From Branchiostoma floridae (Eukaryota > Chordata > Leptocardii > Amphioxiformes > Branchiostomatidae), in NCBI RefSeq assembly GCF_000003815.2, contig NC_049979.1, forward strand, positions 25,232,058-25,296,057: a stretch of DNA of 64,000 bases, read 5' to 3'. The notes beneath the pieces are model-generated. The model was not told where the DNA came from. It saw only the letters and a program-made list of their open reading frames with translations, and ran no database searches. Every line of letters starts with the position of its first letter. Position 1 is the stretch's first letter. Shown piece after piece: positions 1-64,000 of the stretch. The position numbers and the translations under genes were made by a program.

Positions 1-173
1 GTTATTTCCACATTTACATAATTCAATCATGGTTATATGCACCTTCATCTAATGTACATACATAAGTATGTAATACCTGTCATTACGCACTGAAGAATCA
101 TGGTACTAAAAATGCAAATTAGGCCCTTATTTGACAAACACGTCGATGAAGTTTAGACATCCAGGAAATAAGA
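1..173. other. AT-rich intergenic/intronic DNA
   Basis: I see no coding signal here. It most likely belongs to a later intron of the minus-strand LRRC74-like gene, because that gene's exons lie to the right and transcription runs leftward off the window. Confidence 0.4.
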
Positions 174-619
174 TATGCCAAAAAGCAGTTACTCAAGCAA
201 CTGGATATGATTTTGGAATTGGTCAGACGTTTCAACTAGCGTCCACAAGTTTTCAGTGACGCTGAAGTGATCTGGAAGAAACAGGTCTTTAATACCACAA
301 TTATGAATGAAGACAATTTTAGATGTCCAATAGGAAACTTTGTAAGACATAGCTAAGCTGAAGACAATTTGGATTCCAATAGCAAACAAAGGTAGGACAA
401 AGTCAAGGTTTAGACAGTTTTGGATTATAATGGGAAACAAAGCTAAGACAAAGCTGATGCAAATGAGTCAATTCGCTCCTGTTGTTTTAGTTACTGTATA
501 GTTACCTGTTCCTTCCAGATCACTTCAGTGTCACTGACGAAAACTAGTGGATGCTAGTTGAGACGCCTGACCGTTTCCAAAAGCATATCCAGTTGCTAGA
601 GTAACTGCTTTTTGGCATA
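174..619. mobile_element. Foldback element with ~113-bp inverted arms around a 50-bp tandem array
   Basis: The left arm (174-286) and right arm (504-619) are reverse complements with a few mismatches; both outer tips read tatgccaaaaagcagttac. Between them, 312-465 holds three diverged head-to-tail units of about 50 bp, each starting gacaattt or gacagttt. No open reading frame of note is present, so it is a non-autonomous element. The superfamily is not clear because no flush target duplication was found. Confidence 0.75.
312..465. repeat. Three-unit ~50-bp tandem array inside the foldback element
   Basis: Units start near 312, 363 and 413. They share the gacaRtttt...ggaaac/gcaaac...aagctga pattern with substitutions, so the array is old or evolving by divergence. 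Confidence 0.65.
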
Positions 620-839
620 CATGACAAACACATCCAAAATACTAGAGTTCAACGAACACATACCTTTGCCAAATAAACCAGGTTTGTTATGTAGAATGAT
701 GTCTGTAGACATAAATGTGTTACTCATTACATTTTGTTTTATATGCCTGGAGTTGGTTCATAACATTTCGCCATTGCTTATGCAAATTAGATCCCTATGC
801 AGATTAGATTAACATAATAATATTAAATTGTATCAAGCA

Positions 840-1320
840 TCATTTGCATAATAAATGTGTATTGATATTTCCTTCTTTCTTAGCTAAAAATGTGACAAGT
901 TTGAAAGTCCTATAAGGAATGCAGGGGATTTACAAACTTTTCTCATTAATTATGCAAATTAGCAGTCGATTTGCATAATTATAATTCCATCATGTAAGTC
1001 TTCCCTTTGGCTATCTACATACCAAAAACCATGACGATCCGTCAACACGTTTATATTTTCTCATTAATTATGCAAATGAGGTCGTCATTTGCATAATTAA
1101 TATGCATTGATATTTCTATCTTCCTCATCTATATGTGACAAGTTTGAAAGTCCTATCATGAAATGCAGTGGATTTATAAACTTTCCTCATTAATTATGCA
1201 AATAAGTTGCTGGTTTGCATAATTGGCATTCCATTGTGTACATTTTTACTTGGGCTATCTACATACCAAAAACCATGACGATCCATCAACACGTTCTCGA
1301 GTTATTCTCGTCCAAAGTTT
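840..1320. repeat. Tandem duplication, ~243-bp period
   Basis: The stretch starting near 840 recurs near 1084. Shared landmarks are tgtgacaagtttgaaag at 891 and 1134, ctcattaattatgcaaat (three times in the region), and accaaaaaccatgacgatcc at about 1021 and 1263. Each unit also carries internal inverted octamer-like words (atgcaaat / atttgcat). Noncoding. Confidence 0.75.
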
Positions 1321-1499
1321 GAAAGGAAATCGGCGACTGCAGTTCCAAACAAGCCGCTAGGGGGTCCAAACTTAAAGCACTTACTCTCTGCACCAAGGGC
1401 TATCTACCACTCAAAAATCATAACCACAGCAGGTCCAGAACACGAGATTAAAAAAAATTGAGGTTTTGCTGCAGTACCTTAGCAAGCCGCTAGGGGGCC

Positions 1500-1670
1500 C
1501 ATTATCGAACTTGACCTTCGTTTTCCCGACCCCTACCCACCTACCAAATATTATTGGGATCCATCAAAGGCTTCTTGAGTTATACTGTTAACACACAGAC
1601 AGACAGACAGACAGACAGACACACAGACTCACAAGCCTAAAACATAACCTTAGCCATTCTGGCAAAGGTA
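1500..1670. repeat. Interspersed repeat related to 55520-55680, with (ACAG)n
   Basis: The order 'cgaacttgacctt ... cctaccaaatat ... cttgagttata ... ttctggcaaaggtaa' is matched in the same orientation at 55525-55675. A short ACAG microsatellite occupies 1592-1622. It ends just left of the LRRC74-like exon, so it is probably intronic. Confidence 0.6.
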
Positions 1671-1691
1671 ATAACGCAGGAAATGACGCAC

Positions 1692-1895
1692 GTGCATAGG
1701 AATGGCGATGCACCTGGCGCCCGTCGCGCCCAGCCCGTGGTAGCTCATGTCCAGCACTTCTGACGTGACGTGGCGGAGGAAGTAGGAGGCCGGCACGACG
1801 CCTGTGCGCTCACACAACTCCAGGTAAACCCGCTTCATCTCGCACACGGGATCGTAGTCCCGCCGCTCGTCTGGCGGGAGGAGCGACACAATCAA
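1692..1895 (-). CDS. LRRC74-like, second recognised exon
   Basis: Reads leftward from a CAG acceptor near 1896-1900 to a GTGCGT donor at 1691. It contains the conserved LCERTGVVPASYFLRH stretch and the start of the leucine-rich region. The exact 5' boundary is uncertain by a few bases. Confidence 0.55.
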
Positions 1896-2735
1896 CTGTC
1901 TGCAGAGTACTATGTTAGAATCAACTTCCTATGGTCCCTAGCCATGGACAAATAGAGATACATGATATTGAAAAAATCACTGGTATTACATTAAACGTCT
2001 CTCATGCTCACGCACACTCATGCTCAAAAAGTGAAGTAATGTTTCCGATATAATTACCGTATCTATATTTGGAAATGGTACGTTTTTCAGCCATTTTCAA
2101 AAAGCGAAAATTTTGTTTTGTTTTGACGATACGTTCAAAGGTGTTGCAGTGACAATGCAGTAAATTTTGGCGATTTCTGTGTTTTTGAGATGCGAAAATT
2201 GGGTAAAATGGCCAGAAAACTATGTTGGCCCGTTACCATGGCAACAAGGAGTTTTGATCTAATAGAAAGCTATTATGAGGGTTGTGGACCAAGTACTATT
2301 ACTGTGCAAAATATGAGCCAAATCGATTTTTTTACCCTGCCACCATTGTTTGTTACGATAAAAGCTCCTTGGTTAAAACAGCTTAAAGGCATCTCAACTC
2401 TCCTACATGTTAAGTGTTCTTGTTCCGCCGGAGAAGTTTTGAATGATGTTGATTCTATATGTTCTATAGGTTTTTGCGGAAAAAGATTGTGTAAACTTAG
2501 TCAACTTTAGGTAGTAAGGAAAGGCGGCTATGTCATCGCTGACGTATATGCAATAGACGTTTTGTAGAGGGAGTAACTTTTGTTCAGCTCTATAATGTGC
2601 TTAGAGGCGCAAACTAATCTTCCCTTCATCTAAGACATCTTTTGTATCTTAAAAGATCCATCAATGAACTCTCGAGTGAGTTATACTTTTCACACAGACA
2701 CAAACACACCCAAACACACAGAGACACGCACACAG

Positions 2736-2778
<43 letters not shown>

Positions 2779-3226
2779 CATTAGCACACACACACAAACA
2801 CACACACAAAAACACACCATACACAGACAAGCATACACTATAGAGCAAAATCTTCTGGCAGAAGTAAGTAAAGCCATACCTTTATTAAACACCATCCGGT
2901 CGTACCCATTCTGTATTTAAATGTATATATATGTCTCCCGGTTTTTAATTGAATGTATTGTTATGGGCCTGTAGTGCCCGCAATAAAGAATAATAAAAAT
3001 AAAATAAAATAAAAAGGCAGGGGCTGAAATAGTTCACGTTACCTCCCGTCTCCAGGTCAGTGTCATACTCTTCATCGCTGTCCTTCTGTTCTTCTGGCGG
3101 CGCATCGGCGTCCTGGCGCTCCGCTGAGCCGGGCAGGTCATCGCCATGTTCTGATGCGCAAGGGGAAATCTCGCCGGACTCCTCTTCAGCAGCGGTGCCG
3201 GACTCCAACTCGGCCTGGAAGTTCAT
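1692..3226 (-). CDS. LRRC74-like leucine-rich-repeat protein (partial, N-terminal part)
   Basis: I assign two coding exons on the minus strand: 3043-3226 and 1692 to about 1895. The first begins with ATG and encodes an acidic, Ser/Glu/Asp-rich leader ending EEYDTDLETG. The second encodes DYDPVCEMKRVYLELCERTG followed by a segment containing SYFLRH and YHGLGATGARCIAI. That arrangement, an acidic leader then a 'Y..C...G..P.SYFLR' motif leading into the first leucine-rich repeats, is what I know from the LRRC74A/B family, whose cellular role is poorly defined. Donor sites are GGAG|GTAACG and CAC|GTGCGT. The phases of the two exons do not join cleanly, so a small exon may lie between them. Remaining repeats lie left of the window. 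Confidence 0.55.
2690..2835. repeat. CA-rich microsatellite
   Basis: An almost pure (CA)n core lies at about 2735-2775, with imperfect CACA/AAACAC repeats on both sides. The long open frames over it on both strands are produced by the repeat and are not genes. Confidence 0.9.
3043..3226 (-). CDS. LRRC74-like, first coding exon
   Basis: ATG at 3226-3224, then about 61 codons of acidic low-complexity sequence and a consensus-like GTAACG donor. Family members also start with a variable acidic leader. The start is plausible but not proven. Confidence 0.5.
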
Positions 3227-5073
3227 TCGGAACCAGTGAACAGGTTAACTGTGCGTAGTACGTAGTGGCTACACGGTGTTACAGCACGCATGTGCACTCA
3301 CGTACTGCCTCCACTAAAACTGGGTAGGAGTCCGTTAGTTTCTTATTTGTCTGACGTAGGGACCATGCATTTTTAAACTGCAGTATGGGTTTAGACATGG
3401 GTGATCATGGGTATCCAAGAGCCTCAATACTAACGTTACCCTCAATACTGGCCGGCCGTGTACTTTATGAAGCTATAACCGGCCAGTGTGTCTGTAGTGG
3501 TAGGGGTGGAGGTTGTCATTGTGCCAATGTATGTGTGTGTTTGTGTGTCCATGCGTGTGCGTACGCGTGTGCGTGCGCGTATGTATGTGAAATCATTCCA
3601 CCGGCGTGTATATCATAGTGCACATTTGCAGCGACATGAAACATCCCCTTATCAATTTTTAAAGATTGACATTTGCCATTTTAGAGAAATCACAGTCGCT
3701 TCTTGTCACTAGAAAGGAAACATTAAACATTCATGCCAACCAGAAGTAGTCACGAGATGAAAAGATCTGAACCTGCGATTGAAACACATTGCTCGATGAC
3801 AGAGTATGCCTACTGCAAAATATAAATGTACTACTTTTCTTCCATTCCTCTTAACCTTATCCATAAAGCAAACATCAGAACAAATTGAATATAAACAGAG
3901 ATAGAATGTTTAGTGACTATTCTCTTGTTACTGATGCTTAGAAACCCATGCTGCATGTAATGCGAAAACATAGCATCAGAGGTAAATGTAATGTTTGAAA
4001 GAATCATCCCCAACCTCTACTTTGGATCCGTCTGTCTGTCCTGGGTCTGATTCTGGTGGGTGGTGGACAGCAAGCATCTGTACAGACATCTTTGATTACT
4101 TCCCGTTAGGATGCGTTGGAAAACAAATCTCATAAAGGTAACTCACTGAATATTTGAGACGCACCCTGTCTCCTATCACGACTGTTATTGTACTCCTAAA
4201 GTAACGGGCCGCCCGACTATTCCGAGCCGCTGGTAGAGAGAACTTGTGTAACATAGGCAACCTGGCTCAGGAACAATCATATTCTAGAACACGGTCATCC
4301 ACAGACACTGCGTCAATAGGGCAAATCAACGTATAAAATGACTTCCAGATCACTGATTCTGACCTCTTTGCCTTTATTCTAGGGCCAGAAGAAGGCATGG
4401 CATTAGATGGATTTGAGAGAAGCAATTTGCACAGCATTTATGGAGCGATTCACAGTAATAAAAGATTTCATAAAATTGATTATACCTACCTATAATTGAT
4501 TAATTGATTATGGAGTAACCCAATGAAACATCGCTCTGTTACCACGGACTGCTGTAACAGTGAAGTTCTACCTGTAACTTTGCAATCCTGACCTAAAAAG
4601 GCTACGGTACGTTCGGAAGTTGCTGTTGTTGGTGAGAAGGGGCTGTTTGTGCCTTACCTGTGTCCGTCTGTGATTAGGAGTGTTTTATGAAACCGATCCT
4701 TCTTCTGTGCATGTGCGGAACATCCGGGGCGTTACGATTTTGCCCCGGCGCCGCAGTATTGCGGCAAATTTATTTTTTTTGCGAATTTTTCTCTCCACTT
4801 TTCCCTCGCGGACGGTGCGACTCCCTCTCAATATGTGACTGTAAGAGGGATGGTATTTCGGAGGATACTGCTGCGAAATGGCGACTTTGGGGTTTTTACA
4901 TATATTATTTGAAGGTGTCCTGAAATGGCATTTGAGAAGTGTTTTGAAAATAGAATGCTTTGAATTTCTTTTGAAGTGTTGAATGTAAAGCGGGCCTAAG
5001 ATGGATATAACGTCGGTCGTTGGGGATAACGGCAATCAAATGTCTATCGTCTGAAGAACGACCATAAAGATAA
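3227..5073. other. No gene seen; probable 5' flank of the LRRC74-like gene
   Basis: Contains a TG-rich microsatellite at about 3526-3592 and otherwise unremarkable AT-rich sequence. A minus-strand AATAAA (+ strand tttatt) near 4375 could serve the SUZ12 transcript, but nothing here defines the end of that gene. Confidence 0.5.
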
Positions 5074-5318
5074 GGGCACAACCCGCCGTACGTTTTTTTG
5101 GGAGGCCACGTCCGCCACGTATTTATGAAAACGACTGGCAAGAACAGGGATGGAGTACGTCAACACAAAGTTTTGCCTGCACGTAAAGTTCTACGGCGTG
5201 TCTGCGTGCTCCAAAATCCGTCGGATTCCCTACGATTTCGTACGGAGGCGGTACTTACCACTTATGGTTTCCAAAAGATTGCCCAGGCACGTATTTGCAC
5301 GTACGGCGGGTTGTGCCC
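5074..5318. mobile_element. PIF/Harbinger-like miniature element
   Basis: It is bounded by inverted termini gggcacaacccgccgtacgt and their reverse complement, and flanked by TAA on both sides (5071-5073 and 5319-5321). A 3-bp TAA duplication and G-rich ends are typical of Harbinger-type transposons. At 245 bp with no transposase frame it is non-autonomous. Confidence 0.7.
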
Positions 5319-5321
5319 TAA

Positions 5322-8117
5322 GCTTAAACGGCTATCCCTAGTTACATATTTCATTTAAAAGTGGGATCGGTGAACATCAATTCCTTTTAAAAAAAATTCA
5401 CATTCTATTTCTGACGATCGAGCTTGACATTTCACAACCTGAAACGCCTTGTAGTTCTCAGTTGAGCTGTTAGGTGGAGCTGCTGTCTGATCACATCTTG
5501 ACGGAATGTGTATTTCTTACTCATGCATGCAGCCTCAATTGCCAATGAATGAAGACCCCAAATGGCATAAAATGCTTCCTGATTTTATTCCGATATCTTA
5601 CAAATCCCGTTGTGTACAAAATGTATCATAATCCGCCTTTCCACCCATGGAACACACCAGGGGAATCTGACAACATATATTGTACGAGCAACCCCCAGAT
5701 ACTTGTACACATTGGAGCAATGAAAGCTAATATATGGACTACTAGTATATTTGTACCAGATCATTTAGAAATCTTCCAATCAGTAACCAATGTTGATGGC
5801 CTAGAAATGGTAATCACCAAGCAGATGTGATGAGGGAAATTCGTAATGTTTCTAAGTGCTCTGATAGTATTAGAAAAAGGAGGGAAAGAGCGAGAAAGAG
5901 AGCGAACAAAAGAGTGAGAAAGAACAAAACAAAGACTTGAACAAATAATTGTTTACCAGTTGGGAGGATACCCTGAGTTTTGTCACAGTACTTGGGGTGA
6001 CAGGTCTGTTGTTTTCCTCTGATATACAAACATAAATGTGGGCTTTGGTACACTAGTGGCTCAGCTGAAATCAACCCTGACAATGTAATGTTTTGAGGAA
6101 CATACCACTGACATCAAACTGCAAGATGGGAGTATATTATGACATGTACAGGAAATCTAATGTTACAGATATAGCTGGATACATAACTAAAGAACTGTTT
6201 GTAAAAATTGTGATAGCCCAGCAACCTAGAAATTTAGATATATATTTCCCTATCCCAAATGTTCTCTACCTCAGAGACTACCAAAAAAGGACACCACTAC
6301 CAGATGACCAGACATCATATAACCTGTACATTCCTTCTTGATCATTTTGATAATTGTCAAAACAAATATACTTCTGGGCAAGGACAAATACCTTTTGCAT
6401 CATGAAATACCTTACTAGCTTATTTCAGAAGAAAGATTTAAGGTGATACAGTAACCTATATAAGCACCTATACAGTACAACTATATTGACAAGCTTGGCC
6501 AGACAAATAATCTAGCATCCTATGACTGAAGACAGAATTTCTTTATACAAAGACCATTTCCTTTTTACATACAACGTCGCTTTAAAGCTATCTACTTTAG
6601 GGTTTACATTAGACACTCCTTTCTCATGTTCTATCAACATAGAAACAATTTCTATACATGTATCTTCATTGTATAATCAAAATATCTTTGTGACCAAATG
6701 CATCTATGTACAAATTGAGTATTGGAATGACTGCATCATACCATTACTTAAGCAACAACAAAAATTCTGTTGGCCTTTGGGTCACTTTTTCATTGAGTTC
6801 ATTTTTTGTTGCAAGTTGACGCCAGTAACTTAACAACACAACAGTTAACAGTTTCCATAATCATAGGGTAATGTTTCACCTAGATAGCATCACATACAAG
6901 TAACTATACATGTCAACCTGTTACAATTTTGCATTTTCCCTCCCCATCTTATACAACTGAAGCTATTGCAATAGAAGGGTGACATTTAAAATTGTGTCCA
7001 TTTTGACCAACAACCGACAATGACAACAAGAAACTACAGACTAGGCTAAAGCAGCGAGAATATAAACTATGAAAGCGCTTTTCTTTTCCATTTCATACGA
7101 CTATCAGAGCCCACACATACAGACAATGACTTTCTGGTGTCTGTATGCACTGTTTATGACTACAGAAATACAAGTCTACACTTCTCCTGTAACAAAAAGG
7201 CACATGGTTGGTCCACATCCCCTGATTACACATTGTAGAAAAATATCTGCATCACAGTCTCTTCACCTAGGGGGTCATGGATAAATGTCAAACATGATTG
7301 GTTGTTTTCTATTTTTCTATTTTTTTGTAATACAACTGTCTATAGAAGCATGCACAAGTTCATGTCTGTGTGTGTGTGTGTGTGTGTGTGTGCGCATGAC
7401 ATTTCTGTATACAAACAAGTCATCTTCCTTAACTATTTTCTGACACAAAATGGTATCATCTAAGTCACATAAGGAATGTTTATCCTAGCATGGGTTGTTT
7501 AAGAGCAATAATAAAACGAAATACACCAAAACAGTGCCTTAGTGCTACATAGCAATGTTGTCCAAGTCCTAAAATATCCTGACAGTTTGACGTGTGTTCA
7601 AAAAAATATGGTTTTGGTACATGTCTGTATATGTAACTAGAAATCTGAGAGGGCAACTTGTGAAAATCTCTAATTTAGAGATTTTCATCTTGTATATACA
7701 AATGATTACTGAAAGCCTTGGTATTGATTATTTGGCCACAAGTGTCTTCATTTAGTTCTCTGATTTTGTTGTAACAGCTGAGATATAGTGGCACCGACGG
7801 AGGCATGCAAAAATACTTCAACGCAGGTGGCAAGAAGTGTATTGTAATAACTGTACTTGATGCCAAAATATGCAATGCAATGTTTTAGGAATACACTGCA
7901 AGTACTGAAATTTTCACAATGTTTGTACACTTCGTTCAGCCATAACACCTTGAACAAATGTTCTTTCATTGTGTCAGTTCCATCTCAGCCTCAAAGATAT
8001 AGAAAGCTCAAGATTTCAACCTGATGCAAACTTAAATGAATGTACAGTACGTAGACTGTTGTGATCGATACTGCGAGTGCTAAATGACAACAACCATGTG
8101 GCTTCGCTCTAGAGACT
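5322..8117. other. Downstream of SUZ12: probable 3' UTR and intergenic DNA
   Basis: No conserved protein is encoded. The region follows the SUZ12 stop codon in the minus direction and probably contains its 3' UTR. A (TG)n microsatellite lies at about 7367-7392, and another + strand tttatt near 5583 is a possible minus-strand poly(A) signal. Short open frames here look random. Confidence 0.5.
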
Positions 8118-13002
<4,885 letters not shown>

Positions 13003-14791
13003 AATGGCTGAAAAGTGGAAGGAAAATACAAAACGTTAAAGCATAACACAATTCAATGGCCCTTGACAACACTATGTATTTACCATTCTAACTCATTCTT
13101 CCAGCTCATATATATGGCATACTGTAAATGCATTTAAGTTTGCAGGGATTTACTTTCGCTTTAGCGGGAAAATGGAGTCTTTGCGGTGGTCTTAAATTCG
13201 CGGTAGTGCCATAGACTGTGGTCATATAGTGTAATGGGAAAATGTTCGCGGTGGTTTTAAGTTTGCGGTAAAACACGAAAACTGGGAACATAAAACCACC
13301 AAAAACATTTCTAACACAATACAGTATGTGCTTGTAAGTTGTAACTGATTAGTGTCCAGTACAGTTAATTAAAGTTGATTAAACTTTATAGTTTATATTT
13401 CATATACTTCATAATCTATATATGTTATGTTGAAAAAACATCTTGCCTTCCTGATATTTTACAATCTAAATTGAATGTAGTATCTTGCAACCTTGAACGG
13501 CCATCATGGTTAGCGTTACTTCATACGGTTGCATTTCCCCTCTTGGGTTAGAAAAGAACAGTCCCTAAAGTAAATTTCAGTGTGATTTGTTTGAAACTGA
13601 GAAAATCCCATTGCAAGACCTCTAAAATAGACGGCCAAAAATGACGCTGAATTCCTCGCGAAAGGTACAAAATTGGCACTGATGTCTGGTACATATTTGC
13701 CGTTTACAAAACATTAAGGTTGGGTAAAATTCATTACGATAAACGTGAAAAATATCAACCCACGTTCAGAAAAGCCCGAAGTAGTTTGGTCTAAGTGGAA
13801 AACTCGGAAGAAAAATTTCCCTCTTTCATTTCGATTAGAATCGACTATGATTACGATTTTCCGCCATAAAAACATCAAATATATGTGGCATCGGGGTCAA
13901 TCTATTCCAATCTAACCGAAAATAAGTTGGTTTCTTACAAAATACGGATGATTCGGTTCAAGTTTCACTTTCCTCTCTAGAACAAGCCTTTCTCCAGTTC
14001 GGTTGGGTTGGGCGACCACGCCATGGCAAGAAACAGCCGACGAAAAAACGGCATTAAATTCTACAACCGACAATTCCTGAGTGTCCACATAAGCGTATTT
14101 TGTAAATTGTTGTGTAATCTGTGTATAAAAACTTCAATATCGGTTGTTAGAGAAGATCGGAATGAAATATCGTACCTCTTCAGTGTGCCACCTGGAGCCT
14201 TTGTGGTTCTGGTCTCCGCGATCTTTGCTGATTCAAATGGCGGGAACATGTCACCGCAGCATATCATAAGAACGTCTAAAGTGCCCGCGATAACCCAAAA
14301 CGTCTCAATATTGTACTAATATACATCATTATTATCTTAGAATGTATGAAATGTATATTAAGATTGACATTTTATGAAATGTTGGGTATTTGAGACGGTA
14401 ACGTATTTATAACCTCAACGATGTACTTCACGTTTACATGCCTTCGGGGCTGTGTCCTCGGTGTAACCTTTGAACCGTCATTGGAACAGTTCATTTTCAT
14501 AGATTGAAAAGAAGTGAAACATTTTATCATTCGCAAGTTCAAACCAAAATGTTTCTCATATCATAGTGACTGTATAAGATTGTAATCTTGTCTTTTTTAA
14601 TATTATTTCATCTAGTTGACAAATTTTCTGTACTATATACCAGTTAAATGAAAACAAACAAGGGATTACACCCCTCTTTCAGAATGTATGGTTGCTCCCC
14701 AAAGAATGACACAAGCATAGCCAAATTTGAGATGTTTTAGCCTCCACTTTTGAGTTTTCATCATCTATCTTGGGTAGATTTTGCTACCAAG
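13003..14791. promoter_or_regulatory. Divergent SUZ12/VPS39 intergenic region
   Basis: The two start codons are 1.8 kb apart and face away from each other, so both promoters, plus the SUZ12 5' UTR exon, should lie here. I cannot place a TATA box or transcription start with confidence. The segment holds one miniature element (13120-13326); the rest is unique AT-rich sequence. The open frame at 14008-14319 has no recognisable similarity. Confidence 0.5.
13120..13326. mobile_element. TACTGTAAATGC-family miniature foldback element, copy 1
   Basis: Starts tactgtaaatgcatttaag and ends ...aatacagta, with internal 'gcggtggttttaa' and 'tcgcggta' motifs arranged as inverted halves. TA at both tips fits a Tc1/mariner-type TA target. 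Other copies are at 27449, 29815 and 30599. Confidence 0.7.
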
Positions 14792-14864
14792 ATGCACGAC
14801 GCTTACGAAGCTGCACCCATTCTCGAGAAGCTGCCCCTACAGATCGAATCTATCGCCTGTTGGG
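14792..14864 (+). CDS. VPS39: VPS39 exon 1
   Basis: ATG in a good context (ccaagATGc). Encodes MHDAYEAAPILEKLPLQIES; the start matches vertebrate VPS39. Donor TGGG|GTGAGT, phase 1. Confidence 0.95.
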
Positions 14865-17800
14865 GTGAGTAGAGGGGTAAAAACGTGATACGTGTTGGGG
14901 CAGGGAAGATCTCGTGATCTGTTGTTCATTCCTCAGGAAGATCGATTAGCAACTTGGCAATATCAAATTATGTTTGTCTGTATGGAAGCATTTCTGTATA
15001 AAGTTATGATTGATATCGCGTCGCATATCTGAATGAGAGTTTATGGAGTCAATCATTACTACTTAAACGTTTCTTGAAGATGAGGACTCAAGGCCCTGGC
15101 CTCAACCTAGATCTTCACTAATTTACTCTACTCATATAACGTTTTTTTATTAACTACAAGCTACAACTTAGGTAAGTTCTAACTTTTAATTCATAGGCTG
15201 AATTGTCAAGTGTAGTATTTGCCTCAAAAGTATTTGCAGAAGTGATATCATCTGTATCGTTGATATAACAACCCTTTTGCATAAACACCAGCTTCGAAGG
15301 CACGGGCAGACTCTGCTCTTGTGCAATTTACGCCAGCATAGATAAAGTTCTCCAAACGTTAACAAGTAGTGATTTAACTCATTTTAAGTCATATTGTTGG
15401 CAAATTTCTCAAAAAGATACTGGTGAAAACTGCATGATGTTGACATTTGGAGATAAGCTGAGGCAAGTCTGAGAGTGCGGACATACTCGTACACTCCCAT
15501 CCATTAACAGTGGAGCACAGTCGGTGGCGTGTGACCAAATTCTCACAGGGTCTATGGAGTGAGTTTACCCGTGGAAGGCACACGGCTAAGCAGAGTCGTG
15601 GAGATATACTCCTTAGTTCAAGGAGACTTCTAGATGATGTTCGTATGTGAAGCACAGCCAAGAGAGAGAGTAGTTCACGGAGTTCAAGAGGAGCGGTTTC
15701 AAATGGAGCAAGACTCCTGCCTAACCAAAGAACTGAAATTAAATGAAACTCTACTCTTCTGTAGTAGTAGTCTAATCTCCAAGCAGATCCTACGGTAGCA
15801 TAAGATAGTATCAAAAGCTACCAGAGGAGTGAAGCCGGCTTAGGAGTGTGTTTCGCTACCGGAGCATATGGACACATGGCAAATGGACACCTCTTGGCTG
15901 ACTACACTCCTTGGCCAGTTTGGTACTATTTTATGCCATTCTAATATTTCCTACGAGATTCCTGATCTAGAACATGTACTGCTTAACTACTGTAAGGTAT
16001 TACTTAGTGTTCCTAGAAGTTCTGTTAACGCTGCTGTACTGGGCGAGCTAGGTGTGTTTCCACTGTATATAGACACCCAGACACGACTGATTAAATATTG
16101 GCTTAGATTACACAATATGTCTAATGATAGAATTGTTAAAAAAGCGTACGACACTGCTGTTGCTCAAGAACATGAATGGATTACACATGTACAAGATATA
16201 CTATGCAGACATGGTTTCCAAAATATTTGGCTAAACCCTAATGTCGATGCCAAATATTTTGGAAACATGTTCAAGGAACGCCTAAAGGACACATATCTTT
16301 CGAACTGGAGACAAAAGATAAGAAACTTTAGTAAACTGGCAACATATTCGAAAATTAAGACAACCTTTGCGCTAGAAAACTATCTTTTATCAATTCAAAA
16401 CAGATCATTCACTAATAGCATAACAAAACTAAGGATTGGAGCACATTGTTTAGAAATTGAAAAGGGTCGTCACAAAAATATACCATCCGAAAAGAGAATG
16501 TGTCCCATCTGCAAAGACAGTATTGAAGATGAATACCATTTCCTGATGATATGCCCTTGTTATGATGAAGAAAGGAAAAGTTATTGACCATGTGTAACAA
16601 CAGAACAACACTACCTAATACAAGTAGAGAAATATTCAATGTAATTCTATCATGTCCCGACTCTGTATCTGTCCACCTAGGCCAATATATATATAATGCT
16701 ATGCAAAAGAGAAGTCGTGCTTTAAGTTTAACAATGTAAAATACACTATGCCGCCTTATTTTCTATTATGTTAGATTAGTATACTCATGTAGATAGTTCG
16801 TAGTTGCTAGTAATACATTTTACTTGCCATACATTGTACCTGATACAATCGTTGTGCAATAAACTTGACTTGACTTGTAGGATCTGCTTGGAGATTAGTA
16901 GTAGTCAGGAAATTTACTGGCTCGCTCCTCTCACCTCTGCCTCAAATCGGAACGGATAAAAAATGGATCCTTTTAAATCTAATAACTTTGACACATTCAG
17001 ACCGTTTTGTAACGAGGTACTAAGTGTGCGACGGGAGTACAGAATTTCTGCCCGTGCGCCGCGGGTGTTTTCTGTCTGACAGTCGGAGGGAACAACACAC
17101 CATAAAATTGGTCATGGCTCAGTCATGATACCTCAAATCAAGCTATTTTTTGTGTTCCTATGATCTAGGAAAGTCGGACAACCGCGTTTAGATCAGTTCT
17201 AATTTCAAACATGTTGAAGACGACATTGGTCCAGTGAAATTTGACCTTCTAAAACTCAGACTCCAAACACTGCCGGCCGTTTTGATATAACCGCATGCAG
17301 CCGTAAATGTAATTCACTTGCGTTTTCCCGTTATAGGATATTCTCATATTAGCATATTCATCTGTTGAATTTACAGTATATTCATACATATGTATATATG
17401 TCATTTATATTTGTGATTGCTGTAAAAATATCTTTATCAGGTGTACAAAGTTAGAACGTTACATTATGATACTTCCAATCTGGCAGGAAAGAATGACGTC
17501 GGCCATTGTTGACAGTGAACAGAGGTCGCAGCGGGTGCCGGCGCGGCCCGCTAAACATGTGCTGGGTGCGCGTTAATCCTGGGCAGTAAAACTATTTGCC
17601 TAATGATTTTTAATGCTTCGCGGGGCGGGATACTTACACGGATTCTGAAAGGATAGCCCCGCCCCTGTGTGTTTTGAGGCAGAGGTGAGAGGAGCGAGTC
17701 AGTAAATTTCCTGACTACTACTATTCCTGCTTGGAGAATACGGCACAATCTAGACACAGTTTTTCCCGATATCGGCGAGCCTACAACCTCTCACCGACAC

Positions 17801-20800
17801 CTTTTCAGCATCTAGATGGAACGGCAATATCGCCATAAAGATATTGGGAAAATTTCTCCCAAAAGGTCCGGACCATTCGCCCGATAGCTTAGCAGGGCTC
17901 CTGATAGCTTAGCAGCGGCCCCCGACAGCTTCCGCGTGCGTGTAGATGTGTCCCGACTTCGGGAGGGCTCAGTACCATATAACGCCGGCTCATTAGGCTA
18001 CATAGCTGTTTATGACTGCAAGCGGCACAGGTTTCCCTCGGCCAACGTTCCAGATCCCTCCCGACATCTCCACAGATATCGGCAAAAAGTGTGTTTAGAT
18101 TGGGCCTAAGATATAAATAAAGACAGAGTTCCTATTGTTCCATCTTTGCTGCGAGTGTGACTCACATCAAAGTGCTAATTACCCCAATGAAAAGGCCTGG
18201 CAAGAACACTGCTTCCACCTGTAATTCTCATTAAGTAAGGAACTTTGTATCATCTTTAATAACATTAACGTTATGAGTCTTTCTTTATTTCAGCCGATAA
18301 ATTACTGGTTGGCACCAAGCAGGGGCATCTGCTACTTTACAGTATCAAGACAGAGTCAGGTATGATCATAATAATAATACATCTACATGTACATGTATCT
18401 ATCAGTATCAACATCTTTGGCTGTTTTGAACATTTATCAAAAGTATGATTTTTAACATGGGTTTTGGAATGACTAGCACCAGAGTTTTGAGTATTGAGTG
18501 CGAGTTCTGACATGATCATTGTGGATTTACCTGCGGATGTTTGGTGAACCGTTTGTCACTTTCCTCAGGGCAATGATGTCTGGTTCTACTTTGCACTGCA
18601 GCTATGTACTAGTAGTACTTGTTTTAGGTTCCTTTCTCCAGGAGATGAGGTGTAGGGGCTGTCTTGATTCACCTTTTATAATTGGCAGCTTGCTCTAATT
18701 CAACAAGTGTTGTCTGTGAATCACATGTACTTGTTTTAAGCGTAATTGACCACTTTAATTCTACGCAGCACACTATTTGTGATCCTAAATTAATCACTAA
18801 GCAAATTCTCGTTGTCAGATATCTTAATGCCAGATTGTCCAAAAGTTGTGTTGGTGTTGGTATGGAGTGTCATGATGCAATGGAATTTACTGCTGAGGTC
18901 TGCTTGAGCTCTTGAAATTATGATGAAGTATTGCCAGTCCATCTGAATCTACCTTTCATGCAGGCCCTTTGTTGTGTTAAGGAGAACTCAGTACACAGTG
19001 ATTTACCAAACCGATAAAACTTGGAAGGACACTACCGGATTTCTTCAGGAAAAAGTATTTTCTACAGTATAGTAGTCCCAGACTTGAAGTTTTAATGGCT
19101 TTTACTTTCAGTTTAACTCCAAAGTCTTTTTAGAATAGGTGAATTCAGCTTGAAGTATGAACGTTCAAGACAATGCACATACTGGTATCTCCATGCCATG
19201 TATTTGCAGTTGTATATAACTCAGTACAGTACGGTATATGTAGAATATTGGGGAAAATACTAACGTTAGTTTGCCTTTATCCGTTGGGTAACTTGTATCC
19301 GTTGCTTTTTAAAAACAGGGTATGTAGGCACATCAAGTCGAAGGGTGATAGATTTAAACTACAATATCCTTAAAATATTGCAATTTGAAACTAACGTCCA
19401 CCAACGTGATATCCCCAAATACCCTGTTTCTAAAAGCAACGGATATAGGTTACCCAATGGATAAAGGTGAACTAGCGTTACATGTTGTTTTGAGGAACAT
19501 TTTCTTCACTTTTCCAATAAGGAATATCTAAAATTCTAAATTTTACAATGCACCGAGAAAAGGACATATTCATTGTTTAATCTCAGAAATTTTTCCTTTT
19601 CTAGGTTCAACGAGACATGAAGTCAGCTTGGAAAGGTCCAACAAGTCTTTTTCCAAGAAACCAATAGTTCAGGTACTAAGTTATATCAGCACCTTTTGCT
19701 GTCTTTTGCTCATGATTATAAGAAGTTTCAGTTAAGTTCTTATAATTATCACCAGGGGACTGTAAAAGTTTTATATAAACATATATTCCATAGTTTACTG
19801 ACTCAACAAAGGTACAATGTCATTTTTGTAAGATCTTCTTTAACTTAGTACATAAAAGTGACAAGAGTTCGAAGACCTTATACCTCCATGAAATATTTTG
19901 ATTATGTAGATGCTTCAAAAAAGGGACCTCAATTTAACGTTCTATCCGAGGGGTGGCCCTAACTGAAGATACGTGTAGGTACTCAATTTCACCTGAGTTA
20001 AGTGAGGAAAATTTCGGGACCATAAAAAACGGTTGTCTTCAGGCGATGGTCGTCTTGTGCAAGTGGTTGTTATAATTAGACCAAGTTAAACTGTATTTCT
20101 TTTTACTCTTTATCATTACTGAAGAAGAGTGAATGAGATACTTAAAAAAAAAACCTTCATAAAACAACTCTTTAGTAAATCTTTTACAGAATAGAATTGT
20201 TTCAAAAAAGCTTGGGATAAAGTATATTTTGTACATATTGTTTTTCAGCTGCGTGTGGTTTCTGAGCTGAAGATATTGATAAGTTTGTCAGGTAAGTTTT
20301 CTGTCGTTTCATTTCAGAAATTCAGCTGGTCTATTTTATGCCATCAAAGTGTTCTTCATGTTCAAATATAACTTCAAAAGTTACATTTTCAACAAATCTA
20401 GGGTTAGGGTTAAGAAACGTATAATTAGGTTTTAGAAGCTGAAATTCACATGTTATAATTGCTCAAATATGCAAATTCTATTGCAGTCCCATGTATGCAA
20501 ATTATCATTATCAAGTGTTTGATTAATTAATTCATAAAGTAAGTATTAAGTGTAGAGGAACAACGTTTTAACATGAAGACAAACCAGATAGAGACTGAGT
20601 GAATTAATATACAATTAGTGTAATATAGGTATACCCCTTCCCAATCTCACCGCATTTAGAAATAATCAGAGTTAGGTGGTAGAATATTTTTGTATGTAGA
20701 TTTTATAACTTTGTTATGTACATATAGAATACAACATGTGTGTAATATGTATTGTCTGAGGTACCAGACCAACTACAGTGAAGGAAAATTTCATTCATGT

Positions 20801-23800
20801 CTCACCCACCCAAAAAACACAACACAAATCTAAACACAAAATTCGCTAGGAAAGTTGAGCAAATTTGCTATTGTTGGACAAAAATGTGTTACAACAATTC
20901 TAATGTATGTGGTATTCAAATTTCAACAGTTATGGACTCAGCACATGCAATCTATCTGCATTTGATTTATTTTACGGAAGCCTGTGTTCTAAAAATAAGA
21001 TTCAAAGATATATATTATCACCCGGTTCGAAATGCCCTTATGGAACGTTATCAAGGCCCAAGTATGACGTTGAAGTTTAATGTCCAACTAGGGGTGGGAA
21101 CCGGTACAGAAAATTCAGGTCCAGGTCCGGTTCAGGTTCAGGTTCATTTTTCCGGACCGGTCCAATAAAAATAAATGGTTTTGTACCGGTACACTGTACC
21201 GGTAACCACCCCTATGTCCAACACACCAGCATTTGGAAAGGGGTCTTTTCTACTTTACTTTGTAAGTATTTACACACCTTTGTATCTCCCTATGTGCAGA
21301 CAATGTAGTGAGTGTACACGATATCACCACCTTCCAATGTATCACCACCATCCAGAAGACAAGGGGAGCCACTCTGTTCTCCACAGATCTACAGGTATGT
21401 TTCTTCATGCTAGTTTTCTATGGGATCATTCAAACTGCACTCTGGAAACAAGAAACATTTAAAAGGAACAATGTTCTGGTACTCTTTGGGTCATCATCCA
21501 TGTATTCATTACTAAGTCTCATTAAAGTGGGGTGATCTTTAGAAATGTTGTGGTTGTCTTAAAAATCATTCTAGATTTGCAATTAAGGTGTTTCTATAAC
21601 TGTAGATATTTGTTTGTCAATTTATGCTTGCTGCCTTAGCAACTTCATTTTTTCCTTGAAGGCTTGTTTTGGGCAAAACTGGCTAAATGATCTCAGGCAA
21701 TGAACCCAATCTAGAGGTAATCTAGAAAATAATGTTTGTAATGTGTGCATGGATAGTTGTTATAGTCAATGTGCAGTAATTATTTTCTTGCCTATGTAGC
21801 AACACAAGTCCTTAAGCGGAGACTTGTCGCATACATTGAGGATGGCGGTCGCTGTGAAGAGGAAGATACAGAACTACTACTGGAAGAACAGGGATTTTCA
21901 CGAACTCACAGTTAGTAAAACTGTTCTTAGTTATTGTATACCAAATTACAAATTCAATGTAGAGAACAATGAGTCATGAAAATGTAACGCTAGTTCACCT
22001 TTATTCGCGGGGTAACCTATATCCGTTGTATCAGGATATCTAACAATGTCAAGTCGACAGACAATGGTTTCAAATTACATTATTTGAAAATGTATCGAAG
22101 ATTTTGCAGTTTGAAACCACCATCCGTCAATTTGATATTCCTAAATACCCTTTTCTTAAAAACAACGGATATATGATACCACTCGGATAAAGGTGAACAA
22201 GTGTTAATTATACTATGACTATATACAGATATGAATAATTTTTCGAGAAAGCTTTTGGATAATTGAGAATTTTAACGCATGCAATACTATGAATCAACCA
22301 AGTGCAATGGTGGAGTGGGTAGAGTGCTTGCTTTGCACTCAGTAAGTTGTGAGTTTATTTCTTAAACAAGTCAAAGACTTTAAAACTGGTACATGCTGCA
22401 CTTCTCTGCTCCAAAGCTGTATTGTCCAGGGCTACAGAAATGGAGATGGGCACTGCCTGATGCACCATCCAGTGATGAAAATAATTTTTTGGGGTGGGGG
22501 GTACATGCAAACTTGCACGGCCCAACATAATCTTACGTTATGTCTTATTCTCATAGAATTAATTGTGTGTTCCTCAATATATTTTACAACAAACAAGGAA
22601 GTAATCAACTTGTTACAAAGGATTATTAGGGAAGAAAAAATAAACTTACTGGTCTGTTATATGGGAAATGACTCCCACATATTACACAAGCATTGAGGTG
22701 AACAATGAGACTTCCGCAATGTAAACATGATTATTAGTACAAATATTTTCAACATGCAAAATTACATGTTCAGAATATGTCCACATGCAAATTTAGAAAA
22801 TTACATGCCCATTGACAGTTGCATAGTTGTATTTTAAGCTCTGCCATCTAGTGCAGAAAGAACTTAAACTACCTGGATACTATGAATGACAAACTGGAAT
22901 GCTATACTGTTAAGTCAGCATGTTGAAAGTTACTGAACTGTTTTGTTGCAGCCTGACATGGCAGTACCTGATGTTGCCAAGTCCATGGCTTGGTGTAAGG
23001 ACTCGGTCTGTGTGGGCTTCAAAAGGGACTACTTCCTCATCAAGGTAAATACATAATGTTTTAGACTTACCGGTACATGTAGGGCTGCCGTTGTCTCTTA
23101 GATGCATTTTAGACTGTAACTTTGAATCTAAAGGCTCTGGGTTTGAGTTCTTATGCAGGCCGCAATGACCTACAATGTATGTCCTCAGGTGAAAATGAGT
23201 ACCCAGGGCCATCCTCTCAGATGGGATGTACATGTACATTTTGTACAGTCATAGGCCCCCCATGTTTTAGTAGAGTCACACCTGTTGATTTGATTGTATG
23301 GATGACATCCAAAATTGTCTGCAAATAAAAAAGTTAGGCCCAAAAAAATTTGTGCTCATTAAGAAACAAACCTAAGCGATCAGGGCCATTGAACAAATGG
23401 CAGAGAGCATGGTATCAAAATACTAGATTCTTCACCTTTGTTCCTTCACATAATGTTTTTGCCAGTGCTACGCACTGGCTTTGAATCAACAAAGGGGTTC
23501 GTTCAATGGTTCGTTTGGTTTGGATGGATGGTTTGGTTCGGATGGATCGTCTAACATAGCCCTTCCTTTAAAGCCCTTTTAAACGCAAATTATGCAACCG
23601 AATCAGGGTGGCCGAGTGGTCTAAGGTGCTGCATTTAGATCGCAGTCTTGTTTGGGAGGCGTGGGTTCGAACCCACTCACAACAAAGTTTTTTTTTTCTT
23701 TGTTCAACAAATCCCATGCAGGGCTCGAAATTCATTTTTGGGATTAGGTGCACTGGTGCAGCTAGCTTAAAAAATTGGGTGAAATTTTGGGTGCACCACT

Positions 23801-26800
23801 TAAATTTAAGTAATAACCTAATAATAAAACTTCTTAAACTTCTCAAATTCTTAAACAACAGACATTTTTATTATCTTTCTAACACTTAGATGTCAAGAAT
23901 ATGATGTACATGTATACTAAGTATACTTTGATATCTTTACATACATAATCCTAAGAAAATAATTGGGTGCACCCTGTGCACCCAGAGAAAATAATTGGGG
24001 ACTTTGATGCTTAACCGCCCTCTTTTCATGCGAATTTGTTACACATCCAGGCTTTTCCCCAAACTATGCACTGGCCAGCTTTTTATATTTCAGCCATACC
24101 ATATATGGTATGGTGAAATATATTGTATTCGTAATGTTTCTTTCTTTCTTTCTTTCTTTCTCCTGTCAAATCTTCAAAGCGATTCATCTCCGTCGTTCCG
24201 TGACCGAATGACCTGAAATTTGGCACAAGGGTAGAGTGGGTCAATACCGAGGTGCTTTTTTCTCATTTTTTTCATATCTGCCTCTAAAATGATTTCATTG
24301 AAGTTTAAAGGTCATGTTTTGACCAAAACGGTATATTGTGGCCCCCTGTTCCCTTGAATTACAATGGAATGACCTTAAATTTGGTGTAGATAGGCATTAG
24401 ATAGTTGGTAAAATGATCCAAGTAAAATTTTGGGCATAAACTACTTTAAAATGCTTAATTTCAGCGCTTTTCTGAGTTGAAATTGGTTTTCTTTCGGCTT
24501 CCTGCCGTGAACTCCAGTGACCCCAGAGCCCACACGTGCCAGGTGCCAGCGGTCTGGGGAGAGCGAGAGATAATTACTTTATGGACGCCAGCCAATCAGC
24601 GACGAGAAAGGCGAATGCTAGTTAATATTCATAAGCGGGGCCTTGCAATCCCGTATATACACAAACAGATGCATATTACAGCCTTACAGTGGCCATATGG
24701 CACCCTGTGCCGGGTTTGAAATTGTAGTTTGCGAGGATTTGGAGTTCAGACAGGGTCATTTGAGCGGTAGCGGACGGTACGCGTGCATTGAACGTTAGTG
24801 TCGATGAATTTACCAACATTCCGCATGGCACTATCAATCATTTTCGGCAGATTTGGACAAGGAAAATTGGACGGCTTGCGTTTAGTTTTGATAGGTAAGT
24901 TTGACAGTGGCGAGAATGCATGTATTTTTTCCCGAACAAATGTACGGTAGGTACTTCTAGTGTTGTTGTTGTTCTTTTTAGACGTAAACTTTGTACATTC
25001 AAATTGTAAGTAACTTTAAACTGCCAGAGTTTGAGCCCAATAAAACACTCTCAGTACCAGAGTATCACCACTGACCTCCGAAAAGAAACCCCCGAACAAA
25101 GTAGAAACACCTATCCTCCAGGTCTCGCACACTACGAGCAGGAAATTATAACACTCAGACAAGATTACGTGCGATGGCTGATTGCATACAAAGTAAAACA
25201 ATTTAACAGTGGTATGCAGGGGCATATACTTAACAAAGAATTCGAAGGAAAATGAAATATATAGATAAAGCAAAATCAAATTAACTTGTTGGTCCTTGGA
25301 TCTTTCAGAAAAGAAATGAAGCGACAGAGTGGTAAAATTCTTGTAAAATTTCGAGACGTCTCTGTTTATGTAATGGCTCATACAAAACAAGAAGAAGATT
25401 GAAGTTTTTAGCTTGAAAAAAAACAACAACACTCCTACTACACAGTACCTGCACCTGACAATTATTAAAACGTATGCCCTACTTGCTTAAAAAAAAGTTC
25501 ACTGCAATAATAAATGTACCCACATCACAAGGAGATTATGACGGTACTTAGACCTAGTTATCGAAGTGGAAATTGTTGAATGGCGTCATGTAATTTCATG
25601 ACGAAAATCTTCTGAATGGAAGATGCGTTTTTTTTCACTCTCGGAAAAATAGGAGCTGCCGCAATTCTAAAAACCAATCAGTTATGCATAGGCGCTCCTG
25701 TGGAAGATTATATTCTTCCATATGGGCCCGGGGCATATTGGGCAAGCTCTGTTTGACATGGAATCAATTCACAATATTAGTTCTCTTTTGGGGATAACTT
25801 ACATTAAAATATTGCATTTTTGCGCAGGGGTGACTTGGAACAGTCCAATGTTGAGTGGGAATGGGTATGGCTGAAATATGCTGTATTTGCACCCAAGCAA
25901 ATGTCGGCCTTTCTAGTTTAAAAAGCTTTCTTGTTTGACCTGTAACATCAGATTGTGTATTTCTGTACTGACTCCAGGTGGATGGTAGTGGGACACTGAA
26001 GGAACTGTTCCCCACGGGAAAACAGTTGGAACCACTGGTGACTAGGCTGTCGGAGGACCGGCTGGCGCTAGGTCGGGACGACATGACCATCTTCATTGAC
26101 TCTGAGGGCCAGCCAACGCAGAAGTACGCCCTGACGTGGTCGGACATCCCAGTTGTTTTAGGTAGGACACACTTAAAGGGTATGCCATAACTTGAGACAT
26201 TTCCTAACTTGAGAGATATTTTTTTACTGATCTCATTACGCATAAGTACTCTGTGTTTGTTGCCACTGACTATACTTATGAGACAGATAAATATATGTAG
26301 CCATTAACACAGCTGTCATTAAAAATGTACTTGCACATATTAATTTATCATTTCTTGGAGAAATAGTACTTCAGCAATAACAATGGTGGTGCAGAGGATT
26401 GTGCCCCAAAATATTTGACATGTACCAATTAAACAATTGCTATACAGATGTTATTAAAACAGAAAGCTTAATAGAAAAATTGGGCCTCCAAGTGTAATGT
26501 TTACTAGAGATTTTGCTGTAAGAACAAGCTAAGATATTTGAGTAGAATCCCATTCTTCTTTCTGTTTACTTTATTTAATTCATTACCGACTTCAAAGGTG
26601 GACAAAAATACAAAGTGTCCTAAGTTTGGGTACCCTGTCTACTAGGGCTGGGTATCGGTACAGCGTACCGGTACAAAACCGATTTTTCTCATTGGATCGG
26701 TCCAGAAAAACCGGACCTGAAAAAATTGGGTGGACCGGACGTTGGACCATTTAGAAAATTAAGAGATTATTTTGTCAGGCATTCACACGTTTTGGCGCTT

Positions 26801-29800
26801 GTAGGTGGAAGAAAATAACAAGAGTGAAGTAGAGTAGAGTTTATAGTCATTTCTACCAAGTTTTACAGCCAATCGTACAGGTGCAGTTAGCGTTGTAGGA
26901 TTTTAAAACACCAGTGTAAGTCTCACACTCCACCAAACAGATTTCCTTGTAGTGAAATGGACCATTGGTATGAGTCATACTGAATCAGGTCCAGGTTCAG
27001 GTCCGGACCTGAACCGAACCTGGACCTGAATTTTCTGTACCGGCACCGAGCCCTACTGTCTACTGTACCATTAATATAAATTGACACTGCAAAACTACTT
27101 GCAACTTCAACAGGTTGCGATGCGCAATGTGAAAGATTCATGAACAACATGAAAGCATTTCTTGCTCAAATACATGTATGTTCTTGATATCGCTGTGTCA
27201 AAACGTCAATCATCAAAACGTCATCCATGAGTTTGAGCACTAAAAAAAGTGTCTGAAGTTAGAGCATCCCCTGTTATAAGGGGCATGTGCATAGAAATAT
27301 TACTCCTAGAGTATTTTGCTATAATGCAAAAAACTAATTGTGTTATTTTGTGCTGATCACTTTAACAATATTTTTGTTTTTTTCTGATAGATCATGAGCC
27401 ACCCTACATCATTGCAGTACTACCCAGGTCAGTCTAATCTGCATAAGATACTGTAAATGTATTCAAGTTCGCAGGGATTTATTTTACTGTAGTGGGAAAA
27501 AGGGCTTTTTGCGGTGGTTTTAAGTTCGCGGTAGCACCATGCTCTGTAGTCTCTTACTGCCTTTGAAAAATGTTTGCGGTGGTTTTAAGTTCACGGTGAA
27601 TCGGCCACCACAAAAACCGGGAACATTAAACCATCGCGAAAGTTTCTGCATTTACAGTACTGGCATCTATTACCAGTACTGTACTTCAAGTGTTCATTTA
27701 CCTTTTCTTAATCTTAGGCCATATTGATTCGATTATATGGATGACATCATTCGGGAAACCCCAAACTAATGGGTGTTTGTGAAAAAAAAGTTTGGCAAGA
27801 AAAAAATGTTCATGATGAAATCTAAGTGGTCTGAAGGTAAACACAGAGTATGGTATACTGAACGACAGATGCTTCATTTTTGTTCTTTGTATATCAAGAC
27901 TTACATGTATTAAAGAATCCCAAAATCAAAGTGTAAACAAAAAAAACAAGTGAAAATGAAAGAATTGGTAAAGCTACAACATGTTGTGATGCTACCTTTA
28001 GGCACATCGAAGTGCGAACTGTGGAGCCCAGACTTCTGGTCCAGACTATGGAGTTACCCAGCAGACCAAGGTTCATCTGCAGTGGAAGGTCTGTTGGCTT
28101 CAGCTTACACATGGACATCACCAATCCCTCTTAAAGTCAGAAAGGAGCTCCCTAAGGAATGGTTCTTAAGATCAGTGTTTTTGGGAAAGGCTACTTAGTT
28201 TCCCACCCAAAGTGTATCTTATGTCTGAATGTCTTCATGTAACTCAAGTTGGCATTACCATCTTATACCACTGAGCCTTCAAAAACATATTTTCTTTAGC
28301 CTGAATGGGACTTAAAGCTGTCTGCAACCTTTCTGTGGTCATACAATCCCTGTAATGAAATCTTTGTTTTTCATCTAAGCTAAGTATTGACTCATTACGT
28401 TGGTTAGAAAGTTGTTTGTGTGGGTTGCAACTGGGACTGATCAATTAGATAATGTCAGGCTCAAATGGAACGGCACTAAGATGACTGTATGTCATTCTTT
28501 ACAAGTATACTAAGGTGTAGGAAAACAAATGTTGTGTTTTCTGTTTTAGTCCTGAAAAAATTATGGTCGGTAGGTAGGTTTTTTCCCTTGCACTATTACA
28601 ATACAGTTGAACAAAGTAAACTAAAATGCATGAGGACACTTGTCTTTCAATGNNNNNNNNNNNNNNNNNNNNNNNNNNNNNNNNNNNNNNNNNNNNNNNN
28701 NNNNNNNNNNNNNNNNNNNNNNNNNNNNNNNNNNNNNNNNNNNNNNNNNNNNCCTGACCTCCAGGTCATTTGGGGATAGGGTACTTTCTGCCCACCCCCT
28801 AAGAGTCTAGGGTCGGCAGTTTTTCTAGGGTAGGTAAGGAAACATTTTTTCCTAAGCCTAAGTTCTTGGATGTAAGATGTGTTGTGTTGCAACCCTTGCC
28901 TGAGTTATGTTCTAAAGAAGGTTTCGAGTTGAAGAAATTATAGTATACACACTCAACATAAAAAGTCCTGAAACAGAAATTTGATCAATCATAATGCTAT
29001 CCACTTTCAAGTCTGGTTCGAGCGGGAGCTCGGCCAAAGTAAAGTAAGTTTACTGTTATGATTGATTACAATGACATTATCAAAAATCATACAGACATGA
29101 CAACTTTCGGGTAAAATTCCTAGGCTAGTGCATTAGTTCGTATCAATATTTTAATGTGGATTTTCTTGTCATTTTAAAAGATTATTTTCTGATACCTCTT
29201 GTTGCAGCAGTCATGTTTATGTAGCCTCTCAGAACTATGTCTGGAAGATGGTACCTGTTCCCATCACAGCGCAGATCAAACAGCTCTTACAAGACAAGCA
29301 GTTCGAACTGGCTCTGCATCTTGCTGTATGTATTCTTAATCGTTAATGTTTTGCCTGCTACATAATTTTAGTAGTCCTATAGCTTAAGGTTGAAATGATG
29401 AATATGATTTGAATATCATATTATCAATATGAAATGTTTTATTCATTTACTTCTTCAGATTTTCAGAAATGTTCTGAGAGGATCCGGGAACAGGAATATT
29501 TTCAGCATGACATGATCTTCTGAAATAATTGTATAATGTTACATGAGATTGTACTATTATTGGAATCATTTTAATTTCGTACTTTTGGTCCATTACTTCA
29601 GACATTGAACTGAACTGCACTGCTTTAGGTAAATTGATGCAATCAACTGAAGCTACCGATATTTCTATTCCAAGCCATACAGCCTCAAAACTGATGTATT
29701 CCTCTACTATTCACCACAGTTTTTGACTCATGAGCACGCTAATGTGCACAGAAAAAAAATAATTGTCTCTTTCCAGAACTGCGATGTACTATTTTGTGCC

Positions 29801-32800
29801 TGAACTGTTATATGCTACGGTAACCTTAATTTACTCCCAGTGGGTTTAATGGTTTTAAGTTCGCGGTAGCATCATGCACTGTAGTCTCTTACTGCCATGG
29901 AAAAATGTTCGCAGTGGTTTTAAATTCGCGTTGAAGCAGCCACCCCAAAAACCACGAACATTAAACCACCGCGAAAATTTCTGCATTTACAGTATCTTTC
30001 TTCAGCACATCCAGGCACATGAAGGTTAGGGGGAAGGCCCTTTGGATGTAAACAAACCTTATGTGTAAATGTTGCAAACACATGTAGACAAAGAATTGTT
30101 TAGAAATGAGGGACCTTAAACTTTGACCTTGGACCACAATACATCATTACTGTGCATGTGCACTCAAAACTGTGAGATGGCGTATTATCGTGAACTTACT
30201 AAGGCGTCCATTATCTCACTAATAAGAACATGACAGACGAAGTGGAGGCAGACAAACAACAGAACATCCACCACATTCAGAACCTGTACGCCTTCGACCT
30301 CTTCTCACAGAGGAGGTTTGACGAGTCCCTCAAGATCTTCTCCAAGCTGGATACAGGTAATATTTTGTGCTAAATGTGGATCCAGAGGGCTAGGGTTTTG
30401 AGTCCTGTTCAGCACGGCTTGATCCAGGCACCATTTGTCCTTCCCGAAGGGAACATAGAGCTGGTTGGTTTTCACTTGCATGGGAGAGGCTTAACTTACA
30501 AAAATGTATCTAGAAGAATTGGGAGTATCCTGGTTTGCTTGATGCCAGCTGTAGCAAGACTTCACTTAACTTCCACTGGACACTCAATTAAATACAGTGC
30601 TGTAAAATGCATATGGGATTTAATTTCGCGGTAGTGGGAAAAAGGACTTTTGTGGTGGTTTTAAGTTTGCGGTAGCACCATGCACTGTTACCGCCATGGA
30701 AAAAATGTTAGCGGTGGTTTTAAATTCGCGGTGAAGTGGCCACCGTGAAAACCGCGAACATAAAACCACAGCGAACATTTCTGCATTTACAGTATCATGT
30801 TTCACCTCATTTCACTGTTACCTTTCAGACCCAGCCCAAGTGATCGGCCTGTACCCTGACCTCCTGCCCCATGATTTCCGTGCACAGCTGGCCTACCCCT
30901 CCAGCCCTCCGGATCTGTCCGGTTCTGAACTGGAGAAGGGACTCCTCGCACTCATCGACTACCTTACACAGGTGTGCAGGCCTCCAGCTGATCAGTGTTT
31001 TCTTCTTTAATTGTCTCCATGTATGGTGGTTTTGTTTTCGGTGTGTTTGGATGTTCGTGTTCTTGTGTGCCTGTAGTTATTTGAATACAGTAGTATTGAA
31101 TCACAATTAAACAAGGCATAGTCTTCTTTTATTTGTATTCTAAGAGCACCTGTACACATTTTCTTAGCTAGACTATATGCTTAAAATGTATAACAACAAT
31201 GAATTTTGCAATATGTATCAAATTGAATTGTGAAATTTTTGTGATTTGAAATTCCATTTTAAAACTGCCTTCACTTGGGAATGTATTCCATCTACTGTAC
31301 NNNNNNNNNNNNNNNNNNNNNNNNNNNNNNNNNNNNNNNNNNNNNNNNNNNNNNNNNNNNNNNNNNNNNNNNNNNNNNNNNNNNNNNNNNNNNNNNNNNN
31401 GGTGCTCATTATCGATATCCCCAGTGATAATGAGCTGACTCCCCGGCGATCTGGACTCCGCCCCAAACGTGCGCACAGTGTGTATACACTTGTGTGCATG
31501 GCGTGCGTACGGTTGTCCCTGGAAGTGTGCATGTTAAGATACACGCTTCCGCCACTGTATATGCATGTACATGTAACGCTAGTTCACCTTTATCCATTAG
31601 GTAACCTATATCCGTAGCTTTTAAAAACAGGGTATTTGGGGATATCACGTTAATGAACATTACTTTCAAATTGCAATATTTTCAGGATATTGCAGTTAAA
31701 AACTATCACCCACCGACTTGATGTGCCTAAATACAATGTTTTTAAAAAGCAACGAATATACGTTACCCAACGGATAAAGGTGAACTAGCGTTACATGTAT
31801 TTCATAGCATGCAGTTTTACTTGCATCAAGGGAATCTTTTTTTTTTTTCAGAAAAAAAGTACTTAAAAGCATGTAACTGGACCAATATCTACCCACATTT
31901 ACCAATGGAAAAATCGCACCATAGAAAAATTGATTGGGCAAGTACATGTACATGTACAGTAGGACATGCACATGCCCAATCAGCACTTTCACTTGTCCAG
32001 GGCAAGTGGGCTGATGAACTTATGTATCTCTGTGCTGACGTGATTCTATTTCTATGACTGTTCTTTTTTTGTTTAGCTTCATTTTACTCTCTTTGTGATA
32101 CATGTTGTTGTCTAATACGCGACAATCCAATCTCGTTGGGAGGTCTCGCGAGACTGTAATCTGGCCGCGCGCGCGCGTGATTTGACAGTCGGACGGTAAC
32201 AGCCTTTAGCAGCCCAGCGGCTAACAATGGCTTCTCCCAGCATCGACTCGATCGAGTCAACTTCAGAGATTCGTTGTGCTTTTATTTGGCAACATCCGCC
32301 GGTAAATCGGCATGCCATGAGCAGATAATATTGTTGTGAACCTATGGACTCGATATCGTGCTGTAAATTTGCAAATTTCTGGTCATTTTCACAATTTTTG
32401 ACGGGCGGTTTATGCTTGCTTGTCGTGAGAAAAACCTGCATATAGGCGCGTCGCCTTACTTGTAGTTACTCGGATAAGTTTGGCTCAAGCCGTAAAAATA
32501 TCCCACAAAAGCGTACAAGTACCATCATTGGATCCTTGTAGATCCAAACTCGTAAGACTTTCGGCGATTTTGACCGTAAATTAGTCGATGGCAACATATC
32601 GACTTTGGGAGTTTACGCGTACGTGAGTTGGGGAGGGGGGCGTGTTTCCGCGTATATGCGTTCGTTTTGATCAAGGCGGAGTCACTTTTCCGACTATGAT
32701 TTCAGTTTTCGCCAGATGAAACTCGTGAACATATCGATGTAGGGTCCTTCTGGGTAGAAATCTAGCATGGTTTCAGCGGCTTTGTGGCCGACTTTTTTGG

Positions 32801-35800
32801 TTAACGTAATATGTAATGAGTGGGTGTGTCTGCAAATGTATAACGTTTGGCATTTGCTGTTCTTTTTCAGATCAACGCGTCGCGATCGAAATTCACATCA
32901 GCAGGGAAATACTGCAAATCATATGGATGCAATAGCCGTCAGTCCAAGTGTGTCAATGAAGAGAAAGTGCCAACATGCATCATATTTTTCAAGATCCCCC
33001 CAAATGTACTTGATGATAACACGTTACTTAAGCACTGGGATTGTCTGGTAAAAAGACAGCTCGGAAGGGATAATTTCACCATGAACATGAAATTAGAAAT
33101 GTGCGTTTTTATACTTTTTAACGGGAAATGTGTACATCTACTGCATGTATTTCCAGTAACGCATTCGTGTATTCATTGTGTCCCCATTCAAAGAAAGGAC
33201 TCACGCTAAAATAGGCAGTCCAAAGAACAAAGGTAGACAGCAGTGCAGCACTCAAGACGTCACACAGGTACCACCACCAAGTGCAAGGGAATGTCTATTG
33301 CTGTAACTTAAATTGGGCGGACTTCGTTGTCTACTTTGGCAGGGATAATTTATTCTGCGAACGAATTAAAGTAGACTCAGATTAGTCAGAATATCCCAAA
33401 GCTTGACCACTTTCACAAAACAGCCATACTACCGGAGCTGTTCACTCAAAGAGCCAAAGGAGGTAAGAAACTCTATGGTATGTATGAAGAAAGACTGATT
33501 GTTGATGCAGAGTGTCCAGACCACTGCATCGGCAGAATACAGTGGACTACTATGTATAGCACAGGGAAGTGGACACCTTACGGCTTACCTGTCTTAGGTC
33601 TGAGTAGGACGATGTCTCATTTGTTGCAAAAATTATGCCACACAAAAACAGTCAGAGATGTTGAAAGTTCACATTTTAATACAATGTACATTTGAATGAT
33701 TATGTGTATGAAACATTACCATTTCCCAAAAGTATTACTTATCGGATGCTTATTTTCGTCAGTACTGTAAATGCTGTGAGAACTTGTCTATCATTTGGAA
33801 AAAAACACTAATGATATATACATGTAATTATCATTTCTCAAAAGCATGAGTTGCAAAGCTCTACGAGATCGAGTAAGAACATATGTTAAGACATCTTTTA
33901 TAAAACATGAAATACGGCTATTGCATCCATATGATTTGCAGTATTTCCCTGATGATGTGAATTTCGATCGCGACGCGTTGATCTGAAAAAGAACAGCAAA
34001 TGCCAAACGTTATACATTTGCAGACACACCCACTCATCACGTATGAAGTTAACCAATAAAAAGTTGCCCACAAAGCCGCCGAAACCATGCTAGATTTCTA
34101 CCCAGAAGGACCCTACATCGATATGTTCACGTTTTTGTGGAGTTTCATCCGGCGAAAACTGAAATCATAGACATAGTCGGAAAAGTGACCCCGTCTTGAT
34201 CAAAACGAACACGGAAACACGCCCCCCTCCCCAACTCACGTACGCGTAAACTCCCAAAGGCCGATATGTTGCCATCGACTAATTTACGGTCAAAATCGCC
34301 GAAAGTCTTACGAGTTTGGATCTACAAGGATCCAATGATGGTACTTGTAAGCTTTTGTGGGATATTTTTACGGCTTGAGCCAAACTTATCCGAGTAACTA
34401 CAAGTAAGGCGACGCGCCTATATGCAGGTTTTTCTCACGACAAGCAAGCATAAACCGCCCGTCAAAAATTGTGAAAAAGACCAGAAATTTGCAAATTTAC
34501 AGCACGATATCGAGTCCATAGGTTCACAACAATATTATCTGCTCATGGCATGCCGATTTACCGGCGGATGTTGCCAAATAATAGCACAACGAATCTCTGA
34601 AGTTGACTCGATCGAGTCGATGCTGGGAGAAGCCATTGTTAGCCGCTGGGCTGCTAAAGGCTGTTACCGTCCGACTGTCAAATCACGCGCGCGCGCGGCC
34701 AGATTACAGTCTCGCGAGACCTCCCAACGAGATTGGATTGTCGCGTATTGATGCCAGAATTTGTCTAACTAAAGTTCACTGATGCCTGATTGATGCCATG
34801 TTGATGTCCAATGTTTGTTTTGTCTTCTTTCTCCTTCTTAAAGGAAGTCAGACAGGAGACGATCTATCAGGAAGTCTATCTTATTTTGTATATTTAGAAA
34901 GTCCACTTCTTTTCTTCTCTTTTCCCTTTCTTTGCTGTCTCATGATGCTTCTGTCATCTTTTATACATTCTTTAATGCAGGAGTACATGTACATTGTTTC
35001 ATCGAAGAAGTTGACATTTTTGTAACAGGTTATCCCATTCTTGTACTAAAAGGGTGTTGTTTTTGTCTTTTTTTAGGAAGTTCAACAATTCGTTCCAAGA
35101 AGCAACTAAGTCAAATTATTGATACCACACTGATGAAATGTTACCTTCAGGTAAGAGCTTAAACTATATATGAATTAGGCAATATGTGTACTACATCATA
35201 ACGAAGCAGGGTTTATTCTATTACCCTGACCATGTGCCCCAATACTTACGGGAGCCATTCCTCTGTGACCAGCATGAAATTCTGATACATGTACTACATG
35301 TAGGTCACATGTCTTCAGCTCGCAGACAGAAGGAAAATGTCCAGACTTTGCATGATATACAAAATGACCAATAAACTGGTGGACGTGCTGACTGATAAGT
35401 ATCTAATACCAGCTCAAAAAAGAACAAGAAACAGCCATGACTTCAAGTACCAGAGTTACCAACCTAGGATTGATGTGTTAAAAAATTTGTACTTTCCCAG
35501 AACTATTGTAGAGTGGAATTTGTAGGGGCATAGGGGCCTCTTTTCTAGATAGTTTTAAGGAACGCTTGCAGATAGATGTGCAAAAGTTAGGTGTGACGGG
35601 TCGTTCAGTGTAATATAACCAGCTACTGCCACGCCGCGTGCCTACGAAGCTGGTGTGTTACGCCGAAGGGCGGTTATACCGGCTATACACATGTAGATAC
35701 CGATGCTGGACAGGGCTTTGTGGAAATCATGGTGTCATCTCTCTACAGACTCTGAGAGGATAAAGTGAACTGAACTGTGGTCAAAGATGGCAACAATCTT

Positions 35801-38800
35801 CAACTGTAACCTGTCTGACAGTAGTACATGTATATTGCCCCTCTGAAAGCTTTAGGATGCCCCAATGTGTGAAATGAAATTCCCTTCTAAAACCCCACAC
35901 CATGGAAGGGGAGAAGCCTTAAGCTTCCTTTCACACCATCGCTCCGCTCCCTCGCATTGCTCCCCCTTGCAATTATTTTCCAGGAAAACCTCTGATCAAG
36001 TATTCTCAAACTGAAGGTTTGAAAACTGAGGAACCATTTTACAATTTATATTGCTCAATGTAAGAAGTGTTTGCAAAGTTGAGCTTTGACAGCGTTAGAT
36101 AGCTAATCAGAATGCTCCTATGTAAAATGAGAAATCTCTTCAGCTTACACTCGTTCTCATCGAAATGTACAAAGTAGCAATTTTTTGTTCGAGATAGATC
36201 GGCTTATTTTTTATTGAAACCTACCTAATTGTTCCTCTTTTAACCATACCTAAAAAATGGCAACTTTTTTGGCAGCCCTTTAATGAAATCTTGAGCCTTT
36301 CGTATGCATGTCCAGTCAGAATGGTCATCTGCAAAATAAGAAAAATTGCCTATCATTTGTCTCCTTACTTGTGTGATTGCAGGGCTCGAAATTAATTTTT
36401 GGGATTAGGTGCACTGGTGCACCCAGCTTAAAAAATTGGGTGCACAAAAAAAGTTTTGGGAACCATGACAGACATTTTTATCATCTTTCTAACACTTAGA
36501 TGTGAAGAATATGATGTATACTAGTATACTTTGATATCTTTACATACATTAACGTAAGAAAATATTTGGGTGCACCCTGTGCACCCACAGAAAATAATTG
36601 GGTCCACAACTCCAATTTTGGGTGTACTTGGGTGCACATGCACCCAGTATTTCGAGCCCTGGATTGTGATTTCATTTCTCTTCCAGACCAACGATGCTCT
36701 GGTAGCCCCCTTACTCAGACTGAAAGACAACAACTGCCATGTAGAAGAAAGTGAGAGAGTGCTCAAGAAACATCAGAAGTACAGTGAACTCATTATCCTG
36801 TATGAGAAGAAGGGACTCCACAGAAAAGGTAAATACAATGTGCACAGAAAAGGTATCACCATTTTTTGGAGGTGTTTAGTGTTCCAACTGCCGCATTAAA
36901 AAATGTGAATCCATGAATGCACCATCCCTGAGATATGCACACTTCAATAAAGTCAAAGTCAAGGAGTTCAACGTAATCTTGAGAAAATCTCGATAACACT
37001 TTTTTTCAATGTGTCGGTCTTAGGGTTCACTTGGAATCATGAAATTTGATTTTAGATTTCTGCCAACTTTTACTGGCAATCAAATAGCATATGTTTGACA
37101 CTAATACCTTATGTTTTAATGCACCAATAATTAAACTGTAACTAAAACCAGCATTGTGACCATGATGTAATGAAATATGTACAAGTTTTCACTTGTCCTT
37201 TTCTGTCTTTAGATTTAATCACAGAATGTTCATCTTTCTTCAGCCTTGGACTTGTTACTGAGACAGTCTGGCAAGCCCAATTCCCCCCTGAAGGGACATG
37301 ACAGAACAGTGCAATATCTACAGAGACTAGGTAAGGAACAGTCAGCTTCAGTTGCATGTACAGTCCAATGGTTAGTGACCCTGCCACAGAACCAAGGGGT
37401 CATGAGTTCATATCCTGTTTGGATGGTACTGGAAAGGATCATAGTCATAGGGACAGGACGTTGAACTGTCGTCCATCGTTTATTGTGCTATTTGAAAAAC
37501 AGCTAGCTAAACTGGATAGATCGGATTACTTTCACATCTCACTTGTACTATAAAACTTAAATGCAAAATTGGAATTGTTACTTCAATAAATTATAAATAT
37601 GGGATTGCATGGCGTAATCGGCAGCGTGTTTGGCTTAGGGCCTGAAGGTTTAAGGTTCGAATCCTGCTGTGTCACAGATCTTGTACCCTTGGGAAAGGCA
37701 CTTTACACGGCTTTCCTCGCTTCACTCAGGTGAAAATGAGTACCTAACTTTTGCAAGGGCCATCCCTCGGAGATGTTTTAGGAGAGCCACACCTCATGAT
37801 CATGCATGTCAAAGAACTCACCACACCTTTTGAAAAAGAGTAGGGGCATGCTTCAAAGTTGAAATGTGAAAAAAGTGCACAAGAAATATGGTAACCCTGA
37901 TGTGCATGTGCTAAGATTGGCTTTGATGTACATTTATACAATCATACAATTATTGTTATAATGATAAAATTGCTCAAATACATAGAATAATCTGAGACAA
38001 CAGACTTTACTCCTCAGATCAAGAGTGCCCTCTGACAGATCATACAGGAATTGCATTGCATTGCAGAGACAGGCAGAGAGACAAGCCTCTAATCAATACT
38101 TGTTTTCCAGGTCCCAACCACTTGGAATTGATATTTGATTTTGCCCTGTGGGTTTTGAAGGCACATCCTGAAGATGGATTAAAGGTAAGGTTCATAGTAC
38201 ATTTTGTATCATTTTACTCATGACATTATGTAATCATGACTATGTATGCATTAGCATATTTAGTGGCATCAGTACATGCACCCTCCTACTCTATGTGGGT
38301 TGACTATCGCGGCAAAGCCTAACGATATCATATCATATCAGAATACGGTTCCCTTCGTGTTATCGAAAGGTGCACCATATAAGATACCTCATTGATATTC
38401 AAGAGCAAGATGATAGTACTGGTATAACGTCTTGCAGCATCCAGACTTGTTTTGGTCAGATACGAAATTTAAGATTTGTTGGTTCTGTGGGTAGAGTGCA
38501 GCCACAGCACCACCGAATATCGACTGAGCCTATCATCACTACGCAAAAAAAAATTAAACAGATGATCTTTGAGCACGCCGCGCCATTGGTTGTTTGTTCG
38601 AAATTTGCAATCTGGGTCCTGATTGGTCTGCAGCTAATCAGGCAAGCTCATTAATATTCATAAGCAAGGCACCCCTAGGAACCTTTTTTTCTGATACTGA
38701 GATGTCAGGGGTGATATCGTTAGGCTTTGCCGCAATAGTCAACCCTGAGTGGGAGGGTGCAGTACATGTATTCATTGTATTTCATGACAGAAATTCATGT

Positions 38801-41800
38801 TTGCTTTGACCTTTCATTATATGCTTCTTTACTTTTGATCTCATTAGTACTACATAGAGTCTAATATGTAGAGTAGAATATCTCTCGAATAGAATACTTC
38901 TTTATGCTGGTGCATAGATATGTTGCATGAAACACTATTTCTTACATGTTTAGGGGCAAATTTCAACTTGAAACTATTCCAGATACATTTTATTATACAA
39001 TAATGTTGTAGTTCTGACTCTGGATGACCTACATTTTGTAGATGTGGTTGATGTCCTCCAAAAAAAATACCTCTACTGCAGGAACAATTGAGCAAAGATT
39101 GTCCTTTCCTTCCCTCTCCTCCCAGATTTTCACAGAAGACATGCCAGAAGTGGAGGCACTTCCCAGAGACAAGATACTGAAGTATCTTGAAGAAAATGTC
39201 AAGGATCTTGCTATCCCATACCTGGTAAGGGGACTGTGCCATTGTTATTTGCATTGGGAAGCACACTTACAAATATAATTGATTGATCAACTGATAATTA
39301 TGATTTAGATCCAAATGTGGACGTTATTTTCAAATTCAATGAGAAACGCTTCTGAGTGTGTATTTGGCTGTTAACGTTTATCTCGACATGTTCTGCATGG
39401 TTTTCTGGAGATGCACACTTTCCACAGATACCTGACTTGTGAGTTCAGTATCTGTAAACAGCTTTCCCCCCCCCCCTTAAAAATGTTAGCACTGCCAAAT
39501 ACACTCAAAATAATTTCATCTGCTATATCTGCTTGTAAAAAGTGATGCAAGGAGTGTACATCATGCACTGACAGTGCTTCAGTTTTTGTGCAGTGCTCGT
39601 GTTCACAATGCATTCACAATCATATACTTATGTGGCAATGCAAGACTTTCAGTGCAAGCATAGTCAATATGCATTGCCATTTTCTTGATCTCTTTTAAGA
39701 CTTAAAACAGGGCTCGAAGTTAACTATGTCCCGATGTCCCGGGGCCACTAAAATTTAGGCCGGGACAACTGAAAAATCTTTTTGGGACACTTTTGGGACA
39801 ATAGGAAAATAATCAACGAATCAACATCAGAATGTCCGATCTTCCCGCGGCCCGCGGTTGTCAGGCGTGCGTACTCTGACTTACAGTTGTTGTAATACAT
39901 AATTTCTGAAAATAGGGTTGGGACAGTCCATCCTCACTTCGGGACAGTTGAAATTTATTTTTGGGACAATGCTGGGACAGTAGGGGAAAAAGTTAATTTT
40001 GAGGCCTGTTAAAATAAAAGGTGCTTCAAGCTGTTGCCAAAGTTGGGATTCTTACTTTATTTGACTTAGTGCTCAGATAAATAGGAAGAGGGCCTCAAAC
40101 CAAACCAGAAACCAGTAGAACATGGGAACATGTAGTTTGTCATAGCACAAAAAATTAGAAAAAAACATCTGTTAAAGGAGAATTTTTACAAATTAAAGCA
40201 AGGACAGTGAAAAATTACCCAGCAAAAAGACAAAACCAGTGGAGATAGGGTGCCTACTTTGTTTGAGTTTTTCCATTTTATGTTGTAGTCCACAGTTTCA
40301 AGAAAATATACTAGTAGTAGATGACTTGTAATGTACATTTATGGTATATGCACATAATGCACATGAATGTGTACGTTGGTAAATAGATATGTTTCTGCAT
40401 TGAAGTTTCCATGTAAGCCTTTATCAACAATACTTGGTCAAGAAAATCAGTTACTTTTGCAAATGTTGGTCTCTACAACCCACACATCTGGGCACAATGA
40501 TAATGAAATTTTGTGTATTTTGTATTTTTTCAGGAACACATTATCTTAAACTGTGAGGATGGGACACCAGAGTTCCACAACAAGCTGGTGAACCTGTACA
40601 GAGAAAAGGTGCAGGACCAGCTGAAAGAATACATCAATTCACTACCAGAAGGTAGGTTTGTGTCCAGGACCAAGTACCTGAATGCATTTTCAGCACCAAG
40701 GACAGATACAGACATACAAATTTGGCCAATGATTTTAACTTGTATTTAAAGTCAACCAGCTTTTTCGTTGTAACTAGTGACCTTTGCTGAAGGATTTGCA
40801 TAATGTCTTGCCCCAAAACAAGAGTATTTAACATTTTTTGTATGTAGCACATATTTCCTATCTCAAAAGGAGAATTTTGTGGCTTGAAGTACTGGGTGCA
40901 TATGTACTTTCGTGCACCCAAAAATCGAGCTGTGCACCTAAATTTTGACTATGGATGCACTTAGATATTTGTGTAGGATTTATATGTAAGGGGGTGATTA
41001 ATGATACATGTCTTATTGTAATAATAACAATGTTTGTTATAATCAAACAATGGATAGTGAGTGTGAGTAAGTGTGTTATTGTATACTATCAGGGTTAGAA
41101 ATACCCAGTTGCTCTGCCCAACCATGTTTTGTTCTGTGCAACCTAGTTTCAAACTCAGTTAGACAACATGCTACCTCCATTTTGATCCATTTTGCTGTAT
41201 GCTGGTTTTGTGGAATATTTTCACATGTGTTTCAAAGCATCTGTGCATTCTCAGCTCCAGTTGTTTCGGTTTATACTTTTGATCATGGCAGAATGCAATG
41301 CAGGAAAAATGCCTGAAATTTAAAAAGGAAATATGCCTCCAAGATTCTAGCCAGCATCCGTCCTTCTGTCTTTGATGGAATTTTGCTGCTGGGGACAAAC
41401 AAAAATTTTGCCCATTCCATCCTCTGTGATGGACAAAAATTAGCATGTTAGGATTTTGCAACAGATACCATTGAACCAAGCAGTGTCTACAAGCAAAATT
41501 TGTCCCTCAAAATGCAGGAAATAGCATTTCAAAGGGTCTAGATTTTAAAATTTCCCATGCTCCCAAACCCCTAGGATTGTAGCACCTTTGGCACTTGACA
41601 GGATTTCAAAAATGAAAATCTAGGGGACGGAAAAATAGTCAAGCTGGCTGAAACACTGCATCTTCTTCAGCATGATAAGTGCTGTTGGGGGGATTCTTCC
41701 TCTGAGCATATTTCCTCAGTGTGTGAATTTATTTACCATTAACAATCATGTTAATTGAACTAACTAAACTAACTAAACAATTGAAAACCGTTAAGTATTT

Positions 41801-44800
41801 TACTTGTACAGCTTGTTATAGGACCTTAGACCTGCAACGATCAGAAAATGTGTGGTAACCTAGCCTATGCCTGAGGTTGCCCACACTTAAGTATTTCAAA
41901 CCTTGACACTAGTATACAGCTATAAATTTCAGATTCAAGTTCTAAAGAGAAGTACTTTGTATATTGGTTTTACTGATATTGTTTCTAATCATTTCATATT
42001 GTGCACCCATTTCTTTTTGTACAACTGAATTTTTAGTTAAGGTGTATCATGATTTTTTTTAGCCCGTTTTCTATTGGTTTCCTATTTTTAAGGTTTTCTA
42101 CTGTGTCATAACCTTCAGCCGCATACTCAGTGTTTAGGTCCTGTACACTGATGTTCAGGTGTTTGGACCTGTACATTATGCTTTCTCTGATGCAGGTACA
42201 TATACACAGCCCTATTGTTGTCAAATTACACCTTCTAACTCTATTAAACCACATCATTTGATAGCTTTTCAGTACCAAGGAAATGCCCAATTATGCGAAG
42301 AGGAAAACTGGAATCCACAGTTTCCCTCTCCCCTTAATCAGGACATTTCCTTGGTACTGAAAAGCTATCAAACTGTGGAGTATCAAATGCCATGAAGCAA
42401 ATTAAACAATTGGCTACAATATATTACATACTAGAGAATATAACATGGTGTAGTCCTCAACGCGTGGGACCGCGTAGCGCAGTGGCAGCGTTTTCGCCTT
42501 GTGACTGAGAGGTCCGGGGTTCGAATCCGGCTGCAGTGTTACCGATCTTGTGCCCTTGGGAAAGGCACTTTACACGACTTTCCTCACTTAACTCAAGTGA
42601 AAATGAGTACCTAGCTTCGGCTAGGGCCTTCCCTCGGATAGGACATTAAATGGAGGTCCCGTGTTTAGGGAGAGCCATACCCCAGGCACGTAAAAGAACC
42701 CGCCACATGTGCGATGGTGCGATGTAAGCGGATCAAACGATTCCAGCCAAAATGGGGTAGGGAATTTCCCGAGCAGCCTCGTAACCCCTGCTTTGCCTGT
42801 TGAGTCAGTGAAGTCAAGCTTGCTTAAGCTTGATGTTTCTGACTTAGCGAGAAGAGATGCTGCTACAGTTATCGCTATGGGCCGCTCTTCATCTTCATGA
42901 TGGTAACATCAGGCCCTACGAACCTGATTTAGAAAAAAAAATGTATCAAGTGTGCACATGAGTACTTGGAACTATGAGATGATATAGTTAGCCTGAAACA
43001 TTTTTAAAAATGACAAGAATTAGGGAGCAATTTGAGTACCGACAAAAGCAGTTACTTGTAGAATAATTGTCTTGTTTTTGTAGGCCAGCTACCGTCCCCT
43101 GCTGGTAGGGAACCTGGCGAGCTTGGTGAAATCCGATCCAAGCTCCTCTACTTTTTGGAAACATCTCTGGACTACGTTCCCGAGAAACTTCTCACCTATT
43201 TCCCATTTGATGGTAAGTGTCATCATTTTAGTGATTAAGATAGAATCAGAGTTTTCCCCAGTATCCATCACTCAAAAAAGTTTTGTCGTCAATAACAGAT
43301 AGAACTTATGGCATTATCAAGACAGAATTGCTGACAGAATTATGTCTAATTTGAAAAATCCCAGCAGGTTTTACACCTCACTTGACTCTACAAACTGAAA
43401 ATGAGAACCTAGCTTTGGTTAGGGTACTTCTTTTTGAGGGATGTAGAGCTGGAGGTCCCTTATTTGAGGAGAGCCACACCACTGCACACTGCTGCAAATT
43501 CCTGCAGAAAGGCAGGAAAATTGATAGACAGAATTACAATTAGTGAGAAATTCACAAGGAATAAATTTTACAAGAATTTCATAACAAATTTTAAGATTTC
43601 ACTGATGTATGTGATCTTTGCTTTCCTGTTGTAACTTGGTGCCATGTTCCATCTCTTGTAGGGTTTTTTGAAGAGCGAGCTCTTCTATTGGGTAGACTGG
43701 GTCGTCATGAACAAGCCATTGCCATCTACACACATGTACTGACTGACAACTGGATGGCTCTGGAGTAAGTGACTCTCTCTTTTTGAAACTTTTACGAGGA
43801 AAATATTATATAGTTTTTGTTCACACAGATTATCATGATAATCATTAGAAGCTTAAGTAGGTTCATGTTGTATAGAATCTATTTTATATTGTTCCAAAAT
43901 CCATGTACCTAATGTTACATGATTGTACATGTATATTGTAGTGTGTTTATTGTAAAATAGTGTTTCAAAGAGTTATTTTTTTAGTGACAAGGTTGACATA
44001 AAGTTCTCATTGCTTGTAAATAAAGACCAGCTTGCATGTAATGTTAACTCTCCTGGAACTGCCACGTTAACAAAAGACAGTTAATTCAAAATAGATAAAT
44101 GCAGCATCTGCAATCCCCATTTGTATGCACGCATCAGATATACATGGGTACAAGACATTCTTGAGAAGGCTTTAATAGCAATATCATTTGTTTATCGTAT
44201 ATTTATTCATCTCAAGACATAAGATAAGTTACCCCTTGTCATTATAAGAGTTTATGGGTCGGTTCACACCAGGAAAATTTCTGGTTGTACGACAATGACA
44301 TATGCCTACATGTAAGTTGTCTGTCAGCTTTCTTTTCACACGAACGGTCCCGGGACTCCCGCTGTCCCCCATGTTATTAAAAAAAAACTGAACATAACAC
44401 CTTGTGACATGTGCATTTTGAACAAACTCAGTCCTGTCAGTTTTGTAATAAAAAATGTGCCACCACTAGTACTGTGTGAGAGATACTGGTGTGTTATTTT
44501 TGCATAAGCCTCCTTCTTTCTCACTGTCTCCATTTTGCTTCCTTATATGATCCTGTCGTTGTTCCACAGTCCTTTCAAATAGCGAGTTTCCTTACCGCTC
44601 CAATCTAAGCTATTGTTCGCTGTCATGGACAACTTTGACATTTGCCATTGTCGTGCAAGCAGAAATTTTCCTTGTGTGAATCAGCACTATTTATGTCTAC
44701 TGGAATATTGTCTGTTCCAAAATTCTTGGTTAGAGAGTTTGACTTTTCCACAGGTACTGTGCAAGGAATTATGACAGACACAAAGAGGGCAATAAGGATG

Positions 44801-47800
44801 TAAGTTAAATTTCTTTTTTATTCTAACACCAAAGTAAGGACTCCATTTCATCTATTATATATGCAATCACAGACCAACTTAACTGTTAAAACAATGTAAA
44901 TCAATTCCCCAGGAAGCCTTTTCTGTTGGCCGTTTTCACTCACTTTCCACACAGTAAAACATGCAGGTGCTGACTGCCATATTGATGTCCTTAATTTACA
45001 TTTCATAACTCAAGCATGCACAGCATACATGTAGGTGTCTGAGAATGCTTGCACCACGATTCATGGAAATGAAAATACAAAATATATCTGTGCCTACCTC
45101 CATGTTGGTTTACATATGACATCACATGAAAAGTCTGTATATCTTGTAGTAAATGACAATGAAAGCTTTGGGTGAATTAGGTTTATTGAAAAGAAACATA
45201 CAAGTGATGATGCTATTTTCTGGTCTATCCTGAAGGTTTATGTGTATCTACTGCGCATGTACCTGAGTCCCCCTGACCCACACAACCTGGGGGTCATGTC
45301 TGGAGCGGTCAACCCCCAGCCGAACGTCCAGGCTGCACTGGACATTCTGATGGAGCATTCCAGCAAGATAGACACTGCTAAGGTGGGTTGTAGGACATAG
45401 ATGTCATATGCACAGTGGTTTGAACCTAGTGTTGCATTCAACCTTTTCAGGTGTTGTTTAGCTATCAGTTCAGAGCTCGAAATACTTTTTTCAGCAAAGT
45501 TTGTCAAGTGGCAACCTGAGTCAAAAGCCAGTTGCGCCATCAATATTTCAGGNNNNNNNNNNNNNNNNNNNNNNNNNNNNNNNNNNNNNNNNNNNNNNNN
45601 NNNNNNNNNNNNNNNNNNNNNNNNNNNNNNNNNNNNNNNNNNNNNNNNNNNNCAGAATTAAGTTGTGCGAAGCAAAATGTGGTTGCATTTTCAAGTGGGC
45701 AAGTGGGTATTTCAAGCCCTGCGGTTCCTTGTATTTGTTTATTTTGTACACAAGTAAACCACCATTAGTTTAACTCACCAGTATTTGTTCAGTAAGGCCA
45801 TGTTGATTTGATTATATGGATGACAATCGTATCCACATCAATTTTCGTCCGTTTCCAAAAAATGTTTCAACCATACTGTAAATCGTACAAAAGCAACAGC
45901 AGATATATGCAGCCATAGATTGAAAAAGAATATCGGACAATATTTGTCATAGAATGTTAAGGTCAACTCCAAGGCCAAAAAGAAAAGCTAAAAGAACAAA
46001 AATGAAGAATCTATTGTTTGGTATACCGTACAATCTTCCTGACCATTTTGATTTCAGTGTGAATATACTTTTTTTTTTACCAAACTTTTTTCATTCACAT
46101 GCTTGCATTAGTTTTGGGGTTCCCAGAGGATGTCATCCATACAAATGTATAATCAAATCAACATGGCCTAGTACAAGCTGTGTAAGACCAGTATAAGATT
46201 AGATCCACTCACACTCTTTTTGATATGTGTGATGGGATGTTAAATGTGCTATCGGTGTGACTTGGGCATGAGCTTGGTTACTACTCCTAGTTACACCTGT
46301 GTGCTTGGCTTAGAACACGAGCCATGGTGAAGCAGTATTGCACTAGCCTGGGTACCATCCGGAAAGTAGTTCGCTCCGACGTTCATTAAATACTATTTAC
46401 AGTCGCTTCTAGCTCTGACATTCACTATACACTATATACAGTCGCTTCTCTGTGTTTCCGTCTGGGAACGCGGCCCATCTTAACGTCTGGAATCGTCTAA
46501 ATTTTGGACGCAGGCGCTGATTGGTCCCTACACATGAGCAAATTATGGAATGGGTTCAAGCGCTCGTTCGAACCGGTGTTCCAACACCGGACAAGCCCTC
46601 AGTCCTGTTGTCATCGAACGAGTGCTCTAGAACCCATTCCTTGATTCACTCATTAACTGATTTTACCACCAAACGGTTTGAATGTGCAAGTCTCCAGATG
46701 GATAGCAGAAGTGAACATAGCAGCGAACTACTATCCGGATGGTACCCAGGCTAGTATTGCACCATTTGCTATTGAAAAATGATTACAGAACTGCCTTGTC
46801 ATATATGGCCACCTGCTGTGTGCACTTGCCTGAGACAGTTGACAAACTTTGTTAGACAACAGTTTATCCTCAACTTTCCTTGATGTACAAATTACCATTT
46901 AACAGCCATTCGAAAATGTTTGATATCAGTCTGCAGTTCAATGTAATTATGCCAGATGGCACGCCTAACTTGTCTATGATGGATGTTTCCTCCACCACCT
47001 TCACCTCAGTCTGTACATGTAGAGCAGTTGATATCAAAGATGCAGTTCCTACAAATTAAACCTGCAAAGGGCCTTTCAATACTTTATAGTCATGCAGTTT
47101 CTTTTCCTTGGACCCACAAAATCTTTTGGCTCCGGTTCGGAATTTGTTTTGCCCGTACCGTGACGTAGTCTGTGAAAATCATAGTTTCCCCCCTTTGTTT
47201 TGGCTACTGTTATTATTAATAGCAGTGTATAATCTTTTGTATTTCCCCAAAAGTCCGTTCTTTGTAGCGTTTTTAGGTGGCGCAAATTTCGTTGTACAGC
47301 CAATACTTCCTGATATTGGAGCACAATAGTGGCAATGCAGTTTCGTCACCTGATCACCCAGATCGTACGTTCTATGTGCATTGTGGGTGTTTTATTGCCC
47401 CCGGAGCTCATGGAAAACGTATCCTCATGGTTTCTTCCTTTTTGCTCAATATACAGAAGAAATCTTGACCTTCATATTGCTATATTAGTCATTATATCCC
47501 CGGAAAATTTGTTTTTTCTGTGTAGCGCATGCCTATAAGGAACGCCCCAAAATTAGCAACATAACTACCCGCTTAGAATCATCATTCTTTCAAAGAAATT
47601 TTTGAAAATGTAACTAGAAAATCAAAAGCCTGTAGGCCTTTTCTGTCCACACGAGTATGCATTCATACAAGGTATTTGTTTCTTTGCACAATGACATAGT
47701 AGCCAGTATACCATTCTCTTATCATGTACACTAACTTGTTATTTGCTATGCTAAATCATTGCTAATTGCTTTAGAAGGCCTGTGACTGGGATATTGGAAG

Positions 47801-50432
47801 TGAACTTGCAACTCTGGAAGTCTCCTATTCCCCCAGCAGAATAGCAGCTAAACTTGTTTCTATCGATTGGCGTATTGAATCGAAAACAACCTCATCAATA
47901 TTGAAGGTTGCGATGGGAAAATCTTGAAAAGAAGCCATAGTTATTTACACTAGTTACATATACATTGAACTGTTGGGTGGCCAAGACGTACTGTGACTGT
48001 CACAATCATTGCTGTTGACATGTGATATTTTGCAGAGAAGACAATCCCCTTCATTAACCAATAGCAATGATATCTATCTTGCCATTGACAGACAATGAAA
48101 AATATGTACTTTAGAAAGGGAGTTATAAATGATTAATGGGGCTGTGTTGTTGCACGTTTGTACATTTTACTGTCCTGTAGGGTCGCATATATCAGTACTT
48201 TGATTGATACTTTTGTAAAGGGGCTATTGGGAAATAAGCTATATAGCCTATTGATCGAAGAGGGCATTGACTTGACACCCAGTGAATTTAAAGATTTGTT
48301 TTTGTTTTGTGGCTTAAGCTTGATTATATTTCACTCCACACCATGAATATATGGTACAATGTGTACCAGTATTTGCAATTTCTTTTTCTTCCTTTTCTGT
48401 CAAATCTTCAAAGGGATTTATCTCCATCGTTCCTGGGCCGATTGACCTAAAATTTGGCGCACTGAGGGCAGAGTGGGCTAGTACTCATGCATTTTTTATA
48501 TATAAATCCCTTTAGAATGATTTCAAGTTTTGTTGTTGTTGCATTTTTCAGACCAAAACTGTATTCACACTGCACGATCATTGGTCAGCCGAAATCACGT
48601 GATCAAATAATACCATATAAGGCGGCGTACATAATCCCTTCTGCCATTCTCCCGGAGACATCCGCAGCTCAGAAGTGCAAGGTGGGGCAGACCTGGCACA
48701 TGAACAGGTGACAATGAAAGAAAGAGCGGATAAATAACGCTATGTAAGACGGGTGTATAATCCATACTGGCTTTCATCTGGAGAAATCCATAATGCCGAA
48801 GAGCAAGGTTGGGCCGACCTGTAGCGAGTGGGAGGAGTGGATAGAGCGTTGGGAGGAGGGGAAGTGCTTTTCTTTCCCCACCTACCCACCGACCTTTATC
48901 ACCATTGCTGGGACTCGGCTTCCATCGCGCGACTTTGGCACTGCCCCCATCACTAATGAGGATGATCCAATGATCAGTGTGGATACTGTGCTATATTTTA
49001 CCTCCTGTGCCCTGGTTTGAAGAGCAAATGACCTGAAATTTTTATGTAAAGGTGTGCATTGAATATTAACTCAAAGCACCCAAGTGTGATTTTTGGCATA
49101 GACAACCTCAAAATGATTTACATGTATTTCAAGATTTTTGGCTATTTTTAGCTGCTGAAGGTCAGTGATCTAGAGGTCAGTGACCCCGGGCGACCCACCT
49201 TGCACCTGCTCGTATATTTAGCCAAGAACCTGTGGTCACCCCTATTCTTTTTGATAAGTGTGTTGAGTCCTTTTACTACGTGCAGAGGTTTGACACTTGA
49301 GGCTTCTCCCTACATCAGGTTCCTACATACAAACTGTACATGGGGCTGGCTTCATGTCACTGAGCCAACCCTAGGATCAAACTCTGGGTCACGGATCCAC
49401 AGCATTCGATCCAGATCTCACACACTCACATTCACTACCCGGTTTATCGTCTGTTGTTTCCCATCTTGTGGGGGTTAGACATGCTTGCACGTAAATGAGG
49501 GGGCCAAGCAATTGCACTGCGTTACCACTTGCACCACAAAAGTACAACTCAAGTCTCAGAAAACTCCTTATTGGTACCTCACATCTAAGATGAAACATGA
49601 TACATGTACGTGATACATGAAACTGGCACAGGTGGTTCCTGCTGTGTGAAACATCATAAAATGTCTGAGAAAATCCTACCAAACAAACTGTAATGGGAAA
49701 GGATCAGATGTGTAAATGTCGTAAATGTTGAACAAATGTTAAAGGGACACACCCCAGTTGATTTCGGGTTTCAATTGGAGGCTGCACACGTCAAGTCTAG
49801 CATCAATTCTCTTGCAGGGAATTATCCTGAAGCAAAATAACTGTGTATGGGGTGAGAGAATATTCCTCCCGCTACAAGTCGAGTTCTTATCCGTCAAAAA
49901 ACTAACGTTATTGTCATGTCAGAAATAATGCACAAAATTGGGCATTTTCACATGCGATAAAACCCATTAAAAAGATTTTTTCAGCAAGCACGGCTGATAT
50001 TGTTAGAAAGAAAAAAACCTTGTGAGTAATCAAGGGAATTACTAGTATAATTCTAGAATGATTTATTGTTTGCTATGCAATTTTTCATTGTTCAAGTATC
50101 TTACTCATAATGAAATAGATTTCAAAATTTAAGAATTACTCTCCTTTTTGCCCACATTAAATTTTTTTTTACACCTGCTCACATCAGTTTTGGGCTGTCC
50201 ATAACATCAAATCAGCCTAGCCTTTACAGTTTATGTCACAAACAAACAGTAAAACAACAAACAAATAAACTGAATATTTCCATGTCACCCTGTCCAGGCG
50301 TTGGCCATGCTGCCCTCGGGTACTCAGATTAAAGACATCTGCAGTTTTCTTGAGAACGTTCTTGAGGAGAAGGCCATGCAGAAGAGGAACATGCAGGTGT
50401 TGAAGAGTCTACTGTATGCCGAACACTTACAG
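14792..50432 (+). CDS. VPS39: VPS39/VAM6, HOPS tethering subunit (C-terminal exon not in window)
   Basis: 24 coding exons are assigned here, listed separately, each with AG acceptor and GT donor. VPS39 is the Rab7-binding subunit of HOPS and tethers late endosomes, autophagosomes and lysosomes or vacuoles. Exons 1-11 (residues 1-324) cover the N-terminal CNH/beta-propeller region (LLVGTKQGHLLLY, KSMAWC, VGFKRDY, LFPTGKQLEPLV). Later exons cover the helical clathrin-repeat solenoid (DKQFELALHLA, LYAFDLFSQRRFDES, LLRLKDNN, ELIILYEKKGLH, RALLLGRLGRHEQA). Phases are continuous for exons 1-13 (1245 nt) and for exons 14-24, but exon 13 ends in phase 0 while exon 14 begins in phase 1, so one exon of about 25-30 codons is missing. 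The final zinc-binding exon (CxxC...H..C) was not found as far as 64000. Confidence 0.96.
15680..15860. mobile_element. Left part of a CTCCAAGCAGA-family element, split by a LINE
   Basis: taatctccaagcagatccta at about 15773 is the left terminus of the family seen complete at 60678-60808. The matching right terminus, aggatctgcttggagatta, is at 16879-16897, beyond the LINE fragment, so the LINE appears inserted in it. Confidence 0.55.
15860..16877 (+). mobile_element. LINE 3' fragment with reverse-transcriptase C-terminus
   Basis: The open frame 15868-16587 (239 aa) encodes LLSVPRSSVNAAVLGELGVF, then a CPICKDSIEDEYHFLMICP motif (Cys-x2-Cys...His...Cys) that ends many non-LTR retrotransposon polyproteins. 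The tail finishes caataaacttgacttgactt, a typical short-repeat LINE 3' end. Only the last part of the polyprotein is present, with no polymerase core, so it is an inactive 5'-truncated insertion in VPS39 intron 1. Confidence 0.8.
16896..17723. mobile_element. 828-bp element with ~50-bp inverted termini
   Basis: The left end tagtagtagtcaggaaattt continues through ctcgctcctctcacctctgc and is repeated in inverted orientation at 17673-17723. The interior is GC-richer than its surroundings and lacks a transposase frame. It abuts CTCCAAGCAGA-type ends on both sides (gcttggagat to the left, cctgcttggaga to the right), so elements are nested here. Confidence 0.7.
17747..18101. mobile_element. 355-bp foldback element
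   Basis: aatctagacacagtttttcc...gatatcgg on the left pairs with ccgatatc...actttttgccg-type sequence on the right (17747-17780 against 18073-18101). The middle has short repeats 'gatagcttagcag' and 'cccgacagctt'. Noncoding; in VPS39 intron 1. Confidence 0.65.
18294..18359 (+). CDS. VPS39: VPS39 exon 2
   Basis: TTTCAG|CC, donor TCAG|GTATGA, phase 1 to 1. Encodes DKLLVGTKQGHLLLYSIKTE, first blades of the CNH domain. Confidence 0.95.
19261..19480. mobile_element. TAACGCTAGTTCACC-family foldback element, copy A
   Basis: taacgttagtttgcctttat at the left and ggtgaactagcgtta at the right form inverted ends around a near-palindromic 220-bp body containing gcttttTaaaaacagggta and its complement. TA at each tip fits a TA target. 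Three further copies lie in the window (21985, 31574, 52485). Confidence 0.75.
19605..19672 (+). CDS. VPS39: VPS39 exon 3
   Basis: Encodes RHEVSLERSNKSFSKKPIVQ; TTCTAG acceptor, CAG|GTACTA donor, phase 1 to 0. Confidence 0.93.
20249..20291 (+). CDS. VPS39: VPS39 exon 4
   Basis: Only 43 bases; encodes LRVVSELKILISLS; TTTTTCAG acceptor and CAG|GTAAGT donor, phase 0 to 1. Confidence 0.92.
21089..21214. mobile_element. hAT-like TAGGGGTGGG family, 126-bp minimal copy with 8-bp target duplication
   Basis: Inverted ends taggggtgggaaccggtac and gtaccggtaaccaccccta, flanked on both sides by tgtccaac (21081-21088, 21215-21222). The inside is the 'caggtccaggtccggttcag' simple repeat plus the subterminal 'ttttgtaccggtacactgta' stretch. 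An 8-bp duplication points to the hAT superfamily. Longer relatives are at 26643 and 53461. Confidence 0.85.
21300..21394 (+). CDS. VPS39: VPS39 exon 5
   Basis: Encodes VSVHDITTFQCITTIQ and GATLFSTDLQ; GTGCAG acceptor, CAG|GTATGT donor, phase 1 to 0. Confidence 0.95.
21800..21910 (+). CDS. VPS39: VPS39 exon 6
   Basis: Encodes LRMAVAVKRKIQNYYWKNRD and FHELT; ATGTAG acceptor, ACA|GTTAGT donor (weaker than average), phase 0 to 0. Confidence 0.93.
21985..22206. mobile_element. TAACGCTAGTTCACC-family foldback element, copy B
   Basis: taacgctagttcacctttat ... ataaaggtgaacaagtgtta. It is more diverged than the other copies. In VPS39 intron 6. Confidence 0.7.
22952..23044 (+). CDS. VPS39: VPS39 exon 7
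   Basis: Encodes PDVAKSMAWCKDSVCVGFKR and DYFLIK; GTTGCAG acceptor, AAG|GTAAAT donor, phase 0. Confidence 0.96.
23095..23345 (+). repeat. Decayed SINE body fragment
   Basis: The words ctcaggtgaaaatgagtacc, 'gggccatcc' and 'gagtcacacctg' match the body of the SINEs at 37609 and 42466. The part after 23281 (gttgatttgattgtatggat) belongs to another repeat family, seen at 27715 and 45795. Confidence 0.55.
23602..23683 (+). pseudogene. tRNA-Leu(TAG)-like pseudogene
   Basis: An A box (tggccgagtggtctaagg), an anticodon loop tttagat giving TAG, a class II variable arm and a B box (gggttcgaaccc) are present in the right order, followed by a T run at 23688-23697. The 5' and 3' acceptor strands (atcaggg / tcacaac) do not pair, and the anticodon stem has an A-C mismatch. 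It therefore looks like a tRNA-derived retro-pseudogene or SINE head, not a working tRNA. Confidence 0.65.
23719..23999. mobile_element. CAGGGCTCGAAAT hAT-like element, right end lost
   Basis: Starts cagggctcgaaattcatttt, with 'gggattaggtgcactggtgc', and runs in parallel with the complete copy at 36380-36661. It stops after 'aaaataattggg', so the right terminus is missing. Confidence 0.65.
24060..24475 (+). repeat. Interspersed repeat with (TTTC)n and 'gacctgaaatttgg' motif
   Basis: A ctgtcaaatcttcaaag...ttcatctccgtcgttcc...gacctgaaatttggc core follows a TTTC microsatellite (24136-24160). The same order is found at 48290-48560 and, inverted, at 9500-9670. It also contains the short palindrome accatatatggt. 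Confidence 0.6.
25978..26161 (+). CDS. VPS39: VPS39 exon 8
   Basis: Encodes GTLKELFPTGKQLEPLVTRL and TQKYALTWSDIPVVL; CTCCAG acceptor, TTAG|GTAGGA donor, phase 0 to 1. The largest VPS39 exon here. Confidence 0.96.
26643..27055 (-). mobile_element. hAT-like TAGGGGTGGG family, 413-bp internal deletion derivative
   Basis: Flanked by the exact 8-bp duplication ctgtctac (26635-26642 and 27056-27063). On the minus strand its 5' part (caatggtccatttc...) and 3' part (ggctgtaaaacttggtag, then aatgactata) match the two ends of the 53461-54835 element, while that element's gag-like middle is absent. It is therefore a deletion product of a longer parent. Confidence 0.85.
27391..27427 (+). CDS. VPS39: VPS39 exon 9 (37-bp micro-exon)
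   Basis: Encodes HEPPYIIAVLP; CTGATAG acceptor, CAG|GTCAGT donor, phase 1 to 2. Assigned by similarity and by phase on both sides. Confidence 0.92.
27449..27659. mobile_element. TACTGTAAATGC-family element, copy 2
   Basis: tactgtaaatgtattcaagt ... tctgcatttacagta with the same internal 'gcggtggttttaag' motifs. It begins 22 bases after the exon 9 donor. Confidence 0.75.
27715..27810. repeat. Half copy of the 'ggccatgttgatttg' element family
   Basis: taggccatattgattcgatt, then atatggatgacatc, matches the left terminus of 45795-46169. No right terminus is seen. Confidence 0.55.
28002..28088 (+). CDS. VPS39: VPS39 exon 10
   Basis: Encodes HIEVRTVEPRLLVQTMELPS and RPRFICSG; CTTTAG acceptor, AAG|GTCTGT donor, phase 2 to 2. 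It overlaps a chance open frame in another reading frame; the frame given is the conserved one. Confidence 0.94.
28653..28752. other. Assembly gap (100 N)
   Basis: Exactly 100 N, an arbitrary scaffold spacer. It lies in VPS39 intron 10; exons 10 and 11 on its two sides join in phase, so no coding sequence appears lost. Confidence 1.
29211..29325 (+). CDS. VPS39: VPS39 exon 11
   Basis: Encodes HVYVASQNYVWKMVPVPITA and LLQDKQFELALHLA, the end of the propeller and start of the helical region; GCAGCAG acceptor (the second AG fits the phase), donor GCT|GTATGT. Confidence 0.94.
29815..29994. mobile_element. TACTGTAAATGC-family element, copy 3 (left end degraded)
   Basis: Right end ...gcgaaaatttctgcatttacagta is intact. 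The left end is recognisable only from 'ggttttaagttcgcggtagc' onward. Confidence 0.65.
30227..30356 (+). CDS. VPS39: VPS39 exon 12
   Basis: Encodes ADKQQNIHHIQNLYAFDLFS and RRFDESLKIFSKLDT; AATAAG acceptor, CAG|GTAATA donor, phase 0 to 1. Confidence 0.94.
30599..30795. mobile_element. TACTGTAAATGC-family element, copy 4
   Basis: gctgtaaaatgcatatggga ... tttctgcatttacagta. It ends 33 bases before the exon 13 boundary, so part of the acceptor neighbourhood is element sequence. Confidence 0.7.
30829..30971 (+). CDS. VPS39: VPS39 exon 13
   Basis: Encodes VIGLYPDLLPHDFRAQLAYP and LEKGLLALIDYLTQ; CCTTTCAG acceptor, CAG|GTGTGC donor, phase 1 to 0. Confidence 0.95.
31301..31400. other. Assembly gap (100 N), likely site of a missing VPS39 exon
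   Basis: Exactly 100 N. Exon 13 ends in phase 0, exon 14 starts in phase 1, and the family has about 25-30 more residues between them, so a short exon may be hidden in this gap. Confidence 1.
31574..31793. mobile_element. TAACGCTAGTTCACC-family foldback element, copy C
   Basis: taacgctagttcacctttat ... aggtgaactagcgtta, 220 bp; the best preserved of the four copies at its termini. Confidence 0.75.
31900..32022. repeat. Decayed relative of the 8397-8714 hAT-like element
   Basis: Shares 'gattgggcaagt', 'aggacatgcacatgccc' and 'cagcactttcacttg', but has lost the CAGGG termini. Confidence 0.5.
32114..32938 (+). repeat. Left terminal inverted arm
   Basis: Contains 'gccgcgcgcgcgcgtgattt' near the tip, the tcgactcgatcgagtc palindrome, long unique-looking sequence, and at its inner end the splice acceptor ttctttttcag with the first THAP codons. 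Confidence 0.85.
32871..33210 (+). pseudogene. THAP zinc-finger exon of the palindromic element
   Basis: After ttctttttcag the frame reads KYCKSYGCNSR (Cys-x4-Cys), then FFKIPPN, LLKHWDCLVKRQLGRDNF. This is the C...C...F..P...W...R order of the THAP DNA-binding fold. The final Cys-x2-His pair is not in this continuous frame; the frame instead enters AT-rich sequence and stops near 33209, so the last ligands are in another exon or lost. The first ligands come from the inverted arm and the rest from the unique middle. Confidence 0.65.
33374..33695 (+). pseudogene. Second open stretch in the palindromic element
   Basis: The frame downstream of a stop near 33371 reads IPKLDHFHKTAILPELFTQR, then a Tyr/Cys-containing part. 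'PKL..F....LPEL' resembles sequence I associate with accessory proteins of some eukaryotic DNA transposons that also carry a YqaJ nuclease, but this is a weak recollection and no nuclease residues can be shown. Treated as a transposon-derived remnant. Confidence 0.35.
33915..34749 (-). repeat. Right terminal inverted arm
   Basis: Reverse complement of 32114-32938. On its minus strand the THAP start (KYCKSYGCNSR) is repeated and then diverges at the arm/centre junction. An 8-bp word, ttgtctaa, occurs at 32108-32115 and again at 34761-34768, just outside the element. Confidence 0.85.
35077..35150 (+). CDS. VPS39: VPS39 exon 14
   Basis: Encodes SSTIRSKKQLSQIIDTTLMK and CYLQ; TTTTTTTAG acceptor, CAG|GTAAGA donor. 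It enters in phase 1, which is inconsistent with direct joining to exon 13. Confidence 0.95.
35300..35735 (+). mobile_element. LINE 3' fragment (CR1/Crack-like)
   Basis: The in-frame stretch to 35525 encodes LQLADRRKMSRLCMIYKMTN and NLYFPRTIVEWN, the conserved end of CR1-group reverse transcriptases, with 'SFKERLQ' readable just after the stop. The tail contains 'cctacgaagctggtgtgtta' and 'cgccgaagggcggttatacc', a hairpin-like 3' end. 5'-truncated, in VPS39 intron 14. Confidence 0.75.
36380..36661. mobile_element. CAGGGCTCGAAAT hAT-like miniature element, complete
   Basis: Ends cagggctcgaaat and atttcgagccctg are exact inverted repeats. The interior contains several 'ggtgcac' repeats. No flush 8-bp duplication. 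It ends 25 bases before VPS39 exon 15. The truncated relative is at 23719. Confidence 0.8.
36687..36828 (+). CDS. VPS39: VPS39 exon 15
   Basis: Encodes NDALVAPLLRLKDNNCHVEE and KYSELIILYEKKGLHRK; TTCCAG acceptor, AAAG|GTAAAT donor, phase 0 to 1. This is the conserved middle region known as VPS39 domain 1. Confidence 0.96.
37244..37330 (+). CDS. VPS39: VPS39 exon 16
   Basis: Encodes ALDLLLRQSGKPNSPLKGHD and RTVQYLQRL; TCTTCAG acceptor, CTAG|GTAAGG donor, phase 1 to 1. Confidence 0.96.
37609..37860 (+). mobile_element. tRNA-derived SINE, copy 1
   Basis: A tRNA-like head (catggcgtaatcggcagcgt with B box aaggttcgaatcctg) is followed by cccttgggaaaggcacttta, a 'gtgaaaatgagtacct' body and 'gagagccacacc'. 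The same order is at 42466-42920. In VPS39 intron 16. Confidence 0.75.
38111..38184 (+). CDS. VPS39: VPS39 exon 17
   Basis: Encodes NHLELIFDFALWVLKAHPED; TTTCCAG acceptor, AAG|GTAAGG donor, phase 1 to 0. Confidence 0.95.
38279..38759. mobile_element. Mutator-like miniature element with 9-bp target duplication
   Basis: Inverted termini of about 47 bp (left caccctcctactctatgtgg, with gcggcaaagcctaacgatat inside) and the exact 9-bp flanking repeat cagtacatg (38270-38278, 38760-38768). Long termini with 9-bp duplications are typical of Mutator-like elements. No transposase frame. Part of the inside (tctgtgggtagagtgcagcc...accgaatat) recurs at the right edge of the window (63925-63960). Confidence 0.75.
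39126..39224 (+). CDS. VPS39: VPS39 exon 18
   Basis: Encodes FTEDMPEVEALPRDKILKYL and DLAIPYL; CTCCCAG acceptor, CTG|GTAAGG donor, phase 0. Confidence 0.96.
39708..40008. mobile_element. hAT-like miniature element (CAGGGCTCGAAGTTAACT ends)
   Basis: Left cagggctcgaagttaact and right agttaattttgaggcctg are imperfect inverted repeats; internal 'tttttgggaca' repeats. ttaaaa flanks both sides, but not in an 8-bp register. Confidence 0.65.
40534..40651 (+). CDS. VPS39: VPS39 exon 19
   Basis: Encodes EHIILNCEDGTPEFHNKLVN and LYREKVQDQLKEYINSLPE; TTTTTTCAG acceptor, GAAG|GTAGGT donor, phase 0 to 1. Confidence 0.95.
42257..42372. other. Perfect 29-bp stem hairpin
   Basis: tttgatagcttttcagtacc...aaatg (42257-42285) and its perfect reverse complement (42344-42372) enclose a 58-base loop that itself holds a second stem (gaggaaaactg / cagtttccctc). 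It lies in VPS39 intron 19. It could be a small foldback element or a hairpin RNA; nothing here decides. Confidence 0.8.
42466..42920 (+). mobile_element. tRNA-derived SINE, copy 2 (best preserved)
   Basis: Head gaccgcgtagcgcagtggca with A box and a B box ggggttcgaatccgg, then cccttgggaaaggcacttta, a 'gtgaaaatgagtacct' body and a tail ending 'tgatggtaacatcaggccct'. In VPS39 intron 19. A headless fragment of the same body follows at about 43370-43500. Confidence 0.8.
43084..43212 (+). CDS. VPS39: VPS39 exon 20
   Basis: Encodes GELGEIRSKLLYFLETSLDY and EKLLTYFPFD; TTTGTAG acceptor, GATG|GTAAGT donor, phase 1 to 1. Confidence 0.95.
43370..43500 (+). repeat. SINE body fragment
   Basis: 'gaaaatgagaacctagcttt', 'ggaggtcccttatttgagga' and 'gagccacacc' match the SINE body at 42600-42690. 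No tRNA-like head. Confidence 0.55.
43662..43764 (+). CDS. VPS39: VPS39 exon 21
   Basis: Encodes FFEERALLLGRLGRHEQAIA and IYTHVLTDN; CTTGTAG acceptor, GGA|GTAAGT donor, phase 1 to 2. Clathrin-repeat-type helical hairpins. Confidence 0.96.
44754..44799 (+). CDS. VPS39: VPS39 exon 22 (46 bp)
   Basis: Encodes YCARNYDRHKEGNKD; TTCCACAG acceptor, GAT|GTAAGT donor, phase 2 to 0. Confidence 0.94.
45236..45382 (+). CDS. VPS39: VPS39 exon 23
   Basis: Encodes VYVYLLRMYLSPPDPHNLGV, then a proline/glutamine linker and ALDILMEHSSKIDTAK; CTGAAG acceptor with a weak tract, AAG|GTGGGT donor, phase 0. Confidence 0.95.
45471..45721. mobile_element. hAT-like element interrupted by assembly gap
   Basis: Left cagagctcgaaatac and right gtatttcaagccctg are inverted ends. 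The middle is the 100-N gap 45553-45652, so the true length is unknown. In VPS39 intron 23. Confidence 0.6.
45553..45652. other. Assembly gap (100 N)
   Basis: Exactly 100 N within a repeat. Exons 23 and 24 on its two sides join in phase, so no coding loss is implied. Confidence 1.
45795..46169. mobile_element. Foldback element, 'aggccatgttgatttgatta' termini
   Basis: The left terminus (aggccatgttgatttgatta, then tatggatgaca) is complementary to the right (tgtcatccat...aatcaaatcaacatggcct); 'agta' flanks both sides. Related termini are at 51178-51719 and fragments at 23281 and 27715. Confidence 0.7.
46344..46753. mobile_element. 410-bp foldback element with 9-bp target duplication
   Basis: Perfect outer ends tagcctgggtaccatccgg, extending with one mismatch to tagttcgct (about 32 bp), flanked exactly by gtattgcac (46335-46343, 46754-46762). 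Inside lies a second inverted pair (ggaatgggttcaagcgctcg with its near complement at about 46615-46642). No open frame of note. Confidence 0.8.
48290..49160 (+). repeat. Second copy of the 'gacctgaaatttgg' repeat, split by an insertion
   Basis: 48290-48562 and 48989-49160 together follow the same order as 24060-24475 (ctgtcaaatcttcaaaggga, ttcctgggccg, gaccaaaact, then 'atgacctgaaatttt', 'tttttggcatagac'). The copy at 24 kb lacks the intervening 426 bases. Confidence 0.6.
48563..48988 (+). mobile_element. ~425-bp insertion with short inverted ends
   Basis: Left tcacactgcacgatcattgg and right ccaatgatcagtgtgga are imperfect inverted repeats. Inside, a 75-codon frame from 48793 encodes GPTCSEWEEWIERWEEGKCF and runs past the right end; I do not recognise it. 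Defined by comparison with the uninterrupted repeat at 24 kb. Confidence 0.5.
50298..50432 (+). CDS. VPS39: VPS39 exon 24 (last exon seen)
   Basis: Encodes LAMLPSGTQIKDICSFLENV, then LKSLLYAEHLQ; TGTCCAG acceptor, CAG|GTAAGG donor, phase 0. In the family the next exon carries the C-terminal zinc-binding motif and the stop, so the GTAAGG donor implies more coding sequence downstream. Confidence 0.96.
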
Positions 50433-51177
50433 GTAAGGTCACTCATAAAATATAACACTGGAAAAGCAGGAAACTATACTTACCTATGCCAAAAGGTTTG
50501 AATATGGTGTTTTGGTGCCATTTCTGTTTAAATGTGTATATTAAGCTTTGTTGATAGCATAACTTAAGATGTAACCAGAGTTTCAGCACAACAGGGCATT
50601 AAAGCGGCTTTCTATGCATGATACTGCAGCAGAACTTTCTGTTTTCTTATAGTTCATTTTCCAGACATGCTTGTTTGTAATGAATGCCTAACTCCATCAG
50701 CCAGTACAAATTTGATGTCAAATGACCATTATAGCAGGCAGACTGATGGTCAACCAGTTTTGTTAGGTTGGTTTTCATCATTAGATGGAGTAGTTGTAGT
50801 CTGGTAGTTACCTAAGCACAGTAACTCATAATGACTGACAGAGGTGCCATCAAATATCTTATTGTTATGATATGCACCGTTAGTAATCAGCCATCTCACA
50901 GTAGATTGTGGCCATACTACTTTATATACCTGTGTGATAAACTCCAGGGATGGTTGCAACCACAAGCATCCACGTGGAAATCATGTCAGGGACTAAGAGG
51001 GACTCAGTCACTCTCCCGCAACATATTTTCACCATGTCCTGCACGAAAGGCGCAAGCCGACACAAGGGAGGTCCGGCAAAATTTTGAAATCGGGACCCTT
51101 AAAAAATGTATTTTCCTCCTGTATTTTCATGGGTAAATATTGCAGGTGAACTAGCTAGATTTGATGAAATTTCCATA

Positions 51178-51719
51178 AGGCCACAGCAAGTAAATTTTAT
51201 GGATGACATCCTCTGCAGACTGCAAAAATAGTGCGATAGGGCGAAAAAAAAACAAGATGGGTGAAAAAATCAAGATGGCTACATTTTCAAAAATAGGCAC
51301 CATAAAGTTGTGATGACTGTTGTAAAAAGAATTAAAGGGACAAAACATGGTATCAGAGCCAACAAGACATTCATTCCTGTATTTAAGACATGTACTGGTA
51401 TGGTAAAAGTGACACTAGTGTGGTAGAATGGCATCACCAACAAAGTTGGTAACCACACTCATAGCTACCATATTGGTATCACTTTTACAACTATCCAATA
51501 AATTTCATTTCTACAACTACAGTCCTGGGTACCTCGCAGGTGTCACTTCTACAAGTACAATTATTAGGCTACAACACAATATAATTTGCTCATTTTGGTA
51601 CTTTATCGTCATGTTGACCATCCCTGCAGAAGAAAAAAATTCTTGTTTTTTTTTCTGAAATCAGGCAAAAATTAATGCGCACGCTGATGTCATCCATAAG
51701 ATTTACATGCTGTGGCCTA
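51178..51719. mobile_element. Foldback element, 'aaggccacagcaagtaaatt' termini
   Basis: Left aaggccacagcaagtaaatt, then ttatggatgacatc; right gatgtcatccataag...tgtggcctt-like complement. About 34-bp inverted ends share 'tatggatgaca' with 45795-46169. Noncoding inside. Confidence 0.65.
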
Positions 51720-52484
51720 ATCGAAAATTCTAAAATACACAAGGTTTCAGCTTAATTTTTTTGGGGGGCCCCCTGTGCCGCCCGCCGCCACTGACATGAA
51801 TGCCTAATGTCTCCTGATTGACACATTCCCTGTCCCCAGATTAACACATTTTCCATCAGTGAAGGAACATCAACCAAGTATTAAACAGTTTTTCAGTGAA
51901 CTTGATAAAGCCCTTGGTTACCCAAGCATATTTGTCATTACCCACATGCAGATGGATGCACCTGTAGTGGTTATGGGAAAATGTTCCTTAGTTCCTGGGG
52001 TACGACCCCATTTCTTGCTCAGCAGCCATGCAGAATAGAAATACCCATTGGCATGTTTTGTTCCATTACTCAAAATGCCACATGCATTTCAAGGGTAGAA
52101 ATTACTGCTGTGTGTATAATATTGAAACAAATATAGAAAACTAAAGTTGGCAAAGTTGGTAGTGTAGAAAATAGTTAACACACATGAATATCTTTATTTC
52201 TATCTGAACACATTGATTTAGATAATTTTTTAAATCTTTTAATTCAACACGTGTTGACCAAGTGAACACTTACATGCTATACAAGTGCTAGGCATGGTAG
52301 ATATATTAGACTCAGTGAGGTGGCATTATCCTCCAGATTTATATTAAAGGGATGTGGCTGCATAAATGTCTTGTCTTATTGAATCTGCCTTTTTATTGAT
52401 TGCTGCCTCAGTGGAGGATGGGATCAAGAATTCTTTGACTGAAGTTCCAAACAATCATCTCTGCAGTGTTTTGGGCCTTGTTGA

Positions 52485-52706
52485 TAACGCTAGTTTACCT
52501 TTATCCATTGGGTAACCTATATCCGTTGCTTTTAAAAACAGGGTATTTGGGGATATCACGTTGGCGGACGTTAGTTTCAACTTGCAAAATTTTCAGGATA
52601 TTGTAGTTTAAAACTACCATCCTTTGACTTGATGTGCTTACATACCCTGTTTTTAAAAAGCAACAGATATATAGGTTACCCAACAGATAAAGGCAAACTA
52701 ACGTTA
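52485..52706. mobile_element. TAACGCTAGTTCACC-family foldback element, copy D
   Basis: taacgctagtttacctttat ... ataaaggcaaactaacgtta, 222 bp with the gcttttaaaaacagggtatt motif and its complement. Confidence 0.75.
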
Positions 52707-53460
52707 CATGTATGTGCCCCTCTGTGTCTTTCTGTCTGTGAATTCCCAACATACATGCTGCAGCATTCTAATCCTCAGTGCAGCTTGTTCTGTCTGTGGG
52801 ACTGGAATGGAAGTTTGGTTTGCTTTGAAAATTTACTAGAGACTTGATGATAGAAATGAAATAGCTGAGCCTGGTATCCACCCTCTTCTAGCTCTGGTTT
52901 GCTCCTCCAGCCATTTGCAAAATAGTCTGGCACCAGTGTTAATGGATAAACAATTGGCATTTGACTATTCATCTATAATGTATGATTATGTTCAATTATG
53001 ATTTCAAATTTGATCCCTATGGTTACACTGAGAAATATTTGATTCACAAAATGATATACAATGTATGTAAGGGCCAAATGTTTCATGTGATGTAGCATCA
53101 TCAGATAATGACATGGTCTTCCCAAAAAGAAGTTCTTTAAGTTTTCCATAATCAGACTATCATTTTGGATTTAAAGTGTCACCTGTTATCTTGTGGAGAA
53201 TCAATCAGGGATGTAAAATGAAGCTAGAAGATGATGGACAACATGTGCCAGGCTAAAAAAGCTGAGAGGAGCTGCAGGAAAATAACATTGGGAGACTGGT
53301 TGAAATATGCCATCATGCAATAAAGTCATGTCAGATTCTGACTTATCCAAAAAGATTGTCTTCATTCTCCATCATTAACTACGAATACATCTTTTTGTCA
53401 AAAATCATGCCTTTATTCAAGACTTTAGGTCTTATTCATGTATTACTAAAGAGTACATAC

Positions 53461-54835
53461 TAGGGATGGGTACCGGTACAGAAAATTCAGGTCCAGGTCC
53501 GGTTCAGGTCCAGAGGATCAGGTCCAGGTCCAGACCTGAACCTGGACCTGATTCAGTATGAGATAACTGGTGAATGGGGTGATACTCAAAACAATGGTCC
53601 ATTTCGCTACAAAGAAATTTATTTTGTGGAGTATTGGACTCCCACTGGCGTTTTGAAATCGTGGTAGAATGGCGCCACCTGGCGTCATTGTGAGGAATTC
53701 CACTCCATCCCAGACTGCACCGCGGCGCCAGCGCATGGAGCAGGACTCTCGCGTCAGAAAATGTCAGTGAAAATTCTGTCGACAATCTAGTTAAATTCCA
53801 CCCCAATCCGGCCTCAAAATGGCATCAGGCGCAGGTAAACGAAAGACAAGAAAGCCTGCAAGGTATCGTGACGAGGATTCAGTTGAGGTGGACTCTGCGA
53901 GCACTCTGATAGCAAAGATGACGAGGGAGGTCGAGCGGCTGGAATCATCTTTGCGGGACGACCAGGCATCGCTGAGTAACATCACTTCGGAGGCCAACAC
54001 CAGCATCGCATCAACCGTGAAGAGCAGCGAAGACAGTAGCGATGACACAACAAGGCCCTCCCTCAAGGAGTTGAGGGAATTGAGCAAGTTGCAACAAAGG
54101 GCAGCTCGTCAGCGCCACCGTGACAGCCTGCTCGGCGCCCCGGTCATGCATACCAAAAGCAGAGGTAAGAAGCTCGAGTGGTCTCACTAGGAAAGCTCAT
54201 GACAAAGTTGTGCAGGAGGTGGAATGGGCGCACATGCATGTATTTGAGGACCCACCACCAACCCACGAGTCCCTTACTTGGAGCCAGTTTGTGTCGGGGG
54301 AGCTCGCTATCATTAACGATCCCCTCACGAAGAAGCATGAGGATGGCCATGCTGGAAGATTTGATGTTGGACGTGCCGATATACACGTTCCAGGGCATCA
54401 AGGATTTCTACAAAACAGTGCTCATTCACCCAGAGCGTGGCATCCTGAAGTTCAAAGACCCACGAGTCCTCGACAAGATTTCCAGGCTCAAGCTGAAATA
54501 CATGAAGAAGCCACAGGAGAAATCCCTGCCGAAGCCAAACGCAGGCAAGTCTCCATGTTCTAAGTACCAGTACGGTCAATGCTCTCACAATTCTGATCAT
54601 GACTCCCCGTTCGGGATGAAATTGCACAAATGCAAGTTTTGCATCAAGTGGCGTCCAACCCTACCGGCGGACCATCCTGCCTCCTCGTGCCCGTTCAACA
54701 ACAAGGCCAACCCTACAGTTCTAACTGCCTTTGACTGTAAAACTTGGTAGAAATGACTATAGATTCTACTCTACTTTGTTCATTTATTTTCTTTGACCGG
54801 TAAGCCCCCAAAAGCTGTACCGGTACCCACCCCTA
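53461..54835 (+). mobile_element. hAT-like TAGGGGTGGG family, 1.4-kb member carrying a gag-like gene
   Basis: Ends tagggatgggtaccggtac and gtaccggtacccaccccta. The subterminal 'caggtccaggtccggttcag' repeat is shared with the copies at 21089 and 26643. The middle holds the frame-shifted gag-like ORFs (53819-54750). No hAT transposase is present, so it must be mobilised in trans. Its flanks (gtacatac / gtcttact) are not duplicated, unlike the shorter copies. Confidence 0.8.
53819..54750 (+). pseudogene. Broken gag-like gene of a retroelement inside the hAT-like element
   Basis: Three overlapping frames make one decayed gene: 53819-54190 (basic/acidic N-terminal part, AGKRKTRKPARYRDED), the next frame to about 54340 (VEWAHMHVFEDPPPTHESLT), and the third to 54750 (GIKDFYKTVLIHPERGILKF). 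The last ends with a Cys/His cluster (CSKYQYGQC, then HKCKFC and HPASSC). This resembles the gag/nucleocapsid proteins of tyrosine-recombinase (DIRS/Ngaro-like) retrotransposons. At least two frameshifts, near 54165 and 54340, inactivate it. The 413-bp relative at 26643 keeps only the final codons (…CKTW, stop). Confidence 0.6.
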
Positions 54836-54845
54836 GTCTTACTTA

Positions 54846-55370
54846 GACTTAGTAGCTCCCACGTCGTGCGACGCATGAGGCAGTTAGAGTATTCCAGCAC
54901 GCCCTGTCTGCAGCCAGTCTCCACACATCTTTCCATCTCTTGCCTGCTGGCAGGAGATCTCTGTCAACTGTCTGCTGCCAGTTCATCTTAGGACGGCCCC
55001 TCCTTCTCCGACCTTGAGGTTTCCACTGGAGAACTTGGTGAGCAAATCTCTCGGGTGGGAGTCGGACCACATGTCCTAGCCAGCTCAACCGTCGTTTGCA
55101 TATGATGGAGGACACTGGTTGTTGCCTTGTTTGTGCTCTTATGTCTTTGTTTGAGACAAAGTCACTCCATTTAATACCCAAGATCTTCCTCACGCACTTG
55201 CTGTCGAAGGCGTCAAGCTTCTTCTCATGGCTGGTTTTCAAATTCCATGATTCAGAGCCGTAGAGGAGTGTAGACAGGACGTTGCTGTTGTAAAAGCGTA
55301 GTTTTAACTTAAGAGAGAGTTTCTTGCACCTCCAGATCTTTCCCAGTTGGTTAAATGCTGCCTAGTACAT
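54846..55370 (-). mobile_element. LINE 3' fragment with reverse-transcriptase C-terminus
   Basis: The minus-strand frame reads from about 55355 to the stop at 54849: LSTLLYGSESWNLKTSHEKK, RRLSWLGHVVRLPPERFA, RRRRGRPKMNWQQTV. The 'YGSE.W', 'RRL.WLGHV.R' and 'GRPK..W' motifs are the conserved end of many LINE polyproteins. It is 5'-truncated, without the polymerase core, and abuts the hAT-like element. Confidence 0.8.
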
Positions 55371-55519
55371 ACCCCAATAGCAGACTACTGTGTGAACGTG
55401 TGTTTGTAGCAGTTGGACATTCCATTTCACCCATCACAACTAAGCTCGGGTATTGTTGTCCACAAAGAAACACTCACATAAACATCCCACTACAGTACCG
55501 TAGGGAAACGGCAGGTAAA

Positions 55520-55680
55520 CCATTTTCGAACTTGACCTTCCAAATATCACACCTACCAAATATCATTCCAAAAATCCTTCCACAATTTCCTGAGTTATAT
55601 GGTGTTGACCTACATACCGACCAAACAAGTCCTGACTCAACCAATTCCATAGCCTTCTGGCAAAGGCAATGAGGTGATTT
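55520..55680 (+). repeat. Interspersed repeat related to 1500-1670
   Basis: 'cgaacttgacctt', 'cacctaccaaatatcat', 'cctgagttatatggtg' and 'ccttctggcaaaggcaatga' occur in the same order as at 1505-1670. Confidence 0.6.
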
Positions 55681-56251
55681 CGTTTGGTAACGGATTTGTC
55701 TCATCTGAAACCACCCCCATATTGATTTGTAGCCCTACAGCATCCCTGCAGGGCTCCATGTCAGTTGCACCAGAACCCTTTTATCTTCCATATAAGGATT
55801 GATTTCTGTTTGCTTCATTCTGAACTCATCGTTCAGGGATTGCAATCTCAAAACATCCAATGTAAAGATCACGAGGTTGACTGAGTTTACTTGTGATTTA
55901 TTACTAATATGTTTCAGTTATTGAAAGTATGCTATCAACATTATCATCTGTATGTATGCTATAATGATGAATCTTTATTACAAATTCAGAATAATGATAG
56001 ACCTAGTGTTTATATATGAATAATAAATCTTTTCTAAATCTTCATTTTGAAATTTTCATTGAAGTTTATTCTTTATTTCCTTATAAGAGGCTCCACAATA
56101 AGTTTGGAATTCCACTTTTCCCATTTTGAAATGTGCTAATATTTTCAATATAAAAGCACTTGGTGAAAAGTCTTTACATATGATTGACAAGTATGATGTA
56201 CAGTTGTGAAATATGATAATAACTTTCATGAATATTCATTTTGAAAATTTT

Positions 56252-56426
56252 CTTCCTGCAGGAAGTCCTGCAGGAATTCCTGCAGGAAGCATTTTTCCTG
56301 CAGGAATTCCTGCAGGAAGAACTTTTTCCTGCAGGAATTCCTGCAGAAATTTCCTGCAGGACAAAGGTAAATTCCTGCAGGAAGATTGTTTTCTGCAGGA
56401 ATTTCTGCAGGAATTCCTGCAGAAAT
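56252..56426. repeat. TTCCTGCAGGA tandem repeat
   Basis: About a dozen units of the self-complementary word ttcctgcagga, separated by 0-9 bases, each with a PstI-type CTGCAG core. Because the unit is palindromic, the array reads the same on both strands and yields FLQEFLQE-like frames that are not genes. Confidence 0.9.
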
Positions 56427-58617
56427 GACCTTATAATTCATATCTAAAGCAATAACACTAAGAAGTTCTTATCAATTTGATTTTTTTAATTTGTTTTGAA
56501 ACTGTTAAACTGTGCCTATTGCATTAGTTGTTTATCAGACCTGACTGTGAATATATAGTGAAATATTATATAATAGAGGGCCTTGTATCTGCAGTGCATG
56601 AACAAGATAAATACATTTTTTAATCCAAGTATGTTCCATGGATGAATGTGTTAAGAATTCATTGAATCGCATTCTGAACTTGACAACTCTCTAGCAACTA
56701 GACTTCAAGGGCATGAAAAAGCCTGGCATGTTAGAATGCCCTCCCCATAATTACATGTAGACTGCCTTCAATATATAAACATTCTTCAGTTGAAGGCCCT
56801 TTCCTCATCCATAACTCCTGAGGTAAATGCTGTAAGATTCATCAAAAGGCTCAAGTATAGGTGTCATAATAACCTTTTCTGTCCTTTCCTGCCCATCTCT
56901 AAAGAAGCCATGATTATCTACTGGTGTAAACTAGCAAGTACAATGCATGTACTAATTTGTAATTCAGGTCATTAGAGAAGTGAAAGACAGTCTCAATTGG
57001 ATGAGAAGTATAGTTAATGATCTCATACTAGTATATGCCTTCCAGACTACAAGGGAGTTTTTAAACAAGTTCTGAGCAAGGATGTTATAAGGAATTGACT
57101 GACCTTATCTTAATATTGCCGAAACCTCAGGATAGATAAGCTTTTATTTAGCATAAAAGTTTATCTGAGTTGGTACATTACATTACATAGGAAAAACTGT
57201 TCTATAACTCTGGTAAGTAAAATTCTCTCATCAGAAACTTTCCTTCTCAATCATAGTCAATGTGCTACTATTTGATTGTCCTGCATTCATTCTTGGCCTG
57301 TTGCAAATGCCAGTTATTTATAGGACTACCTATTAGGAGGGTAGGAGGTGCGGAAGTGTGAATTATATAGAGGCAGCTCGAGGGGTAGAATTATACAGAA
57401 GGTTGCAAAAGACCAACAAAATAAAATGATTGATTCATCTTCGTATAGATAACTCACAATTAAAGTTACACACAAAGTATGAGTCAGTTGGCCATGACAT
57501 GTTTAACAGCCTATGTTGTGCTTACACGGCTGTGGTGTTTTCATCAAATGAACTCCTCTGTTCGAATGCTCCTTCCATGCATGCATTGAAATACAGTACC
57601 AACGTGGCCAAGGATGAAAGGTCCTTGGTCAGCAACCTGAGATTTGTTTGATCTCATTCTGGTCCCTCTTTTCAACCTCCTTGATCTGGTTGGTCATCTT
57701 TTGATCATCATAAGATATTAACACTTGAGTATAAATGGGATGGAATGCCATGAAGTTGTTATGCTTCATTGGCAAGTTTGTTCCAGAGAATATTTCATAA
57801 TCTAAAATTGGGCCTTGTAACATTAGCCAGGAGCTTGCTTCCTCTAGTTGAAAATCAAGTAAGTATGCGCCATTGTAATGCGGGTTCAAAGTAAGGTCAG
57901 CTATTGTTCTAAAGATATGCAAATGATGCTGGTGTCCAATTAACAATTAGCACGAATCCAGGTCCAAAGATCCTGGCTACCTGTAACTTGTAGTGCTGAG
58001 GATAAAAGGCCTTCAATTTTCAAAGAGATTCGAACCCTGGAACTCAGAGGTCCATTATTAATAGAAGAAATTTCAGAAGAATTACAGAATTTCAGAAACC
58101 TAAGTTCACTTTAACACTAATATTTGAATTTAAAATGGTTAAACCAGTAGGGTAAATCAAGGTTGTCTTCAATTTAGGGCTAAACTATGAACAATGTTTC
58201 TTAAAGTTTTGTGAAAATTTGATGGTCCTTTTAAAGAGCTTAAAAATATGTCCACTTAAGCTAATAGACTGCTCAAACCAAGGAGGTTTGATATTAAGGC
58301 ATGGGAATGAAGTCAGCACCTCTGTGCCTTTCCAATCCATGGAGCTGTGCCTTGCTGCCAGTTTGCCCTTCAAGCTGTGTTAAAAGTAAACAACTGCTGC
58401 TGGCTATCAGGCCCCCTTCTGTCAGTAATGACCATGATAAAATCGGACCCGAGCGCTCGAAAATAAAAGCTGGCCCTTCTAGTTGTGGGACTGCTATGCT
58501 AGTGTCAAAGTTGCCAAACTCCCTATTACTTTGCAAATGCCAGGGAAGTGACTCAAGTGAGTTTGCCATGGAAGGGTTGTCACCCTAGGCCCTGCCCTAG
58601 AGGAGGCTCTACATGTA
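56427..58617. other. No gene seen
   Basis: AT-rich sequence with short open frames on both strands and no recognisable domain, splice-flanked conserved exon or RNA gene. Confidence 0.6.
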
Positions 58618-58619
58618 GG

Positions 58620-58690
58620 GTTATCTCCAAGCAGATCCTGCATGGCATAAGACAGCACATAAGCTGGGGAAGGAGTTTAGCCGGCAGAGG
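58620..58690. repeat. Left half of a CTCCAAGCAGA-family element
   Basis: ttatctccaagcagatcctg, then 'ggcataaga' and 'gaaggagtttagccggc', as in 60678-60808; the right terminus is absent. Confidence 0.55.
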
Positions 58691-59054
58691 GGTAAATTGG
58701 CCTTGCGTGGAGATTACTTGTAGGGATGTGTTGAAAAGGACAGTGCTCTGAGTGCTCTACAACAAGCTAATCATTATTACATACAGTTACTGTTTTCTGA
58801 CTAACGCTGGGCCGGCCAGTTTGGTTTGAACATTGATTGGTTTGGGAGGGCGTGCCAGACTTAGATGATTATCGTAAATCAAAATGTCTCTTTTTTAATA
58901 TTCTACATGTAGTTCTCAAGAAGATTTATAACAATGGGACTCATCTGAGCAAGGTAATCCATCCCAAAAGTAAATTTTCAGGTTTTTGTCATTCTGAAAT
59001 ACCACTGACCAAGTAAGGAAGGCTGTCATGATAAAGCCACTCTACAACTTAGTA

Positions 59055-59242
59055 CAAGCAGAGGTTTGGCTCCGGCTGTTTTTTTAACGTTTTTTTTTTA
59101 GTCATTTTTATTGGGCTTTCTATTTTGTATTGTATCTTGTATTGTTTGGCTGGCGTACTAAAAGAAACATGACAAAATAGAAAGCTCAATAAAAACGACT
59201 AAAGTGAAACGTCAAAAAGCAGCCGGAGCCTAACCTCTGCTT
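59055..59242. mobile_element. Foldback element, 'caagcagagg' termini, copy 1
   Basis: caagcagaggtttggctccg pairs with cggagcctaacctctgcttg, and the body continues to pair (tctattttgt / acaaaatagaaag), making a hairpin almost over its full 188 bp. Confidence 0.75.
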
Positions 59243-59744
59243 GGAGAGTAGATAAACCCTCGTTGCGCTGACTGAAGCCCAGGACTTATCTCTGAGCAAG
59301 ACACGTGTTAGGAAGAAAGTCACCACCTGGGGTTCTTGGACAGTCCCTGTGGGATACTTGATAATTGCACATGTATCCTTTGCAATTGTATTAAGGACAA
59401 AAGCTGACCTTGTTTGAACCTGCATAACAATAATTACTTGAGGATTTTCCTATCTGGCCTGACAAAATCACCTAAAAGGAGGGTCAACAAGCCAAAAAAA
59501 GGCATGTTTGTAAGCCATAGTGGAAACACCAGCAATATCCATCTGTCACTTGCCAACAAGCCCTTTAAAGTTTAAGCTGTGTCTTTTCAACCAGCACAGA
59601 TTAACAACTGCTTGGTCAGTTGGTGTCTATCAGACCCCCTTTGGTCAGCATTCATGGTACCAGACTCGACTTTGTGGATATAAACAAGGCGTGAATTGTC
59701 TTGATTTGCATAGAGCCAACAAAAAGTGGCACATGGAAAGATTG

Positions 59745-59900
59745 CTCTCCAAGCAGAGGTTTGGCTCTGGCTGTTTTTAACATGCTTTTAGGCATTTTTG
59801 TCAATTTTTCTATTTTAATATTGTACCGTTTCCTTCATGTCTGCTGGCCAAGGCCTTTAACACATCAAAAACAGCTGGAGCTGAACCTCTGCTTGGAGAG
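59745..59900. mobile_element. Foldback element, 'ctctccaagcagagg' termini, copy 2
   Basis: ctctccaagcagaggtttgg ... gaacctctgcttggagag; 156 bp with 'ggctgttttt' and 'aaaaacagc' inner pairing. Confidence 0.7.
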
Positions 59901-59934
59901 TATGAAAGATAGAATCTCTGTGTCACGCCGGTTA

Positions 59935-60090
59935 CTCTCCAAGCAGAGGTTGGGCTACAGTTTAGGCATTTTTCAACTTTTTGTTTGGCTTTTGATTTAT
60001 ACTGTGTTCCTCCTGTCCATTTGCGCAAAAAAAAGGGCAAAATAGGAAGTTCGACAAAAACTCCTAAAGCACGTCTGCTGGGTGAAGAGT
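59935..60090. mobile_element. Foldback element, 'ctctccaagcagagg' left end, copy 3 (right end degraded)
   Basis: ctctccaagcagaggttggg at the left; the right side ('aaaactcctaaagcacgtct') is only partly complementary. Confidence 0.55.
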
Positions 60091-60319
60091 TTCGGCAGAT
60101 GTTGGATGTATGATATTCTTCTATAGGGTCTGGCCCAGGCAATGTCAAACAATGAATCTTAAATGTCTTGAGGAGGCAGTAAAGGTTAACAGGCCTTCTC
60201 ACATGCTGAACCACATCGTGAGGACTGGCTTGGAAGAAGTCGGCTTGAGGCCATCTTTCCCAATGACACAGAAGTGCAAGGTCCTTCACAATCTTGCACT
60301 TTTGAAACACAAGAGGCAA

Positions 60320-60400
60320 GTAGTAGTCTCCTGGCTCCCAGGATTTTAACCCGGGCCCACCAGCCCACGAACCTAACACACTAACCACTCAGGCTAAAAG
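60320..60400 (-). repeat. tRNA-derived SINE head, inverted
   Basis: On the minus strand, agcctgagtggttagtgtgt and a degenerate B box (cccgggttaaaatcctggg) resemble a tRNA-like promoter. A second similar head, also inverted, is at about 60540-60625 (tgtggttagcacgttggatt, cccgggttcggc). Confidence 0.5.
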
Positions 60401-60677
60401 GTGACAAACCAGACCATGTTAGACTGGTCAGTTGGTGCCTTTTGAACCCCACTTTTGCACAGTGATTCTTTGTCTGTGATCAGCACTTAACCTCTGTAGA
60501 AATTCGAGGGGCGAGTAAGAACAGAAGGAAACAACACCCCGACTCCCGGGATTCGACCCTGCGCCGAACCCGGGCAGCCAGATCACAAATCCAACGTGCT
60601 AACCACAACACCAAAAGCTCAAGAGCTGTTGGCGTGGTCAGTTTGGCAGCGCTAGAACCCCACTGTTACACCTCTAA

Positions 60678-60808
60678 ATCTCCAAGCAGATCTTGCAGTG
60701 TCATAAGGATAGGGAAGGAGTTTAGCTGGCAGAAAACTCCTCTGCTGGCTTAACTCCTTCCCCAGCTTAAAATACTATCTTATGCTACCGCAAGATCTGC
60801 TTGGAGAT
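60678..60808. mobile_element. Complete CTCCAAGCAGA-family foldback element
   Basis: atctccaagcagatcttgca ... gcaagatctgcttggagat, 131 bp, with complementary inner words (gaaggagtttagc / cttaactccttcc). It is the template for the split copy at 15.7-16.9 kb. Confidence 0.75.
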
Positions 60809-60809
60809 T

Positions 60810-63800
60810 ATGAACCTTTGTCTTACTGAAGCTGCATTCCTTCATGGACTTTCAAATGCCTTCAAACACATCATGTTTCTAATATGCCACAAGATCCCCT
60901 GATCATCCCAAATATATATCAAGACTTGGCTGCCAGAAAAAAAAAGATTTTATGATTCAGAAATGTGGCTGAAATATCAGATTCATGTCTGAAAACGTTC
61001 ACTTTCCTCAGTGACGCCACAAAGTATGACCCCACGCACCTGGATGTAACCTGGATCCAAGCTTCATTGGTATATAATAAAGTGAGAAGTTGTCTGGCTA
61101 TAGTGCTGTGCACAGCACTGCCTAATTTCCCAAACTCCGGCCTTCGGCCGCGTCAAGGTACGCGCCCCCCCCCTAACAAATTTCTGGATCCGCCAGTGGT
61201 AGGTAGTCCAAAAGTGTTGAGCCCGATCAAGTTGGTGAGATCAAGGAGGATCAAGGAACTTTTATTGATGAAAGCTTCTTGATCTGATTTGAATCCTGTA
61301 ATCCATCCCAGAAGTGAATTTTTAGGTTTCTTCAACTTTAACGTTCTAATCTGAAATTTTCTTTGCCTGACCAAGGACGTTTAATATATGAAACTTCCTT
61401 GGCCCAAGGAGGTTAAAAAAAATCATTTCAACCTCCTTGCTTGGCCTGACTGCCCACCAGGCTCTATAAAGCAGTTGTGTATAGAAATTTGTTTTGGGAA
61501 GGTCCCTGTGGGACTTGCTAATAACTTGCTAACTGGGGAGCATGCCTTGACAATAACTGACCTCCTTTCAACCCGCATAACAATGTGCATAATTACCAAA
61601 AAGAGGAAGGTAAGCGCCTTATATGCAGCCTGCCCATGTAGTAGGATTTGGAACCTAAACTACAAATAATCTCTGGAACAAACTTTTGTCTGATGTTTCT
61701 ATTCATATGAATCACTGGTAACAGCTTCATGGCATTCATGGCTTCATGTTAAATTGTTAATGGTCCAAAAGATAACGGTACTTTGTACCAGATCAAAACC
61801 CAGGTTATCATTAAGTTTGGTTATCAAAAAGTTTGTTGTTACTTTGTCGGCCTTTCAGCTTTTCAACACCTCTCTATAGCACATGCTAGCACCTGCAAGA
61901 TAGTCCATAGGCCAGGACCCCAAATTTCACCTATCAATACCCTATGCGGACTGCAGTGGCAAATTATTCTTATTAATTCTAAGTAGTAGAAGGCCTGTGG
62001 CATATATTTTGATGTGACAGCCATTCTGGTTTGGTAGCTTTATTCTGGCTATCAGTATCTGATATCAGCCTTCAAACCTATCACCATCTAAATGATCAGG
62101 AAAATTTTTTGTCTTAAACCAAGGAGCTTTTATCAATAAAATCACAAGAGACCTAGGCCTGGGGTAGCCAAGAGTAAAGATTACCAAAGGCAAATAGTAA
62201 AGACTAAAAATCTATTGAATTTCCATTAGGTTGCTGTTGGAAAATCTAGTTTAGGTCAGTGAGCTCAGAGCTTTAAAACTCCTTTGTGATATGCAAGGTT
62301 AAACCTCCTTGGGTAAACTACCATTCATTTCTCTAATTACCTGTCATTATAAATTAGTGCATGCATTGTTGGATTTTAAACACCTACATGTAGGTGCAAA
62401 GGAGATTAGAGAATGGCTTCTCTAAAGATGGGTGAGAAAGGGGAGGGGAAAGTGATTATCACACTCTTGTCATAAAAAGGCCTTTGTCACAATCTCAATG
62501 ACTTTAAAGCATGAAAAGAGTTACAGCTGAGGAAAGGGTGTTACTGGTCAAATTGTTCTTTTAACTGATCTGATCTGGTGATGGGTGATATATCATTTCA
62601 ATTAGACACCTAGAAATGCATTAAAAACAGCTGTTTAAATAGAGATTCATTAAACACCAGTGAATGAATTTCTAGGTGTCCACGTACCCGGATCGGGACA
62701 CTTCTACATTTTGTATGTGTTATGGCATTGCATGACAGGTCAATGCCACATATATGATAATAGATGATCAATGTTGCACCCTGAGGGGTTTATTATATAA
62801 AGTCTGGTTGATTTCTATAACCCAAAGATACCAGCGATCAGCATGGCTAACAAAGTGGTTCATGATTTACTTGACGTCCAGAAGATGAGCAAAATTTTTT
62901 ACTATAGTTTAGAATTCAGTAAATAGTTACTGGAAGTCCCCAAAATAATTTCATCAGGTTGGTAGACCATAGGATAGGAGTTCAAATCCTTTCATGTATA
63001 AAAAGTGTATACGGTCAGTAGCATTCTGAGAAGTTCAAGTTTTCTTGTTAATGTGGGCACCCTTACATGAGGGTCTGCAAGAGAGGGGGTTGTCTTGGTA
63101 ATGCTTAACAGTGAATTCAGAAGTCGGAGTAACGCTTAACGATAAATTCAGGAGGGCTGGTAATGCTTAACGGTAAATTCAGGAGGAGTTGCAAAGCAAA
63201 ACGCGCAATCCTTTCGTACAAGGCTACAATTGTTGTATGAAAAGCTGACTAGCTAATGACAATGTGATAAGAAAAAGATGTCCAGAACCCGGAGGAATGA
63301 CAGGCAATGTCAGCTGCCTCCATGACATTGCTTAGCTTGGGCAGAGTTCCCACTACAGAGGTTACGCGGGCGGCAGTAAATACATTTTGGGGTGGGGGTA
63401 GAAGTGAACTTTTGCTGACAAAATTTTCAGCACGTGGAGCGCCGAAGGCACAACGCACCAGAGGCCTGAAAATCTTGACCCTCTGAAATGCTATTTCTTG
63501 CATTTTAACTAAGATAAGTTAATGACATTTCCATCAAAATTACACTGTCATAGTTAAAGTTGCTGGGAGCAAGCACACCTCCCACCCCCCCCGCAACTCC
63601 CGGCATATTTTCATCATTTTCAACACCGCGTACTCCTATGCAGAGGGAACAACTCCCATTACATACTCCTTCTGGCAAATGTCTGGTCCCTCTGCTTGCT
63701 TACGTTAGCTTTTCGGTTACTTTGGGCTTCGCCACAAACCAGCTGTCAGCCAATCAGAGAAGATGCCTTTCAGTTTTCTAAAGGGAAATCTTGTACTAAG

Positions 63801-64000
63801 TAAGGCAAGTCCTATTCGTGACCGATGCTATCGTCACAACGTTCCATGCCAGGGCGGTTTGTCCGTCCGGTTCTGCGTCAAACTGAGAATAAGGTACCAA
63901 TTTTGCGATCAGTATTATAGGAACTGTGGGTAGAGGGCGATCGCTGCCTCACCGAATATTACCCAAAAACATGTAGAAACCATCATCCTCTTGCTGCGGT
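60810..64000. other. No gene seen to the window edge
   Basis: I looked for the VPS39 terminal zinc-binding exon and for any other conserved protein and found none. The last 80 bases (ctgtgggtagagggcgatcg...accgaatatt) repeat part of the Mutator-like element at 38460-38530 and run off the edge. Confidence 0.55.

What the first reader, a model, noticed from the sequence alone, without database searches (positions are those of the whole stretch)
32114..34749. Giant-arm palindromic transposon whose arms cut through a THAP DNA-binding exon
Seen: nearly identical arms of ~830 bp in inverted orientation around a 976-bp unique middle. Each arm ends inside the same THAP exon, after the first Cys-x4-Cys pair; only the left copy continues into the rest of the domain. 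This suggests the long inverted repeat arose by inverted duplication of one end (5' region, intron acceptor and start of the coding exon) of a THAP-type transposon. The duplication would place promoter sequence and a splice acceptor at both ends, which could drive flanking genes or produce hairpin RNA. The copy sits in VPS39 intron 13. Established: THAP domains are shared by P-element, ISL2EU and other DNA transposases.
Basis: partly seen in the sequence, partly recalled or inferred. Interest (0 to 1): 0.8.

Follow-up and report, generated by a model that had tools for sequence, protein, structure and literature searches.

The report
Amphioxus jumping gene with mirrored ends
A 2.6-kb stretch inside an amphioxus gene is one copy of a disabled jumping-gene family that seems to carry the same end of its parent twice, in mirror image, so it could fold into a long hairpin and might influence its working relatives.

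Summary
Arms of 826 and 836 bp (95.0% over 844 aligned columns) flank a 974-bp middle; both arms stop inside the same THAP exon. It is not an assembly duplication: 31 loci of the family were found and 26 carry both arms. It belongs with ISL2EU transposons: ends are AAT...ATT in 22 of 23 copies examined, and three paralogous empty sites of one copy read AATT, an AT duplication. One parent-type element (L037+L054, 7,840 bp) has THAP, DDE/HTH and convergent YqaJ coding parts and already has 797-bp terminal repeats, each with an apparent leader exon, intron and acceptor. So most of the arm is inherited. What is derived is that the right half copies the transposase side of the parent (arm, THAP start, then YqaJ sequence in that side's order), with internal deletions. 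The leader exons run inward, so the arms are not expected to drive flanking genes, and THAP is truncated. The closest structural analogue found is maize Mu killer; here it is a multi-copy family. Any silencing role is untested.

The parts
32114..34749 (+). Whole palindromic non-autonomous ISL2EU-type element, including the A|AT target bases on the left and AT|T on the right
   Evidence: 31 loci in all, (lower bound)
32115..32116 (.). Left copy of the AT target-site duplication (preceded by A at 32114)
   Evidence: AAT...ATT ends; paralogous empty sites of another copy, L015, read AATT
34747..34748 (.). Right copy of the AT target-site duplication (followed by T at 34749)
32114..32939 (+). Left arm, 826 bp: terminal repeat with leader exon, intron 1, acceptor and the start of the THAP exon
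33914..34749 (-). Right arm, 836 bp: second, inverted copy that also runs into the THAP exon
32227..32268 (+). Remnant of leader exon 1, left arm (ATGGCTTCTCCC...TTCAGAG, MASPSIDSIESTSE); parent donor GTTAGT is ATTCGT here
34595..34636 (-). Remnant of leader exon 1, right arm
32871..33087 (+). Truncated THAP exon 2 (after the acceptor ending at 32870): C-x4-C half present, C-x2-H half lost at the junction
33088..33177 (.). About 90 bp of filler at the junction between THAP exon and YqaJ segment, origin unknown
33178..33913 (+). C-terminal part of the YqaJ gene and the region 3' of it, inverted relative to the left end as compared with the parent
33484..33552 (+). 69-bp insert in the YqaJ remnant, flanked by TATGTA: probably a 5'-truncated 3' tail of a LINE-type retroelement (inferred)
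33912..33915 (.). Second junction: YqaJ 3' region joined to inverted THAP exon with 2-bp (AC) microhomology
35077..35150 (+). Next downstream host exon (VPS39-like, read by eye), showing the element sits in an intron of a + strand gene
   Evidence: Vps39_1 domain in the following exon

Best explanation
The window holds one copy of a young, non-autonomous ISL2EU-type transposon family in which both ends are the transposase-side end of the parent. Shown: a parent-type element in the same genome has 797-bp terminal repeats, each holding an apparent leader exon, intron and acceptor for one of two convergent genes (THAP-DDE transposase on the left, YqaJ on the right). In the palindromic family the right arm runs into THAP sequence instead of YqaJ sequence. 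Read inward from the right end, the right half follows the parent's transposase side in order: arm, THAP start, then (after a deletion) the far end of the YqaJ gene. The DDE exon, the C-x2-H half of THAP and the N-terminal part of YqaJ are gone. Not assignable: the outer ~770 bp of the right arm, which match both parent ends equally. Inferred: the swap arose in gap repair after excision, when one broken end copied from the wrong one of two near-identical 800-bp repeats and then switched template (2-bp microhomology, ~90-bp filler). Inferred: copies are moved in trans by an ISL2EU transposase that binds the shared ends and duplicates AT within AATT. Promoters, if still active, point inward and would give convergent RNAs whose arms can pair; the acceptors face a host transcript in either insertion orientation.
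For: Arms and middle. 31 loci, 26 with both arms. Ends AAT...ATT in 22 of 23 copies examined. Empty sites AATT in 3 of 3 paralogous repeat copies for L015, matching the ISL2EU target A|AT|T in PMC4482050. Parent type L037+L054: THAP 1.6e-8, DDE_Tnp_4 1.6e-50, HTH_Tnp_4 1.4e-16, YqaJ 1.4e-12; repeats 797 bp at 99.4%, exon 2 read INASRSK on the left and INVSGTESV on the right. Window element on the parent: 1-974 to 1-1008; 1065-1371 to 4072-3746; 1438-1802 to 3751-3410; 1808-2636 to 853-1. 21 of 23 right arms read THAP-type exon 2 and none the YqaJ type; the other 2 lack the exact acceptor string. 14 of 18 aligned copies lie within 1.25% of the column majority.
Against: The only parent-type element found is about 10% diverged in the arms, so the direct parent was not seen. 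The outer arm also matches the parent's YqaJ-side repeat equally (1-769 to 7840-7042 and 1858-2636 to 7042-7840), so the end swap rests on the inner edge and on the order of the YqaJ piece. Terminal bases (AC after AT) and repeat length fall outside what PMC4482050 reports for ISL2EU (usually GG, 6-259 bp). The empty sites are from one copy, in repeats only about 79-81% alike; an allelic empty site for L026 was not found. No transposition, transcription or splicing data; none of 40 readable arms keeps the parent donor GT, so normal leader splicing may be lost. The repair step rests on junction anatomy alone.
Confidence: 0.82

Rival explanations
1. The repeats of the direct (unseen) parent had already grown ~57 bp into the THAP exon at both ends, and the YqaJ piece was inverted separately, so no end was swapped.
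For: L037 arms are ~10% diverged from the family; ~800-bp repeats are ancestral; the outer arm fits either parent end.
Against: In L037 similarity stops 12 bases into exon 2, where the two genes part. A plain internal deletion would leave the YqaJ piece on the other strand relative to the left end; here it is inverted, so this rival needs a repeat extension and an extra inversion.
Confidence: 0.08
2. A P-element or Galileo (Foldback-like P) type element, as THAP and long repeats would suggest.
For: THAP domain; Galileo has long repeats and a THAP transposase (PMC3688188, abstract).
Against: The relative's transposase is DDE_Tnp_4 plus HTH_Tnp_4 with a YqaJ partner; the target duplication is 2 bp AT, not the 7-8 bp that I recall for P and Galileo.
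Confidence: 0.02
3. Assembly artefact: the second arm is a collapsed or duplicated haplotype.
For: A run of 100 N lies nearby (31301-31400); amphioxus genomes are highly heterozygous (abstract start of PMC12500494).
Against: 26 of 31 loci on many contigs share the two-armed structure, with the same ends and different flanks in the copies examined.
Confidence: 0.01
4. The family acts as a silencer: inward transcripts fold into hairpin RNA that yields small RNAs against the ISL2EU parent, as proposed for maize Mu killer. This adds to the best explanation rather than replacing it.
For: Same anatomy as Mu killer: both ends from the transposase side, start of the transposase gene in inverted duplication (PMC3440606 passages). 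One parent-type element was found against 31 derivatives.
Against: No RNA data; ~10% divergence from the surviving relative; the low parent count may be drift or age; the copies may simply be efficient passengers.
Confidence: 0.13

Closest known systems
ISL2EU transposons (PHIS superfamily; PMC4482050, passages and section 5 read)
   Same: Target A|AT|T with AT duplication; in the parent-type relative a DDE+HTH+THAP transposase and a YqaJ protein
   Different: Repeats 797-836 bp against a reported 6-259 bp; TIR starts AC, not usually-GG; relative is 7,840 bp against a mean of ~4,840 bp; the window element is non-autonomous with two transposase-side ends
Mu killer of maize (derivative of MuDR; PMC3440606, passages read)
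   Same: Internally deleted, both terminal repeats from the transposase-side end, inverted duplication of part of the transposase gene
   Different: Different superfamily and kingdom; Mu killer is described as a locus that silences MuDR; here a dispersed family of 31 loci found, with no functional data
MuDR of maize (PMC3440606, passages read)
   Same: Two convergent genes with promoters in the terminal repeats
   Different: ~215-bp repeats; here the parent's repeat also holds an apparent coding leader exon, intron and acceptor
Galileo (Foldback-like P element; PMC3688188, abstract read)
   Same: THAP transposase with unusually long terminal repeats
   Different: P superfamily; target duplication of other length and no YqaJ partner (both from recall)

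Membership tests
ISL2EU | AT target-site duplication within A|AT|T | tested here: met
   AAT...ATT in 22 of 23 copies examined; empty sites AATT in 3 of 3 paralogous repeat copies for one insertion, L015
ISL2EU | Transposase with DDE, HTH and THAP | tested here: met
   Met in the parent-type relative L037; the window copy keeps only a truncated THAP exon
ISL2EU | Second ORF with YqaJ exonuclease domain | tested here: met
   Met in L037, YqaJ 1.4e-12; the window copy keeps the part matching residues 149-259 of the 268-aa query, in two pieces
ISL2EU | TIR 6-259 bp and usually starting GG (descriptive range in PMC4482050) | tested here: not met
   797 bp in L037, 826/836 bp here, starting AC after the AT. 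Taken as a reported range, not as a defining criterion
P element / Galileo | P-type transposase and 7-8 bp target duplication (recalled) | tested here: not met
   DDE_Tnp_4/HTH_Tnp_4; 2-bp AT duplication
Mu killer-like derivative | Inverted duplication of the start of the transposase gene | tested here: met
   THAP exon start in 21 of 23 right arms; description
Mu killer-like derivative | Both terminal repeats from the transposase side | tested here: met
   Inner edge and order of the right half; the outer ~770 bp cannot be assigned, as the parent's two repeats are near identical
Mu killer-like derivative | Transcribed hairpin that yields small RNAs and silences the parent | not testable with these tools
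   no RNA data held

The most novel reading that the evidence does not exclude
A mobile, multi-copy counterpart of maize Mu killer in a chordate: each palindromic copy carries two inward leader regions of the transposase gene and, wherever it lands, produces pairing RNA that represses the ISL2EU parent, so the parasite's own repair error spread as its repressor.
Probability: 0.13. Interest if true: 0.8.

Novelty: new variant of a known kind. Interest (0 to 1): 0.5.

Why it matters
It gives a concrete case of how a palindromic transposon forms: a parent with ~800-bp repeats that appear to double as gene leaders, and a derivative in which one end replaced the other. The anatomy matches Mu killer, described as a maize locus, but here as a family of 31 loci found in a chordate, so the idea that such inverted derivatives repress their parents becomes testable with ordinary small-RNA data. 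A parent whose two genes seem to share leader exon, intron and acceptor inside the terminal repeat is itself unusual for ISL2EU: the repeat is about three times the upper end of the range reported in PMC4482050.

Tried and rejected
Pfam on the window fragments gave no THAP or YqaJ, and PDB sequence search gave nothing for the THAP fragment or a VPS39 exon; the relative L037 resolved both domains. I first read L037 as a single-arm ancestor because no self-inverted match was seen in its 9.9 kb; the next 3 kb showed the second 797-bp repeat, so that reading was dropped. The 69-bp insert first looked like a captured exon; its other copies share a 3' end with ACT repeats and differ in 5' extent, so a LINE-type tail is more likely. 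An allelic empty site for L026 was sought and not found: only its two flanks matched in full, the other matches being repeats of the right flank. A second ISL2EU-type locus (L055/L056) has a 306-bp inverted block at 98.7%, but its termini were not resolved, so it is not used as evidence. The ~90-bp filler was not traced (best match 77.8% over 36 bp, E 0.01). Literature searches bearing on whether this is in print are 25 of 961 listed; 20 of 27; 20 of 30; 7 of 7; 10 of 10; no title or abstract start shown describes this element, full texts were not read through, and Repbase could not be searched.
Full report
What is there. The inverted arms are real: 32114-32939 and 33914-34749, 826 and 836 bp, identical at 802 of 844 aligned columns, around a 974-bp middle. 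Differences are uneven. Over 23 copies the median left/right difference within a copy is 1.25% in arm positions 1-480, 5.1% in 480-715 and 1.8% beyond. The left arm runs into an exon reading INASRSKFTSAGKYCKSYGCNSRQSKC..., the right arm into the same exon and then breaks off. The left copy also breaks, before the C-x2-H half of the THAP domain, so neither end encodes a whole THAP domain; Pfam sees none in the fragment.

A family, not an artefact. Arm, middle and THAP-exon searches (lower bounds, as only the best candidates are scored) gave 31 distinct loci including the window; the other 30 were fetched. Of the 31, 26 carry both arms with at least 400 bp aligned of each around the middle; five (L027, L038, L040, L044, L045) are truncated or interrupted in the stretch fetched. 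Of 18 full copies aligned, 14 lie within 1.25% of the column majority, three at 1.6-2.4%, and L025 at 10.3%, perhaps raised by a misaligned insertion. I read the family as young. In a tree shown without support values, left arms tend to group with left arms and right with right, with exceptions (L018, L019, L021), so the two arms had probably diverged before the family spread, with some later exchange. Four copies (L026, L039, L042, L043) carry a variant terminus, AATACGGGACCCTC, at both ends.

Target site. Both ends read AAT...ATT in 22 of 23 copies examined; L022 differs at its right end. Copy L015 sits in a dispersed repeat, and three other copies of that repeat (79-81% alike), one of them in this window at 51547-51719, lack the insertion. 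All three read CATTAATTTT where the filled site reads CATTAAT...ATTCTC, so AATT became AAT...ATT, a 2-bp AT duplication. PMC4482050 gives A|AT|T with AT duplication for ISL2EU (passages and section 5 read).

The parent type. L037 with the adjoining L054 holds a 7,840-bp element with the same AAT...ATT ends. Left to right it has a THAP exon (1.6e-8), a 446-aa open frame with HTH_Tnp_4 (1.4e-16) and DDE_Tnp_4 (1.6e-50), and on the opposite strand a frame with YqaJ (1.4e-12). Its terminal repeats are 797 bp and 99.4% identical. Each contains ATGGCGTCTCCCAGC...TTCAGAG, a GTTAGT donor, an intron, an acceptor ending TTTTTCAG and the first 12 bases of exon 2 (one mismatch); after that the two sides part, INASRSK... 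(transposase) on the left and INVSGTESV... on the right. I read this as two convergent genes sharing one leader, intron and acceptor, all inside the repeat; that the right-hand exon 2 belongs to the YqaJ gene is inferred, and no transcript was available. It is the only element of its own type found: the next DDE match is 61% identical, other matches of 200 residues or more are 47% or less, and shorter fragments reach 71%.

How the palindrome relates to it. On L037+L054 the window element reads: 1-1008 forward; about 90 bp of filler; 4072-3746 and 3751-3410 reversed (YqaJ C-terminal part and beyond, with a 69-bp insert, probably a LINE-type tail, between them); then 853-1 reversed. Read inward from the right end, this is the parent's transposase side in order (1-853, a deletion, 3410-4072). 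A plain internal deletion keeping the YqaJ-side end would show the YqaJ piece on the other strand. Of 23 right arms, 21 read the THAP-type start of exon 2 and none the YqaJ type; the other two (L011, L039) lack the exact acceptor string used. So one end appears to have replaced the other, although the outer ~770 bp of the right arm match both parent repeats equally. Repair synthesis that entered the wrong one of two near-identical 800-bp repeats would do this; the 2-bp microhomology and the filler fit such repair. That step is inference, and the direct parent was not seen: the family arms differ from L037 by about 10%.

What it would do. In the family the parent donor is gone (0 of 40 arms in which the exon end could be read keep GT; 6 more not readable), while the exact acceptor string remains in 38 of 46 arms and a nearby GTAAAT, absent from L037, in 42 of 46. 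Inward transcripts from both ends would be convergent and could pair. Because each strand carries one inward acceptor, a host transcript meets a sense acceptor in either orientation; here the host is a VPS39 gene on the + strand (Vps39_1 2.4e-13; neighbouring exon by eye). None of this was tested with RNA.

Comparison. By target site and by the coding capacity of its relative it is filed with ISL2EU. It departs in repeat length and first bases (PMC4482050: 6-259 bp, usually GG). The authors of PMC9179366 could not detect ISL2EU in amphioxus although they note that Han et al. had (passages). P and Galileo are disfavoured by transposase type and target duplication (abstract, 39, 89). The nearest structural analogue found is Mu killer: an internally deleted, partly duplicated MuDR with both terminal repeats from the mudrA side (PMC3440606, passages); MuDR repeats also hold promoters of two convergent genes (same passages; PMC3310237 seen only as a search listing with the start of its abstract). 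No title or abstract start listed describes this element; Repbase was not searchable here.

Noticed in passing
L037:3712 to L054:1650 (G000:C1:10579211-10587050): Parent-type ISL2EU element, 7,840 bp, with 797-bp terminal repeats that appear to serve as shared leader exon, intron and acceptor for two convergent genes.
   Followed up: yes
L055 and L056 (G000:C18:12769300-12777150): Second ISL2EU-type locus (DDE 61% identical to L037, YqaJ 53%) with a 306-bp inverted block at 98.7%; termini unresolved.
   Followed up: partly
window 31568-31799: Inverted repeat with 60-bp arms, 90% complementary, 112 bp apart, about 300 bp left of the element: MITE-like.
   Followed up: no
window 35304-35525: Open frame ending ...FPRTIVEWNL that looks, by eye, like the C-terminal end of a CR1/L2-type reverse transcriptase.
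   Followed up: no
window 51547-51719: Copy of a dispersed repeat that serves as a paralogous empty site for palindromic copy L015.
   Followed up: yes
L026, L039, L042, L043: Copies whose terminus changed from CGCGACAATC to CGGGACCCTC at both ends, pointing to exchange between ends or to matching with a transposase variant.
   Followed up: partly
window 28653-28752, 31301-31400, 45553-45652: Three runs of exactly 100 N, probably scaffold gaps.
   Followed up: no
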